64,000 nucleotides of DNA, from positions 558,001-622,000 of the forward strand of contig NZ_MQVV01000010.1 in assembly GCF_002954355.1 (NCBI RefSeq), given 5' to 3'. Every line of letters begins with the position of its first letter. The stretch's first letter is position 1. The stretch comes from Nonlabens tegetincola. GTDB taxonomy: Bacteria; Bacteroidota; Bacteroidia; Flavobacteriales; Flavobacteriaceae. Under the pieces are notes generated by a model. The model did no database searches. It was not told the origin of the DNA and saw nothing but the letters and a program-made list of their open reading frames with translations. A program made the position numbers and the translations under genes. This document shows, piece after piece, positions 1-64,000 of the stretch.

Positions 1-88
1 TAAAATGTTACAGATAAAAAAATCTTAGCGTTAAAAGCTTTTAAGAAAAAATTGAATTATTTATTTTTAGCCACTAAACACCACCGCA

Positions 89-817
89 ATGGAAGTTAAA
101 AAATCAGAAAAGGCAGATTTACGTAAGAATATTACGTTGTATGCTCTTGCAGGACTGGCATTTATGCTTTTGCTAGCATGGCAAGGTTTGGAGTATGAGA
201 CAAAAACAGTCGAAATCGAGGAGCCGCCAGTTGAAATCGAAGAATTCGTAATTGAAGAAGAAATTCCAATTACACAAATGCTTGATACGCCACCACCGCC
301 ACCACCACCGCCACCAGCTCCAGAAATTCTGGAAGTTGTTGAGGATGATGTAGAAATTGAAGAGGTGGAAATTCAGGATACTGAAACCGATGAAGAAGAA
401 GAGATTGTTGAGGTAGAAGAGGTTTCTGAAGAAGTAGGTGTAGAAGAAGTGATTGCCGATGTACCTTTTGCAATTATTGAAAACGTGCCTATTTATCCTG
501 GTTGTGAGGATAAGAAAAATAATGCCGACCGTAAGAAATGTATGAGTGAGAAAATCACCAAGTTCGTTAACCGTAACTTTAACACAGGTCTTGCAAACGA
601 CTTAGGTCTTGAAGGTCGTCAAAAAATATCGGTACAGTTTAAAATCGATAGTAAAGGAAATATCGTAGGAGTTCAATCTCGTGCTAAGCACCCAGATTTA
701 CAGAAAGAAGCTGCTCGCGTAATTAATAAATTACCTAAAATGACTCCAGGTATGCAGCGTGGTAGAGCGGTAGGTGTTATTTATGCATTACCAATTATCT
801 TCCAAGTACAAGACTAG
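89..817 (+). CDS. Energy transducer TonB (TonB-like protein 1)
   Basis: This is a TonB-type protein that should span the periplasm and pass inner-membrane energy to outer-membrane receptors. One membrane helix lies at about residues 15-36, followed by a run of nine prolines near residue 70, a very acidic Glu/Val-rich stretch (about 80-125) and a C-terminal TonB-like domain (about 140-242) with two cysteines. The next gene encodes a paralogue with the same C-terminal domain. No exbB or exbD is adjacent, so its motor partner must lie elsewhere. The ATG lies about 20 bp after a weak TATTTTTA box. The family call is firm; the receptor it serves is unknown. Confidence 0.88.
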   Translation: MEVKKSEKADLRKNITLYALAGLAFMLLLAWQGLEYETKTVEIEEPPVEIEEFVIEEEIPITQMLDTPPPPPPPPPAPEILEVVEDDVEIEEVEIQDTETDEEEEIVEVEEVSEEVGVEEVIADVPFAIIENVPIYPGCEDKKNNADRKKCMSEKITKFVNRNFNTGLANDLGLEGRQKISVQFKIDSKGNIVGVQSRAKHPDLQKEAARVINKLPKMTPGMQRGRAVGVIYALPIIFQVQD

Positions 818-835
818 ATAATTAAATAAATTTTT

Positions 836-870
836 AAAAAAGCCCGACTTTCTACAAGTCGGGCTTTTTT
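836..870 (+). terminator. Bidirectional intrinsic terminator
   Basis: A perfect 15-bp stem (836-850 with 856-870) and a 5-nt loop, A-rich on the left and T-rich on the right, lies directly after the first tonB-like gene. Confidence 0.9.
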
Positions 871-981
871 ATTATCAATAAAATAATGTTTTCATTAAAA
901 GCTTATGGATTTTATTTTGAATTAACGGTTTTTGGTACGACTCTTGATTTCTGTTCCTAATAACATTTTAAACCATTAATT

Positions 982-1806
982 ATGAGTCTCTTTAAAAAAG
1001 ATGCCGATGCTGCAACATCGGTACTTTCTCGTATCGAGAGGAAGAAATCTATTAACACAAAAGTCAATCCCATTATTAATTTTCAAATAGGGCTGGTAGC
1101 AGCGTTATTGCTAGTTTGGATGGTTATTGAAACCACTACCGAAGAAACTAAGCCTGTTCCTGCAATCGTTGGTACTACGATCATAGATGTGTGGGAAGAG
1201 GATCATGATGTTTATCGAGTAATTCCAGATAATCCTGTCATTAAACAGCCTATTGCAAAACCTGTAAGAATCGAAACTCCTAAAATTATAGAACCGAATA
1301 AATTAAAGGTGGTTGATAATAACGAACTTGTTCCTGAAAATGATGACAAAAAAAGGGAAGAAACGCCTGTTACAGAGCCTGCGGTTACGCCAGTTACATC
1401 TAGTAAGACAGAAGTAAAAAGCAAACCGACCACATCTACTACCAGCAGTCCTATAATAGCTGTTCAAGAAATGCCGCTTTTTCCTGGTTGTGATGAAGAT
1501 ATGTCAAGAGAGGAAAAGTATAACTGCATGAATGAAAAGATGAAACGATTCATTCAAAGAAATTTTGATACTAGTCTAGCCGAAGATTTATCAGGTCAAG
1601 GAGATAAATTTAAGATAGCAACTATGTTCACAATTGATGAAAACGGTAATCCAATTGATATCAAAGTACGTGCTCCTAATGATCGATTAGTAAAGGAAGC
1701 TAATAGAGTGATGGCCAAATTACCGCAAATGCAGCCTGGCAAAATCAATAATAAACCAGTTAGGGTGATTTATTCAATACCAATAACATTTTCAATTCAG
1801 CAATAA
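982..1806 (+). CDS. Energy transducer TonB (TonB-like protein 2)
   Basis: This is a second TonB-like protein. It has a cytoplasmic start of about 30 residues, one membrane helix (about 30-50) and a long Pro/Thr/Lys-rich periplasmic linker without a polyproline run. The C-terminal domain (about 165-274) is clearly related to that of the preceding gene: both share a Phe-Pro-Gly-Cys motif, a second Cys, an Asn-Phe-[Asn/Asp]-Thr motif and a closing Leu-Pro-x-Met-x-Pro-Gly segment. Terminators lie on both sides, so it is probably transcribed alone. The different linker suggests a different receptor or distance requirement from its neighbour; that is inference. Confidence 0.86.
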   Translation: MSLFKKDADAATSVLSRIERKKSINTKVNPIINFQIGLVAALLLVWMVIETTTEETKPVPAIVGTTIIDVWEEDHDVYRVIPDNPVIKQPIAKPVRIETPKIIEPNKLKVVDNNELVPENDDKKREETPVTEPAVTPVTSSKTEVKSKPTTSTTSSPIIAVQEMPLFPGCDEDMSREEKYNCMNEKMKRFIQRNFDTSLAEDLSGQGDKFKIATMFTIDENGNPIDIKVRAPNDRLVKEANRVMAKLPQMQPGKINNKPVRVIYSIPITFSIQQ

Positions 1807-1824
1807 ACATCAACCATTTATTGT

Positions 1825-1866
1825 GATCCCAGACCTGTTTTTTAATATGAGTCTGGGATTTTTTAT
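1825..1866 (+). terminator. Intrinsic terminator after tonB-like gene 2
   Basis: A 9-bp GC-rich stem (1826-1834 with 1851-1859) is followed by a run of T. Confidence 0.85.
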
Positions 1867-1883
1867 TCGGTATTATTAAAGTG

Positions 1884-1891
1884 TATCTTTG
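1884..1891 (+). promoter_or_regulatory. Promoter -7 box of the RemB-like gene
   Basis: TATCTTTG is an exact match to the Bacteroidota TAnnTTTG box, 18 bp before the ATG. No clear -33 TTG is seen. Confidence 0.55.
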
Positions 1892-1909
1892 AGCCTATAA
1901 CTTGAATTT

Positions 1910-4012
1910 ATGAGATCAATTCTCTCTTTAATTTTTATACTGTCTTCTATAACAGGTGTAGCTCAAACAAGTATAGAGAAATTCCCTATTTTTAGTAATT
2001 GTGAATCAGTTTTATCCAGTGAACTGTCAGGCTGTTTTTATGAGGAATTATACGTGCAGCTTCAAAATAATTATGATCACCCAAAAGATGTTAGCTCTAG
2101 TAGTGCGACTATTAGGTTTGAAGTAAATAAAGACGGTGAGTTTATTGTTATCACCTTAGACTCAAAAGAGCAAGATGTAAAAAATGAATTGAGAAAAGCT
2201 TTTAATTCATTGCCCAAAATTACGCCACCTAGCTACAACGGAAATTCCACGTTTATGCAATTTGTTATAAACACACCGGTTCCATTGGTGTCAGGTGGTT
2301 CCTTTGTTACGTTTGATGAAAAGCAAAATACTGCATCGCCAGCAAAGAATGATGTGGTCAATGACTTAGACAGTATCGCTTTCGCGAAAGCGAACAATGA
2401 TTACCAAGTTATCAAATCAAATAAATACACCAATCAAGAATTACTCTCAAACGCAATAATTCCTTTTTCGTATCAGCGTTATGCACCATATGAGGCTGCT
2501 ATGAACAAAATTGGTACTAATGCTCATAGTAGTATTAAACCTTATACTTTTAATCAAGTAGGAGCTTATTTTGATTTAGAAGCACAGCGCTCTAGTTTAA
2601 CAGAAGAACGCACAACATGGTTAGGTCGCAAATGGTGGAATGAGCACTTTTTTAGAGTTGCAGGAGATGATTACTGGTTTGTAATAGATCCAGGAGTAGA
2701 CCTACAGTTGGGTAAAGATTTTGACGCCGATATTAATACTTTTAATAATACAAGGCTTGCGATGGTAAACGGTGGTATCGGTAAGCAAATAACATTTGGA
2801 GCTACGATTCAAGAATCTCAAGGTCGATTTGCAGATTATTTCAATCGAGAAATCACGCTGCGAGCACCCGATGGCGGTAATCCAGGTATTGTGCCTGGTC
2901 GTGGTATTGCTGAAGATGGCGGTGAGAATATTTACGATTACCCAGTAGCAACAGGTTATATTAATTACAAACCTAGCAAGTATTTTGATTTACAATTAGG
3001 TCATGGGCAGCATTTTATAGGAGATGGATACAGATCTTTAATTTTAAGTGATAACTCAATGCCATTCCCTTACTTTAAAGTAAATGCAAATTTTTGGAAG
3101 CTCAACTACACTGTTCTTTACACCTCGCTAAGAGATGTGCGCAGTGAAGTAACTGCCGATGATAGTTTTCGTACTAAGTTTATGACTTTTCACTATTTAA
3201 GTTGGAATGCTACAAAGAGACTTAATATCGGATTGTTTGAAAGTGTGCTTTGGCAGGATGATAACCAAAGAGGATTTGATTTTAATTATATTAATCCTAT
3301 CATTTTTTATCAAGCCATTGAATTACAAACAGGTTCACGAGGTGGAAATGCTCTAATAGGCGCTACTGCAAAATATAAATTCACCAATAGGATTACGGGA
3401 TATGGGCAGCTTGTTTTTGACGAGTTTTCTAGTGATGCCGTGGCTGGTGGTGGTAGTTTTAAGAATAAAAGTGCCTTTCAATTAGGTGTAAAATGGCAAA
3501 ATGCTTTTATTAATGGTTTAATGCTTCAAGCCGAGTATAATCGGGTAAGGCCTTTTACTTACAGTCATAATTCTATCGTTCTTAATTATGGTAATAGTAA
3601 CCAAGCGCTTGCTCATCCATGGGGTGCAAACTTCTATGAGATGATTTTTATAGGCCGATATGACTATAAACGATGGTATGGGATCGGTAAAGTTATTTTA
3701 GGGGAACGTGGTTATGATATATTATCAAATAGCGACAATCTTGCTTATGGAGGAAATATATACACCAGTGAAGATAATCGCGCATTTGAAAACGGGAATG
3801 AAGTAGCTCAAGGTAATACCGCAAGCTATTTTTATGGGCAAATTGAAGCAGGATATTTAATCAATCCAGCCTCAAACTTAAAAGTATATGCACAGCTTAT
3901 TTATCGTGATATTTCTCCTCAAGTAGATAACGTAAGAGTGGTTGATCAATCCACAACCTGGTTTAACATAGGATTGCGCACCGATATAATGAACTGGTCT
4001 TACGACAGGTAA
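1910..4012 (+). CDS. RemB-like / Wzi-like outer-membrane beta-barrel protein with TonB-like N-terminal domain
   Basis: After a signal peptide (about 1-18), residues 20-125 resemble the C-terminal domains of the two upstream TonB-like proteins, with the same Phe-Pro-x-Phe-x-x-Cys, second Cys and Leu-Pro-Lys-x-x-Pro pattern. After a linker of about 75 residues, residues 200-700 are rich in alternating aromatic beta strands, as in capsule-assembly (Wzi-like) barrels and the gliding protein RemB of flavobacteria. Its 700 residues suit RemB-type proteins. It is likely an outer-membrane protein with a periplasmic module, linked to gliding or surface polysaccharide. A GCTTTCGCGAAAGC palindrome lies in the linker and is read as Ala-Phe-Ala-Lys-Ala. 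The RemB name is recalled from family knowledge, not proven. Confidence 0.72.
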   Translation: MRSILSLIFILSSITGVAQTSIEKFPIFSNCESVLSSELSGCFYEELYVQLQNNYDHPKDVSSSSATIRFEVNKDGEFIVITLDSKEQDVKNELRKAFNSLPKITPPSYNGNSTFMQFVINTPVPLVSGGSFVTFDEKQNTASPAKNDVVNDLDSIAFAKANNDYQVIKSNKYTNQELLSNAIIPFSYQRYAPYEAAMNKIGTNAHSSIKPYTFNQVGAYFDLEAQRSSLTEERTTWLGRKWWNEHFFRVAGDDYWFVIDPGVDLQLGKDFDADINTFNNTRLAMVNGGIGKQITFGATIQESQGRFADYFNREITLRAPDGGNPGIVPGRGIAEDGGENIYDYPVATGYINYKPSKYFDLQLGHGQHFIGDGYRSLILSDNSMPFPYFKVNANFWKLNYTVLYTSLRDVRSEVTADDSFRTKFMTFHYLSWNATKRLNIGLFESVLWQDDNQRGFDFNYINPIIFYQAIELQTGSRGGNALIGATAKYKFTNRITGYGQLVFDEFSSDAVAGGGSFKNKSAFQLGVKWQNAFINGLMLQAEYNRVRPFTYSHNSIVLNYGNSNQALAHPWGANFYEMIFIGRYDYKRWYGIGKVILGERGYDILSNSDNLAYGGNIYTSEDNRAFENGNEVAQGNTASYFYGQIEAGYLINPASNLKVYAQLIYRDISPQVDNVRVVDQSTTWFNIGLRTDIMNWSYDR
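2376..2393. repeat. GCTTTCGCGAAAGC palindrome (copy 1, intragenic)
   Basis: An 18-bp perfect palindrome inside the RemB-like gene, translated as Ala-Phe-Ala-Lys-Ala in the linker between the two domains. Confidence 0.95.
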
Positions 4013-4073
4013 ATGATAAAAAGCATCAGATTAACTTTTTTGATTTAAAAGCTTGTAAACCATAATAAAACAT

Positions 4074-4081
4074 TATTTTTG
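4074..4081 (+). promoter_or_regulatory. Promoter of rpsO
   Basis: TATTTTTG is an exact TAnnTTTG match, with TTG at 4053-4055 (18-bp gap) as the likely -33 element. It leaves an untranslated leader of about 60 nt before rpsO. Confidence 0.65.
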
Positions 4082-4149
4082 CACTCGCTTTAAGCGATAC
4101 GTCAGATAGTCTGGCATACATAATATTCATTATTTCAAATAATTTTGGC

Positions 4150-4419
4150 ATGTATTTAACTGCAGAAAAAAAAGCTGAAATCTTTTCAAAGTATGGAAAG
4201 TCAGTAAACGATACTGGTAACACTGATGCGCAAATCGCGTTATTCACTTACCGTATCAATCACTTAACAGAACACCTTAAGAAAAACCGTCACGATTTTA
4301 ATACAGAGCGTAGCTTGGTTAAATTGGTAGGTAAGCGTCGTTCATTACTTGATTACCTTATGAAGAAGGATATCTTAAGATATCGTGAGCTTATTAAGGA
4401 ATTAGGAATAAGAAAGTAA
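4150..4419 (+). CDS. rpsO: 30S ribosomal protein S15
   Basis: This is the small-subunit protein that binds the central domain of 16S rRNA early in assembly. It is 89 residues, the standard length, and has the family motifs: an N-terminal segment with Thr-Gly-x-x-x-x-Gln, the central His-Leu-x-x-His-x-Lys-x-x-x-x-Asp helix, and Arg-Arg-x-Leu-Leu-x-Tyr-Leu. It is followed by a terminator and then pnp, the common rpsO-pnp order in bacteria. The leader between promoter and start contains short inverted repeats (CGCTT/AAGCG at about 4086-4096 and CAGA/TCTG near 4103) that could serve S15 autoregulation; this is speculation. Confidence 0.97.
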   Translation: MYLTAEKKAEIFSKYGKSVNDTGNTDAQIALFTYRINHLTEHLKKNRHDFNTERSLVKLVGKRRSLLDYLMKKDILRYRELIKELGIRK

Positions 4420-4420
4420 A

Positions 4421-4449
4421 AAATTGGGGACCTTGTGTCCCCTTTTTTT
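4421..4449 (+). terminator. Intrinsic terminator after rpsO
   Basis: GGGGAC (4426-4431) pairs with GTCCCC (4437-4442) and is followed by seven T, just after the rpsO stop codon. Confidence 0.88.
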
Positions 4450-4466
4450 ATTAGTATATTGCAGGT

Positions 4467-4484
4467 ACGCTTTCGCGAAAGCGT
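4467..4484. repeat. GCTTTCGCGAAAGC palindrome (copy 2, intergenic)
   Basis: An 18-bp perfect palindrome between the rpsO terminator and pnp. Confidence 0.95.
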
Positions 4485-4587
4485 CATAAATAAATAATCG
4501 CGAGACATAAAAGCTGGTTTCTCATAAAGAAAAATGACAAACACTTTCTCACCACACACAACTTGAGAAAACGTTAAATAAAATTTT

Positions 4588-6855
4588 ATGAAACCACAAG
4601 TTTTTAAACAAGTGATAAAAATGGCCAATGGGCCAGATATCACCATTGAGACCGGTGCTCTTGCAAAACAGGCACACGGATCGGTTGTAGTGCGCTGCGG
4701 CGACGCTATGTTATTAGGTACTGTAGTATCTGGTTACTCTTCAACGGGAATGGATTTCCTACCTCTTACTGTAGATTTTAGAGAAAAATTTGCTGCGGCA
4801 GGTAAATACCCAGGCGGATTCTTTAAACGTGAAGCACGTCCTAATGACGGTGAGGTACTTACTATGAGATTAGTAGACCGTGTATTACGTCCACTATTTC
4901 CTAAGGACTACCACAATGAAGTGCAAGTGATGATTCAATTAATGTCACACGATAAAAACGTAATGCCTGATGCACTAGCAGGATTAGCTGCGAGTACTGC
5001 ATTACAATTATCTGACATTCCTTTTGAATGCCCGATTTCTGAAGTGCGTGTAGGACGTATTGACGGCGAGTTTATCATAAACCCAAGTTTTGAACAACTC
5101 GAGGAAAGTGATCTTGACATGATGATAGGTGCGAGTGCCGATAGTGTGATGATGGTTGAAGGAGAAATGGATGAAATCTCAGAAGAAGAAATGATCGCAG
5201 CTATTAAAGCAGCACATGAAGCTATCAAGGAACAATGCGAGGCTCAAAAAGCACTAGTAGAACAAGTAGGTGGTAAGAAGGAAACTCGTGAGTATGAAGG
5301 CGAGGATGAAGATGCTGAAATCGAGGCTAAAGTAGCTGAGTTTACTTATGACAAGGTTTATGATATTGCCAAACAAGGTAGCGGTAAGCGAGAGCGTTCA
5401 ACTGCCTTTGGTGAAATTAAAGAAGCCTTATTTGAAACTTTTGATGAAGAAACGGTAGAAGAAAAAGGAAAATTAATTTCTAAATATTTCAATAAAACCC
5501 ACAAAAAAGCAGTACGCGATGTGTTGCTTAAGGAAGGTGTGCGTCTTGACGGTCGTAAAACTACTGATATTCGTGATATTTGGTGTGAGATAGACTACTT
5601 ACCTTCTACACATGGTAGTGCGATTTTTACACGTGGTGAAACTCAAGCATTAGCAACTGTTACTTTAGGTACTTCTCGTGACGCAAATGTGATAGACATG
5701 GCATCTCAAGAAGGTGAAGAGCGTTTCTATTTACACTACAATTTCCCGCCATTCTCAACTGGTGAGGCTCGTCCACTACGTGGGACATCTCGTCGTGAGA
5801 TAGGACACGGTAACCTTGCTCAACGTGCACTTAAAGGAATGATTCCAGAGGATTGTCCATATACTGTGCGTGTTGTAAGTGAAGTATTAGAATCTAATGG
5901 TTCTTCTTCCATGGCAACTGTTTGTGCTGGTACTATGGCAATTATGGATGCTGGTATTGAAATGAAAAAGCCGGTTTCTGGTATTGCGATGGGATTGATA
6001 AGTGATGGTGATGATTATGCAGTTTTATCTGATATTCTAGGTGATGAAGATCACTTAGGGGATATGGACTTTAAAGTAACAGGTACAGAAGATGGTATCA
6101 CTGCTTGCCAGATGGATATTAAGATTAAAGGTCTTTCTTACGAGATCCTTACCAATGCTTTAATGCAAGCACGTGATGGTCGTATGCATATTTTAGGTAA
6201 ACTTACCGATACGATTGCTACTCCAGCTGATGATGTGAAGCCACACGCTCCTAAGATGGAATCTATGGAGATAGAAGGAAAGTACATAGGTGCTGTTATC
6301 GGACCTGGTGGAAAGATTATCCAGGAAATGCAAAAGGAAACAGATACGGTTATCAATATTGAAGAGGTTGATGATAAGGGTGTTATCGAAATTGCCGGTA
6401 CAGACCGCGATAAAATCAATGCTGCTATTGAGCGTATCAAAAACATCATCTTTGAACCTGAAGTAGGCTCGGTTTACGAGGTGAAAGTGGTTAAGATGCT
6501 TGAATTTGGTGCGGTAGTAGAATTTGCTCCTGGAAAGGAAACCTTATTACACGTAAGTGAATTTGATTACAAACGTATTGAAGATCCATCAACTGTTTTA
6601 AGTGTAGGAGATGTTCTAGATGTTAAGTATTTAGGAATAGACCCTAGAACTAAAAAACAAAAGGTATCTCGTAAAGCATTAATGCCTAAGCCAGAAGGTT
6701 GGGAAGAGCGTCCACGTCGCAGTAACAATAACGATAGGCGTAACAACGACCGCCGTAGCGGTGGTAGACGTGATGACCGTCGTGGTAACGACAGACGTCG
6801 CGATGACCGACCACGTCGTGATAATGACAACAACGAGAATAAATCTGAAGATTAA
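4588..6855 (+). CDS. pnp: Polyribonucleotide nucleotidyltransferase (PNPase)
   Basis: PNPase is the phosphorolytic 3'-5' exoribonuclease of RNA turnover. The 755 residues show two RNase PH-like domains (about 15-145 and 330-560, the second with the catalytic core Asp-Gly-Arg-x-Thr and the Phe-Ser-Thr-Gly-Glu-x region), a helical domain between them, then KH (about 570-630, Gly-x-Gly-Gly-Lys) and S1 RNA-binding domains (about 640-710). The tail after residue 715 is a low-complexity Arg/Asp/Asn-rich stretch, typical of flavobacterial PNPases and likely RNA-binding. The 4588 ATG is preferred over the in-frame ATG at 4621 because family members keep the extra N-terminal segment. A short inverted repeat upstream (4545-4551 with 4564-4570) may shape the leader. 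Confidence 0.97.
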
Positions 6856-6873
6856 TTCACAAGTTTATAATGT

Positions 6874-6908
6874 AAAAATGCCTCTTGAGAAATCGAGAGG
6901 CATTTTTT
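6874..6908 (+). terminator. Intrinsic terminator after pnp
   Basis: ATGCCTCT (6878-6885) pairs with AGAGGCAT (6896-6903), with A residues before and T residues after. It may also serve the minus-strand genes downstream. Confidence 0.85.
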
Positions 6909-6925
6909 ATAAAAATGAATATTAA

Positions 6926-7036
6926 TTATAAGTTATTATTCTTTCTATTCTTTCTTACTGCTCTATAAACAAGGACAGCTACAATAACGATTACAGCGAT
7001 TAGAAATAGCTGCCATGAAAAAAGTTTTAAATCCAT
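6926..7036 (-). CDS. 36-residue single-pass membrane peptide
   Basis: This short open frame starts with ATG only 2 bp after the stop of the upstream lipoprotein gene. It encodes a peptide with a short start, one long hydrophobic helix (about residues 9-24, rich in Ile/Val/Ala) and a basic Arg/Lys/Asn tail, as expected for a small inner-membrane protein with its C-terminus inside. The tight spacing suggests co-transcription and translational coupling with the lipoprotein. No function can be assigned. The clean helix plus positive tail argue against a chance frame, but conservation is untested. Confidence 0.55.
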   Translation of the reverse strand: MDLKLFSWQLFLIAVIVIVAVLVYRAVRKNRKNNNL

Positions 7037-7038
7037 AA

Positions 7039-7608
7039 TTAACAATTTAAACTAATTGAATAACATACACTCTCTTTCCATACTGTACCGATACCTTGAA
7101 AAAACAGCAAATAGTCAACTGTTCCACAAACCGTAGCTGAACTACAATTCATATTCGATTCACCTTGTGTATATCCTAAACCAAATGTAAAGCCAGACCA
7201 ATATCCACTAATACCTGAAATACAACCGTCACTAACAGAAACATCAAAATTCAAAGAAGCTAACCCAGATGATGCCGCCTGACCAGTGTATATTCCATTA
7301 GCACATCCTTCTGTTTGAACAGGACTGGGATTTTGAATTTGATTTAATTGTTCTTCAATAAAACTTCTCATTTCTTTTTCTGTTTCAAAATGAATTGTAT
7401 TTTCTGGATCTATAGTTTCATCAACAATTAACTCAATTCCAAAATCTTCTTCAATACTTTCAATAGTTTCTATAGCACTTGAAGATTTTTCTAAGAAATT
7501 TTGCTCTTCTGAATTTGTTTCTAATACTTGCTCGTCATCACTACAAGAATTAAAGGTTAAACAAAAACTCACAAGGAGTAGTGGTAATAATTTAAAATGT
7601 TTTTTCAT
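7039..7608 (-). CDS. Hypothetical lipoprotein
   Basis: The 189-residue product has a type II signal peptide with lipobox Phe-Asn-Ser-Cys at about residue 22, followed by Ser-Asp-Asp, the acidic start often seen on flavobacterial outer-membrane lipoproteins. Residues 25-100 are acidic and probably helical; residues 100-189 are Gly/Ser-rich with six cysteines that could form disulfides. I do not recognise the family. A 36-residue membrane peptide gene lies 2 bp downstream and may form an operon with it. It is isolated between pnp and rpe, so context gives no functional hint. Confidence 0.75.
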   Translation of the reverse strand: MKKHFKLLPLLLVSFCLTFNSCSDDEQVLETNSEEQNFLEKSSSAIETIESIEEDFGIELIVDETIDPENTIHFETEKEMRSFIEEQLNQIQNPSPVQTEGCANGIYTGQAASSGLASLNFDVSVSDGCISGISGYWSGFTFGLGYTQGESNMNCSSATVCGTVDYLLFFQGIGTVWKESVCYSISLNC

Positions 7609-7892
7609 TATATATTAATAATTAATTATGCTTACTCATATCGCTTTTCGGCTTCCTCGTTTAAAGGGAATTTTGATTTGCAAATCTTCTCAAAGCAAAA
7701 AAAAAAAAATAGTTACAGGCAAGTGTTTAGCAGCATCTTAATAATATGTTTGCAACATTTTAACTTGCTGTATATCTTTTGTTAAAATGGTTTAAAATTT
7801 TATCTTTTTAAATTTAAACAGATTGTTTCTACATGAAAACAGCTATGTTAAAATTTTAGAGTGGTCATTACAAAATGATTTTATAGTGCTGT

Positions 7893-7906
7893 GCTTTCGC
7901 GAAAGC
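7893..7906. repeat. GCTTTCGCGAAAGC palindrome (copy 3, promoter region of rpe)
   Basis: A 14-bp perfect copy whose right end lies 13 bp before the rpe -7 box, so it covers the place where a -33 element would be. Confidence 0.95.
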
Positions 7907-7919
7907 GAAATCAATACCC

Positions 7920-7927
7920 TAACTTTG
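7920..7927 (+). promoter_or_regulatory. Promoter -7 box of rpe
   Basis: TAACTTTG is an exact TAnnTTTG match, 21 bp before the ATG. The -33 position is occupied by the palindrome rather than by TTG. Confidence 0.6.
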
Positions 7928-7948
7928 CATAACCTTTAAAACTTAGTA

Positions 7949-8608
7949 ATGTCCAAACGTATCGCCCCATCTATTCTAGCAGCAGATTTTGCAAACCTTC
8001 AACGTGATGTTGAAATGATTAATTCTAGTGACGCAGACTGGTTTCACATAGACATCATGGATGGTGTTTTTGTTCCTAATATTTCTTTTGGAATGCCCGT
8101 GCTACGTGATATCGTAAAGCACGCCACAAAAACTATAGATACACATTTGATGATCGTTGATCCAGACCGTTATGTGAAAACCTTTGCCGATTTAGGTTGT
8201 GATTACCTTACCGTTCATTATGAGGCGTGTACACACTTACACAGAACACTTCAACTTATAAAATCTCACGGTATGAAAGCTGGTGTAGCACTTAATCCAC
8301 ATACTAGTGTTCATTTACTTACAGATACCATTCAGGATATTGATATGGTTTGTTTGATGAGTGTGAATCCAGGTTTTGGAGGACAAAGCTTTATTGAAAA
8401 TACTTATGATAAAGTAACCCAGCTCAAAAAAATTATTGATGCTAAAGGTGCTGAAACCTTGATTGAAATCGATGGTGGCGTGACGGATAAAAACGCAAAG
8501 CAATTAATCGATGCTGGTGCCGATGTGCTAGTAGCTGGTAGCTATGTATTCAAAAGCGAAAATCCTACTCAAACTATCGCAGGTCTTAAGAAAATTATAG
8601 AGAAGTAA
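7949..8608 (+). CDS. rpe: Ribulose-phosphate 3-epimerase
   Basis: This enzyme interconverts ribulose 5-phosphate and xylulose 5-phosphate in the pentose phosphate pathway. The 219-residue TIM barrel has the standard length. It shows Ser-Ile-Leu-Ala-Ala-Asp at the N-terminus, the metal and catalytic segment His-Ile-Asp-Ile-Met-Asp-Gly, the Val-Asn-Pro-Gly-Phe-Gly-Gly-Gln phosphate-binding loop, and Glu-Ile-Asp-Gly-Gly-Val with the second catalytic Asp. It has its own promoter and is followed closely by the YpdA-type gene, which also has its own promoter. Confidence 0.96.
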   Translation: MSKRIAPSILAADFANLQRDVEMINSSDADWFHIDIMDGVFVPNISFGMPVLRDIVKHATKTIDTHLMIVDPDRYVKTFADLGCDYLTVHYEACTHLHRTLQLIKSHGMKAGVALNPHTSVHLLTDTIQDIDMVCLMSVNPGFGGQSFIENTYDKVTQLKKIIDAKGAETLIEIDGGVTDKNAKQLIDAGADVLVAGSYVFKSENPTQTIAGLKKIIEK

Positions 8609-8650
8609 TTTTTTAAGATTACTCTGTAAATAGTCCTTGAAAGTAGCCGT

Positions 8651-8658
8651 TATCTTTG
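8651..8658 (+). promoter_or_regulatory. Promoter -7 box of the YpdA-like gene
   Basis: TATCTTTG is an exact TAnnTTTG match that ends 4 bp before the ATG, so the transcript would be almost leaderless. Confidence 0.55.
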
Positions 8659-8662
8659 TGCT

Positions 8663-9628
8663 ATGGAAGAGGTATTGTATGATATAATTATTATTGGGGC
8701 AGGACCCATAGGTATTGCTTGTGCCTTAAAAGCAAAGAAGGCAGGGTTATCTTATTTAGTTCTAGAAAAAGGACCGCTCGTAAACTCTTTGTATAATTAT
8801 CCTGCTAACATGCAGTTTTTTTCAACTAGTGAAAAGCTTGAGATTGAAGAGATCCCGTTTATTTCTAAAGAAGCAAAACCTAGTAAGCAAGAAGCATTAG
8901 AATATTATAGAAGAATTGCTACCTCAAACCAACTGGACATTCATTTATTTGAAGAGGTCGTCGATGTTAAAAAGAAAGTTGATTTTGAAGTAAATACTTC
9001 AAAGAAAACCTATTTGTCAAGACAATTGATAATTGCAACTGGCTTTTTTGATATTCCTAATTTATTAAAAGTTCCAGGAGAAGAGCTTCCTAAGGTAACC
9101 CATTATTACAATGATCCTCACTTGTACGCTTTTCAAAATGTGGTGGTTATTGGTGCTAGTAATAGTGCGGTTGATGCAGCTCTTGAAATTTATAGAAAAG
9201 GAGGTAAGGTAACCATGCTAGTCCGAGGAGACTCCATAGGAGAACGAGTAAAGTATTGGGTTAAACCTGATATAGAAAATAGGATCAAAGAAGGAGCTAT
9301 AACTGTTTTTTACAATTCTGAAGTTGAAAAAATCACACCGAATTCAGTATTTTTCAAACAAAACGGAGTTATAAAAAGTATAGAAAATGATTTTGTTGTT
9401 GCTCTAACTGGTTATCTACCCAATTTTAGTTTCTTAAAAAGCCTGGGTGTTGATCTAACAGGAAAATATTTAATACCTAGCTACGATCCTAAAACAATGG
9501 AGACTAATGTAGCTGGTATATACCTCGCAGGTGTTATTTGCGGCGGGAAGGAAACACATAAGTGGTTCATAGAGAATAGTAGGGTTCATGCAGAAATGAT
9601 TATTTCTGATATAATGGAAAAAAGTTAA
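8663..9628 (+). CDS. YpdA-family putative bacillithiol disulfide reductase
   Basis: This is an FAD- and NAD(P)H-dependent oxidoreductase of the YpdA family, which reduces oxidised bacillithiol in Bacillota and is also common in Bacteroidota. The N-terminus has the FAD-binding Gly-Ala-Gly-Pro-Ile-Gly (about residue 12), a second dinucleotide motif Gly-Ala-Ser-Asn-Ser-Ala is near residue 167, and the C-terminal Gly-Ile-Tyr-Leu-Ala-Gly-Val precedes a short tail. It lacks the Cys-x-x-Cys of thioredoxin reductases, as expected for YpdA. The 321-residue length fits. Substrate assignment rests on family knowledge. Confidence 0.88.
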   Translation: MEEVLYDIIIIGAGPIGIACALKAKKAGLSYLVLEKGPLVNSLYNYPANMQFFSTSEKLEIEEIPFISKEAKPSKQEALEYYRRIATSNQLDIHLFEEVVDVKKKVDFEVNTSKKTYLSRQLIIATGFFDIPNLLKVPGEELPKVTHYYNDPHLYAFQNVVVIGASNSAVDAALEIYRKGGKVTMLVRGDSIGERVKYWVKPDIENRIKEGAITVFYNSEVEKITPNSVFFKQNGVIKSIENDFVVALTGYLPNFSFLKSLGVDLTGKYLIPSYDPKTMETNVAGIYLAGVICGGKETHKWFIENSRVHAEMIISDIMEKS

Positions 9629-9730
9629 ATCCTAATAAAGAATTTCTAAACTGGAATATGTCAAAATTCTTTACTGTTTATTAAGAATTATTTAAACAGG
9701 AATTGTGGTTGCCCAACTTTTAAATAACAG

Positions 9731-9738
9731 TACTTTTG
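9731..9738 (+). promoter_or_regulatory. Promoter of the marC-like gene
   Basis: TACTTTTG preceded by TTG at 9709-9711 with exactly 19 bp between them, a textbook Bacteroidota promoter. Confidence 0.75.
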
Positions 9739-9760
9739 CAAAAAATTTGAATAAATCGAG

Positions 9761-10348
9761 ATGGAATTTTTAACAGCTTTTGATTTTAAAGAGACGTTTA
9801 CTGCAGCAATGATTTTATTTGCTGTAATAGATATAATTGGTAGTATACCGATTATTGTTGATTTGCGTCGCAAGGTGGGACATGTTCAAAGTGAAAAGGC
9901 GAGTATAGTAGCTGGTATCTTAATGATCGTTTTTATGTTTGTAGGAGAGAGCATGCTTAACCTTATTGGAATTGATGTAAATTCATTTGCTGTTGCAGGT
10001 GCTTTCATTATTTTCTTTATTGCATTAGAGATGATATTAGGAATACAGCTGTATAAAGATGATGCTCCTGAAACAGCAGCAATTATTCCTATAGCCTTTC
10101 CTCTCATTGCCGGTGCTGGTACTTTAACATCTGTTCTGTCTTTGAGATCGGAATACAGTGGGATTAATATTATCGTAGCAATTGTATTGAATATTGCTTT
10201 TGTTTATCTAGTGCTGAAGAATTCTGGAAGAATTGAAAAGGTTATAGGAAAACAAGGTATCAACGTAGTACGTAAAATTTTTGGAGTTATATTATTAGCG
10301 ATAGCTGTGAAGCTTTTTGCGACCAATATAAAAGAACTATTTATTTAA
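9761..10348 (+). CDS. MarC family integral membrane protein
   Basis: The 195-residue protein has six predicted membrane helices and the MarC/UPF0056 signatures: an N-terminal Asp-Ile-Ile-Gly-Ser-Ile-Pro in the first repeat and Phe-Pro-Leu-Ile-Ala-Gly-Ala-Gly-Thr at about residue 113, which marks the second repeat. The biochemical role of the family is unsettled; the old link to multiple antibiotic resistance was withdrawn. A 65-residue membrane protein gene follows after 6 bp, so the two probably share the promoter. Confidence 0.92.
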   Translation: MEFLTAFDFKETFTAAMILFAVIDIIGSIPIIVDLRRKVGHVQSEKASIVAGILMIVFMFVGESMLNLIGIDVNSFAVAGAFIIFFIALEMILGIQLYKDDAPETAAIIPIAFPLIAGAGTLTSVLSLRSEYSGINIIVAIVLNIAFVYLVLKNSGRIEKVIGKQGINVVRKIFGVILLAIAVKLFATNIKELFI

Positions 10349-10354
10349 AATATC

Positions 10355-10552
10355 ATGAAGCTATTCTGTAAAATAATGATGATCATTGCTGGTGCAAGCG
10401 CTTTATTTAATGTGTTTAAACTAGATTTTAACCAGCCATTTAATGGAGATAGTCAAATTGCCGTAATAAGTATTATCGCAGCTTTATGTGTAGTAGTACT
10501 TATGTGGATAATGCTTACTTCTCTTAAAATTAAAGAAAAAAGTAAGGCCTAA
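10355..10552 (+). CDS. Small two-helix membrane protein
   Basis: The 65-residue product has two hydrophobic segments (about 5-22 and 36-56) and a lysine-rich tail. It lies 6 bp after marC on the same strand and its stop overlaps the convergent S41 peptidase by 4 bp. I recognise no family. The position suggests expression with marC. Confidence 0.7.
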   Translation: MKLFCKIMMIIAGASALFNVFKLDFNQPFNGDSQIAVISIIAALCVVVLMWIMLTSLKIKEKSKA

Positions 10553-12131
10553 TTTGACTTTGCGTGTAATTGTAAAACCTTTTTAATCATATTATCTTCC
10601 TGATTAATCAGTTTTACCTTAAGCTGAGTTCCAAAAAGCTGTTCGGCAATAGAGCTTTTTATGATCAAAGAAATTTCATTCCTATATCCAGGTAATTTTA
10701 TACTGGTATTATAAAGTTGAGCAAACTGTATGAAATTCTCCATGACAGGTTCAGGAACTTCATACTCTTCCAAAAACTCTTGTTTGGATAGGTTGAACAA
10801 ATAGGCGCCGTCTTCTTGTAAGTACATATTTGTAAAACGATCGGCAAAACCAGTTCTAGCAAAATAATCTAAGGTTTGAAGAATGTATCCGTCTGGACTA
10901 GGAACAAAAACGTCTGGAACAATACCGCCACCACCATAAACGACTTTGCCGCCTGGAGTAATTCTTTTCAATGAATCGTTCACTTCAATATTTGATTCAT
11001 CGATTAACTCACCGTTTTGGTATCTATTAATGTATTCATTAAAATAAGCTTCTTTCCCCATATCATAAGGTCGTTGAATACTACGTCCAGTAGGAGTATA
11101 ATAACGAGCCACTGTTAACCGTACAGAACTGCCGTCACCTAACTTCATTTCCTGTTGTACTAGACCTTTACCAAAACTTCTACGACCTACAATAATACCA
11201 ATATCATTATCTTGTAAGGCACCTGCAACAATTTCACTTGCGCTAGCGCTATTTTCATTAATAAGGATGTAGACCTCTCTATCTTCAAAATCACCATCGT
11301 CAGTGGCATAGCTGTCAATTCGTTTATTATTGCGATCTTTTTGAAACAAAATGAGTTTATCTTCTTGTAAAAACTCATCGGCTATGTGAGTCGCCGCAGT
11401 AAGAATTCCTCCAGGATTGTCTCTTAAATCTAAAACTAAGGATGTTGCACCAGCTTTTTTTACTGTTTCGATAGCTTGATCAAATTCCTCTATTGTATTT
11501 TCAGCAAAACGGTTGACTTTAATATAGCCTAAATCTGAGCTTAACATATAAGCGGCATCTACACTACGTAGCGCAACTTTACCTCTAGTCACTGGAATTT
11601 GAAGTAATTCCTGATCTCCTGGTCGCAATACTCCTAGTGTTATCCTTGTACCGTCTTTCCCTTAAGAATACTGGAATCTGTACCATTTTCTCCATATAAT
11701 TTGCGTCCATCGGCGGTAAGAATTTTATCACCGCTACGTATTCCAGCCTCGTCACTAGGTCCATCTTTAAAGACTTGAGTTACAGATATCGTGTCGTTGT
11801 TCACAAAAAATTTGATTCCAATCCCTACAAAATCACCTCTCATATCGTTGTGTACAGCCTCTGCACGGTCACTAGGTATATAAACTGAATGTGGATCTAG
11901 ATTTTGCATGATACCCAGTACCGTAGCATCAACAATGCTATCTGTATCGATATCGTCCACATACTTATTTTCTATTAAATCAATTAATCGATTTAATTTT
12001 TGCCTGGATGAATTGTTACTTGCTAGATACCTGCCATTAGTAACATCATTAATATAATGCCCTAATAAAATTCCAGCAGCAAAAAACACTCCTAGGAAAA
12101 TGGGTAAGTACAAGTACGTTTTTTTCATCAA
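10549..12131 (-). pseudogene. S41 family C-terminal processing peptidase, split by a one-base frameshift
   Basis: Two adjacent frames make one CtpA-like periplasmic serine protease. The N-terminal part (12131 down to about 11660) holds a membrane anchor and most of a PDZ domain. The C-terminal part (about 11660 to 10549) holds the S41 catalytic core with Ser in Asn-Ser-Ala-Ser-Ala-Ser and Lys in Ser-Phe-Gly-Lys-Gly. The frame breaks at the G run read on the minus strand (plus-strand CCC at 11659-11661). Adding one G gives Leu-Lys-Gly-Lys-Asp-Gly-Thr-Arg-Ile, the normal PDZ sequence, and an intact protein of about 527 residues. No canonical slippery heptamer is present, so this is either a recent inactivation or a sequencing error. 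The start overlaps the dCMP deaminase stop by 4 bp. Confidence 0.9.
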
Positions 12132-12559
12132 GTTAATTCAGTGATTCGTTCTACTGTAACGCCAGCACGCTCCAAAAATTTTACTCCGCTTTGATCTTTA
12201 TAAGCTTCTATAAACACTACACGTTTTATACCACTTTGATGAATTAGCTTGCTGCAATCTTTACAAGGTGACATGGTAATATAAAGTGTTGCACCTTGAC
12301 AACTTTGTGTTGATGCTGCTACTTTTAAAATAGCGTTAGCCTCTGCATGTAACACATACCATTTTGTATATCCTTCTTCATCCTCACAAAAATTCTCAAA
12401 ACCACTAGGCGTTCCATTATATCCGTCGCTTATGATCATGCGATCTTTCACTATAAGAGCTCCTACTTGTCGTCTTTTGCAATAGGATAATTTGGCCCAT
12501 TCCTGTGCCATTTTCAAATAAGCAACGTCGTATTTGTGCTGTTTGTTAGTATTATTCAT
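12128..12559 (-). CDS. dCMP deaminase family protein
   Basis: This is a zinc-dependent cytidine/deoxycytidylate deaminase, which feeds dUMP for dTTP synthesis. The 143-residue protein has the zinc-binding His-Ala-Glu-Ala-Asn-Ala-Ile-Leu (His ligand and catalytic Glu) and Pro-Cys-Lys-Asp-Cys motifs, plus an N-terminal Arg-Arg-Gln-Val-Gly-Ala and the Tyr-Asn-Gly-Thr-Pro-Ser-Gly substrate loop of dCMP deaminases. Its stop overlaps the start of the S41 peptidase gene, so the two form a coupled pair. A palindrome copy lies 37 bp upstream. Confidence 0.93.
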   Translation of the reverse strand: MNNTNKQHKYDVAYLKMAQEWAKLSYCKRRQVGALIVKDRMIISDGYNGTPSGFENFCEDEEGYTKWYVLHAEANAILKVAASTQSCQGATLYITMSPCKDCSKLIHQSGIKRVVFIEAYKDQSGVKFLERAGVTVERITELT

Positions 12560-12595
12560 GCAAACTTGGTTAGGCAGGCTTTGTTTATAGGTTTA

Positions 12596-12611
12596 CGCTT
12601 TCGCGAAAGCG
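12596..12611. repeat. GCTTTCGCGAAAGC palindrome (copy 4, intergenic)
   Basis: A 16-bp perfect copy upstream of the dCMP deaminase gene and downstream of the HupE-like gene. Confidence 0.95.
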
Positions 12612-12653
12612 GTAAAATGTTAAGGCTTATTGCAAAAAAAAAACATGATCGGC

Positions 12654-13238
12654 TTACCACATCCATCTTTCAATAAGCATCGGGATTACAATACCGAAAA
12701 TAATGGCGCTTATAATTTGCACCCAATCCTTTTTACTAAACCTAAATAAACCAGTAAATATAAAGTTTAAAATCAATACGATAAGCACTATCACTAATTG
12801 AGCTAGCTCAATTCCTAGAGCAAACTCTAATAACATGAGAAAATCATTGTCTGCTCCAGCTGCTAGCATTTTGTATTCACCTGCAAAACCAAAACCATGT
12901 ACTAATCCAAAAAATAAAGTAATTATTATGGTAACCCAATGTGCCTGGTCTCTATGTCTTTTACCAGTGGTAAAGATGTTGTATAAAGCTGCGATAGCGA
13001 TGGTAACTGGAATAAGAAATTCTATATAGGCAGATTTTACACTCACGCCGCCATATGCTACTAGGAATAGAGATAGAGTGTGTCCTATTGTAAATGCGGT
13101 TACCAACCAGAGTAATTTTTTCCAGCTATTGAATAAATAAGGAACTGCTAACAAGGTTATGAATAAAATATGATCATAAGCGCGTAGATCTAGAACATGT
13201 TCAAAACCTTCTGTAACATATAGTATAAAATCGTTCAT
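12654..13238 (-). CDS. HupE/UreJ family membrane protein
   Basis: The 194-residue protein has six or more hydrophobic helices and the family's first-helix motif with Asp-His-Ile-Leu-Phe, followed by Phe-Thr-Ile-Gly-His-Thr and His-Gly-Phe-Gly-Phe-Ala. HupE/UreJ proteins are linked to nickel uptake or metallocentre assembly in other bacteria, but the flavobacterial members usually stand alone without hydrogenase or urease genes, as here. I start at the ATG at 13238; an upstream in-frame TTG at 13262 would add eight unsupported residues. Confidence 0.87.
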   Translation of the reverse strand: MNDFILYVTEGFEHVLDLRAYDHILFITLLAVPYLFNSWKKLLWLVTAFTIGHTLSLFLVAYGGVSVKSAYIEFLIPVTIAIAALYNIFTTGKRHRDQAHWVTIIITLFFGLVHGFGFAGEYKMLAAGADNDFLMLLEFALGIELAQLVIVLIVLILNFIFTGLFRFSKKDWVQIISAIIFGIVIPMLIERWMW

Positions 13239-13379
13239 AATTATTTTTGGGGATTTGGTCAAAAATAAAATCTAATTATAAAAAAGTAGACAGTTTGCTG
13301 TAAAATTCTAAGTAGGAATTATCATTCGTGTGTAATTTTATTTTCTTATCTTTTGACTACTTTAAACAGCCATGCCATT

Positions 13380-15620
13380 TTGCTAGAACAAGTTAAAATA
13401 TCTCGTGCTATTTTAAGCCTTTTAATCGGTGTGTTATCGTGTGTTCTTTGTAATAGTCAAGAGCTTGATAGCATTTATGAGGTTAAGACGACCTATACCC
13501 CTTATCAATTAGATTCTATTTTAAGTAAGTCTACCGATTATTTTAAAACGGGTCAATATAAAAAGTCTTTTGAACTCAATCAATATGCCTTACGACATGC
13601 GTTGCATGCAAAAGATCTAGATGCTATAAGCCGTAGCTATAATTATCTAGGGTTTGATTACTTGCAATTAAGAGATACTGTGCGTGCTACCGAAAATTTC
13701 AAAAAGTCGGCTCAATATTCTAAACAGTTAAATAACGATGGTGCTACTGCCGATTCCTATGTGGATCTAGCTAATGTTTATTCTCTACAAATGAAAACAT
13801 TAGAAATGGCCGAAGATTATTATAAACAAGCTATTGAAATTTATGAACGCATAGGTGATATAAATGGCTTGGAATATGCTATGTATAACTACGCGGATTA
13901 CTTGATTGATGTTGAACGATGGGATGATTTTAGCAAGATCGTATTGCAATTTGAGGATAAAGAGATTTTCCCTGAAGGTGTTTCTGATGACTATAAAGCA
14001 TTAGTTAAAAATTTTATTGGTATTCATTACTGTAAAAATGGAAAGACTAGTGAAGCAGAAAAATACTTTCTGGAAGGTATTAAGATAACAGAAGGGCAAA
14101 ACAATTCATCTGAAAAGGAAATGCTCCTTCAATCTTATTCTGTTTGTTTATTAGAAAATAATAAACTTCAACAGGCTGCCATTATTCAAGATCAGTATAT
14201 TGAAACATTAAAAACAAATCAGACTAATTTCATAGAACAAGAAACAGCAAAGCTGGCGCAAAAATATAAGGTAGAGGAATACCAGCGTGAACTAGATAAA
14301 ACTCGATTACAAAAACAACTGCAGGAAGAACAAATAAAAAATAGAACCATACTTAACTATGTTCTTTTCGGTCTTGTAGCGGTTGCTCTTTTGATAATTT
14401 TAATTCTAGCAAGTAATTTTTATAAGCGTAAAAGAATAATTAAACAGCTTAGAAAGAAAAACCACGCCTATCTAATCGAAAAGAAAAAGGCAGAAGATCT
14501 AGCTGAAGTTAAAAATAACTTTTTCTCAACTGTGAGTCATGAATTACGTACACCGCTTTACGGAGTAATAGGTTTAAGTTCGATTCTGTCTGAAAATAAT
14601 AAAGATGCATCGCTCTCTAGTGATTTAGAGTCTTTAAAGTTTTCTGCTGATTATCTCCTAGCTTTGGTGAACAACGTTCTAGAAATTAATAGAATAGACC
14701 ATAATAAAATTGAAGATGAAGAAACGGTCTTTTCAATCCGTGATTTGGTAGAGAAGATTATTAAAACCTTTGAATACTTAAAACGACAAAATAACAACAC
14801 TCTAAATTCTATCATACCTGACAACCTACCTCATCGAGTAAAAGGTAACCCTACACGATTATCCCAAATATTAATGAACCTACTGGGAAATGCTAATAAG
14901 TTTACTGAAAATGGAAGTATTGTTGTTGAGTTAGAATCAATGAGAAATAATGGAGTAGCTCACATAACTTTTAAAGTTAAAGATAGCGGTACAGGTATAT
15001 CAAAAGAAAGGCAACAAGAAATTTTTGAAGAGTTTAAACAAGGTGATGCTCATAGTAATCTTTATCAAGGTACTGGTTTAGGATTACCTATAGTGAAGCG
15101 TTTGCTAGATCTTTCAGGTAGTGAAATCAAATTAAACAGTGTTGAAGGAAAAGGGTCTACATTTTACTTTTCTCTTGATTTTGAAATTGCTACTTCAAGC
15201 ATTCATGAAGGAAGCACAACACCTATCGTGCTTGAAAATGTATTGAAAGGACTTAATATCCTAGTTGCCGAGGACAATAAAATCAATCAAATGGTAACTA
15301 GGAAAATTCTAGAAAAGGTTGGTGTACAATGTTCTGTAGTTGAAAATGGAGCTTTGGCAATTGATTTTTATAAAAACAATCCTGTAGACCTAATTTTAAT
15401 GGATGTTAATATGCCTGTTATGGATGGTATAACAGCAACCCAAAATATTAGAAAAATTAGTGACGTGCCTATAATAGCTTTGACAGCTGTTGAAATTGAA
15501 GAAGCTCGTGAGCGTATTTATTCCTCTGGGATGAATGATATAATCATAAAGCCATATGACATAAAGGAGCTGAAAAATAAGATAGCAACTACAATAATAA
15601 GTTATCGTAGTTCAAAATAG
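13380..15620 (+). CDS. TPR-containing hybrid sensor histidine kinase/response regulator
   Basis: This is a one-protein phosphorelay. From the start: a signal-like hydrophobic segment (about 7-25), tetratricopeptide repeats in the periplasm (about 40-290), a coiled coil, a membrane helix (about 323-347), a HisKA domain with His387 in Ser-His-Glu-Leu-Arg-Thr-Pro, an ATPase domain with Asn-x-x-x-Asn-Ala-Asn-Lys-Phe-Thr and Gly-Thr-Gly-Leu-Gly-Leu, and a C-terminal receiver with Asp675 and a switch Thr. No ATG exists in frame before residue 140, so I chose TTG at 13380, which gives a compact signal peptide; TTG at 13353 is the alternative. No DNA-binding output is fused; the partner is unknown. 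Confidence 0.88.
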   Translation: MLEQVKISRAILSLLIGVLSCVLCNSQELDSIYEVKTTYTPYQLDSILSKSTDYFKTGQYKKSFELNQYALRHALHAKDLDAISRSYNYLGFDYLQLRDTVRATENFKKSAQYSKQLNNDGATADSYVDLANVYSLQMKTLEMAEDYYKQAIEIYERIGDINGLEYAMYNYADYLIDVERWDDFSKIVLQFEDKEIFPEGVSDDYKALVKNFIGIHYCKNGKTSEAEKYFLEGIKITEGQNNSSEKEMLLQSYSVCLLENNKLQQAAIIQDQYIETLKTNQTNFIEQETAKLAQKYKVEEYQRELDKTRLQKQLQEEQIKNRTILNYVLFGLVAVALLIILILASNFYKRKRIIKQLRKKNHAYLIEKKKAEDLAEVKNNFFSTVSHELRTPLYGVIGLSSILSENNKDASLSSDLESLKFSADYLLALVNNVLEINRIDHNKIEDEETVFSIRDLVEKIIKTFEYLKRQNNNTLNSIIPDNLPHRVKGNPTRLSQILMNLLGNANKFTENGSIVVELESMRNNGVAHITFKVKDSGTGISKERQQEIFEEFKQGDAHSNLYQGTGLGLPIVKRLLDLSGSEIKLNSVEGKGSTFYFSLDFEIATSSIHEGSTTPIVLENVLKGLNILVAEDNKINQMVTRKILEKVGVQCSVVENGALAIDFYKNNPVDLILMDVNMPVMDGITATQNIRKISDVPIIALTAVEIEEARERIYSSGMNDIIIKPYDIKELKNKIATTIISYRSSK

Positions 15621-15662
15621 ACGACCTTTGCTCTCCTTCTAAATTATCAAGAATAAAAAAAA

Positions 15663-16511
15663 TTGGGTTACAAAAAGACAAAGAAAAACAAAGCTATCGA
15701 TAAAGGGGTAACAGCTAAAAAGCATCTAGGACAACACTTTCTTAAAGATGAAACAGTGGCTATAAGAATAGCTGATGTCTTGAGCTACAATGGATATGAT
15801 GAGGTGCTCGAAATTGGTCCTGGAACAGGTGTACTTACCAAACATGTTATAAGAAAGGGTATTAAGGTAACAGCCTTAGAATTGGATAGTGAGTCTGTAG
15901 TTTATCTTAAACATAGTTTTAGACTAGAACATCCCAAAGTTGTCAATGAAGATAACTTTGCTGTAATTGAGGCCGATTTCTTAAAAAAGGATTTGAATGA
16001 AATTTATGGTAATAAGCCCTTTGCTATCGTTGGTAATTTTCCTTACAACATAAGTACTCAAATTGTTTTTAAAGCTATTGAAAATCGAGATCAAGTCATA
16101 GAATTTGGTGGGATGTTTCAAAAGGAAGTAGCAGAACGTGTGTGTGCTCAACACGGCTCTAAAACATATGGTATTTTATCCGTATTATCGCAAGCCTATT
16201 ATCATGCGCAGTATTTATTTACCGTAGGTAGTGAGGTATTTAATCCACCACCAAAAGTTCAAAGTGGTGTTTTAATCTTGACACGTAAAGATGATTATGA
16301 TCGTTTGCCATGCTCTTATAGCACCTTAAGAAGAGTGGTAAAACTCGCTTTTCAACAACGCCGTAAAACATTGCGTAATACATTAAAATCATTGCAATTA
16401 CCTGATGAAATTCGTGAACAAGAAATTTTTAGTCTTAGACCAGAGCAAATTTCTGTTCAACAATTCATAGAACTGGCTACAAAGATTGAGCAATTGTCAA
16501 ACAACAAGTAA
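15663..16511 (+). CDS. rsmA: 16S rRNA (adenine(1518)-N(6)/adenine(1519)-N(6))-dimethyltransferase
   Basis: RsmA (KsgA) dimethylates two adenines in the 3'-terminal helix of 16S rRNA. The 282-residue protein shows the Lys-His-Leu-Gly-Gln-His-Phe-Leu entry motif, SAM motif Leu-Glu-Ile-Gly-Pro-Gly-Thr-Gly and the catalytic Asn-Phe-Pro-Tyr-Asn-Ile-Ser (motif IV). The C-terminal helical domain is complete. The only plausible start is TTG at 15663; the basic segment before the first motif is longer than in many homologues. mgtE follows, as in many flavobacteria. Confidence 0.95.
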
Positions 16512-16542
16512 AAGGGTCTTGTAATCCTCAATCTCATTAAGG

Positions 16543-16550
16543 TATATTTG
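16543..16550 (+). promoter_or_regulatory. Promoter -7 box of mgtE
   Basis: TATATTTG is an exact TAnnTTTG match 19 bp before the mgtE ATG. A TTG at 16519-16521 is 21 bp upstream. Confidence 0.6.
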
Positions 16551-16569
16551 CATTATAAGCCTCATTATT

Positions 16570-17919
16570 ATGCAATTTACAATTAGCACTGAGTTTTTGG
16601 ATAAGATACGTTCACTCATCGAACAAGACCATAAAGATGAGTTGCGTGCGCTGTTAAGTGAGTTGCACTTTGCCGATGTGGCAGAGATTATTGACGAACT
16701 CAATCTAGATGAGGCCGTATTTATCATAAAACTTCTTGACTCTGAGAAAACTTCTGAGGCTCTTATGGAACTCGATGAGGACCAACGAGAGCGCATCATC
16801 AATGCCCTTTCACCTAAAGAAATCGCCGGTGAGCTTGAAGAAATGGATACCGATGACGCTGCAGATATTCTTAGCGAGCTTTCTGAAGAAGTAGCACAAG
16901 AGGTTATCAATGAGATCGAGGATGAACAACATGCTGAGGATATCGTAGAGTTACTGCGCTACGATGAAAATAGTGCAGGTGGACTTATGGCAAAGGAGCT
17001 CATTAAGGTTAATGAAAACTGGAGCGTGACTGGCTGTTTAAGTGAAATGCGTGCACAAGGTGAGAATGTTACTAGAGTTCATAGTATTTATGTTGTCGAT
17101 AATGCCAATAAATTAAAGGGAAGATTATCTCTTAAAGATTTGATTACCGCACCAGATAATGCCCCTATAAAAGATGTGTATATACCAAAAGTTGATTTTG
17201 TCAATGTACACACAACAGGTGAAGAGGTCGCACGATTAATGCGTAAATATGATCTAGAAGCTATACCGGTGGTTGATGAACTTAACCGTTTAGTAGGTCG
17301 TATTACCATTGACGATATTGTAGACTTTATTACAGAAGAGGCTGAAAAGGATTACCAGCTAGCCAGTGGTATATCACAAGATGTAGAGGCAAACGATAGT
17401 ATTTGGGATTTGACCAAAGCACGATTACCATGGTTAGTACTAGGACTAATGGGTGGAATAGGAGCCGCTGCAATCATGGAAGGTTTTGAGGCAGATCTGG
17501 AAAATAATGCAGTACTCTACTTTTTTACACCGCTTATAGCCGCCATGGCTGGTAATGTAGGTGTTCAATCTAGCGCGATTATCGTACAAGGTATCGCAAA
17601 TGACGATTTAAAAGGAAGTATTGGTAACCGTTTGATTAAAGAAGTGCTTCTAGCAATGCTTAATGGTTTTATTTTGGCTATTTTGTTATTAGCTTATACC
17701 ATAGCTACACAGCAAAGTATTTTAACCTGTATCGCAATTTCAGTATCTTTATTTTCAGTGATAATAGTCGCTGGTTTAGTAGGGACATTTGTACCGCTAG
17801 CCTTACACAAAAAAGGAATTGACCCAGCAATAGCAACAGGACCATTTATAACCACTAGTAACGATATTTTTGGAATATTAATCTATTTTATGATTGCCAA
17901 AGCTATTATCGGGATATAA
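16570..17919 (+). CDS. mgtE: Magnesium transporter MgtE
   Basis: MgtE is a gated Mg2+ channel of the inner membrane. The 449 residues contain an acidic N-terminal superhelical domain (about 1-130), a pair of CBS domains (about 135-260) that sense cytosolic Mg2+, a connecting plug helix, and five membrane helices (about 285-449). The Met-Ala-Gly-Asn-Val-Gly-Val-Gln segment near residue 335 and the Pro-Ala-x-Ala-x-Gly-Pro-Phe-Ile-Thr-Thr segment near the C-terminus are pore signatures. The length is normal. Confidence 0.96.
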   Translation: MQFTISTEFLDKIRSLIEQDHKDELRALLSELHFADVAEIIDELNLDEAVFIIKLLDSEKTSEALMELDEDQRERIINALSPKEIAGELEEMDTDDAADILSELSEEVAQEVINEIEDEQHAEDIVELLRYDENSAGGLMAKELIKVNENWSVTGCLSEMRAQGENVTRVHSIYVVDNANKLKGRLSLKDLITAPDNAPIKDVYIPKVDFVNVHTTGEEVARLMRKYDLEAIPVVDELNRLVGRITIDDIVDFITEEAEKDYQLASGISQDVEANDSIWDLTKARLPWLVLGLMGGIGAAAIMEGFEADLENNAVLYFFTPLIAAMAGNVGVQSSAIIVQGIANDDLKGSIGNRLIKEVLLAMLNGFILAILLLAYTIATQQSILTCIAISVSLFSVIIVAGLVGTFVPLALHKKGIDPAIATGPFITTSNDIFGILIYFMIAKAIIGI

Positions 17920-17932
17920 TTGAAGTGTTATT

Positions 17933-17956
17933 ATTACGCTTTCGCGAAAGCGTAAT
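17933..17956. repeat. GCTTTCGCGAAAGC palindrome (copy 5, longest)
   Basis: A 24-bp perfect palindrome, the longest copy in the window, 14 bp after the mgtE stop. As RNA it would fold into a strong hairpin, but no T run follows. Confidence 0.95.
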
Positions 17957-17977
17957 CACCATCTAGCAATTAGAAAT

Positions 17978-18454
17978 ATGAAAGCAGCAAGTGCCAAAGA
18001 AATAAGGGATGAGCTCAAATCCAGGTCTGAGGATGATTTGAGACAAGTCATTCAACGCCTTGCCAGATTTAAAAAAGAAAATAAAGAGCTACTTACCTAC
18101 ATTCTTTTTGAAGCAGACTACGAGCAGGGATACGTTGACAGGATTAAAGCGTATATTGATGAAAAGGTACTAGAAGTAAACACGTCAAATCTTTATTACG
18201 GTAAAAAGAACATACGCAAGCTACTCAAAGAAGTAAAAAAATTCATTAGATATTCTGGAAATAAAGAAACCGAGGTTCAATTACTGATCCATTTTGTATA
18301 CGCACTTAGAGAGAATGTTCCTAAAGTTTTTAATTCAAAAGTGATAAGAGATTTAGTGGCTAGGCAAATAACCTTAATTAAGGTGCGTATTTCTACACTT
18401 CATGAAGATTTACAATTCGATTATGAGCAAGAGCTTAATATGATCGAACTTTAG
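17978..18454 (+). CDS. Hypothetical cytosolic helical protein
   Basis: The 158-residue product is charged and almost entirely alpha-helical by composition, with no signal peptide or membrane segment. It begins with a regularly spaced Lys/Glu/Arg pattern and ends in acidic residues. I recognise no domain. It precedes the glycosyltransferase/nucleoside phosphorylase block on the same strand, but a promoter-like TATACTTG box before the next gene suggests it may be expressed separately. Confidence 0.75.
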   Translation: MKAASAKEIRDELKSRSEDDLRQVIQRLARFKKENKELLTYILFEADYEQGYVDRIKAYIDEKVLEVNTSNLYYGKKNIRKLLKEVKKFIRYSGNKETEVQLLIHFVYALRENVPKVFNSKVIRDLVARQITLIKVRISTLHEDLQFDYEQELNMIEL

Positions 18455-18506
18455 TTTTAGCAAAGTTTTTTATACTTAATTGCGGTATTACTTTATACTT
18501 GTAGTG

Positions 18507-19130
18507 ATGAAGGAACAAAATGCAGCATTACTTATTTTTACTCGTAATCCAGAATTGGGTAAAGGTAAACGTAGACTAGCAGCTACAATTGGAGATCAAG
18601 CTACTCTAGAAGTTTATAAGTTTTTACTCAACCATACCAAAACTATTACAGAACCATTGAAAGTGGTCAAACAAGTCTGGTATTCTGAAAAAATTCATGA
18701 AAACGACATTTGGCCTGATGATGTGTTTAAAAAGCATGTACAGGTAAAGGGTGATTTGGGAATAAAGATGAGTGCAGCTTTTGAAAAGGCTCTCAAAGAG
18801 TACGATCGAGTTGTGATTATAGGCAGTGATTTGTACGATCTGTCTTCTCAAGACCTTAATCTAGCCTTTGAAACGCTTAATACTCATGATGCTGTAATAG
18901 GACCAGCCACTGATGGTGGATATTACTTATTGGGTTTTAATAAAAATATCCCAAAAGGAATTTTTGAAGACAAGCAATGGGGAACTGGTACAGTTTATGA
19001 AGACACCATCAGAGATCTTAAGAAATTAAATTATGCTACCTTAGAACCGCGTAATGATGTCGATTATTACGAGGATATAAAAGATGTTCAAGCATTTCAA
19101 CCATTTTTAAAAAATATAGATGTTAAGTAA
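18507..19130 (+). CDS. TIGR04282-type arsenosugar biosynthesis-associated glycosyltransferase
   Basis: The 207-residue protein belongs to the DUF2064/TIGR04282 family of GT-A-like proteins, named for co-occurrence with arsenosugar genes. It has Phe-Thr-Arg-x-Pro-x-x-Gly-Lys-x-Lys-Arg-Arg-Leu near the N-terminus, Gly-Ser-Asp at the nucleotide site and the hallmark Gly-Pro-Ala-Thr-Asp-Gly-Gly-Tyr-Tyr-Leu-Leu-Gly. I start at ATG 18507, just after a TATACTTG box; a TTG nine codons upstream is unlikely. The 3' end overlaps the purine nucleoside phosphorylase gene by 11 bp, indicating coupling. Confidence 0.85.
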   Translation: MKEQNAALLIFTRNPELGKGKRRLAATIGDQATLEVYKFLLNHTKTITEPLKVVKQVWYSEKIHENDIWPDDVFKKHVQVKGDLGIKMSAAFEKALKEYDRVVIIGSDLYDLSSQDLNLAFETLNTHDAVIGPATDGGYYLLGFNKNIPKGIFEDKQWGTGTVYEDTIRDLKKLNYATLEPRNDVDYYEDIKDVQAFQPFLKNIDVK

Positions 19131-19938
19131 GAAACAATTAGAAAATTCAGTTAAGTATCTAGAAGAACTAGGATTTGACAAGCCTGAAGTAGGAATTGTG
19201 TTAGGAACTGGTCTAGGTCAATTAGTTGATAAAATTGAACAACCCGTTGTTGCTCATTATAATAACATACCGTCATTTCCTTTAGCTACTGTTGAGTTTC
19301 ATACAGGAAAACTGATATACGGTACAATGGGAGGAAAAAAAGTCGTTGTTATGCAAGGACGTTTTCATTTGTATGAAGGTTATGATTTTATGGATATCAC
19401 CTATCCAATAAGAGTAATGAATGAGCTAGGAATTAAAAACTTACTGATATCAAATGCTGCCGGTGCTGTAAATCTTAATATGAAAAAGGGTGACATGATG
19501 TTAATTGATGATCATATCAATTTACAAGGTGGCAGCCCATTGGCATTTAAAAATGTAGGAGAGTTTGGTGAGCGATTTGTAGATATGAGTGCACCCTATG
19601 ATAAACAGATGTGCGCTAAGATTAAAGATATCGCTAGTAGTAAGAAAATAACTTTACATACTGGTGTTTATGCCAGTGTGGTCGGACCACAATTAGAAAC
19701 TAGAGCAGAATATCGTATGCTCAAAATTCTAGGTGCCGATGCCGTAGGAATGAGTACGGTCCCAGAAGTTATCGTTGCAAATCATTTAGGACTACCTGTT
19801 GTTGCAGTATCTGTTCTTACAGATGAATGCGATCCAGATAACCTACAGCCAATCAATGTTCCAGAAATTATAGAAGTGGCAGGAAAAGCGGAGCCTAAAA
19901 TGGTAGAGCTTTTCAAGAGCTTAATTGAATCGTTGTAA
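19120..19938 (+). CDS. Purine-nucleoside phosphorylase
   Basis: This is a trimeric-type nucleoside phosphorylase that cleaves purine nucleosides with phosphate. Motifs include Gly-Thr-Gly-Leu-Gly, His-Thr-Gly, Met-Gln-Gly-Arg-Phe-His-x-Tyr-Glu-Gly-Tyr, Asn-Ala-Ala-Gly-Ala and Gly-Pro-x-x-Glu-Thr-Arg-Ala-Glu, which carries the purine-binding Glu. The position that is Asn243 in the human enzyme aligns with Asp235 here (Leu-Thr-Asp-Glu); in the human enzyme an Asn-to-Asp change is known to let adenosine in, so this enzyme may accept 6-aminopurines. It sits between two arsenosugar-associated glycosyltransferase genes, which fits removal of adenine from a nucleoside intermediate (inference). Confidence 0.93.
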   Translation: MLSKKQLENSVKYLEELGFDKPEVGIVLGTGLGQLVDKIEQPVVAHYNNIPSFPLATVEFHTGKLIYGTMGGKKVVVMQGRFHLYEGYDFMDITYPIRVMNELGIKNLLISNAAGAVNLNMKKGDMMLIDDHINLQGGSPLAFKNVGEFGERFVDMSAPYDKQMCAKIKDIASSKKITLHTGVYASVVGPQLETRAEYRMLKILGADAVGMSTVPEVIVANHLGLPVVAVSVLTDECDPDNLQPINVPEIIEVAGKAEPKMVELFKSLIESL

Positions 19939-20005
19939 AGTCAAAAAAAGGTTTGTGACATTATTGTGAACTCATTTTCATTACTTGCGTTAAAAATTTG
20001 AAGTC

Positions 20006-20761
20006 ATGAAATATATATTAATACACTTGTTTTTTCTTTTAGGTACTTGTAATGTGAGTAATGACCTTTTAGTACAAGAATTTGATTCTCGTCAATCGGT
20101 TTCACCTGTAGATCATTCGATATTTGATAACTTGTTACGCACCTATGTGAATCAAGAAGGATTTGTAGATTATAAGGGTTGGAAAAAGGATAAGATTAAA
20201 CTAGACGAATATTTAGTTTATCTAGGCAACCACAAACCTAGTTCAAGTTGGGATAAAAAGAGCACCTTGGCTTACTATATCAATTTATATAATGCGGCAG
20301 CAGTACAACTGATTTTGGAAAATAATATGCCGGAAAGTATTAAGGATATAGGAGGCACTTTTAATTCAGTGTGGAATAAGGAATATATCTCGATTAAAGG
20401 GGAAAAGTATTCACTTAATGATATTGAAAAAGGTATACTTTTAAAAATGGGCGATCCAAGGGTGCATTTTGCCATAAACTGCGCTAGTTATTCTTGTCCC
20501 AAATTACAAAATCGCGCTTTTACTAAAGATAATTTGGAAGAATTGATGGAAAAAGGAGCTCGTGAATTTATTAACTCATCAAAAAATGACATTTCAAGAG
20601 ATAAGGTCTCTTTAAGTAAAATTTTTAAATGGTATAAAGATGATTTTACTTCAAAAGAGTTAGGTCTGATTGATTACCTCAACAAATACAGTACGGTAAA
20701 GATTAATAAAAATGCTTCCATAGATTATAAGGATTACAATTGGAAGCTTAATAAACAATAG
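20006..20761 (+). CDS. DUF547 domain-containing exported protein
   Basis: The 251-residue product begins with a short hydrophobic signal segment. It then shows the DUF547 pattern: Tyr-Tyr-Ile-Asn-Leu-Tyr-Asn-Ala near residue 90, Asp-Pro-Arg-Val-His-Phe-Ala-Ile-Asn-Cys-Ala-Ser-x-Ser-Cys-Pro near residue 150, and a closing Phe-Lys-Trp-Tyr-x-x-Asp-Phe. The conserved Cys and His residues suggest an enzyme, but no reaction is established. In flavobacteria such genes often sit beside the TIGR04282/TIGR04283 glycosyltransferases, as here. Confidence 0.9.
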   Translation: MKYILIHLFFLLGTCNVSNDLLVQEFDSRQSVSPVDHSIFDNLLRTYVNQEGFVDYKGWKKDKIKLDEYLVYLGNHKPSSSWDKKSTLAYYINLYNAAAVQLILENNMPESIKDIGGTFNSVWNKEYISIKGEKYSLNDIEKGILLKMGDPRVHFAINCASYSCPKLQNRAFTKDNLEELMEKGAREFINSSKNDISRDKVSLSKIFKWYKDDFTSKELGLIDYLNKYSTVKINKNASIDYKDYNWKLNKQ

Positions 20762-20767
20762 TATATA

Positions 20768-21475
20768 ATGATAAGTATAATTGTTCCAGTATTGAATGAA
20801 GAAAAGGGAATAATTTCACTTCTTGAATATTTGGAACAATCTGCAAGCGATTCTAGACAGCTTGAAATATTGATTGTAGACGGCGGCAGTACTGATAGAA
20901 CTCCAGTATTAATTGAAGAGTACCGACTATCGACTAATTGTTTTAAAGCAGTAACCTTGTTGCATTCAAAAAAGGGTCGAAGTAAACAAATGCATCATGG
21001 AGCGCAGCATGCACAAGGTTCCATCCTTTACTTCCTTCATGCAGATTCTTATCCACCTGTAAAATTTGACCAATTAATTGTTGACGCAGTAAATAGAAAT
21101 CAAAAAGCGGGTTGTTTTAGAATGAAGTTTGATAATCCCAATTGGTGGTTGTTTCTTATGGGATGGTTTACAAGGTTTTCTTGGAAAGTATCTCGTGGTG
21201 GTGACCAGTCTCAATTTATATGCAATAAGATGTACACTAAAATTGGTGGTTACGACACAAGTTTACCAATTTACGAGGACTATGATCTTATCAATAAGCT
21301 ATATGCCATAAACTGTTATACGGTTTTACCACAAGTTCTTACTACTAGTTCTAGACGGTATAAGGATGTAGGTATCTTTAAATTGCAATGGTATTACTTG
21401 AATATCTATTACCGCAAGTGGCGAGGTGATAGCATCCAGCAATTGCACGAATATTATCTAAAATATTGTGACTAG
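20768..21475 (+). CDS. TIGR04283-type arsenosugar biosynthesis-associated glycosyltransferase
   Basis: This is a family 2 glycosyltransferase of 235 residues. It has Ile-Ile-Val-Pro-Val-Leu-Asn-Glu at the very start, Val-Asp-Gly-Gly-Ser-Thr-Asp for nucleotide binding, and Phe-Leu-His-Ala-Asp-Ser (the DxD equivalent), then a Gly-Gly-Asp-Gln-Ser and a Tyr-Glu-Asp-Tyr-Asp acceptor-site motif. This pattern matches TIGR04283. It starts 6 bp after the DUF547 gene and ends with a 4-bp overlap with convergent gldA. The arsenic methylase and radical SAM enzyme of true arsenosugar loci are not in the window. Confidence 0.86.
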   Translation: MISIIVPVLNEEKGIISLLEYLEQSASDSRQLEILIVDGGSTDRTPVLIEEYRLSTNCFKAVTLLHSKKGRSKQMHHGAQHAQGSILYFLHADSYPPVKFDQLIVDAVNRNQKAGCFRMKFDNPNWWLFLMGWFTRFSWKVSRGGDQSQFICNKMYTKIGGYDTSLPIYEDYDLINKLYAINCYTVLPQVLTTSSRRYKDVGIFKLQWYYLNIYYRKWRGDSIQQLHEYYLKYCD

Positions 21476-22374
21476 TTCTTTGTAAGCTCATGGAACAAAG
21501 TCTCAAGATCTCGATTAAGCTTATTCAAGGATAGAATTTTTAATCCATTATCATGTGCAAAATCAAAAACTGCGCTGCGCATGTCTTCATGGGTGTTAAA
21601 GCTTAACAAGTATTTGAATCCTGAAAGTTCTTTTACTTCTCGTACTTTTTTAATCTCAGAAAGTAGCTCCACTTCTACGCGGTAGTCAAATTCCACTTCA
21701 ATTTCTTGATTTGAGTCACCTTTCAAGTTTTTCAGTAAATCATCGGCAACTATATTGCCTTTATTGATGATGATTACACGGTCACACATGGCTTCAACTT
21801 CTTGCATGATATGGGTAGAAAGAAGAATAGTAGTAGTCTTACCAACCTTACGTATCAATTCTCTTATTTCTACTAATTGATTAGGATCAAGACCAGTAGT
21901 AGGCTCATCTAGTATTAATACCTTAGGTTTATGTAACAAGGCATGAGCGAGTCCTACACGTTGCTTATATCCTTTAGAAAGCTCTTTTATTTTTTTACCT
22001 GCATGAGTGGTCAAACCTGTTTCCTTGATCACCTCGTCTATTCGTTCTTTGGCATTCTTTACCTTATAAACATCTGCGGTAAATTTCAAATATTCACGCA
22101 CATACATATCAGGGTACAAGGGATTATGCTCAGGTAAATATCCTATAGAGCTTTGAACTTGTCTCGCTGCGGTCTTTACATCATGATCGTTAACTAATAC
22201 CTCACCATCGTCCGCATTTAGATAAGTGGTGATTATACGCATCATGGTAGATTTACCAGCGCCATTAGGTCCTAGAAACCCAACTATTTCGCCTGATTTA
22301 ATCGTAAAACTTACTTGGTTTAGTGCTTTTTGCGTACCGTAATGTTTAGTAACTTTTCTTACTTCTATTGACAT
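21472..22374 (-). CDS. gldA: Gliding motility-associated ABC transporter ATP-binding subunit GldA
   Basis: This is an ABC ATPase of 300 residues with Walker A Gly-Pro-Asn-Gly-Ala-Gly-Lys-Ser, signature Leu-Ser-Lys-Gly-Tyr-Lys-Gln-Arg, Walker B Leu-Ile-Leu-Asp-Glu-Pro and the switch His in Ser-Thr-His. The Tyr-Leu-Pro-Glu-His-Asn-Pro-Leu-Tyr segment and the extended C-terminal domain match GldA, which works with GldF and GldG in flavobacterial gliding. gldF/gldG are not adjacent. A palindrome copy lies 31 bp upstream of the start. Confidence 0.9.
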   Translation of the reverse strand: MSIEVRKVTKHYGTQKALNQVSFTIKSGEIVGFLGPNGAGKSTMMRIITTYLNADDGEVLVNDHDVKTAARQVQSSIGYLPEHNPLYPDMYVREYLKFTADVYKVKNAKERIDEVIKETGLTTHAGKKIKELSKGYKQRVGLAHALLHKPKVLILDEPTTGLDPNQLVEIRELIRKVGKTTTILLSTHIMQEVEAMCDRVIIINKGNIVADDLLKNLKGDSNQEIEVEFDYRVEVELLSEIKKVREVKELSGFKYLLSFNTHEDMRSAVFDFAHDNGLKILSLNKLNRDLETLFHELTKN

Positions 22375-22404
22375 AAGGTAAAGATAAAGAAAGAACGTTA
22401 TTAC

Positions 22405-22418
22405 GCTTTCGCGAAAGC
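22405..22418. repeat. GCTTTCGCGAAAGC palindrome (copy 6, upstream of gldA)
   Basis: A 14-bp perfect copy between the divergent gldA gene and the aromatic attenuator. Confidence 0.95.
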
Positions 22419-22500
22419 ATTATATTTTTTATTCACCTAGTTATCAAGGTTAATTTTTTCTCATTTTTAAATATTTACTTGATTTTTAATAATTCTGTAT

Positions 22501-22508
22501 TACTTTTA
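22501..22508 (+). promoter_or_regulatory. Promoter of the aromatic amino acid operon
   Basis: TACTTTTA (one mismatch to TAnnTTTG) is preceded by TTG at 22479-22481 with exactly 19 bp between. Transcription would begin only a few bases before the leader-peptide ATG at 22518. Confidence 0.7.
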
Positions 22509-22517
22509 CCATCAATT

Positions 22518-22568
22518 ATGAACAACAATCATTTCTGGTACGGATATTACTTTTACCCAAAAGGGTAA
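22518..22568 (+). CDS. Aromatic amino acid attenuator leader peptide
   Basis: A 16-codon frame encodes MNNNHFWYGYYFYPKG and a stop. Seven of the eight residues 6-13 are aromatic (Phe, Trp, four Tyr, Phe), an extreme composition expected for a leader peptide that senses charged tRNA-Phe, tRNA-Tyr and tRNA-Trp. It lies directly after a promoter and before a terminator that precedes an aminotransferase-tyrA-DAHP synthase operon. The stop codon abuts the sequence that forms the antiterminator, exactly as ribosome-mediated attenuation requires. This gene is far too short for automatic calling but the evidence is strong. Confidence 0.88.
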   Translation: MNNNHFWYGYYFYPKG

Positions 22569-22632
22569 CAGGACCGTGTGGAAATAATCTAATATATCTA
22601 AGTCCTGACCCTTTTAAGTCAGGACTTTTTTT
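22563..22632 (+). promoter_or_regulatory. Ribosome-mediated transcription attenuator
   Basis: Two mutually exclusive hairpins can be read. Antiterminator: GGGT (22563-22566) plus CAGGAC (22569-22574), with a 2-nt AA bulge, pair with GTCCTGACCC (22602-22611). Terminator: AGTCCTGAC (22601-22609) pairs with GTCAGGACT (22618-22626) before a T run. A ribosome that finishes the leader peptide at 22566-22568 would cover the left antiterminator arm and let the terminator form; a ribosome stalled on Tyr/Phe codons (22533-22556) would leave it free and allow read-through. Confidence 0.85.
22600..22632 (+). terminator. Attenuator terminator hairpin
   Basis: A perfect GC-containing stem of ten pairs (22600-22609 with 22618-22627), loop of 8 nt, then T residues to 22632. 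It lies 75 bp before the aminotransferase start. Confidence 0.92.
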
Positions 22633-22707
22633 ATTGGGTCATTTTTCAATCAGATTAAATTTTTAAAGCTTCACTCAAGTAAGTGAAATAAGAATATAAA
22701 AATTATC

Positions 22708-23865
22708 ATGCTAGTTGCAGCAAATAGATTAAATAATGTCAAAGAATACTACTTCTCTCAAAAATTGAAAGAAGTGCGAGAACTTGTAGCATCTGGCAAG
22801 CCTGTTATAAATGCAGGAATTGGTAGCCCAGATTTATTGCCACCGCAAGAGGTTGTTAACACCATCAGTCAGGCTGTTAAAGAACCTTATGCAAATAAAT
22901 ATCAGAGTTATTTAGGTCTTCCCGAATTAAGATCTGCTATGGCTCAATTTTATGAAAGCCACTATGGAGTGTGTGTGAATCCCGACGGTCAAATATTACC
23001 ACTCATGGGTAGCAAGGAAGGAATTATGCACATCTCCTTGGCTTTCTTAAATTCTGGTGATCAGGTTCTTGTACCTGATCCTGGTTACCCAACTTACTCT
23101 GCGGTTGCGCAGTTGTGTGAGGCTCAGGCAATACCATACACTCTAAAAAAAGAGTGTGGTTATCAACCAGAATTTGACCAATTAGAAAAATTAGATCTAT
23201 CAAAGGTAAAAATTATGTGGGTAAACTATCCACACATGCCTACAGGAGCTAGGGCTACTCGTGATGTTTTTGAAAAATTGATTGCTTTTGGTAAAAGACA
23301 TAACATACTCATTGTAAATGATAACCCATACAGTCTTATAGGATATGAACGACCATTGAGTATAATGAAAATTGAAGGTGTTTCCAATGGTATTATCGAG
23401 CTTAATTCATTAAGCAAATCTTTCAATATTGCAGGATGGCGAGTAGGAATGATGATAGCGAGTAAGGAGTTAATAAATCAGGTTCTAAAGGTCAAAACCA
23501 ATATGGATAGCGGTATGTTTTACGGTATTCAACAAGGTGCAATTACCGCGCTTAGAACTTCGAAATATTGGTTGCAAGAGCAAAATCATACTTATGCATC
23601 CAGAAGAGTTTTGATGGAAGAATTTGCTAGATCTCTAGATTGCAGGCCTATTAATAAAGAAGGTGGTATGTTTTTATGGTGTGCATTGCCACAAGGTAAA
23701 AAGGATTCATTGTCTTTTGTGGATGAGGTTCTTGCTAGATATGAAGTGTTTATTGCACCTGGAGATATTTTTGGTAACGAAGGTAAAGGACATGTTCGTT
23801 TTTCACTTTGTGTTCCCGAGGATCAAATAAAAACAATGTTGAATCGCACACTAATGACCGTATGA
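22708..23865 (+). CDS. PLP-dependent class I/II aminotransferase (aromatic operon)
   Basis: This is a fold-type I aminotransferase of 385 residues. It shows Ile-Gly-Ser-Pro-Asp near residue 38, Asp-Pro-Gly-Tyr-Pro-x-Tyr, Asn-Tyr-Pro-x-x-Pro-Thr-Gly-Ala, Asn-Asp-Asn-Pro-Tyr (PLP-binding Asp/Tyr), the Schiff-base Lys in Ser-Leu-Ser-Lys-Ser-Phe-Asn, and Arg in Gly-His-Val-Arg-Phe-Ser. Being first in the operon with tyrA and DAHP synthase, it is likely the transaminase forming Phe/Tyr from phenylpyruvate and hydroxyphenylpyruvate. Its 3' end overlaps tyrA by 4 bp. Expression is controlled by the upstream attenuator. Confidence 0.92.
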   Translation: MLVAANRLNNVKEYYFSQKLKEVRELVASGKPVINAGIGSPDLLPPQEVVNTISQAVKEPYANKYQSYLGLPELRSAMAQFYESHYGVCVNPDGQILPLMGSKEGIMHISLAFLNSGDQVLVPDPGYPTYSAVAQLCEAQAIPYTLKKECGYQPEFDQLEKLDLSKVKIMWVNYPHMPTGARATRDVFEKLIAFGKRHNILIVNDNPYSLIGYERPLSIMKIEGVSNGIIELNSLSKSFNIAGWRVGMMIASKELINQVLKVKTNMDSGMFYGIQQGAITALRTSKYWLQEQNHTYASRRVLMEEFARSLDCRPINKEGGMFLWCALPQGKKDSLSFVDEVLARYEVFIAPGDIFGNEGKGHVRFSLCVPEDQIKTMLNRTLMTV

Positions 23866-24725
23866 TTAATAAAATAGCAGTGATAGGCGTCGGGTTAATA
23901 GGTGGTTCGATAGTAAGGGATTGTAAGAAAAAATGGCCTAATTTAGAATGTACAGGGATTGATATTAATCCAAAGAATATAAGCAAGGCTGTTGAGCTAG
24001 GTTGGGTTGATAAACAAGGATCTATCAACGACTTGCAAAACATGGATGTGGTGATAATCTCCATACCAGTAAATGCAATAGAAAATGAGCTCAAGGATAT
24101 TCTAGATCGTATATCGCCAAATACCTTGGTAATGGATACGGGTTCTACAAAAAATGCCATTTGTAAATCAGTAGAAAATCATAAAAACAGACATCAATTT
24201 CTAGCAGCCCATCCTATTGCAGGAACCGAGTATTCGGGTCCAGATGCGGCTTTAGAAGGTCTCTTTATAGACAAAACAATGATTGTTTGTGAAATTGAGA
24301 AAACACAATTTAAATTACAAAATAGAGCCAAAGAAATTTTTGAAACTTTAAAGTGTAAAGTGCGTTACATGACACCACTAGCACACGATAAGCATATCGC
24401 TTATGTTTCACATCTTTCCCATATCTCCAGCTTCATGCTGGGTAAAACAGTTATGCAGGAAGAGGAAAGTGAACGAGATATTTTTGATCTAGCAGGTAGT
24501 GGTTTTGAAAGTACTGTAAGACTAGCAAAAAGTTCGCCAGCTATGTGGACAGCTATTTTTTCTCAAAACAAAGAGCACGTTATAGCTAGTTTAGATAGGT
24601 ATGTAGAAAATTTATCACGCTTTCGCGAAAGCATAATCAACAACGACACTACTACCATGTATAAAGAGTTAGAGTCGACAAATAGAATAAAAAATATATT
24701 AGAAGGAATAAAAAATGGAGAATAA
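23862..24725 (+). CDS. tyrA: Prephenate dehydrogenase
   Basis: This enzyme oxidatively decarboxylates prephenate to 4-hydroxyphenylpyruvate for tyrosine. The 287-residue protein has the NAD-binding Gly-Val-Gly-Leu-Ile-Gly-Gly-Ser, Ser-Ile-Pro-Val-Asn-Ala, Met-Asp-Thr-Gly-Ser-Thr-Lys, and Ala-His-Pro-Ile-Ala-Gly-Thr-Glu with the catalytic His, followed by the helical dimerisation domain. I start at ATG 23862, which overlaps the aminotransferase stop (ATGA). A GCTTTCGCGAAAGC copy lies in the C-terminal third and is read as Arg-Phe-Arg-Glu-Ser. The 3' end overlaps the next gene by 11 bp. Confidence 0.93.
   Translation: MINKIAVIGVGLIGGSIVRDCKKKWPNLECTGIDINPKNISKAVELGWVDKQGSINDLQNMDVVIISIPVNAIENELKDILDRISPNTLVMDTGSTKNAICKSVENHKNRHQFLAAHPIAGTEYSGPDAALEGLFIDKTMIVCEIEKTQFKLQNRAKEIFETLKCKVRYMTPLAHDKHIAYVSHLSHISSFMLGKTVMQEEESERDIFDLAGSGFESTVRLAKSSPAMWTAIFSQNKEHVIASLDRYVENLSRFRESIINNDTTTMYKELESTNRIKNILEGIKNGE
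24619..24632. repeat. GCTTTCGCGAAAGC palindrome (copy 7, inside tyrA)
   Basis: A 14-bp perfect copy read in frame as part of Ser-Arg-Phe-Arg-Glu-Ser. Confidence 0.95.
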
Positions 24726-25800
24726 GAAAGAATTTAAAAGTTGGTTAGAAGGCCATAACTTACCGCATCCACTAGTGATTGCAGGACCATGTAGTGCCGA
24801 AACTGAAGAGCAAGTTTTGAAAATTGCTCATGAATTAAAAGATAGTGATGTGACCTATTACCGCGCCGGTATATGGAAGCCGCGCACGAGACCTGGGAAT
24901 TTTGAAGGAGTAGGAGCAATAGGTCTTAAATGGTTACAACGAGTAAAAGAAGAAACAGGACTATTAACCGCAACCGAAGTAGCTAATCGCAATCACGTGG
25001 AACTAGCACTAGAACACGATATTGATATGCTTTGGATAGGAGCCCGATCAACAGTGAGTCCATTTATAGTGCAAGAAATTGCCGATGCTCTAGAAGGTAC
25101 AGATAAAGTAGTGCTTATAAAAAATCCAGTCAATCCGGATTTAGCATTATGGATAGGAGCAGTTGAGCGTATTCACAATGCAGGTATCAATAAATTGGGA
25201 GTGATTCATAGAGGATTTTCTACCTATGACAAATCTAAATATAGAAATAATCCAGAATGGCAAATCGCAGTAGACTTTCAAACTAGGTTTCCAGATATAC
25301 CTTTAATTAATGACCCTTCTCATATTACAGGTAAACGAGATATGATATTTGATGTGTCACAGACTGCGCTTGATTTGAATTTTGATGGTTTGATGATTGA
25401 AACGCATCACACGCCAGATAAGGCATGGAGCGATGCGGCCCAACAAGTTACTCCAGATACCCTAAAACAAATCTTTAAAGATTTGAGAATAAGAAAAACA
25501 AGCGATAACGAAGCAGTGTACAAACAAGAACTCAGTCAATTAAGAGCTCAAATCGATGTTGTCGATCAAGACTTAATTGAAACTATGGGTAGACGTATGA
25601 AAATAGCCGACTCTATAGGTGCTCTTAAAAAGGAACGTAACGTAGCAATTCTTCAATCAAAAAGGTGGAACGAGATCTTAGGAAGAATGATCTTACTAGG
25701 TGAAGAACAAGGCTTGAGTGAAGAATTCATTCTTAAGGTATTCAAAGCTGTACATCAAGAATCAATTGCACATCAAGAGAAAGTGATTAAAGCAGAATAA
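24715..25800 (+). CDS. Bifunctional 3-deoxy-7-phosphoheptulonate synthase / chorismate mutase
   Basis: This fusion catalyses the first step of the shikimate pathway and the branch step from chorismate to prephenate. Residues 1-260 form a DAHP synthase with Ile-Ala-Gly-Pro-Cys-Ser-Ala-Glu, Lys-Pro-Arg-Thr, a Trp-Ile-Gly-Ala-Arg, Lys-Asn-Pro-Val and His-Arg-Gly-Phe motif set. Residues 270-361 form an AroQ-type chorismate mutase with Leu-Arg-x-Gln-Ile-Asp and a Lys-Lys-Glu-Arg loop. This order is the usual one in Bacteroidota, where the mutase domain can mediate feedback control. It is the third gene of the attenuator-controlled operon and overlaps tyrA. Confidence 0.93.
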   Translation: MENKKEFKSWLEGHNLPHPLVIAGPCSAETEEQVLKIAHELKDSDVTYYRAGIWKPRTRPGNFEGVGAIGLKWLQRVKEETGLLTATEVANRNHVELALEHDIDMLWIGARSTVSPFIVQEIADALEGTDKVVLIKNPVNPDLALWIGAVERIHNAGINKLGVIHRGFSTYDKSKYRNNPEWQIAVDFQTRFPDIPLINDPSHITGKRDMIFDVSQTALDLNFDGLMIETHHTPDKAWSDAAQQVTPDTLKQIFKDLRIRKTSDNEAVYKQELSQLRAQIDVVDQDLIETMGRRMKIADSIGALKKERNVAILQSKRWNEILGRMILLGEEQGLSEEFILKVFKAVHQESIAHQEKVIKAE

Positions 25801-25836
25801 ATAAGCTTATAAACAAGATATAACATTGTGAACTTG

Positions 25837-25844
25837 TAAATTTG
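25837..25844 (+). promoter_or_regulatory. Promoter -7 box of rsgA
   Basis: TAAATTTG is an exact TAnnTTTG match 22 bp before the rsgA ATG. It could give rsgA and the genes after it expression independent of the attenuator. Confidence 0.5.
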
Positions 25845-25866
25845 TGAAAATCACTTAAGAAAACAC

Positions 25867-26874
25867 ATGACAGGAACGGTCTATCGATCTACAGGAAGTT
25901 GGTATGAGGTGAAATCTCATGAAAACCAACAATTTTATAACTGTAGAATCAAGGGTAAATTTAGAATTCAAGGAATAAAAAGTACCAATCCTGTTGCGGT
26001 AGGCGATATAGTTGAATTTGATATTGAACAAAAGGGTGATGAAGAAGTAGGTATCATTCACGATATACATGATAGAGAAAACTATATCATTAGAAAATCG
26101 GTGAATTTGAGTAAACAAACTCATATTATCGCTGCCAATGTTGATCAAGTTTTCTTACTCGTGACCTTAAATAATCCGCCTACTTACACCTCATTTATTG
26201 ATAGGTTTCTAGCTGCGGCACAAGCCTACGATATTCCGGTAGTTTTGCTATTTAACAAAGTAGATACGTATAGTGATGATCAACAAGAAGCAACTATAGA
26301 TCCAGAGACAGGTGAAGAAGTGACCACAATGACCGAGCTCGATCAAGTAAGATATTTGATGTTTATGTACAAATCTATAGGATATGAATGCCTGGCAATA
26401 AGTGCACAAACAGGAAAAAATATTGATCAATTAAAGAAGTTGATGAAGGGTAAAACTAGCATGTTTGCCGGTCACAGTGGTGCAGGTAAAAGTTCCACTG
26501 CAAATGCTATAGAGCCACAGCTTGATCTTAAGACAAAAATTATATCTGAACAGCATAAACAAGGTCAACACACGACAACTTTTGCCCAAATGTTTGATCT
26601 AGAGTTAGATGGTCGTTTGATCGACACGCCAGGGATAAAAGGCTTTGGAATTGTTGATATGGAGCCAGAGGAAATAGGAGATTATTTCAAAGAGATTTTT
26701 GCCCTCAAACAAAATTGTAAATTCAATAACTGTTTGCATGTTGAAGAGCCTAAATGCGCGGTGAAAGAAGCAGTGGAGAACGGCGAGATTTTTGAAAGCA
26801 GATATCAAAGCTATTTAAGCATGATCACTGGTGAGGACGATCAACACTATAGAGTTGATAAATATCAAAATTAA
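25867..26874 (+). CDS. rsgA: Small ribosomal subunit biogenesis GTPase RsgA
   Basis: RsgA is a circularly permuted GTPase that checks the maturing 30S subunit. The motif order is permuted as expected: G4 Asn-Lys-Val-Asp (about residue 129), then G1 Gly-His-Ser-Gly-Ala-Gly-Lys-Ser-Ser (about 200) and G3 Asp-Thr-Pro-Gly. An OB fold occupies the first 100 residues, and a C-terminal zinc site (Cys-x-x-x-x-Cys-x-His-x-x-x-x-x-Cys) lies near residue 280. The length of 335 residues is normal. Confidence 0.96.
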
Positions 26875-26888
26875 AATTCTTTCCTATT

Positions 26889-27383
26889 ATGAAAGCTGTA
26901 TTACAACGTGTTGATCATGCTAGCGTTACTATCAATAATGAAGTTCATAATGAGATAGGTAAAGGTTTACTCATATTTTTAGGAATAACAAAATTAGATA
27001 CTCAAGAGGATATTGAATATTTAGTAAAGAAAATTCTTAATATGCGTATTTTCTCAGATGGCGACGGTAAGATGAATTTAAGCCTTCTTGACACAATTGG
27101 TGAAGTTTTGGTGATATCCCAGTTCACACTTTATGCATCTACAAAAAAAGGGAATCGCCCCAGTTTTATTAACGCAGCAAGACCCGATGTAGCGATACCG
27201 TTATATGAAAGTTTTAAAAAAGAATTGGAGGAAGCGTATTATTCTGATGTGGATAATTCCGCTTTCGCGAAAGCGAACTTTAAAACATCACCTATAAAAT
27301 CTGGAGTCTTTGGCGCCGACATGAGAGTAAGCTTAATAAATGATGGCCCAGTGACAATAGTAATAGATAGTAAAAATAAATAA
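26889..27383 (+). CDS. dtd: D-aminoacyl-tRNA deacylase
   Basis: Dtd hydrolyses D-amino acids from mischarged tRNAs. The 164-residue protein has an N-terminal Met-Lys-Ala-Val-Leu-Gln-Arg-Val, the catalytic Ser-Gln-Phe-Thr-Leu, and the C-terminal Gly-Pro-Val-Thr cross-subunit motif. It is about 14 residues longer than typical Dtd. Some of the extra length lies around an in-frame GCTTTCGCGAAAGC palindrome, read as Ala-Phe-Ala-Lys-Ala, in the variable region before the Ser-Gly-Val-Phe-Gly-Ala-Asp-Met segment. It lies 14 bp after rsgA and 2 bp before the MazG-like gene. Confidence 0.94.
27260..27275. repeat. GCTTTCGCGAAAGC palindrome (copy 8, inside dtd)
   Basis: A 16-bp perfect copy read in frame as Ala-Phe-Ala-Lys-Ala in a variable part of Dtd. 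Confidence 0.95.
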
Positions 27384-27385
27384 CC

Positions 27386-27712
27386 ATGTCAATTAAACAA
27401 TCACAACAGCAAGTAGATGAGTGGATTAAAAATCACGGTGTTCGATATTTTAATGAACTTACCAATATGGCTCAACTTACTGAGGAAGTAGGTGAAGTAG
27501 CTAGAATAATTGCTAGACGATACGGTGAACAAAGTGAGAAGGAAAGTGATAAAAACAAGGATCTAGGTGAGGAACTTGCAGATGTTCTGTTTGTTGTACT
27601 ATGTCTTGCAAACCAAACCGGTACTGATCTAGAAGATGCCTTCAATAAAAAACTAAAAATAAAGACTGAAAGAGATCACGATAGGCATCATAATAATGAA
27701 AAATTAAAATGA
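27386..27712 (+). CDS. MazG-like nucleotide pyrophosphohydrolase
   Basis: This is a small all-helical NTP pyrophosphohydrolase of 108 residues. It has the metal-binding pattern Glu-Glu-Val-Gly-Glu followed by Gly-Glu-Glu-Leu-Ala-Asp-Val-Leu, the EExxE...ExxD signature of the MazG/dCTPase superfamily. It probably removes pyrophosphate from unwanted nucleoside triphosphates; the substrate cannot be read from sequence. It is packed 2 bp after dtd and overlaps aroA by 4 bp. Confidence 0.9.
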   Translation: MSIKQSQQQVDEWIKNHGVRYFNELTNMAQLTEEVGEVARIIARRYGEQSEKESDKNKDLGEELADVLFVVLCLANQTGTDLEDAFNKKLKIKTERDHDRHHNNEKLK

Positions 27713-28968
27713 TAGCATTTAAGTTACATAAATGCGACCATCCAGATACTGATAAATTATTCAAAATTACAGGATCAAAAAGCGAGAGTAATAGATGGTT
27801 GATTTTACAATCCTTGTTTAGTGATCTCGTTTTAAATAACCTATCAAATAGTGATGATACACGTTATTTAAAAAAGGCACTAGATTCTACAGATCATATT
27901 CTAGACATAGGTCATGCGGGAACGGCTATGCGTTTTGGAACTGCGTTATTCGCTTCTCAAGCAGGTAAGTCGGTAGTGATTACAGGTAGTGATCGTATGA
28001 AAGAGAGACCAATAGGAATTTTGGTTAACGCATTACAATCTATTGGAGCTCAAATTACGTATCTAAATAAGGAAGGATATCCACCTCTTGAAATTACAGG
28101 AAAGAAACTGAAAGGAGGAACAGTAACCTTACAAGCAAATGTAAGTAGTCAATATATAACTGCTTTATGCTTAATTGCACCAGTATTAGAAAAAGGTCTT
28201 GAAATCGAACTTATAGGTGAGGTTACCTCTAGACCTTATATAGAAATGACCTTGTCTATTTTAAAGAAAATAGGGTGTAATATCCAATGGGACGAGAATT
28301 TTGATGATAATGTTGAAAAAATAAGTATTCAACCTATAAAAAACATTGATAAACTATCTCAGACAGTCGAATCAGATTGGAGTAGCACTGGATATTGGTA
28401 TACTTGGGTCGCTTTTCAAAACATTGGGTATAAAATTTCCTTGGAATCCTTCTACAGCGATTCTATGCAAGGTGATAGTAAACTACAGGATATTTATAAA
28501 AAATTTGGAGTAGAGACTAGTTTTGAAGGGAATAAACTAGTTTTAACTAAGACCTCAGATACGATAGATCAACAACTTCATTTTGATTTAACAGAGCAGC
28601 CTGATCAGGCGCAAACTATTTTTGTAACCTGTTTAGGTTTAGGTATAAATGTTGAACTCACAGGATTACACACTCTTAAAATTAAAGAAACAGATAGGGT
28701 AGAAGCAATGAAGGAAGTGGGATCACGCTTTCGCGAAAGCGTAATTACCACCACATCCGATTCTATAAAACTCATTCTGCCTCACAACAGTAAATTGTTA
28801 CATGATTTTGTAGTTGATACTTATCACGATCATAGAATGGCACTTTCATTTGCTCCATTGTGTAAGTTTACTGACGTTCAAATTAATGATCCAATGGTAG
28901 TCACAAAGAGTTACCCAGACTATTATGAGCATCTAAAATCAATAAATGTGTCGATTACAGAAATTTAA
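27709..28968 (+). CDS. aroA: 3-phosphoshikimate 1-carboxyvinyltransferase (EPSP synthase)
   Basis: EPSP synthase joins PEP to shikimate 3-phosphate, the penultimate step to chorismate. The 419-residue protein is divergent in the Bacteroidota manner but keeps the key sites: Gly-Ser-Lys-Ser-x-Ser-Asn-Arg near residue 23, Gly-Thr-Ala-Met-Arg-Phe, a Ser-Asp-Trp-Ser-Ser-Thr-Gly-Tyr segment, Lys-Glu-Thr-Asp-Arg and His-Asp-His-Arg-Met-Ala. A GCTTTCGCGAAAGC copy follows the Lys-Glu-Thr-Asp-Arg motif closely and is read as Arg-Phe-Arg-Glu-Ser. Its place at the end of the aromatic operon ties it to the attenuator-led unit. Confidence 0.94.
   Translation: MIAFKLHKCDHPDTDKLFKITGSKSESNRWLILQSLFSDLVLNNLSNSDDTRYLKKALDSTDHILDIGHAGTAMRFGTALFASQAGKSVVITGSDRMKERPIGILVNALQSIGAQITYLNKEGYPPLEITGKKLKGGTVTLQANVSSQYITALCLIAPVLEKGLEIELIGEVTSRPYIEMTLSILKKIGCNIQWDENFDDNVEKISIQPIKNIDKLSQTVESDWSSTGYWYTWVAFQNIGYKISLESFYSDSMQGDSKLQDIYKKFGVETSFEGNKLVLTKTSDTIDQQLHFDLTEQPDQAQTIFVTCLGLGINVELTGLHTLKIKETDRVEAMKEVGSRFRESVITTTSDSIKLILPHNSKLLHDFVVDTYHDHRMALSFAPLCKFTDVQINDPMVVTKSYPDYYEHLKSINVSITEI
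28725..28742. repeat. GCTTTCGCGAAAGC palindrome (copy 9, inside aroA)
   Basis: An 18-bp perfect copy read as Ser-Arg-Phe-Arg-Glu-Ser-Val. Confidence 0.95.
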
Positions 28969-29004
28969 GAGTTATTTTGCTTGACAAGGCCTGTCTCGAA
29001 ATTG

Positions 29005-29012
29005 TATATTTG
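29005..29012 (+). promoter_or_regulatory. Promoter -7 box of queA
   Basis: TATATTTG is an exact TAnnTTTG match 22 bp before the ATG; TTGAC at 28981 lies 21 bp upstream. Confidence 0.6.
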
Positions 29013-29034
29013 TATTAAATTCAAAATTAGTTAA

Positions 29035-30087
29035 ATGAAGTTATCGAATTTCGGTTATAATCTACCACAGGATCGTATTGCACAATACCCTGAAGAAAAT
29101 AGAGATGAGTCTAAACTCATGGTCTTGCACAGAAAATCTGGAAAGATAGAACATAAACTTTTTAAGGATGTAATCGATTATTTTGATGAAAAGGATGTCT
29201 TTGTAATGAACGATACAAAGGTGTTTCCTGCAAGATTATACGGTAATAAGGAGAAAACAGGTGCTCGTATAGAGGTTTTCTTGTTGCGTGAACTTAATCC
29301 TACTACCAAACTTTGGGACGTGCTAGTAGATCCTGCTCGTAAAATTAGAATAGGTAATAAATTATACTTTACTGAGGATGATAGTCTAGTCGCTGAGGTA
29401 ATTGATAATACTACTAGTCGTGGTAGAACATTGAGATTTTTGTTTGATGGTACCTATGAAGAATTTAGAAAGAAATTAAAAGATCTAGGAGAAACACCAT
29501 TACCTAGAGAACTGGAGCGTGATGTAGAGGAAAACGATGAAGAACGTTACCAAACGATCTTTGCACAAAATGAAGGTGCTGTAGCAGCGCCTGTAGCTGG
29601 TCTTCACTTTTCTAAGCATTTGTTGAAGCGCATGGAGATTAAAGGTATTGACGTAGCAAATGTTACCATGCATATTGGATTAGGTACATTTGCTCCTGTT
29701 GAGGTCGAGGATCTTTCAAAGCATAAAATGGATAGCGAGCAGGCGTTTATTTCACAAGCTACCTGTGATGCTGTAAATGAAGCTATCGATAATAAACGTA
29801 ATGTTGTTGCTGTTGGGACAACAACTATGCGCACACTAGAAAGTTCTGTGAGTAGTGATGGTCACCTTAATACATACGACGGTTGGACAAGTAAATTTAT
29901 TTTTCCACCGTATGATTTTAGTATTGCAACAGCTATGATAACCAACTTTCATCCTCCTAAATCTACTTTAATGATGCAGGCGGCTGCTTTTGCTGGTTAT
30001 GACTTTTTAAAGGAAGCTTATGATATTGCATTAAAAGAAGGTTACAGATTTAGTACCTACGGTGATGCAATGTTAATCATTGATTAA
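29035..30087 (+). CDS. queA: S-adenosylmethionine:tRNA ribosyltransferase-isomerase
   Basis: QueA transfers and isomerises the ribose of SAM onto 7-aminomethyl-7-deazaguanine in tRNA, giving epoxyqueuosine. The 350-residue protein shows the family's Leu-Pro-x-x-x-Ile-Ala-Gln-Tyr-Pro start, Asn-Asp-Thr-Lys-Val, the Pro-Leu-Pro region, [10 protein letters not shown], and Gly-Thr-Thr-Thr-Met-Arg-Thr-Leu-Glu. Length and motifs are complete. It has its own promoter and a strong terminator after it. Confidence 0.96.
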
Positions 30088-30113
30088 TCGATAAAAATTA
30101 TAAGAATTTACTT

Positions 30114-30140
30114 AAAAACCAGCCTATAAGGCTGGTTTTT
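30114..30140 (+). terminator. Intrinsic terminator after queA
   Basis: An 11-bp perfect stem (30114-30124 with 30130-30140), 5-nt loop, A-rich left arm and T-rich right arm. Confidence 0.9.
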
Positions 30141-30201
30141 CGTTTTATCACGGAATAATTAGCTTGATTATTATATTTTTAAGACCTCTTTAAATAATAG
30201 T

Positions 30202-32514
30202 ATGAAAAATTTTCCCCTTTCATTAATAACTGTGTTTATATTCAGTTTGTTTAGTCACGCACAAGATTCGTCAAAACCTTTTTCTTGGAGTTATGAAGGA
30301 AGTTATCAGGCTAATATCGAATCTTTTACTGGTGTTCCTTTTAAAAAACTAGCTAAAGAAGATGCCAAAAATGATTTAGATAAAAGTACACCTTGGCGAT
30401 TTGGATATGATTTTGCCACTAATATAGACCCAGGTACTCATGGTGAGTATATTAATCTATCAAATGGTGATCGGGTATGGCGCGTTAGAATTCAGTCACC
30501 AGGTGCAAAAACGATAAATTTATTTTTTGATTGGTACAAGTTAGCAAAAGGCGCCAGGTTATTTGTTGCAGCCTATGACCAATCGGATAGGACAAAGGAA
30601 CTTACTTATTTACAAAATAATCCTAATGACGCAATTGGGATTTGGCCAGTTAAAAGTGATGATGTTTGGGTTGAGTTGTATGAACCATCAGACGTTGTAG
30701 GTCAATCTATTTTGGAAATCGCAAACGTAGTTCACGGTTATAGAACAATAGGAGAATCACCAGACGCAAAAGCTTTAAATGACTCGGGATCCTGCAATCA
30801 AGATGTTGATTGTGATATAACACCACCAGGTGCCGATCCTTTTAACGTTAATCAGAAAAAGGAAGATGTTAAGAAAAGTGTAGCTATGATGGTAGTTGGG
30901 AATTCTGGAGTTTGTACTGGTTCCCTAGTCAACAATACAGCTCAAAATGGAGAACCATTATTCTTAACGGCAAATCACTGTGGTAATCAAGTATCAAGTT
31001 GGTCTTACAGATTTAATTGGCGTAGTGATAATCCATCTTGTGGAACTACTGCAAATAGTGGTAACGGAGGTTTTGATCAGACTGCTGTAGGAGCGACATT
31101 ACTTATGAATAACTCGGGTAGTGATACTACTTTAGTTAGAATTACAGATGCTGGTTTCTTTAATTCTACCAATCCGCCAGATGTAGTTTGGAACGGTTGG
31201 AACCGATCTACAACCGCAACTCCTCAATTAAATTTTGGTGTTCATCATCCTAGTGGTGATATACAAAAGGCATGTCGAGACGATCAAGGAGCAACGAGAA
31301 CTTCAACTTCATTCAATGGTAATGGTAATGCTCAAATGTGGAGAATTGCAGACTGGGATTTAGGTGTAACCGAGAGAGGTTCTTCGGGTTCACCATTATT
31401 TGATCAAGATGGTAGAGTTATTGGTGTTCTTTCAGGTGGATCTGCCGCGTGTGTAGGAACAAATGATAACGGTGGATTTGATATATATGGAAGATTTGGC
31501 GTTGCGTGGGATCAGGGTACAACAGCATCTACACGATTACGTGATTGGTTAGATCCAAATGGGACTGGTGCAGTTACACTCGATCAATATCCTCCAATTA
31601 ATCAGTTTCCAATTGATGCTGCGGTTAGTTTGCAAAATGCGCCTCAGGTGGTTTGTGGATCTACCATTACACCAGATGTTGTTATACGTAATGCCGGTAC
31701 ACAACCGTTGACAAGTGTCGATATAGTTTATAATTTTAATAACGGAGGTAATACGACTATTAGTTGGACAGGAAACCTTAGTCAAAATGCAACGGCTGTA
31801 GTTTCTTTACCTAGTTTTACATTAAATTCAGGAAGTAATAATTTGTTTGTTAATTTAATTAATCCCAATAATTCAACAGATCCAAATGTGTCCAATAATT
31901 CAGTCATAGCAAATTTCACGAGAGATTCATCTCAATCATTTGTGGCAAACAACTTTGTAACGTTTAATATTACTACGGATAATTATGCCAATGAAACTTC
32001 ATGGGAATGTTTAGATAGTTCTGGAGCTATAGTTGCAAGTGGAGCAAGAGGATCGCTTCCAGCAAACGCTACAACTTATAGTCGTACTATTCCTATAGTG
32101 CAAGGTGAGTGTTACACTTTTACTATAAATGATTCACAAAGTGACGGGATTTGTTGTTCATTTGGTGTGGGAAGCTATAATCTTACTACAGATACAGGTG
32201 TTGTTATAACAACAGGTGGCCAATTTGGCGCTAGTGAAACAACTAAATTTAATGTTACCGATACCAGTAGTGTAGATGATTCTTTAGAAGAAGCCCTGAA
32301 AATATACCCAAATCCTTCTTCTGGACTATTCACGATAGAATTTTCTCAGAAATCTAGTTATTCGTTATATAACCTGTCTGGTAAATTAATAAAAACAGGT
32401 CCTTTAGACGATAATAGCTCAACATTAGATTTATCAAGTCTTTCTAATGGTATGTATTTTTTAAGTGTTGAAGTAAATGATACTACGCTTACGCGAAAGC
32501 TTATAAAGAAGTAA
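30202..32514 (+). CDS. Secreted S1 family (lysyl endopeptidase-like) serine protease with T9SS sorting domain
   Basis: The 770-residue protein begins with a signal peptide and a pro-region (about 20-220). The trypsin-like catalytic domain (about 220-450) has His in Thr-Ala-Asn-His-Cys, the likely Asp in Gly-Ser-Asp-Thr-Thr-Leu-Val and Ser in Gly-Ser-Ser-Gly-Ser-Pro; the cysteines and overall layout recall Achromobacter protease I. A CARDB-like beta domain (about 470-570), a further beta domain (about 575-685) and a type A sorting domain starting Ile-Tyr-Pro-Asn-Pro (about 698) follow, so export through the type IX system is expected. The last codons contain a one-mismatch copy of the window's palindrome. 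Confidence 0.88.
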   Translation: MKNFPLSLITVFIFSLFSHAQDSSKPFSWSYEGSYQANIESFTGVPFKKLAKEDAKNDLDKSTPWRFGYDFATNIDPGTHGEYINLSNGDRVWRVRIQSPGAKTINLFFDWYKLAKGARLFVAAYDQSDRTKELTYLQNNPNDAIGIWPVKSDDVWVELYEPSDVVGQSILEIANVVHGYRTIGESPDAKALNDSGSCNQDVDCDITPPGADPFNVNQKKEDVKKSVAMMVVGNSGVCTGSLVNNTAQNGEPLFLTANHCGNQVSSWSYRFNWRSDNPSCGTTANSGNGGFDQTAVGATLLMNNSGSDTTLVRITDAGFFNSTNPPDVVWNGWNRSTTATPQLNFGVHHPSGDIQKACRDDQGATRTSTSFNGNGNAQMWRIADWDLGVTERGSSGSPLFDQDGRVIGVLSGGSAACVGTNDNGGFDIYGRFGVAWDQGTTASTRLRDWLDPNGTGAVTLDQYPPINQFPIDAAVSLQNAPQVVCGSTITPDVVIRNAGTQPLTSVDIVYNFNNGGNTTISWTGNLSQNATAVVSLPSFTLNSGSNNLFVNLINPNNSTDPNVSNNSVIANFTRDSSQSFVANNFVTFNITTDNYANETSWECLDSSGAIVASGARGSLPANATTYSRTIPIVQGECYTFTINDSQSDGICCSFGVGSYNLTTDTGVVITTGGQFGASETTKFNVTDTSSVDDSLEEALKIYPNPSSGLFTIEFSQKSSYSLYNLSGKLIKTGPLDDNSSTLDLSSLSNGMYFLSVEVNDTTLTRKLIKK
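32487..32500. repeat. Degenerate copy of the GCTTTCGCGAAAGC palindrome
   Basis: GCTTACGCGAAAGC has one mismatch to the repeat and lies in the last codons of the protease gene. Confidence 0.7.
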
Positions 32515-32540
32515 CGTATCAAACGTAATTAAGCAATATA

Positions 32541-32576
32541 AACGTCTTGCAAATTGTACCTTTGCAAGACGTTTTT
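32541..32576 (+). terminator. Intrinsic terminator of the protease gene, overlapping the rlmN promoter
   Basis: A perfect 13-bp stem (32541-32553 with 32561-32573) with a 7-nt loop is followed by T residues. The loop and right arm contain the -7 box of the next gene, whose ATG is at 32580. Confidence 0.85.
32557..32564 (+). promoter_or_regulatory. Promoter -7 box of rlmN inside the terminator hairpin
   Basis: TACCTTTG is an exact TAnnTTTG match 15 bp before the rlmN ATG. It lies within the terminator of the upstream gene. Confidence 0.6.
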
Positions 32577-32579
32577 GTT

Positions 32580-33617
32580 ATGATAAAAAAAAGAGATATA
32601 AGGTCTTATACCAAAGAGGAGTTAAGAAAGTTCTTTGAAGAGAATGGTGAAAAAGCTTTTAGAGGTAACCAAGTGTATGAATGGTTATGGAAAAAAGGGG
32701 CTCACACATTTGATGAAATGACAAATCTATCCAAGTCTACTAGAGCCTTTATGGATGAGCATTTTATCATCAATCATATTAAGGTTGACCACATGCAGCG
32801 CAGTAATGATGGAACTATAAAAAATGCGGTCAAATTACATGATGGTCTAGTAGTGGAATCTGTAATGATACCTACACCTACGAGAACAACAGCTTGTGTT
32901 TCTTCTCAGGTTGGTTGTAGTCTTAATTGTGAATTTTGCGCTACTGCAAGATTGAAAAGAATGCGTAACCTTAATCCTGATGAAATTTATGATCAGGTAG
33001 TAGCTATAGATAAACAAAGTAGAATTTATAATAATAGACCTTTATCCAATATCGTGTTTATGGGTATGGGAGAACCATTAATGAATTATAATAATGTTCT
33101 TAAGTCTATTGAAAAAATAACCGGAGACGAAGGTTTAGGTATGTCACCTAAACGGATTACTTTATCAACTAGTGGTATTCCAAAGATGATTAAAAAGCTG
33201 GCTGATGATCAGCCTAAATTCAATCTAGCACTCTCCTTGCACAGTGCAATCGATGAAAAAAGGACACAGATAATGCCTTTTAACGAACAGTTTCCTCTTG
33301 CAGATATTGCAGACTCTTTAAAATATTGGTACAATAAAACAGGAACCAAGGTTACTTACGAATATGTTGTGTGGAAAGGTATTAATGATCAAAAAGAAGA
33401 TGTTGATGCATTAGTCAATTATTGCAAAATAATACCTTGTAAGGTGAATATAATAGAATACAATAGTATTGATGATCCAAGATTTGAGCAAGCCTCACAA
33501 CAAGCTTTAAATATGTATGAAAAGACACTTGAAGCTAATGGAATAGTTGTTAACGTACGTCGTAGTCGAGGTAAGGATATTGATGCCGCCTGTGGACAAT
33601 TGGCTAATAAGGAATAA
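32580..33617 (+). CDS. rlmN: 23S rRNA (adenine(2503)-C(2))-methyltransferase / tRNA adenine-C2 methyltransferase
   Basis: RlmN is a radical SAM enzyme that methylates C2 of adenine 2503 in 23S rRNA and adenine 37 in some tRNAs. The 345-residue protein has the cluster motif Cys-Ser-Leu-Asn-Cys-Glu-Phe-Cys, Gly-Met-Gly-Glu-Pro-Leu, and a late Cys in Gly-x-Asp-Ile-Asp-Ala-Ala-Cys-Gly-Gln, the methyl-carrying Cys that distinguishes RlmN. I start at ATG 32580, just after the promoter; an upstream TTG at 32547 lies inside the promoter-terminator and is rejected. Confidence 0.96.
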   Translation: MIKKRDIRSYTKEELRKFFEENGEKAFRGNQVYEWLWKKGAHTFDEMTNLSKSTRAFMDEHFIINHIKVDHMQRSNDGTIKNAVKLHDGLVVESVMIPTPTRTTACVSSQVGCSLNCEFCATARLKRMRNLNPDEIYDQVVAIDKQSRIYNNRPLSNIVFMGMGEPLMNYNNVLKSIEKITGDEGLGMSPKRITLSTSGIPKMIKKLADDQPKFNLALSLHSAIDEKRTQIMPFNEQFPLADIADSLKYWYNKTGTKVTYEYVVWKGINDQKEDVDALVNYCKIIPCKVNIIEYNSIDDPRFEQASQQALNMYEKTLEANGIVVNVRRSRGKDIDAACGQLANKE

Positions 33618-34958
33618 TTAATTCTCAAGATTTAAGGATTGAATTCCGGAGTAGTTTATACTTAAACTCCGTGTTTTAAAACCGTTAGAGTACATTTTAA
33701 AATCTTGCTCATCCGTGCTTTCTTGATTAAAATCATATTCCCAAACAACTCTTTTGTCCATCGTCACTTCTCTGATAATATTACCGGCTGTGCTAGTTAT
33801 TAATATGTTTCCATTTCTTAGTCTTTGACATCCTGAAGTTAGTTTTGACAAAATAGAATTAGAAGAATACTCCCAACTTACATTTGATGGTATGTTACCG
33901 ATGTCTAGAACGTTTGGATAATTGCCGATTTCAGAAATATTTACGTTTATTGCCTTGACTGTTGAATATTCAACATTATCCAGATTATCAAAAACCAGAA
34001 AATTTTCGAATTGTCCATTACTCTTGAAAAATGAAGCGTCGTGTTGTCCTGTTATTTTTCTATCATTACTATTTCCTGTCTTAAAGTTTACAGGATTTCC
34101 CCATCTAAATAATATATCGCCTCCTTTGCCATAATTTCCACCTAAGCTAGTCCTGGCCTCTTCGGTACTAGTACTGTGATCAATTATAAAGAATTCATTC
34201 AAAGTGCGACTGTTAATTATTATTTGATCAAATTCGGTGATATAATTAAGACTATTCACGTGTGTATAATTTTCTCCTCCAGCACCAAGATTTACATCAA
34301 ATAACTCAGGATGGTCTGCGATATTGCCATAGTTGCTTCGATTCACATCAAAGTCTTGGATTATGTGGTCCCATAATGACCATTCCCAAATGATATTAGC
34401 CTGATTATTTCCTACTGGTTGTATTTCAATTACTTTATCAATAACTAACCTGTTGTCAAACAGTTTATTTGGATCTCTTCCAGCTTCCACGCACATATTA
34501 AAATCTATAACTTCCCAAACACTTGCTAGAATATTACCATTGGGTAATAGCGCTATGTCATGATGAAGAGCTTGAGTTGAATTATCTAAATGCCATTCCC
34601 AAACTAGTGCGTTATTTTTATCTATAATTTGTAATTTTCCAGTTTTACCAGGAATATTAATTCCATTATCCGCATTCGTGAATATACTTCTTAATACGGA
34701 ACCGTCTTTCATCAAATAAGCCATGAGAACTTCGTCACCTTCATTTGACCACGACTGTTGTAATTTACCAGTTCGATCTATTAGATAGGTCGTGTCTTGT
34801 CTCATGGGCGTTATTAAAATATAATCATCCTCAAAATGATCGTTTTCATATACTGTGATAGCTTGATTAAGAGCTGGTTTTAAAATTTGATTATCGTCTT
34901 GATTGCAAGAAATTAAGGAGATTACTAAGATTAAAACGGTAATGTAGGAATATTTCAT
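33618..34958 (-). CDS. Arylsulfotransferase-like (ASST) lipoprotein
   Basis: The 446-residue product has a lipoprotein signal with Leu-Ile-Ser-Cys near residue 18 and then a beta-propeller with repeated Trp-Glu-Trp/Trp-Glu-Tyr strands, as in aryl-sulfate sulfotransferases. Family-like motifs include Trp-Glu-Trp-His-Leu, His-His-Asp-Ile-Ala-Leu-Leu-Pro-Asn-Gly-Asn (a catalytic His region) and Gln-His-Asp-Ala near residue 300. It should be attached to the outer membrane or face the periplasm. Its substrate is unknown; it may act on sulfated phenols or use only the propeller fold. It converges with rlmN with no gap. Confidence 0.78.
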   Translation of the reverse strand: MKYSYITVLILVISLISCNQDDNQILKPALNQAITVYENDHFEDDYILITPMRQDTTYLIDRTGKLQQSWSNEGDEVLMAYLMKDGSVLRSIFTNADNGINIPGKTGKLQIIDKNNALVWEWHLDNSTQALHHDIALLPNGNILASVWEVIDFNMCVEAGRDPNKLFDNRLVIDKVIEIQPVGNNQANIIWEWSLWDHIIQDFDVNRSNYGNIADHPELFDVNLGAGGENYTHVNSLNYITEFDQIIINSRTLNEFFIIDHSTSTEEARTSLGGNYGKGGDILFRWGNPVNFKTGNSNDRKITGQHDASFFKSNGQFENFLVFDNLDNVEYSTVKAINVNISEIGNYPNVLDIGNIPSNVSWEYSSNSILSKLTSGCQRLRNGNILITSTAGNIIREVTMDKRVVWEYDFNQESTDEQDFKMYSNGFKTRSLSINYSGIQSLNLEN

Positions 34959-34963
34959 AGATA

Positions 34964-34993
34964 TAAAAAAAGCGCCCTTTTAAAGAGCGCTTT
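34964..34993 (-). terminator. Intrinsic terminator of the secreted fibronectin-like gene
   Basis: Read on the minus strand, AAAGCGC (34993-34987) pairs with GCGCTTT (34975-34969) and a T run follows, just downstream of the secreted protein gene. It separates that gene from the arylsulfotransferase-like gene. Confidence 0.85.
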
Positions 34994-35013
34994 AAAAATA
35001 CAAATAGTATTAG

Positions 35014-36390
35014 TTATTTTTTGATGAATTTGATTGATTGAGATCCATTATCACTTGAAGCTTTAATAATGTAGAAACCAGAATTCAGTTTAGATATATC
35101 TAGTGTTGAATCATTTAATGTTACATCTTTCATTAAATTTTGTCCTAATGCATTGAATATTTCAATATTATTTATAACTAATTCACTTTCAATTTCTAAG
35201 AAATTTTGTGCAGGGTTAGGACTGATTGTAAAAAAGTTAGCGTCTTTATCTTCAACTGAAGCGACATTTTCAGTTGTAAAAGACCATACAGGTTGATTTA
35301 ATGCTTCTACACCATTGTTTGTTGGTACAACCTGCCAGTAATAAGTTGTGTTCCCAGTTAAACTCAGAAATCTAGCAGCAGTATTGGTGAATGTAGTAGT
35401 CAAATCGTTTAAAGTAGTAGGACTATCACCTAATCTTATTGTATATGCAGTTGGTTGTTGACCACTAGGATCTTGCATCCAACTTATGTCTACGGCATTA
35501 TCTGGATTTCCGTCGTTGTTTCCATCAGTAGTGTCTACTGTTACATTTACAGCGCCATCCGCAGGTGTTGGTCCAATCGCATTTGTTGGAGGAGTTCCAG
35601 AAGGAGTTTCAGTTGTAAAAGACCAAACTGGGTTATTGGTTGAACTACCGCTTCCATTGATAGCGACGATCGACCAATAATAAGTGGTGTTAAAGTTATT
35701 TCCTGTAATTCTTACGCTAGTTCCTGTAAAAGTAGTTGCTTGAGTAAGATTATTCAAAGCAGCAGGGTCAGTACCGTATAGGATATCATATTCAGTTGCT
35801 GGAGAGCCTGTAGTTGAAGGAACCCAAGTAAGTTGAACTGCATTATCAGCAGCACCATCGTTGTTATTATCTGCTGTATCAATAGTTACATTTGTTGCCA
35901 TGTCAGCAGGAGTTGGCGTAGTTACTGAATTAGGCGGACCAGTTACAGGAACAAAACTAGCAGTAAAATCAAATGGAACCGTAGAAGACCATCTGTCTTC
36001 CCAAGCAATATAATAAGTTGTCCCACTTGTAACATTAAATGATCCAGTTGAAGTAAGGTTAGATGGGTAGCTCACATCATCGGTAAAACCTTCACAAACT
36101 AAACTTGAACATGATCCCGAATATACTGAGACTTGAGTATCTACGTTATTGTTTGCAGCTAAATCTGAACTTAAATTGAGCACACCATTTGCAGTAGCTG
36201 TATAAGAAAACCAAGCAGATCCCGTTGATTGTGCTGTATATCCTGTACAGTCAGGAGTAGCTACTGTAGTTCCATAGGCGGTAACTGTGTTGTTAGAAGT
36301 TAATGATATTGGTAAGGCGTTTGAACAATCGGATTGTGAAAAACCAATTGCGCTTAACAATAATAAGGTTAATAGAGTAATTTTTTTCAT
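35014..36390 (-). CDS. Secreted fibronectin type III-like protein with T9SS sorting domain
   Basis: The 458-residue protein has a signal peptide (about 1-19), a beta-rich N-terminal domain with paired cysteines (about 20-150), two similar domains of about 110 residues (about 153-263 and 265-375) and a type A sorting domain starting Ile-Ser-Pro-Asn-Pro (about 390). Each repeat begins with an Asp/Asn-rich segment such as Asp-Asn-Asn-Asn-Asp-Gly that looks calcium-binding and ends Pro-Val-Trp-Ser-Phe-Thr-Thr-Glu. It is probably a cell-surface or released adhesin or scaffold; no catalytic site is seen. Confidence 0.82.
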   Translation of the reverse strand: MKKITLLTLLLLSAIGFSQSDCSNALPISLTSNNTVTAYGTTVATPDCTGYTAQSTGSAWFSYTATANGVLNLSSDLAANNNVDTQVSVYSGSCSSLVCEGFTDDVSYPSNLTSTGSFNVTSGTTYYIAWEDRWSSTVPFDFTASFVPVTGPPNSVTTPTPADMATNVTIDTADNNNDGAADNAVQLTWVPSTTGSPATEYDILYGTDPAALNNLTQATTFTGTSVRITGNNFNTTYYWSIVAINGSGSSTNNPVWSFTTETPSGTPPTNAIGPTPADGAVNVTVDTTDGNNDGNPDNAVDISWMQDPSGQQPTAYTIRLGDSPTTLNDLTTTFTNTAARFLSLTGNTTYYWQVVPTNNGVEALNQPVWSFTTENVASVEDKDANFFTISPNPAQNFLEIESELVINNIEIFNALGQNLMKDVTLNDSTLDISKLNSGFYIIKASSDNGSQSIKFIKK

Positions 36391-36579
36391 GAGTTAAGTT
36401 TTATTAATAATCGTTAAAAATAGGAACTTTAATTGAGAAACGGGTTCATTTTTAACTGACTTAACGTTAAAAAACATTAAACAAATTTTATTTTAGATTA
36501 AATGTCATTTCATAGGATAATCTGTAAAAACAAAAGTTCACTTTTATGAATTCTATAAATTAATTAGAGCTTTTCTTAA

Positions 36580-36587
36580 TATTTTTG
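36580..36587 (+). promoter_or_regulatory. Promoter -7 box of the polyprenyl synthetase gene
   Basis: TATTTTTG is an exact TAnnTTTG match only 6 bp before the ATG at 36594, so the transcript is nearly leaderless. Confidence 0.6.
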
Positions 36588-36593
36588 CATCCC

Positions 36594-37571
36594 ATGAAGA
36601 TTGTTGAGCAAATTAAACAACCCATAGGTCATGAAATGGAACTTTTTGAGCAAAAGTTCAGACTTTCTATGGCATCTCGTATTCCATTGCTCAATAGGAT
36701 TACTCATTTTATTGTAAACCGTAAAGGGAAACAAATGAGACCCATGTTTGTTTTTCTAGTGGCCAAGATGATAGGTGGTGGACAAGTAAACGAACGCACT
36801 TATAGAGGTGCCGCGGTAATCGAACTTATTCATACCGCAACGCTAGTTCATGATGATGTGGTGGATGATAGCCTGAAAAGACGTGGTTTCTTTTCAGTAA
36901 ATGCTCTGTGGAAAAATAAAATTGCAGTTCTAGTAGGTGATTATTTACTGAGCAAAGGATTGTTATTGAGTATTGATAACGAGGATTTTGATTTGCTTAA
37001 AATAATCAGTGTAGCTGTGAGAGAGATGAGTGAGGGCGAGCTCTTACAGATTGAAAAAGCAAGACGTCTTGATATTACCGAAGAGGTTTATTACGATATA
37101 ATTAAAAAGAAAACCGCTACCTTAATAGCTGCATGTTGTAGTCTAGGAGCATGTGCAGTAGCCCCATCAAGCGACCATGTTGAGAAAATGCTCAAGTTTG
37201 GTGAACTTATAGGAACTGCTTTTCAAATCAAGGACGACCTCTTTGATTATGGGAACGAGCGTATAGGGAAACCTACGGGAATCGATATTAAAGAACAAAA
37301 GATGACCTTGCCACTCATTTACACATTAAATACTTGTAGTGCAGACAAGCGTAAATGGCTTATCAATTCGGTTAAACGCCACAACCGGGATAAAAAAAGA
37401 GTAAGAGAAGTGATTCAATTTGTCAAAGATCATGGCGGTCTGGATTATGCCATTAAAGCTATGTATCAATACAAGAATGCAGCTTTGGAGATTTTAAACA
37501 CTTATCCAGATTCTGAGTACAAACAATCTTTACGCATGATGGTAGATTATGTGATTGATCGTAAAAAATAA
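36594..37571 (+). CDS. Polyprenyl synthetase family protein (trans-isoprenyl diphosphate synthase)
   Basis: This enzyme extends allylic diphosphates with isopentenyl diphosphate, probably to the octaprenyl-like side chain of menaquinone. The 325-residue protein has both Asp-rich motifs: Val-His-Asp-Asp-Val-Val-Asp-Asp (about 80) and Lys-Asp-Asp-Leu-Phe-Asp-Tyr (about 210), plus Gly-Lys-Gln-Met-Arg-Pro at the start of the fold. Chain length cannot be read with certainty. I use ATG 36594; the TTG three codons upstream is part of the promoter box. Confidence 0.93.
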   Translation: MKIVEQIKQPIGHEMELFEQKFRLSMASRIPLLNRITHFIVNRKGKQMRPMFVFLVAKMIGGGQVNERTYRGAAVIELIHTATLVHDDVVDDSLKRRGFFSVNALWKNKIAVLVGDYLLSKGLLLSIDNEDFDLLKIISVAVREMSEGELLQIEKARRLDITEEVYYDIIKKKTATLIAACCSLGACAVAPSSDHVEKMLKFGELIGTAFQIKDDLFDYGNERIGKPTGIDIKEQKMTLPLIYTLNTCSADKRKWLINSVKRHNRDKKRVREVIQFVKDHGGLDYAIKAMYQYKNAALEILNTYPDSEYKQSLRMMVDYVIDRKK

Positions 37572-37583
37572 GTATGAAGCTTT

Positions 37584-37605
37584 TTACGCTTTCGCGAAAG
37601 CGTAA
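37584..37605. repeat. GCTTTCGCGAAAGC palindrome (copy 10, intergenic)
   Basis: A 22-bp perfect palindrome 12 bp after the polyprenyl synthetase stop, in the position where a terminator would be expected, but without a T run. Confidence 0.95.
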
Positions 37606-37693
37606 TTCAAATTATCCTTTTTTTAAAAACAAATCATACTACATTTAAGCAGGTATACCTTTTCATACTAATAGGTTACTCTATTAAAATGAG

Positions 37694-37701
37694 TACCTTT
37701 G
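37694..37701 (+). promoter_or_regulatory. Promoter -7 box of der
   Basis: TACCTTTG is an exact TAnnTTTG match 19 bp before the ATG. Confidence 0.58.
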
Positions 37702-37720
37702 CAAATGCTAAAAACAAGAG

Positions 37721-39022
37721 ATGAGTATAGTTGCGATTGTAGGAAGACCGAATGTAGGAAAATCTACCTTTTTTAATAGATTAATACAGCGTAGAGAAGC
37801 CATTACCGATGCCGTAAGTGGTGTGACTCGCGACAGGCATTATGGTAAAACCGACTGGAATGGCCGTGAGTTTTCTGTAATTGATACAGGTGGATATGTA
37901 ATAGGTAGCGACGATGTTTTTGAAGCGGAAATTGATAAACAGGTAGAGCTTGCAATTGATGAGGCTGATGCGGTCATTTTTATGGTAGATGCGGAAGATG
38001 GAATTACCAGCATGGATGAGGATGTTGCAAAAATTCTTAGAAAAGTTACAAAACCTATATTTCTTGTAGTAAATAAAGTAGACAACGTACAGCGCATTCA
38101 AGATGCGTATGAATTTTACAATTTAGGTCTAGGTGATTATTTCAATATCTCTAGTATAAATGGAAGTGGTACAGGTGATTTACTAGATGCTGTAGTTGAA
38201 AAGTTGCCAGAAAAGGAAGAAATTGAAGAGGAAGAATTACCTCGTTTTGCCGTTGTAGGTAGACCAAATGCTGGTAAATCATCCTTTATTAACGCTCTAA
38301 TAGGTGAAGATCGTTATATAGTAACTGATATCGCAGGAACAACTCGTGATTCTATTGATACAAAATATAATAGATTTGGTTTTGAGTTTAATCTAGTAGA
38401 TACTGCTGGAATACGACGTAAAAAGAAGGTTAAGGAAGATCTTGAGTTTTATAGCGTTATGCGTAGTGTAAGGGCTATAGAGCATTGTGATGTTTGTTTA
38501 CTCGTTTTAGACGCAACAAGAGGATTTGACGGTCAGGTTCAAAATATTTTTTGGCTTGCAGAACGTAATAGAAAAGGGATAGTTATTCTGGTGAATAAAT
38601 GGGACCTTGTAGAAAAGGAAACCAATACGATGCGAGATTTTGAAGCTCAAATTCGCCGTGAGATGGAACCTTTTACTGATGTTCCTATTGTTTTTATGTC
38701 GGTTTTAAACAAACAGAGAATTTACAAAGCGATTGAAACAGCTGTAGAGGTCTATAAAAACAGGTCAAAGAAAATAAAAACAAGCAAACTTAATGAGGTT
38801 ATGTTGCCTATCATTGAGAACAGACCACCGCCTTCAACCAAAGGGAAATATGTTAAAATCAAGTTCGTAACCCAATTACCAACTCCACAACCCCAATTTG
38901 CCTTCTTTTGTAATTTACCACAATATGTAAGAGAGCCTTACAAAAGATATCTGGAAAATCAGTTGAGAGAACATTTTGATTTTACAGGAGTTCCAGTAAG
39001 CGTTTACATGAGAAAAAAATAA
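37721..39022 (+). CDS. der: Ribosome biogenesis GTPase Der
   Basis: Der (EngA) has two GTPase domains in tandem and acts in 50S subunit assembly. Domain 1 begins Gly-Arg-Pro-Asn-Val-Gly-Lys-Ser (about residue 8) and domain 2 Gly-Arg-Pro-Asn-Ala-Gly-Lys-Ser (about 181); each has Asp-Thr-x-Gly and Asn-Lys-x-Asp motifs. A KH-like C-terminal domain completes the 433 residues, a normal length. It has its own promoter. Confidence 0.97.
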
Positions 39023-39058
39023 AAGGGCAATAGTTTGAATTAGTTTTCGTTTGTAAAT

Positions 39059-39066
39059 TACATTTG
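39059..39066 (+). promoter_or_regulatory. Promoter -7 box of the outer-membrane barrel gene
   Basis: TACATTTG is an exact TAnnTTTG match 18 bp before the ATG; TTTG at 39034-39037 lies 21 bp upstream. Confidence 0.58.
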
Positions 39067-39084
39067 CTATGAAACTAACCAATC

Positions 39085-41847
39085 ATGAAAAATTTGCTAT
39101 TTACGCTGGTATTGATGACCAGTGCAGTTCTATTTGCCCAAAAAATAGAAATTAAAGGAGTTGTATTGGACTCCTTGTCAAATACAGGTTTACAAAGTGC
39201 AACCGTATTTGCTGAAGCTAAAAAAGACGCTACCTTAATTGCCTACTCGATAACTGATGAAAATGGCGCATTTACTATAAGTGGTAACACAAGTGTCGAT
39301 AGTCTAGTATTTTACGCCTCGTATCAAGGGTATAAAGAGTTTAGAAAAGAGCTCTTTATAAAGGATAACCGGGAAATAGATTTAGGAAAAATATCTTTAA
39401 GTAATCAAGTAGAAGAATTGGAAGGTGTGCTTGTAAATGCCAAAGCTGCCCCCATTCGAATTAAACAAGATACTTTAGAGTTTAATGCTGGATCATTCAA
39501 ATCAAAAGAAAACGCTACACTAGAGGATTTACTAGAAAAATTACCAGGTGTAGAAATAGATAAAGATGGCACCATAAAGGTAAATGGTAAAAAGGTCAAT
39601 AAATTATTAGTAAACGGAAAAGAGTTTTTTGGGAGTGATCCCAAAATTGCACTTAAGAATTTACCTAAGGAGATTATTGATAAAATTCAAGTAACTGAAT
39701 CTAAGACAGAAGAACAAAAAATTCTCAAAGAGAAAAGTGATAACAATGAGGCAGAAATTAACGTTGTCATTGCCGAAGATAAGAACAAAGGTTTTTTCTC
39801 TAGATTCACTGCTGGCGCTGGAACTGATGAACGATACTCCTTGAGTGGTATTGCTAATTATTTTAACAAGGATCTTCGTATCAGTGTACTAGGAGCTGGT
39901 AACAATATAAATTCACCTGGTTTTAGCTTTGATGAAGTGTTTGATGCAATGGGAAGTCAGGCATTCTCAATATCCAGAAGTTCAAACGGTTCCTTTGGTG
40001 TTAATGGATTCAACTTCGGTGGTAGTGGTGATGGTATTACTACTAGTCAAAGTGGCGGAATCAATATTTCTAATGACTGGGGTAAGAAGGTAGAATTAAG
40101 TGCAAATTATTTTTACGGAGGCAGTGAAACGATAAGCGCCACCCAATCGAGAAGAGAAACCTTTTTACCTGATCGTAGTTTTATCAATAATTCCTCAAAT
40201 GATTCTAGATCAGACGGTTTTAATCACAGAATGCGTGCAGAATTAAAGGTTAGGCCAGATACTCTAACGACTATAACTTTTACACCTGAATTTAATTCGA
40301 GTCAAAATCAAAGTAATTCCAGTAGCAATTCAATTGCATCAAATCCCGACGGAAGTATAATTAATGACGTGGAAACTTTAAGCTCCGACGATTCTGAGTC
40401 AACAAATTTCAGTGGGAACTTTTATGTTTTTAGAGGAACTTTAGGCAAAAAATGGAGTTTTTCAGCTAGTGGTAATTTATCCTTGAATAATTCTGACAAT
40501 CTCAATGATTTTAATAGTACAAGGAATACTTTTGGATCTTCACCTAGCACTGAAATCCAAAATCAACTAATTGATCAGGAAAATAACATTAGGTCATATA
40601 GAATAGCACCCAAGATTAATTATAAGGTTCATGACTCATTAAGCTTTTTTACTGAGTATACCTATAGGAATCAAAATCAGGAAAATATACGAAGCGTATT
40701 TGATAGAGATTCGGGTACGAATTTATTTAATCAAGCACAAAGTACTGATCAGGAAATTAATACCTTGGAACAACGGGCCGTATTAGGAGGAAGATATAAG
40801 TTGGGCAAATACAGATTGAATCTTTCTACAGGTTTTATACGACAAAGTTTAGATAATAATGATGGTCTTAGATCATTTGACTTTGAAAAAGAATTTACTA
40901 ACCCTTATTTGAACGCCAGGATTACTAAAAGTTTTGGAGAAAATGGTTATCTAAGTTTGAGCTTTAGGAATGATATTAGTCTACCAGCAGCAAATCAATT
41001 ACAGCCTGCTGAAGATAGAACAAACCCTCAAAACATTATAATAGGTAATCCGGATTTGAATGCTATAAAAAATAATCGTGTGAATTTCTACTATAGCGAT
41101 TATAACTGGAAAGAGCAATCTGGATTATATGCCGGTGGATCTTTAAACTTTGTAAACGATAGAGTTGTAGCAAGTACCATAACAGATGAAAATCTGATTA
41201 GGACGACAACTTATACCAATGTTGATGGTGTGTTTAATTCATATGTTTATGTGAGTTACAGCAAAAGTTGGAAAAAAGACAATTCAAAAATTAAAGTAGG
41301 ATCAGGTCTAGATGTAGGTTATGATGAGAACAAAGGTTTTACACAGAATATCCTATTTACTACAAAAAGTACAAGAATTAACCCTAGAGTATATGTGAGT
41401 TATGATATCGATGATTTATTGGACGTAAAATTGTCCTATGATCCTAGTTTTAATAAAACTAAATTTGATAACGCGCCATTTCAAGAGCAAGATTTTACTA
41501 ATCAACAAGTATCAATCGACCTAACTACATACTGGCCTAAAAAGGTCACTTTTGGGCTAAGAGGTGAGTATAATAAGTTTGGGAATATAGAAGCTGGGTT
41601 TGATGATGATTCCTTGATTCTAATAGGTAGCTTAGGTTACTCGTTTGCAAATGATAAGGCTAATTTTAAAGTTAAAGCCTATGATATTCTCAATCAAGTA
41701 ATAGGTACAAGACGAACTGTAGCTAGTGATTATGTTCAGGATACTAATACTTTAGTATTACAACAATACTTCATGTTTAGTTTTACGTATAAACTTTCAA
41801 CTTTTACTAAAAAGAAATCGGAGAATTCAATCATTTTTATGGATTGA
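39085..41847 (+). CDS. Outer-membrane beta-barrel protein with carboxypeptidase-regulatory and plug-like domains
   Basis: After a signal peptide (about 1-18), residues 20-110 form a carboxypeptidase-regulatory-like beta sandwich, residues 120-225 a plug-like domain with the Leu-Pro-Gly-Val-Glu-Ile-Asp motif and a Lys-Lys-Val-Asn-Lys-Leu-Leu-Val-Asn-Gly segment, and the rest (about 240-920) a barrel of alternating strands. This is the arrangement of the OMP_b-brl_3 type TonB-dependent-receptor relatives of Bacteroidota. The ligand is unknown. No SusD-like partner is next to it. It has its own promoter, and a long hairpin overlaps its stop codon. Confidence 0.85.
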   Translation: MKNLLFTLVLMTSAVLFAQKIEIKGVVLDSLSNTGLQSATVFAEAKKDATLIAYSITDENGAFTISGNTSVDSLVFYASYQGYKEFRKELFIKDNREIDLGKISLSNQVEELEGVLVNAKAAPIRIKQDTLEFNAGSFKSKENATLEDLLEKLPGVEIDKDGTIKVNGKKVNKLLVNGKEFFGSDPKIALKNLPKEIIDKIQVTESKTEEQKILKEKSDNNEAEINVVIAEDKNKGFFSRFTAGAGTDERYSLSGIANYFNKDLRISVLGAGNNINSPGFSFDEVFDAMGSQAFSISRSSNGSFGVNGFNFGGSGDGITTSQSGGINISNDWGKKVELSANYFYGGSETISATQSRRETFLPDRSFINNSSNDSRSDGFNHRMRAELKVRPDTLTTITFTPEFNSSQNQSNSSSNSIASNPDGSIINDVETLSSDDSESTNFSGNFYVFRGTLGKKWSFSASGNLSLNNSDNLNDFNSTRNTFGSSPSTEIQNQLIDQENNIRSYRIAPKINYKVHDSLSFFTEYTYRNQNQENIRSVFDRDSGTNLFNQAQSTDQEINTLEQRAVLGGRYKLGKYRLNLSTGFIRQSLDNNDGLRSFDFEKEFTNPYLNARITKSFGENGYLSLSFRNDISLPAANQLQPAEDRTNPQNIIIGNPDLNAIKNNRVNFYYSDYNWKEQSGLYAGGSLNFVNDRVVASTITDENLIRTTTYTNVDGVFNSYVYVSYSKSWKKDNSKIKVGSGLDVGYDENKGFTQNILFTTKSTRINPRVYVSYDIDDLLDVKLSYDPSFNKTKFDNAPFQEQDFTNQQVSIDLTTYWPKKVTFGLRGEYNKFGNIEAGFDDDSLILIGSLGYSFANDKANFKVKAYDILNQVIGTRRTVASDYVQDTNTLVLQQYFMFSFTYKLSTFTKKKSENSIIFMD

Positions 41848-41886
41848 TAACTGAGTACCATAAATAATATATGGTACTCAGTTATC
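41846..41886 (+). terminator. Long hairpin overlapping the stop codon of the barrel gene
   Basis: A perfect 16-bp stem (41846-41861 with 41871-41886) with a 9-nt loop begins inside the TGA stop. No T run follows, so it may be a terminator of unusual type or an mRNA-stabilising structure. Confidence 0.6.
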
Positions 41887-41951
41887 ACAGTATATTATTG
41901 GGTTATTGATTAACTTGCGCGGTTAAATAATAAGCCCTGCAACGTTTCCCT

Positions 41952-42638
41952 ATCATACGAGTAATTATTCCTGCCTACAATGAACAAGATTCGATAGGTC
42001 ATGTGATAAAAGATATTCCAAAAATTGTGACAGAAGTTGTCGTTTGTAGTAACAACTCAAGCGATGATACCGTCCTAGTAGCTAGAAATGCTGGTGCTAC
42101 TGTGGTTGAGGAGCCAAATCCTGGCTACGGAAATGCATGTTTAAAAGCAATGGACTACATAGCGCAATTAAATGAGCGCACAGATATTATTGTTTTTTTA
42201 GATGGTGACTATAGTGATTATCCAGAACAGTTAATTGAGCTAGTGAATCCTATAATAAACGACGATATTGATGTAGTAATTGGAGCTAGGGTTTCACATT
42301 TGCGTGAAAAGGGAAGTATGACACTACCTCAAATATTTGGAAATTGGTTGGCAACTACCCTTATGAAATGGATGTTTGCAAGTAAATTTACAGACCTTGG
42401 CCCGTTCAGAGCTATCAAATATGATAAGCTATTAGCCTTGAATATGCAGGATAAAACTTACGGTTGGACTGTAGAATTACAGCTTAAGGCTCTAAAGAAT
42501 AACTATACCTATTGTGAGATTCCTATGAAGTACCGCAATAGAATAGGAGTGTCAAAGGTGTCAGGTACTGTTAAAGGTGCTATCTTTGCAGGCGTTAAAA
42601 TTTTAACGTGGATTTTTAAATACGGTATTAGGAAATGA
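41952..42638 (+). CDS. Family 2 glycosyltransferase, dolichyl-phosphate mannose synthase-like
   Basis: This GT-A enzyme resembles polyprenyl-phosphate sugar synthases, which charge a lipid carrier with a sugar at the inner face of the membrane. It has Ile-Ile-Pro-Ala-Tyr-Asn-Glu at the start, the Asp-Gly-Asp motif near residue 80 and a C-terminal Gly-Val-Ser-Lys-Val-Ser-Gly. The open frame extends upstream of the first GTG (42003), and the essential first strand is encoded there, so the true start must be earlier. No ATG, GTG or TTG is available; ATC at 41952 (one base from ATG) is in the expected place, and CTG at 41937 is the alternative. It overlaps the next gene by 4 bp. Confidence 0.82.
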   Translation: MIRVIIPAYNEQDSIGHVIKDIPKIVTEVVVCSNNSSDDTVLVARNAGATVVEEPNPGYGNACLKAMDYIAQLNERTDIIVFLDGDYSDYPEQLIELVNPIINDDIDVVIGARVSHLREKGSMTLPQIFGNWLATTLMKWMFASKFTDLGPFRAIKYDKLLALNMQDKTYGWTVELQLKALKNNYTYCEIPMKYRNRIGVSKVSGTVKGAIFAGVKILTWIFKYGIRK

Positions 42639-44128
42639 TTTTTGAGTGGATATGTATTGTGATTTATTCTATAGCATTAATATTAATTATGCTTTATGCT
42701 TTTGCGCAACTCAATCTGCTGGTTAACTACTTAAAAGCCCGTAAAAATCAAACAGATAACGATCCCGTTTTTGATTTGACAAACACTGCCGAGGTTCCAT
42801 TTGTAACCATACAATTACCAGTTTTTAACGAAGCTTACGTTATGGAGCGACTGCTAGATAATATTGCTTTAATGGATTATCCTAGACATAAGTTAGAGAT
42901 TCAAGTATTAGATGATTCTACGGATGAGACAGTTAAAACCACTGCAGCACATGTTGAAAAACTGGCTGCAACTGGATTAGATATTAAACACATCACTAGG
43001 ACAAATCGTGTTGGATTTAAGGCAGGAGCTCTTAAAGAAGGTTTAGAAATCGCAAAAGGTGAATTCATAGCTATTTTTGATGCAGACTTCTTGCCGGAGT
43101 CTGATTGGCTTAAAAAAACCGTAATCTATTTTAAAAACCCTGAAATAGGAGTAGTTCAAACTCGTTGGGGTCATTTGAATAGAGATTTTTCCATTTTAAC
43201 TCAAGTTCAAGCCTTTGCTCTCGATGCTCATTTTACTCTAGAGCAGGTTGGAAGGAATAGTAAAGGACATTTTATCAATTTTAATGGTACCGCAGGAATA
43301 TGGCGTAAACAAACCATTATCGAGGCAGGAAATTGGGAAGGAGATACCCTAACCGAAGATCTAGATCTAAGTTATCGAGCGCAGCTCAAAGGTTGGAAAT
43401 TTAAATATTTAGAGGATGTAACTACACCAGCAGAGTTACCTATTGTTTTAAGTGCTGCTCGATCACAGCAATTCAGATGGAATAAAGGCGGTGCCGAAAA
43501 CTTTAGGAAAATGGCAAAACGCGTGGTGTCCAACAAGTCACTATCTTTTAAGTCAAAAGTCCACGGTATATTACATCTATTGAATAGTACTATGTTTTTA
43601 AACGTACTTATAGTAGGTGTTTTAAGCGTTCCCATGTTGTTCATTAAAAATACTTACGCTCACCTAGCGCCTTACTTTTATGCAATGAGCTTTTTTGTTC
43701 TTAGCTCAATTATCTTTTTTATATGTTATTGGTTCATGTATAAAAACACCTATGGTGGTGGTTTTAAAAACTTCATTTCCTACATTGGAATGTTTTTCAC
43801 CTTTTTCTCGATTGCTATGGGATTCTCATTACATAATTCTATAGCTGTTATTGAAGGTCATATAGGTAAACGCAGCGAATTTGTGCGCACTCCAAAGTTT
43901 AATCTAGCAGCAGTAGGAAAAAATTGGAAATCCAATAAATATCTACGAAAAAACTTAAGTAAAAATCTAATTATTGAGTTTTTATTGATTCTCTATTTTG
44001 CGTTTGGAATTGTTGCAGCTTTTTATGTAGGTGATCAAGGTGGAGACTTTGGATTACTTCCTTTCCATTTGATGTTAATGATTGGGTTTGGATTCGTTTT
44101 TATTCGCAGTTTAACAGATAAACAATAA
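42635..44128 (+). CDS. Processive family 2 glycosyltransferase (cellulose synthase/glucomannan synthase-like)
   Basis: The 497-residue membrane enzyme has an N-terminal helix (about 4-30), a GT-A domain with Gln-Leu-Pro-Val-Phe-Asn-Glu, Val-Leu-Asp-Asp-Ser-Thr-Asp, Asp-Ala-Asp and Thr-Glu-Asp-Leu-Asp, and the Gln-Gln-Phe-Arg-Trp motif of processive synthases near residue 280. Four membrane helices follow (about 315-495). It may make or extend a beta-linked glycan or a glycolipid; the acceptor is unknown. Start and stop overlap both neighbours (ATGA and TAATG), showing a tightly coupled operon. Confidence 0.88.
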   Translation: MIFEWICIVIYSIALILIMLYAFAQLNLLVNYLKARKNQTDNDPVFDLTNTAEVPFVTIQLPVFNEAYVMERLLDNIALMDYPRHKLEIQVLDDSTDETVKTTAAHVEKLAATGLDIKHITRTNRVGFKAGALKEGLEIAKGEFIAIFDADFLPESDWLKKTVIYFKNPEIGVVQTRWGHLNRDFSILTQVQAFALDAHFTLEQVGRNSKGHFINFNGTAGIWRKQTIIEAGNWEGDTLTEDLDLSYRAQLKGWKFKYLEDVTTPAELPIVLSAARSQQFRWNKGGAENFRKMAKRVVSNKSLSFKSKVHGILHLLNSTMFLNVLIVGVLSVPMLFIKNTYAHLAPYFYAMSFFVLSSIIFFICYWFMYKNTYGGGFKNFISYIGMFFTFFSIAMGFSLHNSIAVIEGHIGKRSEFVRTPKFNLAAVGKNWKSNKYLRKNLSKNLIIEFLLILYFAFGIVAAFYVGDQGGDFGLLPFHLMLMIGFGFVFIRSLTDKQ

Positions 44129-45546
44129 TGAAACGCCGTATTAAAAACGGTCTAGGTCTTACTACCATTATATGTTGCGTACTATACGCTTTTTTCTTTA
44201 CGCTTTCGCGAAAGCAATTCTATCAACTAACAGTTACATATATATTACTATTTATTGGTTTAGCCTGTTTTTGGTGGTTGTTTAAGGAATTTAATAGATC
44301 TTACTCTCAACTAGTTGATCAAGATAAAACACTCTTTCAAAAGCATAGAACTACTATCCTGATAGGAAGTGTAGGAGTTCTATTAAGATTAATGATTTGG
44401 GAAGTGACTCCCAATCTCTCTCAAGATTTTTTTAGATTTATATGGGATGGTCATATGTTGCTTAATGGATATAATCCCTATTTATATATTCCAGATGAGA
44501 TCATAGGAGAAGCATCGTCCTTTATTCCTAATGCCCAGGTATTAAGAGCTTATATGGGAGATTTAAGCGCTAGTCATTATACCAACTATCCGCCGCTTAA
44601 TCAGTTTTTCTTTGCAGTTGCGGCTGCACTAGGTGGTAAAAGTATAACGGCTACGGTTATTTTTATGAGATTGTTCATTATTCTAGCCGATGTAGGAACA
44701 CTTGTAATCATGGTTAAATTATTAAAACAACTGGGTAAACCTGATTACTATAGTCTGTTGTATTTCTTAAACCCTTTTGTCCTCGTGGAATTGACGGGTA
44801 ATTTACACTGGGAAGGTGTGATGGGCTTTTTTATGCTACTAGCGTTTTACTTATTATTAAAACTCAAAAAATGGTGGAGCGCCTTATTCATGGGATATGG
44901 AGTATTATTAAAACTCATGCCTTTGTTGATATTACCTATATTACTTAATCGAATTAAGTTCAGTAAAATAATCCCTTATTATTTATTCATTTTAATTGTA
45001 GTCGGAATAGGATTTTTACCATTCTTGTCCATTGAGCTTTTTGATAAATACAGTAATAGTGTAGGCTTGTGGTTTGGTAAATTTGAATTTAATGCCTCTG
45101 TTTATTATTTAGTTCGTGAAATAGGTTTTGGTCTTGTAGGTTACAATACTATAGGAACGATAGGGAAGATTCTACCTTTTTGTACTCTAATAAGTGTGTT
45201 ACTTATTACATACTTTAGAGATAACCGCACACCAGTTGGTTTATTCACTAGTGTAATGTTAGCCTTTTGTTTGCATTTGCTCTTTTCTACCACCGTACAT
45301 CCTTGGTATCTAGTAATACCCTTATTATTTAGTGTTTTTACCAAATATAGGTTTATGGTAGTCTGGTCTGCTTTCATATTTCTAAGCTATTATGCCTATT
45401 CAAATTCCAATTATCAAGAGAATTTGTGGTTGATTGCATTTGAATATGTGGTTGTAATAGGTTATTTCATTTACGAGTTATTTTATTTCTCCCGAAATCG
45501 GGAAAACACAACAAATGTGAATAAAAATGTATCTTTATACCGTTAA
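44128..45546 (+). CDS. Multi-pass GT-C type (GT87/DUF2029-like) glycosyltransferase
   Basis: The 472-residue protein has about 11-12 hydrophobic helices and a first-loop Ser-Gln-Asp-Phe-Phe-Arg-Phe-Ile-Trp-Asp-Gly motif, then Asn-Pro-Tyr and Tyr-Pro-Pro-Leu-Asn-Gln, as in lipid-linked mannosyltransferases of the GT-C fold. It should use a polyprenyl-phosphate sugar, such as that made by the first gene of the operon, on the outer face of the inner membrane (inference). A GCTTTCGCGAAAGC copy near the N-terminus is read as Leu-Ser-Arg-Lys in the loop after the first helix. Confidence 0.82.
   Translation: MKRRIKNGLGLTTIICCVLYAFFFTLSRKQFYQLTVTYILLFIGLACFWWLFKEFNRSYSQLVDQDKTLFQKHRTTILIGSVGVLLRLMIWEVTPNLSQDFFRFIWDGHMLLNGYNPYLYIPDEIIGEASSFIPNAQVLRAYMGDLSASHYTNYPPLNQFFFAVAAALGGKSITATVIFMRLFIILADVGTLVIMVKLLKQLGKPDYYSLLYFLNPFVLVELTGNLHWEGVMGFFMLLAFYLLLKLKKWWSALFMGYGVLLKLMPLLILPILLNRIKFSKIIPYYLFILIVVGIGFLPFLSIELFDKYSNSVGLWFGKFEFNASVYYLVREIGFGLVGYNTIGTIGKILPFCTLISVLLITYFRDNRTPVGLFTSVMLAFCLHLLFSTTVHPWYLVIPLLFSVFTKYRFMVVWSAFIFLSYYAYSNSNYQENLWLIAFEYVVVIGYFIYELFYFSRNRENTTNVNKNVSLYR
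44202..44215. repeat. GCTTTCGCGAAAGC palindrome (copy 11, inside the GT-C gene)
   Basis: A 14-bp perfect copy read as Thr-Leu-Ser-Arg-Lys-Gln. Confidence 0.95.
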
Positions 45547-45558
45547 ACCATCCATCAA

Positions 45559-46233
45559 ATGAAAAAAATCATTATTGTTCTTTTGATTATAATAGTCGGT
45601 TTTCTAGCCTATGATTTTTATAAAGACTGGCGCCGATTGCATCCTGATAATGCAAATTACGAGGCAAGTGAAAAGATTGATATTACTTATCACGATAATA
45701 GCGTTTTATATTCCTATTATGAGGCTATTGAAGATTTAAACTCCTATGTTCAATATGAATGGAGTGTGAATGATGTGGATGTAATTAACCCATCAGATGA
45801 CGATATAGAAACGCAACGCGCGATTAAAAAATATGTATCAAAACGAGCTTTAGTAAAATACCTGGAAAATATACTTGAAAATAGTGCTCATTTAAAATCT
45901 GAGGGATGGACCAATGATCAAATCCAACAGAAGGAACTAGGAATTACACAGCAACCTCAACCATCAAAAGTATTGCCGTTATACAAGGATATGCTAGTTA
46001 CTTTTCCCAAGAATGAATTAAAAACTGGTAGTCGAGGAGTACTTGTTTATGAGGTTCAAAAACTTCTCAACAAGGCACTGAAGGATAGTATTGCAGTTGA
46101 CGGTGTTTATAGCACTATCACTACACAAGCTGTAAGTAAATTCGAGGCAGCACATAGCTTATTTCCTGACGGACAGCTCGATGCGCTGACTCTCGAAAAA
46201 CTTGTTGAGGTTACGACAACATCTGTAAATTAA
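45559..46233 (+). CDS. Membrane-anchored protein with C-terminal peptidoglycan-binding domain
   Basis: The 224-residue protein has an N-terminal membrane helix (about 4-20) and a C-terminal domain (about 150-220) with the Gly-x-x-Gly-x-x-Val-x-x-Val-Gln-x-Leu-Leu and Val-Asp-Gly-Val-Tyr-x-x-x-Thr pattern of PG_binding_1 domains. The middle is charged and helical with no recognised domain. It lies 12 bp after the GT-C gene, so it is likely the last member of that operon and may anchor the process to the cell wall. Its 3' end overlaps the convergent RluB-like gene by 23 bp. Confidence 0.75.
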   Translation: MKKIIIVLLIIIVGFLAYDFYKDWRRLHPDNANYEASEKIDITYHDNSVLYSYYEAIEDLNSYVQYEWSVNDVDVINPSDDDIETQRAIKKYVSKRALVKYLENILENSAHLKSEGWTNDQIQQKELGITQQPQPSKVLPLYKDMLVTFPKNELKTGSRGVLVYEVQKLLNKALKDSIAVDGVYSTITTQAVSKFEAAHSLFPDGQLDALTLEKLVEVTTTSVN

Positions 46234-47104
46234 TTACTTCTTGTTGAGTAAGCTTTCTATAGTGGCCTCTAGGTAGGTCTTTTTTGGTTAAACCGTGAAT
46301 CATAACAACATCCATAGAGGATACTGAGTAATCTAAACTCTCAAAGATCTCTTTTACGATACTTTCCTTATTTATGGAAAGCTCTATACCAATTTCGTTA
46401 CTGCGACCGTTTTCAATGTAATTGATATCATTAACATGAATTTCTTGTCCATCGATAACCAGTCCTTCACGAATTTTTAGAAGGTCAGCATGTTTCAAAC
46501 TACGTTCTAATGTGACTTGATATAATCTCTTTAGTTTTAGGTTAGGATTATTAAGTTTATTGGCCATTTTAATATCTGTGGTAAATATCATCAGTCCTAA
46601 TCCAGTTCTATTAAGTTTACCTACATGATGTAGGTGGTATCCACTTGCATTGCGCATTAAATCATCAACTGTTTTAGAAGCCTTGTCTCCTTTATTAGCC
46701 GTAATAAATCCTTTTGGTTTATTTAGTAGGTAATACTCATTTCTTCTAGGAGTGATAGATTGGCCATCAAATTTCACGTGATCGTCTGGCTGCACTCGAT
46801 AACCCATTTCTGTAACAGGTTTGTCATTAACAAAAACACTACCAGCTGCAATAAACACATCGGCTTCTCTACGACTACAAATTCCAGAATTGGCTATGTA
46901 TTTGTTTAAACGAATACCTTTTGTATCGTCGCTAGTTGACGAACTTTCGTTTTTCTTGCGTTTTATGTATTGTTTTTTAGTGACAGGTTTCCCTGTTCTA
47001 GATGTGCCTATAATTTGATTTTTACCACCGCGAGTGTTGCGTGTAGATTTGCTTTTAGAATTACTATTAGCTGGTCCCTTACGTCCTCCTTTTCCCTTAT
47101 TCAT
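46211..47104 (-). CDS. RluB/RsuA-family pseudouridine synthase-like protein lacking the catalytic Asp
   Basis: The N-terminal 60 residues are basic and low in complexity, followed by an S4 RNA-binding domain (about 63-110) and an RsuA/RluB-type synthase fold (about 120-297). The catalytic motif, normally Gly-Arg-Leu-Asp-Arg, here reads Gly-Lys-Leu-Asn-Arg: the nucleophilic Asp is Asn (codon AAT). The Arg-rich Asn-x-Ile-Val-Arg-x-x-Phe segment is also changed, to Glu-Ser-Ile-Val-Lys-Glu-Ile-Phe. The frame is otherwise intact and well kept, so it is probably a non-catalytic RNA-binding paralogue rather than a decaying gene. A TATCTTTG promoter precedes it. Confidence 0.85.
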   Translation of the reverse strand: MNKGKGGRKGPANSNSKSKSTRNTRGGKNQIIGTSRTGKPVTKKQYIKRKKNESSSTSDDTKGIRLNKYIANSGICSRREADVFIAAGSVFVNDKPVTEMGYRVQPDDHVKFDGQSITPRRNEYYLLNKPKGFITANKGDKASKTVDDLMRNASGYHLHHVGKLNRTGLGLMIFTTDIKMANKLNNPNLKLKRLYQVTLERSLKHADLLKIREGLVIDGQEIHVNDINYIENGRSNEIGIELSINKESIVKEIFESLDYSVSSMDVVMIHGLTKKDLPRGHYRKLTQQEVINLQMLS

Positions 47105-47120
47105 CTCTGCTATTTTTTTG

Positions 47121-47128
47121 CAAAGATA
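47121..47128 (-). promoter_or_regulatory. Promoter -7 box of the RluB-like gene
   Basis: On the minus strand this reads TATCTTTG, an exact TAnnTTTG match 16 bp before the ATG. Confidence 0.58.
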
Positions 47129-47163
47129 ATATTTTGAAAGACCTGTGCTTGAGAGAGATGAAT

Positions 47164-48114
47164 TTATTTAAATTTTATTGTCGACTGCCTATCTCTGTTC
47201 ACATGTAATTGAGTGACGTCTGGTCTAGAGTAATGTCCAACTGCATCAAAATTTTGACGTTCTTCATAAACACGATGAAGGTCTAGAGTAGCCGTTATTA
47301 ACTCTTCATTCCCTACTTGGGGTTCAATAATCCATTCCCCATCTGGTCCTGCGATGCAACTACCACCGTTGGCTAGTACTTCAGGAGCATTTGTTAGAAT
47401 TTCATCTAGATGAGGAGTGTTTTCTGGAAAATCAGATTTAAACATTGTACTCGCAACACTTAAAACAAAGGTGCGTCCTTCTCTTGCGATGAATCTGGTA
47501 ATGTCTTTAGTATTGTGGTCACTACCAGGCCAGCAAGCTACATGTAAATTGGTGCCTTGTGCGTACATCGCAGCTCTAGGAAGTGGCATCCAATTTTCCC
47601 AACAGTTTAAACCACTTACCGTAAAATCTTTCAATTGGTGAGTTACTAACCCATTGCCGTCACCTGGTGCCCATGTCAACCTCTCGTCATAGGTAGGTTG
47701 CAATTTACGGTGCACGCTTTGTATTAAACCTTCTTGATTGATGTAAACAAAGCTTGCATATAAACTATGGCCGCCACGATCTTCTGGTCTTTCGATTATT
47801 CCTAAATAAATTGCCATTTTATTCGCTTTCGCGAAAGCGCATACCTCATCTAGCTCTCCTTTTTCTATACAAATTGCGTTTAAACTGTAGTGTCTATGAA
47901 GTTCTTTGACAATCATTTTATTCCAAGCAGCCCCATCGGTAAGTGCTAGCCAAAATGGATATCCTGGTAATAAGCCTTCTCCAAAAGCTACTAGTTCTAC
48001 TTGCTGATTTTTTGCTTGCTCCAGCGTAGTCAATATTTTTTTTAACGTAGCTTTTTTATCAAGCCATACAGGGCTTATTTGAGCTAGTCCTACTTTTATT
48101 TTAGAATTATTCAT
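47164..48114 (-). CDS. Nitrilase / carbon-nitrogen hydrolase family protein
   Basis: The 316-residue protein has the nitrilase triad: Glu in Ala-Phe-Gly-Glu-Gly-Leu, Lys in His-Arg-Lys-Leu-Gln-Pro-Thr and Cys in Leu-Asn-Cys-Trp-Glu-Asn-Trp. The Cys-Trp-Glu-Asn-x-Met-Pro pattern is that of true nitrilases, which turn nitriles into acids and ammonia. The physiological substrate is unknown. A GCTTTCGCGAAAGC copy is read as Ala-Phe-Ala-Lys-Ala in a surface helix. It follows the UbiA-type gene with a 1-bp overlap (TAATG). Confidence 0.9.
   Translation of the reverse strand: MNNSKIKVGLAQISPVWLDKKATLKKILTTLEQAKNQQVELVAFGEGLLPGYPFWLALTDGAAWNKMIVKELHRHYSLNAICIEKGELDEVCAFAKANKMAIYLGIIERPEDRGGHSLYASFVYINQEGLIQSVHRKLQPTYDERLTWAPGDGNGLVTHQLKDFTVSGLNCWENWMPLPRAAMYAQGTNLHVACWPGSDHNTKDITRFIAREGRTFVLSVASTMFKSDFPENTPHLDEILTNAPEVLANGGSCIAGPDGEWIIEPQVGNEELITATLDLHRVYEERQNFDAVGHYSRPDVTQLHVNRDRQSTIKFK
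47824..47839. repeat. GCTTTCGCGAAAGC palindrome (copy 12, inside the nitrilase gene)
   Basis: A 16-bp perfect copy read on the minus strand as Cys-Ala-Phe-Ala-Lys-Ala. Confidence 0.95.
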
Positions 48115-49055
48115 TATATGAAATCCTTTAATCTATTTATTATGGCTGGTAAGTCAATTAATAATATTGAAAATACGCCTACGCCAATTATAACTTTGAG
48201 AATAAAATGGATTAATAAATATTCCCGCTTTCTTTTTGAAGACCATAATAAGGGTAAACATACCAGTAGAGCTCCAGCAACCATCGCAAAATAATACTTC
48301 ATGTCACCTACATTGTATGTGGTTATAAGAATGGATGCTGGGATAATTGCTATGAATGTAAGAAAGGTATAAAAGGTTTTACTCGCTTTAATTCCTAAAA
48401 CAACAGGAATAGTGTGATAGTTTTGAGCTAGGTCACCACGTAAATTTTCTAGGTCCTTAATAAGTTCACGCATTCCCAAAATCAAAAACAAAAAGGACCC
48501 ATGAATAAGAATCACTGGTAAGAAATTACGATAATACATGAATAGAACAAAAAACGGACTTATGGATAGCAATGCCGCCATCAAATTACCTAGAAATAAA
48601 ATTCTTTTGAGTTTATGTGAGTACAACCACATGGCAAAAATGTAAAATGCAAAAAATGCTCCAGCACGCCACGAGACGATCGAGCCTAACAAAAAGGCAA
48701 TGGCATTAAGGGTAAAATACACAGACCATAACGTTGATCGACTTACCTGATTTTCTAATAAGGTTTTTTGAGGTCTATTGATTAAATCCTTTTCCCGGTC
48801 GTAAAAGTTATTTATAATATAGCCACTGGCAATGGCGCTAGCACTAGCTAAAATAAGGAGCCACAATTTATAGTCTAGCAAAAGACTTTTTACTGGCAAT
48901 TCTGGAGCGATGATAAAAATACTAGCCAGTAATTGTGCTACCGCTATTAGCCCCACGTTGTACAACCTCACCGTACTGAAAAGGCTTAACGATTTAACCA
49001 ATAACGTGCGCAAACTTTGTTTGTTCCTAGATTGATATGATTGTTCCAGATTCAC
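48114..49055 (-). CDS. UbiA-family prenyltransferase (geranylgeranylglycerol-phosphate geranylgeranyltransferase-like)
   Basis: The 313-residue protein has eight or nine membrane helices and the first Asp-rich motif Asn-Asn-Phe-Tyr-Asp-Arg-Glu-Lys-Asp (about residue 86), with a second Asp/Glu-rich segment near residue 205 (Lys-Asp-Leu-Glu-Asn). Flavobacterial members of this branch are usually named after the archaeal-type lipid enzyme, but the true substrate is uncertain. It is the first gene of a pair with the nitrilase. Confidence 0.85.
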   Translation of the reverse strand: MNLEQSYQSRNKQSLRTLLVKSLSLFSTVRLYNVGLIAVAQLLASIFIIAPELPVKSLLLDYKLWLLILASASAIASGYIINNFYDREKDLINRPQKTLLENQVSRSTLWSVYFTLNAIAFLLGSIVSWRAGAFFAFYIFAMWLYSHKLKRILFLGNLMAALLSISPFFVLFMYYRNFLPVILIHGSFLFLILGMRELIKDLENLRGDLAQNYHTIPVVLGIKASKTFYTFLTFIAIIPASILITTYNVGDMKYYFAMVAGALLVCLPLLWSSKRKREYLLIHFILKVIIGVGVFSILLIDLPAIINRLKDFI

Positions 49056-49110
49056 AGTTCGAATTTACAGACAAATTATCACAACTGTGTTAATACTTAT
49101 TCAATTAGGG

Positions 49111-50388
49111 TTAATGGTCGTAGCTCATCCTGTGTGCATCTAGTTTTACAAATACAAAGAGTAATACGGTAAAGCCCCATAGACCACTTCCTCCATAGCT
49201 TACAAAGGGTAGAGGTATTCCTACAGTAGGTAATAGCCCTAGCACCATGCCTATATTCACAAAAAAATGAATAGTAAAAATACCGGCGACACCATAACCG
49301 TAAACTCGAGCAAATTGATTACGCTGTCTTTCGGCCATTATGACTAGTCTGTAAATAAGTGCCATGAATAATAACACTACGGCACTAGCACCTACAAACC
49401 CTAATTCCTCGGCTATAGCGGTAAATACAAAATCTGTATGCTGCTCTGGGACGTAACCACCTTGTGTTTGAGATCCTTTAAGTAAACCGGTTCCTGTCCA
49501 TCCACCATGTCCTATGGTAATAAGACTTTGGTTTAAGTTATAACCTATTCCTTTATTGTCTTCCACACGTCCTAGAATAATATCAATACGATTACGATGT
49601 CTATCGCTTAGTACGTTTTCAAATACAAACTGTGTGGAAAACGTATAACCAATTGCTAGAAATGCAGTAATTATATACAACCATTTACGTGGTGGAGCGA
49701 GTCGTTTTTTATGTTTACGCTTTCGCGAAAGCAAGTACATAACTACAACAACAACTAGTACACTTATCGAAACTAGTATTGGTCCTATTGCAAGTGCACC
49801 TACAAAAAGTCCTACCGCTAGTAAGCCCAATGTGAGAAACCATAAAGACAATCCCTCACGATATAAAGTAAAGAAAAACGCGGAATATACTAAAGCACTT
49901 CCAGGATCAGGTTGCGGGATTATAAGTAGTGGTGGCAATAGGATAATTCCTCCTACAATTAATAAATGCTTTTTGTTTTTTAGAGTTACATTGAGCTGGC
50001 TTAGATACTTGGCTACTGCTAGTGCCGTAGCAAATTTTGCAAATTCACTAGGTTGTAAACCAACACTTCCAAAGGAATACCAAGATCTGGCGCCGCTTAT
50101 TTCTTTTCCAAATACAAAAAGACCTAACAAGGAAAGCATCGAGACGACATAAATAACACCTGCAAAGCGTTCATAAAACTTAGGCTCTATAGCTAAAATA
50201 ATAACGATAAGAAGCAGGGCTAGGGCAATCCAAATGAATTGTTTACCGTACTCAACATTCATATCCCAGATACTGGAATACGTTTCAACATTAACACTAG
50301 AGTAAATCGCTAGCCATCCTATAGTAATTAAACCTAGAAAAATGAAAATAGTGTAAAAATCGTATTTAGGTTTGTCTCCTATTCTCAT
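49111..50388 (-). CDS. rodA: Rod shape-determining protein RodA (SEDS peptidoglycan glycosyltransferase)
   Basis: RodA polymerises lipid II for side-wall growth. The 425-residue protein has about ten membrane helices and SEDS motifs: Gly-Ala-Arg-Ser-Trp near residue 103, Gln-Pro-Ser-Glu-Phe, Gln-Pro-Asp-Pro-Gly-Ser-Ala, and Pro-Glu-Gln-His-Thr-Asp-Phe before Ile-Ala-Glu-Glu. A GCTTTCGCGAAAGC copy lies in a basic loop near residue 220, read as Leu-Ser-Arg-Lys-Arg. It is the last gene of the mre cluster and overlaps mrdA by 1 bp. Confidence 0.95.
   Translation of the reverse strand: MRIGDKPKYDFYTIFIFLGLITIGWLAIYSSVNVETYSSIWDMNVEYGKQFIWIALALLLIVIILAIEPKFYERFAGVIYVVSMLSLLGLFVFGKEISGARSWYSFGSVGLQPSEFAKFATALAVAKYLSQLNVTLKNKKHLLIVGGIILLPPLLIIPQPDPGSALVYSAFFFTLYREGLSLWFLTLGLLAVGLFVGALAIGPILVSISVLVVVVVMYLLSRKRKHKKRLAPPRKWLYIITAFLAIGYTFSTQFVFENVLSDRHRNRIDIILGRVEDNKGIGYNLNQSLITIGHGGWTGTGLLKGSQTQGGYVPEQHTDFVFTAIAEELGFVGASAVVLLFMALIYRLVIMAERQRNQFARVYGYGVAGIFTIHFFVNIGMVLGLLPTVGIPLPFVSYGGSGLWGFTVLLFVFVKLDAHRMSYDH
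49719..49732. repeat. GCTTTCGCGAAAGC palindrome (copy 13, inside rodA)
   Basis: A 14-bp perfect copy read on the minus strand as Leu-Ser-Arg-Lys-Arg in a loop between membrane helices. Confidence 0.95.
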
Positions 50389-52316
50389 TATTTAAGTAAG
50401 CCATTGTCTGGAGCATATATGTGTTTATTCTCCTCTGTAATTAAACCTCTATCTACCGCTTCATTAATAAGAAATTCTTCACCGCTGTAGGGTTTTGCAT
50501 ACTCATATTCCAAACTATGAGTAAGTAAATATTGTTCTAAATCTGTCCTGGTAATTTCGCCTTTGATGTGTTTTTCAATCATTAAACTGGCAATTTTAGC
50601 AGCATATCTTGAACCCCAATACCCATTCTCTACAAAAACTGCAATCGCTATTTGTGGATCGTCTTTTGGAGCAAATGCAATAAAAACAGAATGATCTGTA
50701 AGTTGTTTCGTTTTTCCATCAATTCGCATTTTGTTCTCAACCGTTCCAGTTTTTCCACAAATTTCTATACCTGGAATTTGTGAGTATTTTGCAGTCCCAC
50801 TTTTATAAACCTCACTCATTCCTTCAATCACGGGTTCAAAATGTTCGGGACTTATAGTGGTATATCTTTTAGTTGTGTAGTTTTCCTCTGTTATAGGCTT
50901 TCCATTAATTTTTTTAATGATATGTGGTGTGTAAAAGTATCCTCTATTAGCAATTGCAGCTGTCATATTTGCGAGCTGAATAGGTGTAGCTTCAACTTCT
51001 CCTTGTCCAATTGCATTTGATATTGTGGTAGGAGCATACCACTTAAACTTATAGTTGTTGTTATAGAACTCGCCGTCTGGAATTCTACCGGCGCGACCTA
51101 CTGGTAGGTCATAACCTAAATAATCTCCCAAACCAAAACTAGAAATATGCTTGTTCCAATTATTCATTCCAGCCGTTGGAGAACTTTCTTTTTCTATGAT
51201 TCTTCTATATACTTGAGCAAAATAGGAGTTACAACTTTCTGCTATTCCTAACTCCATGCCTAGTGGACTGCGATGATAATGGCAACCTAAAGGTTTGCGG
51301 CCACCGTAATCATACCCGTGATTACATCTTAATTTTTCGTTAGGTCTAATTACTCCTTCTTCTAGACCTACAAGTGCGTTTAAGACTTTGAAAGGTGATC
51401 CAGGTGCATATTGTGCCTGTAGAGCACGATTAAAATCGGGAATTCTTATGGTGTCTCGTAAGATCGCATTTATATTTTTTGATCGATCTCTACCCATCAG
51501 AATACTTGGGTCGTAATTAGGGGCAGTTATTAAGCTAAGAATTTCACCTGTCTTTGGTTGTATAGCTACAATTCCACCTCGCTTATTCTTCATTAAAAGT
51601 TCACCATAAGCTTGAAGATCATTGTCTAGAGTAACAGTAAGATCACTACCTGCTACTGTTTCTATATCATATTTCCCATTTTCATACGATTCTAACTCTC
51701 GACCGTAAACATCACGGCGGTATATTTTTTTACCTTTAATTCCTCGCAATGTATCCTCATATTGAAGTTCGATCCCACTTTTACCTGCAAGGTCTCCTAG
51801 GTCGTAGTATGGGTCTTTTTTAATCTTTGAAGTGTTTACCTCTCTTATATAACCTAAAACACTTGCGCTATGATCTACAAGGTATTTTCTTAACGATCTA
51901 CGTCTTACGAAAAATCCCTTATACTTTCTTAGTTGTTCTTGAACTGGAGCATATTCCTCTTGAGTAAGTTGTGGTATGATAACACTGGGCTTACGAGTAG
52001 ACCAGCTTTTGGCCTTGTTTAATTGGTTGAGAAGTCTAGTGGTGTCAATCTTAAGTAACTTACATAGAGCTAAAGTGTCAAACTCTTTGACTTCTCTAGG
52101 TGTTACCATAATATCATAAGCTACCTGATTACCTACCATTAATTCTCCATCGCGATCATAAATAAAACCACGCTCTGGGTAATCATAAATTACCTTTTGA
52201 GCATTTTCAACTGCTTTTTGCTTATAGCTGTCAGTAGAGATTTGTAAATAAAAAAGCCTAGCGATAAACACTATTCCAATTACGGTTACTAGAAATAAAA
52301 GAAGGAGTTTTTTCAT
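50388..52316 (-). CDS. mrdA: Penicillin-binding protein 2
   Basis: PBP2 is the transpeptidase partner of RodA. The 642-residue protein has an N-terminal membrane anchor (about 3-22), a dimerisation/pedestal domain, and a transpeptidase domain with Ser-Pro-Phe-Lys (catalytic Ser, about residue 310), Ser-Cys-Asn and Lys-Thr-Gly-Thr. The length is normal. It overlaps mreD by 4 bp and rodA by 1 bp. Confidence 0.96.
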   Translation of the reverse strand: MKKLLLLFLVTVIGIVFIARLFYLQISTDSYKQKAVENAQKVIYDYPERGFIYDRDGELMVGNQVAYDIMVTPREVKEFDTLALCKLLKIDTTRLLNQLNKAKSWSTRKPSVIIPQLTQEEYAPVQEQLRKYKGFFVRRRSLRKYLVDHSASVLGYIREVNTSKIKKDPYYDLGDLAGKSGIELQYEDTLRGIKGKKIYRRDVYGRELESYENGKYDIETVAGSDLTVTLDNDLQAYGELLMKNKRGGIVAIQPKTGEILSLITAPNYDPSILMGRDRSKNINAILRDTIRIPDFNRALQAQYAPGSPFKVLNALVGLEEGVIRPNEKLRCNHGYDYGGRKPLGCHYHRSPLGMELGIAESCNSYFAQVYRRIIEKESSPTAGMNNWNKHISSFGLGDYLGYDLPVGRAGRIPDGEFYNNNYKFKWYAPTTISNAIGQGEVEATPIQLANMTAAIANRGYFYTPHIIKKINGKPITEENYTTKRYTTISPEHFEPVIEGMSEVYKSGTAKYSQIPGIEICGKTGTVENKMRIDGKTKQLTDHSVFIAFAPKDDPQIAIAVFVENGYWGSRYAAKIASLMIEKHIKGEITRTDLEQYLLTHSLEYEYAKPYSGEEFLINEAVDRGLITEENKHIYAPDNGLLK

Positions 52317-52822
52317 CTTACAACCTTAGGTTTTACTAAATATATTACTAGCAATGATATAAGTAAACTTAAGCCACCTATGGCAAACGTGTCTTTAACG
52401 GCCATGAGTATATGACTCATGTTAAAATATATAAGATTGAAAAATATAAAATGATGTATTAGTATTCCAAGAATCAGTAGTAGTAATAATCGATCAAAAT
52501 TGGATTGAATTATTTTTAAATTTTTCATTTTATAACTTTCTCCATATATAATACGTAAAAGAAACGGTCTCGAAAAAGCTAAAACCAGGCAGGATGTGGC
52601 GTGTGCGCCACCGGTATCTTGAAAAGTATCTATCAATAATCCCAAAAGAAAAGCAGCAATTAAATAAAGTGCTCTATTATGTTCTACAGGGTATAGTAAC
52701 AGGATGATGACATAGATGATTGGATTAATAAACCCTAAGAAGTACACATGATCCAATACAAAAACTTGTAAGAACAATATAAGCAGTATTGAAAAAGCGG
52801 TATATATACTTTTTTTAGTCAT
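52313..52822 (-). CDS. mreD: Rod shape-determining protein MreD
   Basis: This 169-residue inner-membrane protein has five or six hydrophobic helices and belongs to the elongasome. Sequence conservation is low in this family, so the call rests mainly on size, topology and its place between mreC and mrdA, with overlaps of 8 and 4 bp. The Asp-Thr-Phe-Gln-Asp-Thr-Gly-Gly segment near residue 65 resembles the conserved family loop. Confidence 0.9.
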   Translation of the reverse strand: MTKKSIYTAFSILLILFLQVFVLDHVYFLGFINPIIYVIILLLYPVEHNRALYLIAAFLLGLLIDTFQDTGGAHATSCLVLAFSRPFLLRIIYGESYKMKNLKIIQSNFDRLLLLLILGILIHHFIFFNLIYFNMSHILMAVKDTFAIGGLSLLISLLVIYLVKPKVVR

Positions 52823-53639
52823 TTAGTCCGAGTGTGTCAATTTCCTTTAATTGAGGTAAAATTTTGTTTTTAACCACATATACGTAACCTAAATCAGTTA
52901 GGTCATTAAAAAGTTGTACATCGATTTTATACTTGGCTCCATTATCGATAAGCTCAGCTTTTGTAATAGTGCCTATTTCTATATTAGGTGGGAATAAAGT
53001 GGATTGCTTACCTGTGATAATGGTATCGCCTTTTTTAACTTGTGCAAGTCTGGGAACATCTTCTAAGCTTAGGTAATAGGGATCCTGTCCATCCCATTTT
53101 AAAGACCCTATAACATTACTTCCCTTGATTTGTGCATTAATTGAAAGATCAGAGCTCAAAACAGATATTACTCTAGAATAATTGGAATTGGACCTATCAA
53201 TTATACCGATGATACCTTTGTCTGTAATGACACCCATATCTGGTTCAATTCCATTTTTCTCACCTATGTCTAGAGTTAAATAATTATCCTTTTTGAGAAA
53301 ACTATTTTTAATAACTTTTGCAGGTATTACTTTATAAGTAGATTGTGCAATAACTGTAGTTGTATCTATTCTTAAAGTATCTGCTTTCAGACCGTCAAGT
53401 AACATTCTAAGTTTTGCATTTTCATTTGCAAGTTCTTGATTTACTTGTTTCAGATTAAAATAGTCTGCAACAGACTGTTTTGAACTTAAAGCTCCGCCAG
53501 TAAAGTTGCCGCTAGAATGAATAAATTGATACCTAGTATAGTCGTGTGACTGTACAGTTAAACTGATTGATATAACAAGTAAAAACAGGAACAGCAATAA
53601 ATTTCTGTACTTGATCAGAAAGTTAATAATTTGCTGCAT
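52815..53639 (-). CDS. mreC: Rod shape-determining protein MreC
   Basis: MreC is a periplasmic scaffold that activates PBP2/RodA. The 274-residue protein has one N-terminal membrane helix (about 10-30), a coiled coil (about 65-95) and two beta domains, with the family's Gly-Ile-Glu-Pro-Asp-Met-Gly-Val and Gly-Ile-Ile-Gly near residue 140 and Lys-Lys-Gly-Asp-Thr-Ile-Ile-Thr-Gly near 205. It lies 14 bp after mreB. Confidence 0.94.
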   Translation of the reverse strand: MQQIINFLIKYRNLLLFLFLLVISISLTVQSHDYTRYQFIHSSGNFTGGALSSKQSVADYFNLKQVNQELANENAKLRMLLDGLKADTLRIDTTTVIAQSTYKVIPAKVIKNSFLKKDNYLTLDIGEKNGIEPDMGVITDKGIIGIIDRSNSNYSRVISVLSSDLSINAQIKGSNVIGSLKWDGQDPYYLSLEDVPRLAQVKKGDTIITGKQSTLFPPNIEIGTITKAELIDNGAKYKIDVQLFNDLTDLGYVYVVKNKILPQLKEIDTLGLND

Positions 53640-53653
53640 AGGTTAAAATATGT

Positions 53654-54682
53654 CTATCCTGCTAGAACGGTTTTATATTTATCTAGATTTTTTAATGTAA
53701 GTCCTGTACCGCGTACTACTGCTCTTAGAGGATCTTCTGCAATATATACAGGAAGATCGGTTTTTTGAGATAGACGTTTATCCAGTCCTCTAAGCATCGA
53801 TCCACCACCAGCAAGATAAATACCAGTATTATAGATGTCGGCTGCTAGTTCTGGAGGAGTTTGAGATAAAGTTTCCATTACAGCATCTTCAACACGTAGG
53901 ATTGATTTATCAAGCGCTTTGGCAATTTCACGATAAGAGATCTTAACTTCTTTTGGTCTACCCTTAATTAAGTCACGACCTTGCACACTCATTTCCTCTG
54001 GTGGAACTTCTAAATCCTCGGTAGCTGCACCTATTTGAATTTTTATCTTTTCTGCAGTGCGTTCACCTACATAAAGATTATGCTGTGTGCGCATGTAATA
54101 AACGATATCGTTGGTGAAAACATCACCTGCGATTTTTACCGATCGATCACAAACTATTCCTCCTAGAGCAATAACCGCAATTTCAGTTGTTCCTCCACCT
54201 ATATCTACGATCATGTTTCCTTTAGGTTGCATGATGTCAACACCTATACCTATTGCTGCTGCCATTGGTTCGTGAATAAGGTAAACTTCCTTACCATTTA
54301 CACGCTCGGCACTGTCTTTAACCGCACGCATTTCAACTTCGGTTATCCCAGATGGAATACAAATCACCATTCGTAACGATGGGGTAAAAAGTCGTTTCTT
54401 AAGTGCAGGGATTTCTTTGATAAACATCGAAATCATTTTTTCAGAAGCATCAAAGTCTGCAATTACACCATCTTTAAGCGGCCTAATGGTTTTGATATTT
54501 TCATGAGTTTTACCTTGCATCATGGCTGCTTCCTTACCTACGGCAATTATTTTACCCGTAGTTCTATTTCTAGCAACAATAGATGGACTGTCCACAACAA
54601 CTTTACCATTGTGTACAATTAAAGTATTTGCCGTACCTAAATCAATGGCAATATCTTCAGAGAGAAAGTCAAAAAATCCCAT
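53654..54682 (-). CDS. mreB: Rod shape-determining protein MreB
   Basis: MreB is the bacterial actin that guides side-wall synthesis. The 342-residue protein has the phosphate-1 Asp-Leu-Gly-Thr-Ala-Asn-Thr, phosphate-2 Asp-Ile-Gly-Gly-Gly-Thr-Thr-Glu and the adenosine motif Gly-Gly-Gly-Ser-Met-Leu-Arg-Gly. It is the first gene of mreBCD-mrdA-rodA and has a promoter-like TAGATTTG box upstream. Confidence 0.97.
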   Translation of the reverse strand: MGFFDFLSEDIAIDLGTANTLIVHNGKVVVDSPSIVARNRTTGKIIAVGKEAAMMQGKTHENIKTIRPLKDGVIADFDASEKMISMFIKEIPALKKRLFTPSLRMVICIPSGITEVEMRAVKDSAERVNGKEVYLIHEPMAAAIGIGVDIMQPKGNMIVDIGGGTTEIAVIALGGIVCDRSVKIAGDVFTNDIVYYMRTQHNLYVGERTAEKIKIQIGAATEDLEVPPEEMSVQGRDLIKGRPKEVKISYREIAKALDKSILRVEDAVMETLSQTPPELAADIYNTGIYLAGGGSMLRGLDKRLSQKTDLPVYIAEDPLRAVVRGTGLTLKNLDKYKTVLAG

Positions 54683-54719
54683 ATAAACCTCAGAGGAATA
54701 AGTTAATAAGCGTCACCTA

Positions 54720-54727
54720 CAAATCTA
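54720..54727 (-). promoter_or_regulatory. Promoter -7 box of the mreB operon
   Basis: On the minus strand this reads TAGATTTG, an exact TAnnTTTG match 37 bp before the mreB ATG. Confidence 0.5.
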
Positions 54728-54736
54728 ATCAAATAA

Positions 54737-56284
54737 TTAGTGTTTAAAGTGTCTAGTACCTGTAAATACCATTGCAATACTATTTTCATTGCAATAATCG
54801 ATTGAAAGTTGGTCTTTTATGGATCCGCCTGGCTGTATAACAGCTTTAATTCCAGCATTATCTGCTATTTCTACACAATCAGGAAATGGGAAAAATGCAT
54901 CACTAGCCATAACAGCACCTTCAAGATCAAAATTAAAGCTACCGGCTTTATGAATAGCTTGATTAAGAGCGTCTACTCGTGATGTTTGACCAGTACCACT
55001 TGCACATAACTGCTTTCCTTTTGCAAGAACAATTGTGTTTGATTTTGTGTGTTTACAAATCTTTGAAGCAAATAATAAATCTTCAATTTGCTCTTCGCTT
55101 GGACTTATTGTAGTTGCAGTTTTTAGATCTGCTTTTTGATCTGTCTTAATATTTGGATCCTGTACTAGATAACCGTTTAATGAAGCTCGTACCTCAAGTG
55201 TGTTGTGATCACGCTTTCGCGAAAGCGCACCATCTACAAGCTCTAGTAATATTCTATTTTTCTTGCCTTTAAGTATCTCCATAGCGTCCTCATCAAAAGA
55301 TGGAGCTATAACTACCTCACAAAAAAGCTGGTGTATTTCTTCGGCTGTTGCTTTGTCAATATTCGTATTTGCGATTAAAATACCACCAAATGCGCTCACA
55401 GGATCTCCAGCAAGTGCATCAATATAAGCTTGATGGATAGTGTCGCGTTGTGCAACTCCACAAGCATTGTTATGCTTAAAAATCGCAAATGTAGGAGCAT
55501 CATGCTCAAATTCACTCATAAGACTTACAGCGGCATCAACGTCTAGTAAGTTGTTGTAGGATAGTTCTTTACCGTGGTGTTTAGTAAACATCTCGTTAAA
55601 GTTGCCGTAGAACCAACCTCTTTGATGCGGGTTTTCTCCATATCTCAATGGCATGACAGTAGGTTCACTTATCTTAAGTGCTTTATCTATTGAGTGGCCA
55701 GAAAAATAATTGTAAATAGCACTGTCGTAGTGTGAAGAGACATTGAAGCAATTTGTTGCAAAACGCTTGCGTTGTTCTAAGGTAGTAACCCCATTACCTT
55801 CTTCTAATACCTCTAATAGAGCTGTATAATCCTGTACGGTTCCTACGCATAAAGTGTCTTTATAATTTTTGGCACCTGCTCTAATTAAAGAAATTCCGCC
55901 TATATCAATTTTTTCTATAATATCTTGTTCACCTGCGCCACTTGCTACCGTTTTTTCAAAAGGGTATAAATCTACCACTACAATGTCGATTTGTGGTATG
56001 TCAAATTCTTTAATTTGAGCAACGTCGTTTTCATTGTCACGGCGATTTAAAATCCCTCCAAAAACTTTAGGGTGTAAAGTTTTTACACGACCTCCTAAAA
56101 TAGATGGGTATGAGGTAACATCTTCAACAGGAACTACAGGAATTCCAAGGTCTGTAATAAATTTTTCAGTACCACCGGTTGAATAAATAGTGATGCCTAA
56201 TTCATTCATTTTTTGAACAATAGGTTCTAGTCCTTCCTTGCTGAATACAGAAATTAATGCGCTTTTTGCAGTGATATTACTCAT
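54737..56284 (-). CDS. purH: Bifunctional AICAR transformylase / IMP cyclohydrolase
   Basis: PurH carries out the last two steps of IMP synthesis. The N-terminal cyclohydrolase (about 1-190) shows Ser-Thr-Gly-Gly-Thr and Gly-Gly-Arg-Val-Lys-Thr-Leu-His-Pro; the C-terminal transformylase shows Arg-Tyr-Gly-Glu-Asn-Pro-His-Gln, Lys-His-x-Asn-Ala-Cys-Gly and a Phe-Phe-Pro-Phe-Pro-Asp segment. The 515-residue length is normal. A GCTTTCGCGAAAGC copy lies in a variable loop near residue 355, read as Leu-Ser-Arg-Lys-Arg. Confidence 0.96.
   Translation of the reverse strand: MSNITAKSALISVFSKEGLEPIVQKMNELGITIYSTGGTEKFITDLGIPVVPVEDVTSYPSILGGRVKTLHPKVFGGILNRRDNENDVAQIKEFDIPQIDIVVVDLYPFEKTVASGAGEQDIIEKIDIGGISLIRAGAKNYKDTLCVGTVQDYTALLEVLEEGNGVTTLEQRKRFATNCFNVSSHYDSAIYNYFSGHSIDKALKISEPTVMPLRYGENPHQRGWFYGNFNEMFTKHHGKELSYNNLLDVDAAVSLMSEFEHDAPTFAIFKHNNACGVAQRDTIHQAYIDALAGDPVSAFGGILIANTNIDKATAEEIHQLFCEVVIAPSFDEDAMEILKGKKNRILLELVDGALSRKRDHNTLEVRASLNGYLVQDPNIKTDQKADLKTATTISPSEEQIEDLLFASKICKHTKSNTIVLAKGKQLCASGTGQTSRVDALNQAIHKAGSFNFDLEGAVMASDAFFPFPDCVEIADNAGIKAVIQPGGSIKDQLSIDYCNENSIAMVFTGTRHFKH
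55212..55227. repeat. GCTTTCGCGAAAGC palindrome (copy 14, inside purH)
   Basis: A 16-bp perfect copy read on the minus strand as Ala-Leu-Ser-Arg-Lys-Arg. Confidence 0.95.
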
Positions 56285-56312
56285 GTTGTGTTGGGGTTAT
56301 TTAAACAAGTTG

Positions 56313-56320
56313 CAAAAGTA
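56313..56320 (-). promoter_or_regulatory. Promoter -7 box of purH
   Basis: On the minus strand this reads TACTTTTG, an exact TAnnTTTG match 28 bp before the ATG. Confidence 0.55.
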
Positions 56321-56392
56321 ATTCAACTCATTCATTTTGAACTCCATTATAAATAAAATATTGCGATACTTTTAAATTTTATTTGGATAGAT

Positions 56393-57748
56393 TCAATCAA
56401 CCATTTGTTTTACTTTTTCTAGGTCTAATCCGCCGTAATTTCCACTACTCATTAGAAGTAAAACGGACTGATCTAGATTTTTTTCAAGAAGCCATGTGCT
56501 GAAGGTCACAGGCTCGGTCATGATGATTAAATCATCTCGGTCAAAAGCCTCGAAAATTTGCTCCTTTGTAATAGGTGCTAATTGCTTTATGGCAACAGCC
56601 TCTGGACTGAAGAATACTACTGCCTCATCAGCAGCATCAAGAGCTCCTGCGTATTCTTTTAGGAATTCTGGATTTAAGCTGGAGTAGGTGTGTAGTTCAA
56701 GACAAGCGATGAGCTTGCGCTCGATATACTGGTCATGTACAGCTTCAGTGGTGGCTTTAACTTTACTTGGAGAGTGAGCAAAATCTTTAAAAATCACTTT
56801 ACCATTAGATTCCGCGATTTTTTCTAAACGTTTAGAAGCTCCTTTAAAACTTGCTATTGCTTCATAAAAGTCATCTTCATCAATACCCATATGTTGACAA
56901 ACCCATTTTGCCCCAGCAAGGTTATTTAAGTTATGCTTACCAAATATCTCTATAGGCATAGCACCTTCAGGTGTTTCTAGATAGGTAATGCCGTCTATTA
57001 TTTGATGTTCTGGGATGTGGTACGAGTGCTTGCGTGTAGGTTTTGTTGCAGCCTCACTAATTCTCTTTACCTCATCATCCTCTTCATTATAAACAAGTAT
57101 ACTTCCATCTTTCATTAAATCAAGAAACATCTCAAATTGACTTACATAATTTTCATAAGTAGGGAAAACATTAATGTGATCCCAAGCAATACCTGACAAT
57201 AAAGCGATGTTAGGTTGGTATAAGTGAAATTTAGGACGTCGATCAATAGGACTTGATAAATACTCATCACCTTCAAGAATCATAAATTCATTATCATCCG
57301 TAAGGTGCACCATAGTATCAAATCCTTCTAATTGAGCTCCTACCATGTAATCTACTTCTTTGTCGTGATAATGCATCACATGAAGTACCATTGACGTAAT
57401 CGTCGTTTTACCATGAGAACCTGCAATTACAACTCGTGTTTTATTTTTTGATTGTTCATATAGATATTCTGGATAGCTATAAATGGTAAGACCTAATTCT
57501 TGAGCTCTTTTTAATTCAGGATTATCTTCTTTAGCATGCATGCCAACAATTACTGCATCTAGTTCGGTGGTAATTGCTTGTGAGTTCCAACCATATTCCT
57601 TTGGTAAAAGTCCATATTTTTCTAATCTGGATTTACTAGGTTCAAATATCACATCGTCGCTACCTGTAACTTGATAACCCTTATGATGTAATGCTAGTGC
57701 TAGGTTGTGCATGGCGCTACCGCCTATTGCTATAAAGTGTACTTTCAT
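56393..57748 (-). CDS. mpl: UDP-N-acetylmuramate:L-alanyl-gamma-D-glutamyl-meso-diaminopimelate ligase (Mpl-like)
   Basis: Mpl attaches the recycled tripeptide to UDP-MurNAc in peptidoglycan recycling. The 451-residue Mur ligase has an N-terminal nucleotide-fold motif Gly-Gly-Ser-Ala-Met-His-Asn, the ATP loop Gly-Ser-His-Gly-Lys-Thr-Thr, Glu-Gly-Asp-Glu-Tyr and a late Asp-Phe-Ala-His-Ser-Pro, all as in Mpl rather than MurC. It lies 3 bp after a TPR gene, so the two are co-transcribed. Confidence 0.92.
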   Translation of the reverse strand: MKVHFIAIGGSAMHNLALALHHKGYQVTGSDDVIFEPSKSRLEKYGLLPKEYGWNSQAITTELDAVIVGMHAKEDNPELKRAQELGLTIYSYPEYLYEQSKNKTRVVIAGSHGKTTITSMVLHVMHYHDKEVDYMVGAQLEGFDTMVHLTDDNEFMILEGDEYLSSPIDRRPKFHLYQPNIALLSGIAWDHINVFPTYENYVSQFEMFLDLMKDGSILVYNEEDDEVKRISEAATKPTRKHSYHIPEHQIIDGITYLETPEGAMPIEIFGKHNLNNLAGAKWVCQHMGIDEDDFYEAIASFKGASKRLEKIAESNGKVIFKDFAHSPSKVKATTEAVHDQYIERKLIACLELHTYSSLNPEFLKEYAGALDAADEAVVFFSPEAVAIKQLAPITKEQIFEAFDRDDLIIMTEPVTFSTWLLEKNLDQSVLLLMSSGNYGGLDLEKVKQMVD

Positions 57749-57751
57749 AAA

Positions 57752-58495
57752 TTAGTTGAGCTTTTGGTTCAATTGACTTAGGGCGGTTTGTAGTTGTGCC
57801 GATTTTGTTTTGTCTAGACCAGTCTTGTATATTTTTAATGCTTTCAATGGTAATTCTTGTTTCTCATACAATTGCCCTAGCAGCAAGTATGTAGTAGGAG
57901 AGCCTCCAACCTCAATGGCTTTCTTGTAAGATTCTTCTGCCTTTGAGTAATCTTCCTCATAGGTGTAAATAAAACCAAATGCTAAATGACCATCAACTGG
58001 TGATATTTTAAGTAATTCATCAGCATAAAACTTTGCTTTTTTAATACTACCACCTACTATACCTGGTAGTTCACAGTACATTTGAGATAAAGCATGCCTA
58101 GACTCAATATGCTTTTTATCTAAAATAGCAGCTTGATGCAAATGAAACTTTACATCGTCCAAATATTTAATCGCTTTAAATTTTGAAATTCCCTTGATGT
58201 AAAAAGCCATCGCTCCACCATATTTAAAATGGTAGTTAGCATTTTTAGGATCACGTTCAACCAGTATCTCAAAATAAGACATTGCTTTCTTATATTTTTT
58301 TTGATGTCCAGCGATGTCGCCCAAACGCTCGATAGCTATAAGTTGAGTACTGTCCTTATCATAGATGTTCTGGTACTTTACTAACGCTTCTTGGTAATTT
58401 TTGTTCTTATACAAGGCTTCGGCATCTAGTAAATCAGTTTGTGCCTGAATAGTATAAGCTACTAAGAAAAGAATTAATAATAATACTCGTTGCAT
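57752..58495 (-). CDS. Tetratricopeptide repeat protein, exported
   Basis: The 247-residue product has a signal peptide (about 1-18) and five or six TPR units over the rest (helical pairs with Ala/Gly/Tyr at the usual places), so it is likely a periplasmic or envelope adaptor. It precedes mpl by 3 bp, which hints at a link with cell-wall turnover. No enzymatic domain is seen. Confidence 0.85.
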   Translation of the reverse strand: MQRVLLLILFLVAYTIQAQTDLLDAEALYKNKNYQEALVKYQNIYDKDSTQLIAIERLGDIAGHQKKYKKAMSYFEILVERDPKNANYHFKYGGAMAFYIKGISKFKAIKYLDDVKFHLHQAAILDKKHIESRHALSQMYCELPGIVGGSIKKAKFYADELLKISPVDGHLAFGFIYTYEEDYSKAEESYKKAIEVGGSPTTYLLLGQLYEKQELPLKALKIYKTGLDKTKSAQLQTALSQLNQKLN

Positions 58496-58500
58496 AACAT

Positions 58501-58508
58501 CAAAAGTA
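58501..58508 (-). promoter_or_regulatory. Promoter -7 box of the TPR-mpl operon
   Basis: On the minus strand this reads TACTTTTG, an exact TAnnTTTG match 5 bp before the ATG. Confidence 0.55.
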
Positions 58509-58565
58509 TCAAAAAGCAGTCCAATAATCGGTTTTCACTCATTAAAAATAGGGTTTTACTCATTT

Positions 58566-58581
58566 CGCTTTCGCGAAAGCG
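58566..58581. repeat. GCTTTCGCGAAAGC palindrome (copy 15, intergenic)
   Basis: A 16-bp perfect copy in the short region between the divergent TPR and alpha-2-macroglobulin-like genes. Confidence 0.95.
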
Positions 58582-58613
58582 TACCTATCTCATATCTTTA
58601 ATAAAAAATTGAT

Positions 58614-61600
58614 ATGAAAAGCACGCCAGCCATTTTATTCGTCCTTATCCTATTAGGTCAAATTATCGTTGCTCAATCTCCATTTCAAAATCAATGGGAA
58701 GAAATTGAAAAATTAGAGCTTTCAAATAAAATCAATGAAGCCCATAAGATACTCAATGGTATTTATGAAAAAGCTCAGAAAGATCAGCTTAATGACGAGA
58801 TGATTAAGGTTACGGTATTTAAATCGAAATACACACTAATTAATCAAGAAGACGCGCAACGTAAAGTCCTCAAAATGTTAGACAGCTTAATAACTATCAA
58901 ACAGTTTCCTGAGCGTAACATATATCAATCCTACAAAGCTCAATTGCTATTTAATTATTATAATACCAATAGGTATCTTATCGATCGAAGAAATAAACAA
59001 AATGGAGCTATTGATGACTTTAAACAATGGACTAAGATTCAATTTGTAGATGAAATCAATGCTTTATTCACTAGCTCTTTAGAAGAGCCATTAGAACTGG
59101 CCAAGATAAAAACCGTTGAATATGATGCATTATTCTTTCAACGTGTAAACGGACGATTTTTACAACCTACCTTACTGGACGTTTTGTTTAGAGAAGCATT
59201 TCCTTTTTTTAATGATCCAATCAAAAAATCATATTATTCGCCTATAAAACCTACAGAAAAGGAGATGTTCTTGCCGACGCAAGAAATCAGTGCAAATGCT
59301 ACTTTGCTAAAAGTTTATCCAGTTTTAAAAATGTATAACTTATTGGAAAAGTTACATAGTCGACTGGGCAACGATCAGGCCTACCTTTACACGGTTATAG
59401 AAAGAATGAAATATGAACGTAGTTTAAGTAATGATGAATTTACCTTATTATATATAGATGCATTAGAAAAGCTCTATCGTGCAAATAAGGGAAATAAGGA
59501 AGCAAGTTTGGTTTTGAATCTGCTTGCAAGAGAGTATTATCAATTGAGCTTGGATTATTCTTTGCCAGACTTTAAATCCTACCGAAATAAAAGCATACAA
59601 CTGGCTCAACTTGCTATTGATGATTATAAAGATTCCTACGGTAGTCTGCTGGCTCAAGTAATTTTATCGAGCATTTTTGAAACTACTGCAAGGATTGATA
59701 TCGATAACTACGTAACACCGAATGATTCTATCTTAGGAAACCTTACATATCGTAATATTGATAATGCTACTTTATATGTGATTCCTGGTAAAAGTTACTA
59801 TTTGTATAAAAACGATAGTTTGGCTAGGGATACTTTTAATAAAGCACTAGCCAATAATGAATTAATTCATACAGAACATTTTCCTTTACACGATGTGGAA
59901 GATACTTACTCTCATGATTATCAATTTGTTGTACCTGGATTAAATGCTGGTCATTATAATGCAGTTCTTGAAGTTTGTGAAAATGACGTTTCAAAAATCA
60001 AATTTCTTTCATTCAATGTAAGCAATATCGCTGCAATAGAGCGAAAGACTCCAACCTATATTGAATTGAGTTTATACAATCGAAAAACTGGAGCTCCTTT
60101 AAGAAGTGCTCGTGTAAAAAGATTTAATAATTATACATACAATCCTATAGGCAATTTTAAAGTAGATCAAGATGGTAGAGTGAAATTACCTTTAAAAAAG
60201 AATGAAGACGCCAATGATTTTGATCTATTAATTATTAATGGTAAGGATACTCTAGAAACTGATTTATACGGATATCGTGAAGTAAAAACTAAATATAAAC
60301 ATGAGCGTATAGCTAAATCATTTCTCTATTTGGACCGTGGTATTTATCGACCTAATCAAGAAGTGTTTTTTAAAGGTATTGTTTTAGAAAACTATAAAAA
60401 GCAATCAAAAACGCTCGATAACTTTACTGTAAAACTCGAGGTAAAGGATGCTAACTATCAAGTGATTCATGAGGATACGTTGACTACTAATGATTATGGA
60501 AGTGTAAGTGGATCTTTTAAGTTACCTCAAGACGTTTTAACAGGTAGGTTTACATTGAGTTTAAATAAAATTAATGATAGAATAAGAAATGTTGACAGAT
60601 GGATTAATAATCAATATAGCTTTCAAGTAGAAGAATATAAATTACCTAAGTTTAAAACTAGTTTTGATCCAATAAAAGAATTGTATAAAATCAATGATAG
60701 TGTAAAAGTTGTGGGGAAAGCAATGGCTTTATTAGGAAGCCCGATTACTAATGCACAGGTTAAATATACAGTAAAACGAAAAGCGCAATACCATTGGTAT
60801 TACAGGTATAAAAACAAAGAAGAGAGTTTTCAAACGGGAACTGTTAAAACAAAAAAGGATGGTAGTTACGAGATTGTTTTTAAAGCTTTACCAGATGAAA
60901 ATTATAAGAAAGGGGAAAAGGTATCTTATACCTATGAAGTAAATGCTGCTGTCACCGATTTAAATGGTGAAACTAGAGAGGCAAATACTCAGGTTAAAGT
61001 AAGTACAGAACCCTTTTCTTTATCCATTTCTAAAAACGATTTAACCATAGACAATGATACAATAACTATAGCCGCAAGGAATGCTAATGGTCAATTTGCA
61101 TCTACAAAGGTGGTTTTAGAAATCCGAAAAAAGGAAAATGAGAACCGACCAATATTTCAAAAAAGAACAGAATCTAACTACTATTCTCATAGATCTTACA
61201 TTGTAAACGAGAAATCTGAAAATACAGAAGTCTTTCCTAAATTCTACGAATACAGTCGCGAAGATCATATAAATGCTTTTCCATACAGAGCAGCGTACAA
61301 TCGGGAATTCGTATCAAGTTCTAATCGATATGAAAGCCGTCCTGCAAATGATTGGAAGGACATGCCAATCGTTTATAAAAAAGAAGTGGTGATAGATAGT
61401 ATTACCTCAGTAAAAGTTCCAATTAATGAAGAATGGCAAAATGGGGCTTATTACTTCTTCGTAAAATCTATTGAGGAAGATGTTTCTAACAGACAAGAGG
61501 TTAACATTCATGCCGATAAAAGTCAACCATTGTTTCCAACAATTCTTGAGGTTGATGTCTCCCAAAATAACGACCTAACTAGTGTTACTGCAAAAACTAG

Positions 61601-64000
61601 TATGAATGGTATTTATACACGTGTACTCATATGGGATAAAAAAAGTATTTTAAAAGATGAAGTACTTTACTTCAATAAGGGAACAAATAGTGTTTCATGT
61701 ACATTTAAAGATGTAAAGGGAGATAATTTGAATTTTCAATTTATCACCTACATAGAAAATCATTTACATTCCATTTCCAAGACATTAAGTCTACAGAAAA
61801 TTACACCAGTCAATTATAAAATTGAGACAAGTACATTTAGGGATAAATTAGCCCCAGGCGAAGAAGAGATATGGTCATTTAAAATTAAAAATCAAAAAGA
61901 CCAGCCTATGGTGGCAGAGGTACTAGCGAGTATGTATGATTTGGGTCTAGATCAGTTTAAGCCTAGCTATTGGGGTTTGCCTTACTTCAACAATTATAAT
62001 TACGGTATACATGTAGGTTATTTTGAAAACATAGAACCGTTAAATGATGATTCTGATAGTATCTTCTTTAATAGTACTTATGATAATACAGTGACCACTT
62101 TGGAGTATGATAGACTTCGGTTTTTTGGACTCAATTTTAATAATCCAGGAATTGTAAACAGTAGTTATCTTAAAAACATAAGTCGTAAACATAAGGAGTT
62201 AAAACCAAAACAAGGTTTTGTAGTAGGAGTCGTGAGCGATTATGATGGCCCTTTAGTAGGCGCAACAGTGAATGTAAAGGGAACGAATATAGCTACCACT
62301 ACAGATTTTGATGGTCGTTATGAAATTGTTGCTCAAAAGGAGGATGTTTTGGTAGTTTCCTATGTAGGTTATGAGAGTAAAGAAATAATGGTAGGAGAGG
62401 ATACGGTAATCAATGCATCTTTAAACTCTTCTTTGGATGAGGTTGTAGTTGTAGGCTATAGAACAACTAAAAAGCCGAAATTAACTTCTTCAGTATCTAT
62501 AGTTACTTCTGATTCTATTGAGATGCTTCCAAATTCAGAAGTTATTCAAAGATTACAAGGTCAAGTGCCTGGTTTGCAAGTGCAATACTCAAGTGGTCAA
62601 CCTGGTGCAAATCCACAGGTTTTAATAAGAGGAATATCATCTGGTCAAAGCAATATATCACCTTTATATATAGTTGATGGTGTTCCTGTGAATAAGGAAG
62701 ACTTCAAAGGGCTTAATCCAGATGATATTAAAGAAATCGCAACTCTTAAAGATGCGGCAGCAACATCCATTTATGGTAATCGTGGAGCAAATGGAGTAAT
62801 TGTGATATCAACCAAACAAGGTGTTTCAACTGCCGACATTGTTAATCAGGAAATAGAATTAAACAAAGTCAAGGCTAGAAAAAACCTAAAAGAAACTGCC
62901 TTTTTCCTGCCACACTTAAAAACAGATAAACAGGGGAATCTTAAAGTAAGTTTTACGAGTCCAGAAATGCTTACCGAATGGAAATTTCGATTACTAGCCC
63001 ATAACAAACAAGGTCAGTTTGCACAACTCACTAAAACAGTGCGGACTCAAAAAGATTTGAGCATTGTTCCCAACGCACCGCGATTCTTAAGAGAAAAAGA
63101 TACCATTAAATTATCTACTAAAATAGCCAACCTTTCTGAGGAGGATTATAACGGTATAGCTCGATTACAATTATCAAGTGCAATTGATGGTTCAAGTATT
63201 GACGATAAATTTAATAATACTAGCGCTACTCAGAATTTTCAGGTAGATGCCGGTGGCAATACATCAGTAGCATGGACTTTTGTAGTCCCAGTAGGAGCGC
63301 CGCCAGTCACTTATAGAATTACTGCAAGTACGGGCAAGTTCTCAGATGGAGAAGAAAATGTATTGCCTGTTCTTACTAATCGCGACTTGGTTACTGAGAC
63401 ACAGTCAATGTGGGTAAGATCAGGTGTTAATAAAAGTTTCATCCTTAGCAATCTTAAAGAGAATAATTCCAGCACTTTAGAACATCATAAACTTACATTA
63501 GAATACACTTCAAACCCTGCATGGTACGCTATTAAAGCCTTACCTTATCTTAAGGAATATGAACACGAGTGTGCCGAACAGACTTTCTCTAGATATTTTG
63601 CCAATGCTACATCGGCACATATTTTAAACAGTCATCCAGAAGTGAAAAAGGTTTTTGACAAATGGGCAGCACTAGACGTTCCTTTATCAAAGTTGGAAAA
63701 GAATGATCAACTCAAATCCATTTTACTTACCCATACTCCATGGGTGCTAGATACGCAGGATGAAAAAGAACAGCTTAAAAGACTAGCAACTTTGTTTGAT
63801 CTGGATCGAACAGCTAGAGAGCAGAAACGTACTTTCAAAAAACTTAAGAAACTTCAAAATAATTCGGGATGGTTCCCATGGTTTAATGGCGGTGCAGACA
63901 ATGAATACATTTCTAGACATATAGTCTCGGGAATAGGTCGAATGGAACAACTGCAAATTAGACATGAAAATCAGGAAGAAATGAGGGCTATGTACGATAA
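58614..64000 (+). CDS. Alpha-2-macroglobulin-like protein with inserted TonB-receptor plug module (3' end outside the window)
   Basis: An open frame of more than 1795 codons runs off the right edge. A signal peptide (about 1-20) is followed by a helical N-terminal region (about 25-370), macroglobulin-like beta domains including an MG2-type segment (Tyr-Leu-Asp-Arg-Gly-Ile-Tyr-Arg-Pro, about 577), and later a macroglobulin core with Cys-Ala-Glu-Gln-Thr (Cys1653), the thioester motif of bacterial alpha-2-macroglobulins. Between these, residues about 1200-1400 form a carboxypeptidase-regulatory-like domain and a TonB plug with Asp-Glu-Val-Val-Val-Val-Gly-Tyr and Tyr-Ile-Val-Asp-Gly-Val-Pro. It is probably an envelope protease trap; the plug may link it to outer-membrane systems (inference). 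A TATCTTTA box lies upstream. Confidence 0.85.
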   Translation, partial: MKSTPAILFVLILLGQIIVAQSPFQNQWEEIEKLELSNKINEAHKILNGIYEKAQKDQLNDEMIKVTVFKSKYTLINQEDAQRKVLKMLDSLITIKQFPERNIYQSYKAQLLFNYYNTNRYLIDRRNKQNGAIDDFKQWTKIQFVDEINALFTSSLEEPLELAKIKTVEYDALFFQRVNGRFLQPTLLDVLFREAFPFFNDPIKKSYYSPIKPTEKEMFLPTQEISANATLLKVYPVLKMYNLLEKLHSRLGNDQAYLYTVIERMKYERSLSNDEFTLLYIDALEKLYRANKGNKEASLVLNLLAREYYQLSLDYSLPDFKSYRNKSIQLAQLAIDDYKDSYGSLLAQVILSSIFETTARIDIDNYVTPNDSILGNLTYRNIDNATLYVIPGKSYYLYKNDSLARDTFNKALANNELIHTEHFPLHDVEDTYSHDYQFVVPGLNAGHYNAVLEVCENDVSKIKFLSFNVSNIAAIERKTPTYIELSLYNRKTGAPLRSARVKRFNNYTYNPIGNFKVDQDGRVKLPLKKNEDANDFDLLIINGKDTLETDLYGYREVKTKYKHERIAKSFLYLDRGIYRPNQEVFFKGIVLENYKKQSKTLDNFTVKLEVKDANYQVIHEDTLTTNDYGSVSGSFKLPQDVLTGRFTLSLNKINDRIRNVDRWINNQYSFQVEEYKLPKFKTSFDPIKELYKINDSVKVVGKAMALLGSPITNAQVKYTVKRKAQYHWYYRYKNKEESFQTGTVKTKKDGSYEIVFKALPDENYKKGEKVSYTYEVNAAVTDLNGETREANTQVKVSTEPFSLSISKNDLTIDNDTITIAARNANGQFASTKVVLEIRKKENENRPIFQKRTESNYYSHRSYIVNEKSENTEVFPKFYEYSREDHINAFPYRAAYNREFVSSSNRYESRPANDWKDMPIVYKKEVVIDSITSVKVPINEEWQNGAYYFFVKSIEEDVSNRQEVNIHADKSQPLFPTILEVDVSQNNDLTSVTAKTSMNGIYTRVLIWDKKSILKDEVLYFNKGTNSVSCTFKDVKGDNLNFQFITYIENHLHSISKTLSLQKITPVNYKIETSTFRDKLAPGEEEIWSFKIKNQKDQPMVAEVLASMYDLGLDQFKPSYWGLPYFNNYNYGIHVGYFENIEPLNDDSDSIFFNSTYDNTVTTLEYDRLRFFGLNFNNPGIVNSSYLKNISRKHKELKPKQGFVVGVVSDYDGPLVGATVNVKGTNIATTTDFDGRYEIVAQKEDVLVVSYVGYESKEIMVGEDTVINASLNSSLDEVVVVGYRTTKKPKLTSSVSIVTSDSIEMLPNSEVIQRLQGQVPGLQVQYSSGQPGANPQVLIRGISSGQSNISPLYIVDGVPVNKEDFKGLNPDDIKEIATLKDAAATSIYGNRGANGVIVISTKQGVSTADIVNQEIELNKVKARKNLKETAFFLPHLKTDKQGNLKVSFTSPEMLTEWKFRLLAHNKQGQFAQLTKTVRTQKDLSIVPNAPRFLREKDTIKLSTKIANLSEEDYNGIARLQLSSAIDGSSIDDKFNNTSATQNFQVDAGGNTSVAWTFVVPVGAPPVTYRITASTGKFSDGEENVLPVLTNRDLVTETQSMWVRSGVNKSFILSNLKENNSSTLEHHKLTLEYTSNPAWYAIKALPYLKEYEHECAEQTFSRYFANATSAHILNSHPEVKKVFDKWAALDVPLSKLEKNDQLKSILLTHTPWVLDTQDEKEQLKRLATLFDLDRTAREQKRTFKKLKKLQNNSGWFPWFNGGADNEYISRHIVSGIGRMEQLQIRHENQEEMRAMYD

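Follow-up and report, generated by a model that had tools for sequence, protein, structure and literature searches.

A probable ribosome-mediated transcription attenuator upstream of an aromatic amino acid operon without pheA in Nonlabens tegetincola

The operon and its leader

The window, by which we mean the whole 64,000 nucleotide stretch of N. tegetincola DNA that was analysed, contains three adjoining genes of aromatic amino acid metabolism preceded by a short leader region, with the following features.

22479..22508, + strand: putative Bacteroidota promoter (TTG at 22479-22481, 19 nt, then a -7 box, TACTTTTA, at 22501-22508)
22518..22568, + strand: leader peptide ORF MNNNHFWYGYYFYPKG, 16 codons from the ATG at 22518, stop codon TAA at 22566-22568
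22533..22556, + strand: putative regulatory codons 6-13, F W Y G Y Y F Y, aromatic in seven of eight positions (read from the sequence)
22563..22574, + strand: strand 2, predicted left arm of the antiterminator, GGGTAACAGGAC, overlapping the leader stop codon (folding; covariation with strand 3)
22602..22611, + strand: strand 3, predicted right arm of the antiterminator, GTCCTGACCC (duplex and folding tests)
22600..22632, + strand: intrinsic terminator, stem 22600-22609/22618-22627, T tract 22626-22632 (two-sided changes in relatives)
22633..22707, + strand: junction at which pheA lies in congeners, here the 75 nt before the aminotransferase gene
22708..23865, + strand: class I/II aminotransferase (Pfam PF00155), here the first gene under the putative control
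23862..24725, + strand: tyrA, prephenate dehydrogenase (Pfam PF02153, PF20463)
24715..25800, + strand: DAHP synthase fused to chorismate mutase (Pfam PF00793, PF01817)

The best NCBIfam matches of the aminotransferase are to LL-diaminopimelate aminotransferase models, with scores under their cut-offs. No DAHP synthase other than the fused protein was found in this genome: NCBIfam identifies the second PF00793 match as a KDO8P synthase, and a search of the genome for PF01474 gave no match. The gene upstream of the leader encodes an ABC transporter and lies on the reverse strand, an arrangement also present in 16 of 17 congeners.

The intrinsic terminator sits between the leader ORF and the first gene. 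The antiterminator (22563-22574/22602-22611) comprises 10 pairs with a 2 nt bulge, and because positions 22602-22609 are common to both structures it and the terminator would be mutually exclusive. All of the elements named in the original prediction, which had been made from the sequence alone, are present at the coordinates listed above: the promoter, the 16-codon frame with seven aromatic codons in eight, the two exclusive hairpins, and the contact of one of them with the leader stop codon.

The leader frame is the sole ORF of 8-40 amino acids with at least seven aromatics in eight residues within the 64 kb window, where 0.10 such ORFs are expected by chance (mean of 20 dinucleotide shuffles); a second, weaker ORF with six aromatics in eight lies near position 34030, and ORFs of this kind occur at about chance frequency. 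Only one terminator-like site was found between 22380 and 22720 (shuffles, mean 0.0). When folds were compared with those of shuffled sequences the terminator gave a z-score of -5.3, the antiterminator piece -2.8 and the whole leader -3.35, while the 5′ part of the leader, with the strand 1:2 hairpin, folds more weakly (z-score -1.7, equalled by 14 of 200 shuffles). Across the leaders of relatives, the strand 1:2 hairpin of the minimum-energy fold was unsupported against codon-shuffled controls (median z-score -0.92); its z-score falls below -2 in 23 of 99 leaders and is -0.38 in that of the window. At the gathering score no Rfam family matches the leader. Rfam's sole match in the window, an S15 leader (RF00114) at 4095-4206, lies elsewhere and is barely above its gathering score.

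The predicted start of transcription

Passages of PMC9723704 describe the F. psychrophilum -7 box as TAnnTTTG, located at -12 to -5. The box in the window has A at its last position where G is expected, and if it is placed at -12 to -5 the predicted transcription start falls at about 22513, giving a 5′UTR of about 5 nt. All 17 congeners have a similar box at a nearly equal distance from the leader ORF (predicted 5′UTR 5-8 nt), and elsewhere the predicted lengths are mostly 12-28 nt, with some of 3-9 nt. By eye, we place the starts of the trp and his leaders of the window's genome (see below) about 1 nt and 3 nt, respectively, before their frames. Leaderless mRNAs are put at 5.5 % in F. psychrophilum in passages of PMC9723704, and those of PMC7366714 report that approximately 3.7 % of mapped 5′UTRs in B. 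thetaiotaomicron are shorter than 10 nt and that Shine-Dalgarno sequences are missing from Bacteroidetes mRNAs. 5′UTRs as short as those predicted here are thus rarely seen among mapped mRNAs, the starts at this locus being predictions from promoter-like sequences.

Conservation of the leader among relatives

Relatives were collected with the aminotransferase, taking the best 80 of 596 by similarity, which makes this a non-random sample, together with 30 more loci that are the best 30 from the window's genome and further relatives. One of the latter (L081) is the window itself, some loci repeat a genome (L006 and L097 have a common leader, L068 and L101 encode the same peptide), and L107 belongs to another family of the order. 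An aromatic leader is present upstream in all 106 loci with enough upstream sequence, 104 of them starting with ATG and two (L002 and L014) with GTG; the loci L064, L066, L078 and L093, with 830 nt or less upstream, are too short to show a leader and stand outside this count. Each of the 104 ATG leaders (the window counted once) is followed by a T tract and lies upstream of the aminotransferase gene, and so does each of the two GTG leaders with its T tract. The run of aromatic codons is therefore conserved, as the original prediction implied that it should be.

When the leader detector was applied to the 104 loci with a threshold of at least seven aromatics in eight, it returned 60 in the sense orientation and none in either the antisense or the shuffled sequences; with at least five in eight the corresponding numbers were 104, 5 and 3. 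Among five relatives ranked under the best 30 (L180-L184) a leader was detected in four; the remaining one, L180, has a leader that is recognizable by eye (MFNAYFSWFYFFYSKGIEA, with hairpin and T tract), an example of how the detector undercounts. In all 103 ATG loci besides the window, and also in L002 and L014, pheA lies between the leader and the aminotransferase gene.

Covariation and spacing of the stems

Identical leader regions were collapsed, leaving 100 of the 104 in a first MAFFT alignment and 99 in a second alignment and in the alignment-free test described below. The terminator pairs are formed in 97 % and 99.8 % of the cells of the two MAFFT alignments (100 and 99 leaders, respectively), and 113 and 112 cells are changed on both sides; in the controls, slid versions of the stem are 21-57 % paired and strands shuffled between leaders give a mean of 88 %. 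For the antiterminator, pairs between strands 2 and 3 are formed in 64-65 % of cells in the global alignment, compared with a mean of 63 % and a maximum of 64 % for shuffled strands, and sliding the pairing by one position raises the fraction to 75 %. These pairs do not stand out, since the register of strand 2 differs from one group of leaders to another, and support for the antiterminator therefore depends on a test that does not use the alignment.

In this test the 40 nt following the aromatic run were scanned for a match to the 7 nt core of strand 3. Strand 2 pairs with its own strand 3 at a mean of 6.08 of 7 positions, reaching at least six in 76 of 99 leaders, while the cores of other arm types score 5.07 and permuted assignments average 5.29, with a maximum of 5.55 over 1000 permutations. 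With one leader for each of the 13 arm types the values are 6.12 and 5.05, and none of 2000 permutations reaches the own-arm value. In a control stretch, the 38 nt immediately preceding the terminator, at least six of seven positions are matched in only 16 of 99. The covariation that the original prediction led one to expect in both stems is thus evident for the terminator from its two-sided changes, and for the antiterminator from the alignment-free test only. Twenty-three of the 99 leaders score under six. Eleven of them stay below 5.5, and nine of these come from congeners of the window, whose antiterminators seem to consist of two shorter blocks. The duplex energy has a z-score below -2 in 72 of 105 rows and beats all 60 shuffles in 36 of the 105, and the energy of the window's own duplex between strands 2 and 3 is equalled by two to three of 60 shuffles.

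The distance from the last aromatic codon to the start of strand 2 is 7-12 nt in every one of the 76 clear cases among the 99 leaders, and 12 nt in the window. Of shuffled stretches, 6 % reach six of seven matches, and 20 % of those do so at 7-12 nt. With the footprint size of the E. coli ribosome, one halted at the last of the aromatic codons would be expected to end at about this offset.

Leaders outside the family

A match to prephenate dehydratase was found in 46 of 158 genomes of the class, which we take to be Bacteroidia, 42 of them outside the family. For 40 of these 42, all but G465 and G546, the sequence upstream of pheA was searched, and 28 have there a leader with five or more aromatics in eight, a hairpin and a T tract; 25 of the 28 reach six in eight, and antisense and shuffled controls gave none. 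In the other 12 loci no leader was found by the detector, which misses some.

We note that four of the 40 loci (L168, L169, L172 and L179), and also L184, carry two consecutive leader-plus-terminator units ahead of the pheA operon, which may be tandem attenuators with a common specificity.

Probable loss of pheA from the operon

The gene order leader, pheA, aminotransferase, tyrA, DAHP synthase/chorismate mutase is found in all 17 congeners with full upstream sequence, and the locus of a further congener (L132), which is cut by the end of its contig, agrees for the genes that are present. The genome of the window has no match to prephenate dehydratase (PF00800), a domain found in 14 of 14 control genomes. 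Both the departure of pheA from the operon and the missing match elsewhere in the genome had been overlooked in the original prediction. The distribution of pheA among the congeners suggests that it was lost in the window species, where the leader would have persisted after the loss.

In a survey of 396 genomes of the family, nine of which were identified by gaps in the numbering, prephenate dehydratase is missing from 29. Twenty-six of these also have no close aminotransferase (E-value of 10−60 or less), the remaining three being those of the window, G264 and G321. G321 was considered as a second case of pheA loss with the operon kept and was rejected, the contig beginning 138 nt before the aminotransferase gene. 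G264 has neither a pheA match nor a match to PF02153 (tyrA); its leader (L134, MQNMQMMYHKWLMLFLLKRV) keeps the frame and the terminator with three aromatic residues only, and its one congener, in which the whole operon is present, has a leader with ten (MKTANYTYYNWFYFFFNRRNETMYV). In this single genome, one of two sampled in the genus, the loss of pheA and tyrA accompanies an eroded aromatic run.

The window's leader contains two Phe, four Tyr and one Trp codons; among the congeners the numbers are 3-4 for Phe, 3-5 for Tyr and 1-2 for Trp. The window's Phe fraction (0.33) is the second-lowest of 104, after L017 (0.29), and a congener that retains pheA has a fraction of 0.38. These counts fit a shift in specificity following the loss of pheA; being built on single cases, they are only suggestive of such a retuning. 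Two other congeners, G003 and G006, have no match to prephenate dehydratase, to prephenate dehydrogenase or to a close aminotransferase, and the Phe/Tyr genes of the operon appear to have been lost from them.

Amino acids that the leader may sense

The original prediction held that a single peptide might sense all three aromatic amino acids. For phenylalanine and tyrosine this is supported by the presence of their codons in all 104 leaders counted; for tryptophan it is less secure, as only 55 of the 104 leaders have a Trp codon, a single one in 54 of these 55, and trpE in the same genome has a leader of its own with three Trp codons. This trpE leader (MFTRTLHTWWWNNTAQ; L138, reverse strand, approximately 2860-3000) encodes WWW and is followed by a hairpin and a T tract, its gene being an anthranilate synthase by Pfam with trpE as the best, under cut-off, NCBIfam match. 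A hisG leader with HHHH, hairpin and T tract (MKKQNLHHHHFIYSQQACK; L188, reverse strand) is also present.

The same attenuator could accordingly sense mainly tyrosine and phenylalanine, with the Trp codon incidental because a separate attenuator at trpE serves tryptophan, and we give this reading only slightly less than even weight. Against it, a Trp codon is present in the window and in all 17 of the congeners listed, and the operon's DAHP synthase also supplies the tryptophan branch; this being the only DAHP synthase found, control of the operon by tryptophan would make sense.

A model for control of the operon

The conservation of the leader, the covariation of its stems and the tight spacing between codons and stem bear out the attenuation logic of the original prediction, and we consider it very probable, on these comparative grounds, that the element is a ribosome-mediated transcription attenuator of the aminotransferase-tyrA-DAHP synthase/chorismate mutase operon. 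Transcription would begin a few bases upstream of the leader's AUG. With charged Phe, Tyr or Trp tRNA scarce, the leading ribosome would stall within codons 6-13, freeing strand 2 (22563-22574) to pair with strand 3 (22602-22611), so that no terminator forms and the operon is read. With all of these tRNAs charged, the ribosome would reach the stop codon inside strand 2 and cover that strand; strand 3 would then pair with strand 4 and transcription would stop at the T tract near 22630. The stalling of the ribosome and the response to each amino acid are what we infer from this arrangement. The ancestral element would have governed pheA together with the aminotransferase, tyrA and DAHP synthase/chorismate mutase genes, and after the loss of pheA the switch would drive tyrosine synthesis and the only DAHP synthase found.

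Other accounts of the terminator fare poorly. It could act constitutively in the leader or close the transcript of another gene, the aromatic frame then reflecting the U-richness of the sequence, and the region is indeed A+T-rich and the weaker aromatic ORF near 34030 is about what chance provides. Frames with seven aromatics in eight, however, are expected only 0.10 times per 64 kb, the gene upstream is on the opposite strand, and the conserved leader, its spacing and its covariation indicate that peptide and stems are coupled; we regard this explanation as very improbable. T-boxes, riboswitches and protein-binding leaders also switch terminators and might act on this one, but none is recognized on the leader by Rfam at the gathering score, and the space from the predicted start to the terminator is largely filled by the peptide frame and strand 2, making such a mechanism, if anything, even less probable than a constitutive terminator.

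Relation to known attenuators

The pheA (pheL) and trp leaders of enterobacteria are ribosome-mediated attenuators. The window's leader resembles them in having a short peptide with runs of regulatory codons before aromatic biosynthesis genes, and an alternative antiterminator and T-tailed terminator. It differs in its mixture of Phe and Tyr (and Trp) codons, the absence of an Rfam match, the very short predicted 5′UTR and the lack of a significant strand 1:2 hairpin across relatives. Several amino acids are read by single leaders in the thr (Thr/Ile) and ilv (Ile/Val/Leu) operons of E. coli, which the window's leader resembles in this respect, although the amino acids and genes are different.

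The supposition that such a leader was new to flavobacteria is weakened by a transcriptome study (PMC9723704, 2021), passages of which report signs of attenuation by leader peptides upstream of amino acid operons and describe a structured 5′ element, without an Rfam hit, before pheA in F. psychrophilum and other genera of the Flavobacteriaceae. That element and the window's leader share their operon position and bacterial family, whereas the window species is without pheA itself; the passages dealing with the element do not specify a peptide, its stems or spacing, or any covariation. An earlier listing of the leader may also exist in a comparative paper by Lopatovskaya and others (2010), which is cited in a passage of PMC4833913. 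The element is thus a well-supported ribosome-mediated attenuator of a known kind, its occurrence at pheA in the Flavobacteriaceae having been foreshadowed in part by published work, and an instructive gene loss lies behind the leader of the window.

A broader picture can be proposed tentatively, and we think it rather unlikely to hold in full: one family of aromatic attenuators would extend across much of Bacteroidia, with codons that track the pathway genes under control. In the window species the loss of pheA would have started a retuning from Phe plus Tyr to Tyr (two Phe, four Tyr), in another genus the loss of pheA and tyrA would have nearly erased the aromatic run, and elsewhere a second unit would have been added in series; for the window's genus, the transcript would be almost leaderless, as the trp and his leaders of the window's genome may be. 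If a multi-aromatic attenuator is truly so widespread, the coupling of translation to transcription termination would serve pathway control in Bacteroidetes, and gene losses inside the same operon would offer natural experiments on whether the codons of a leader track the product that is sensed.
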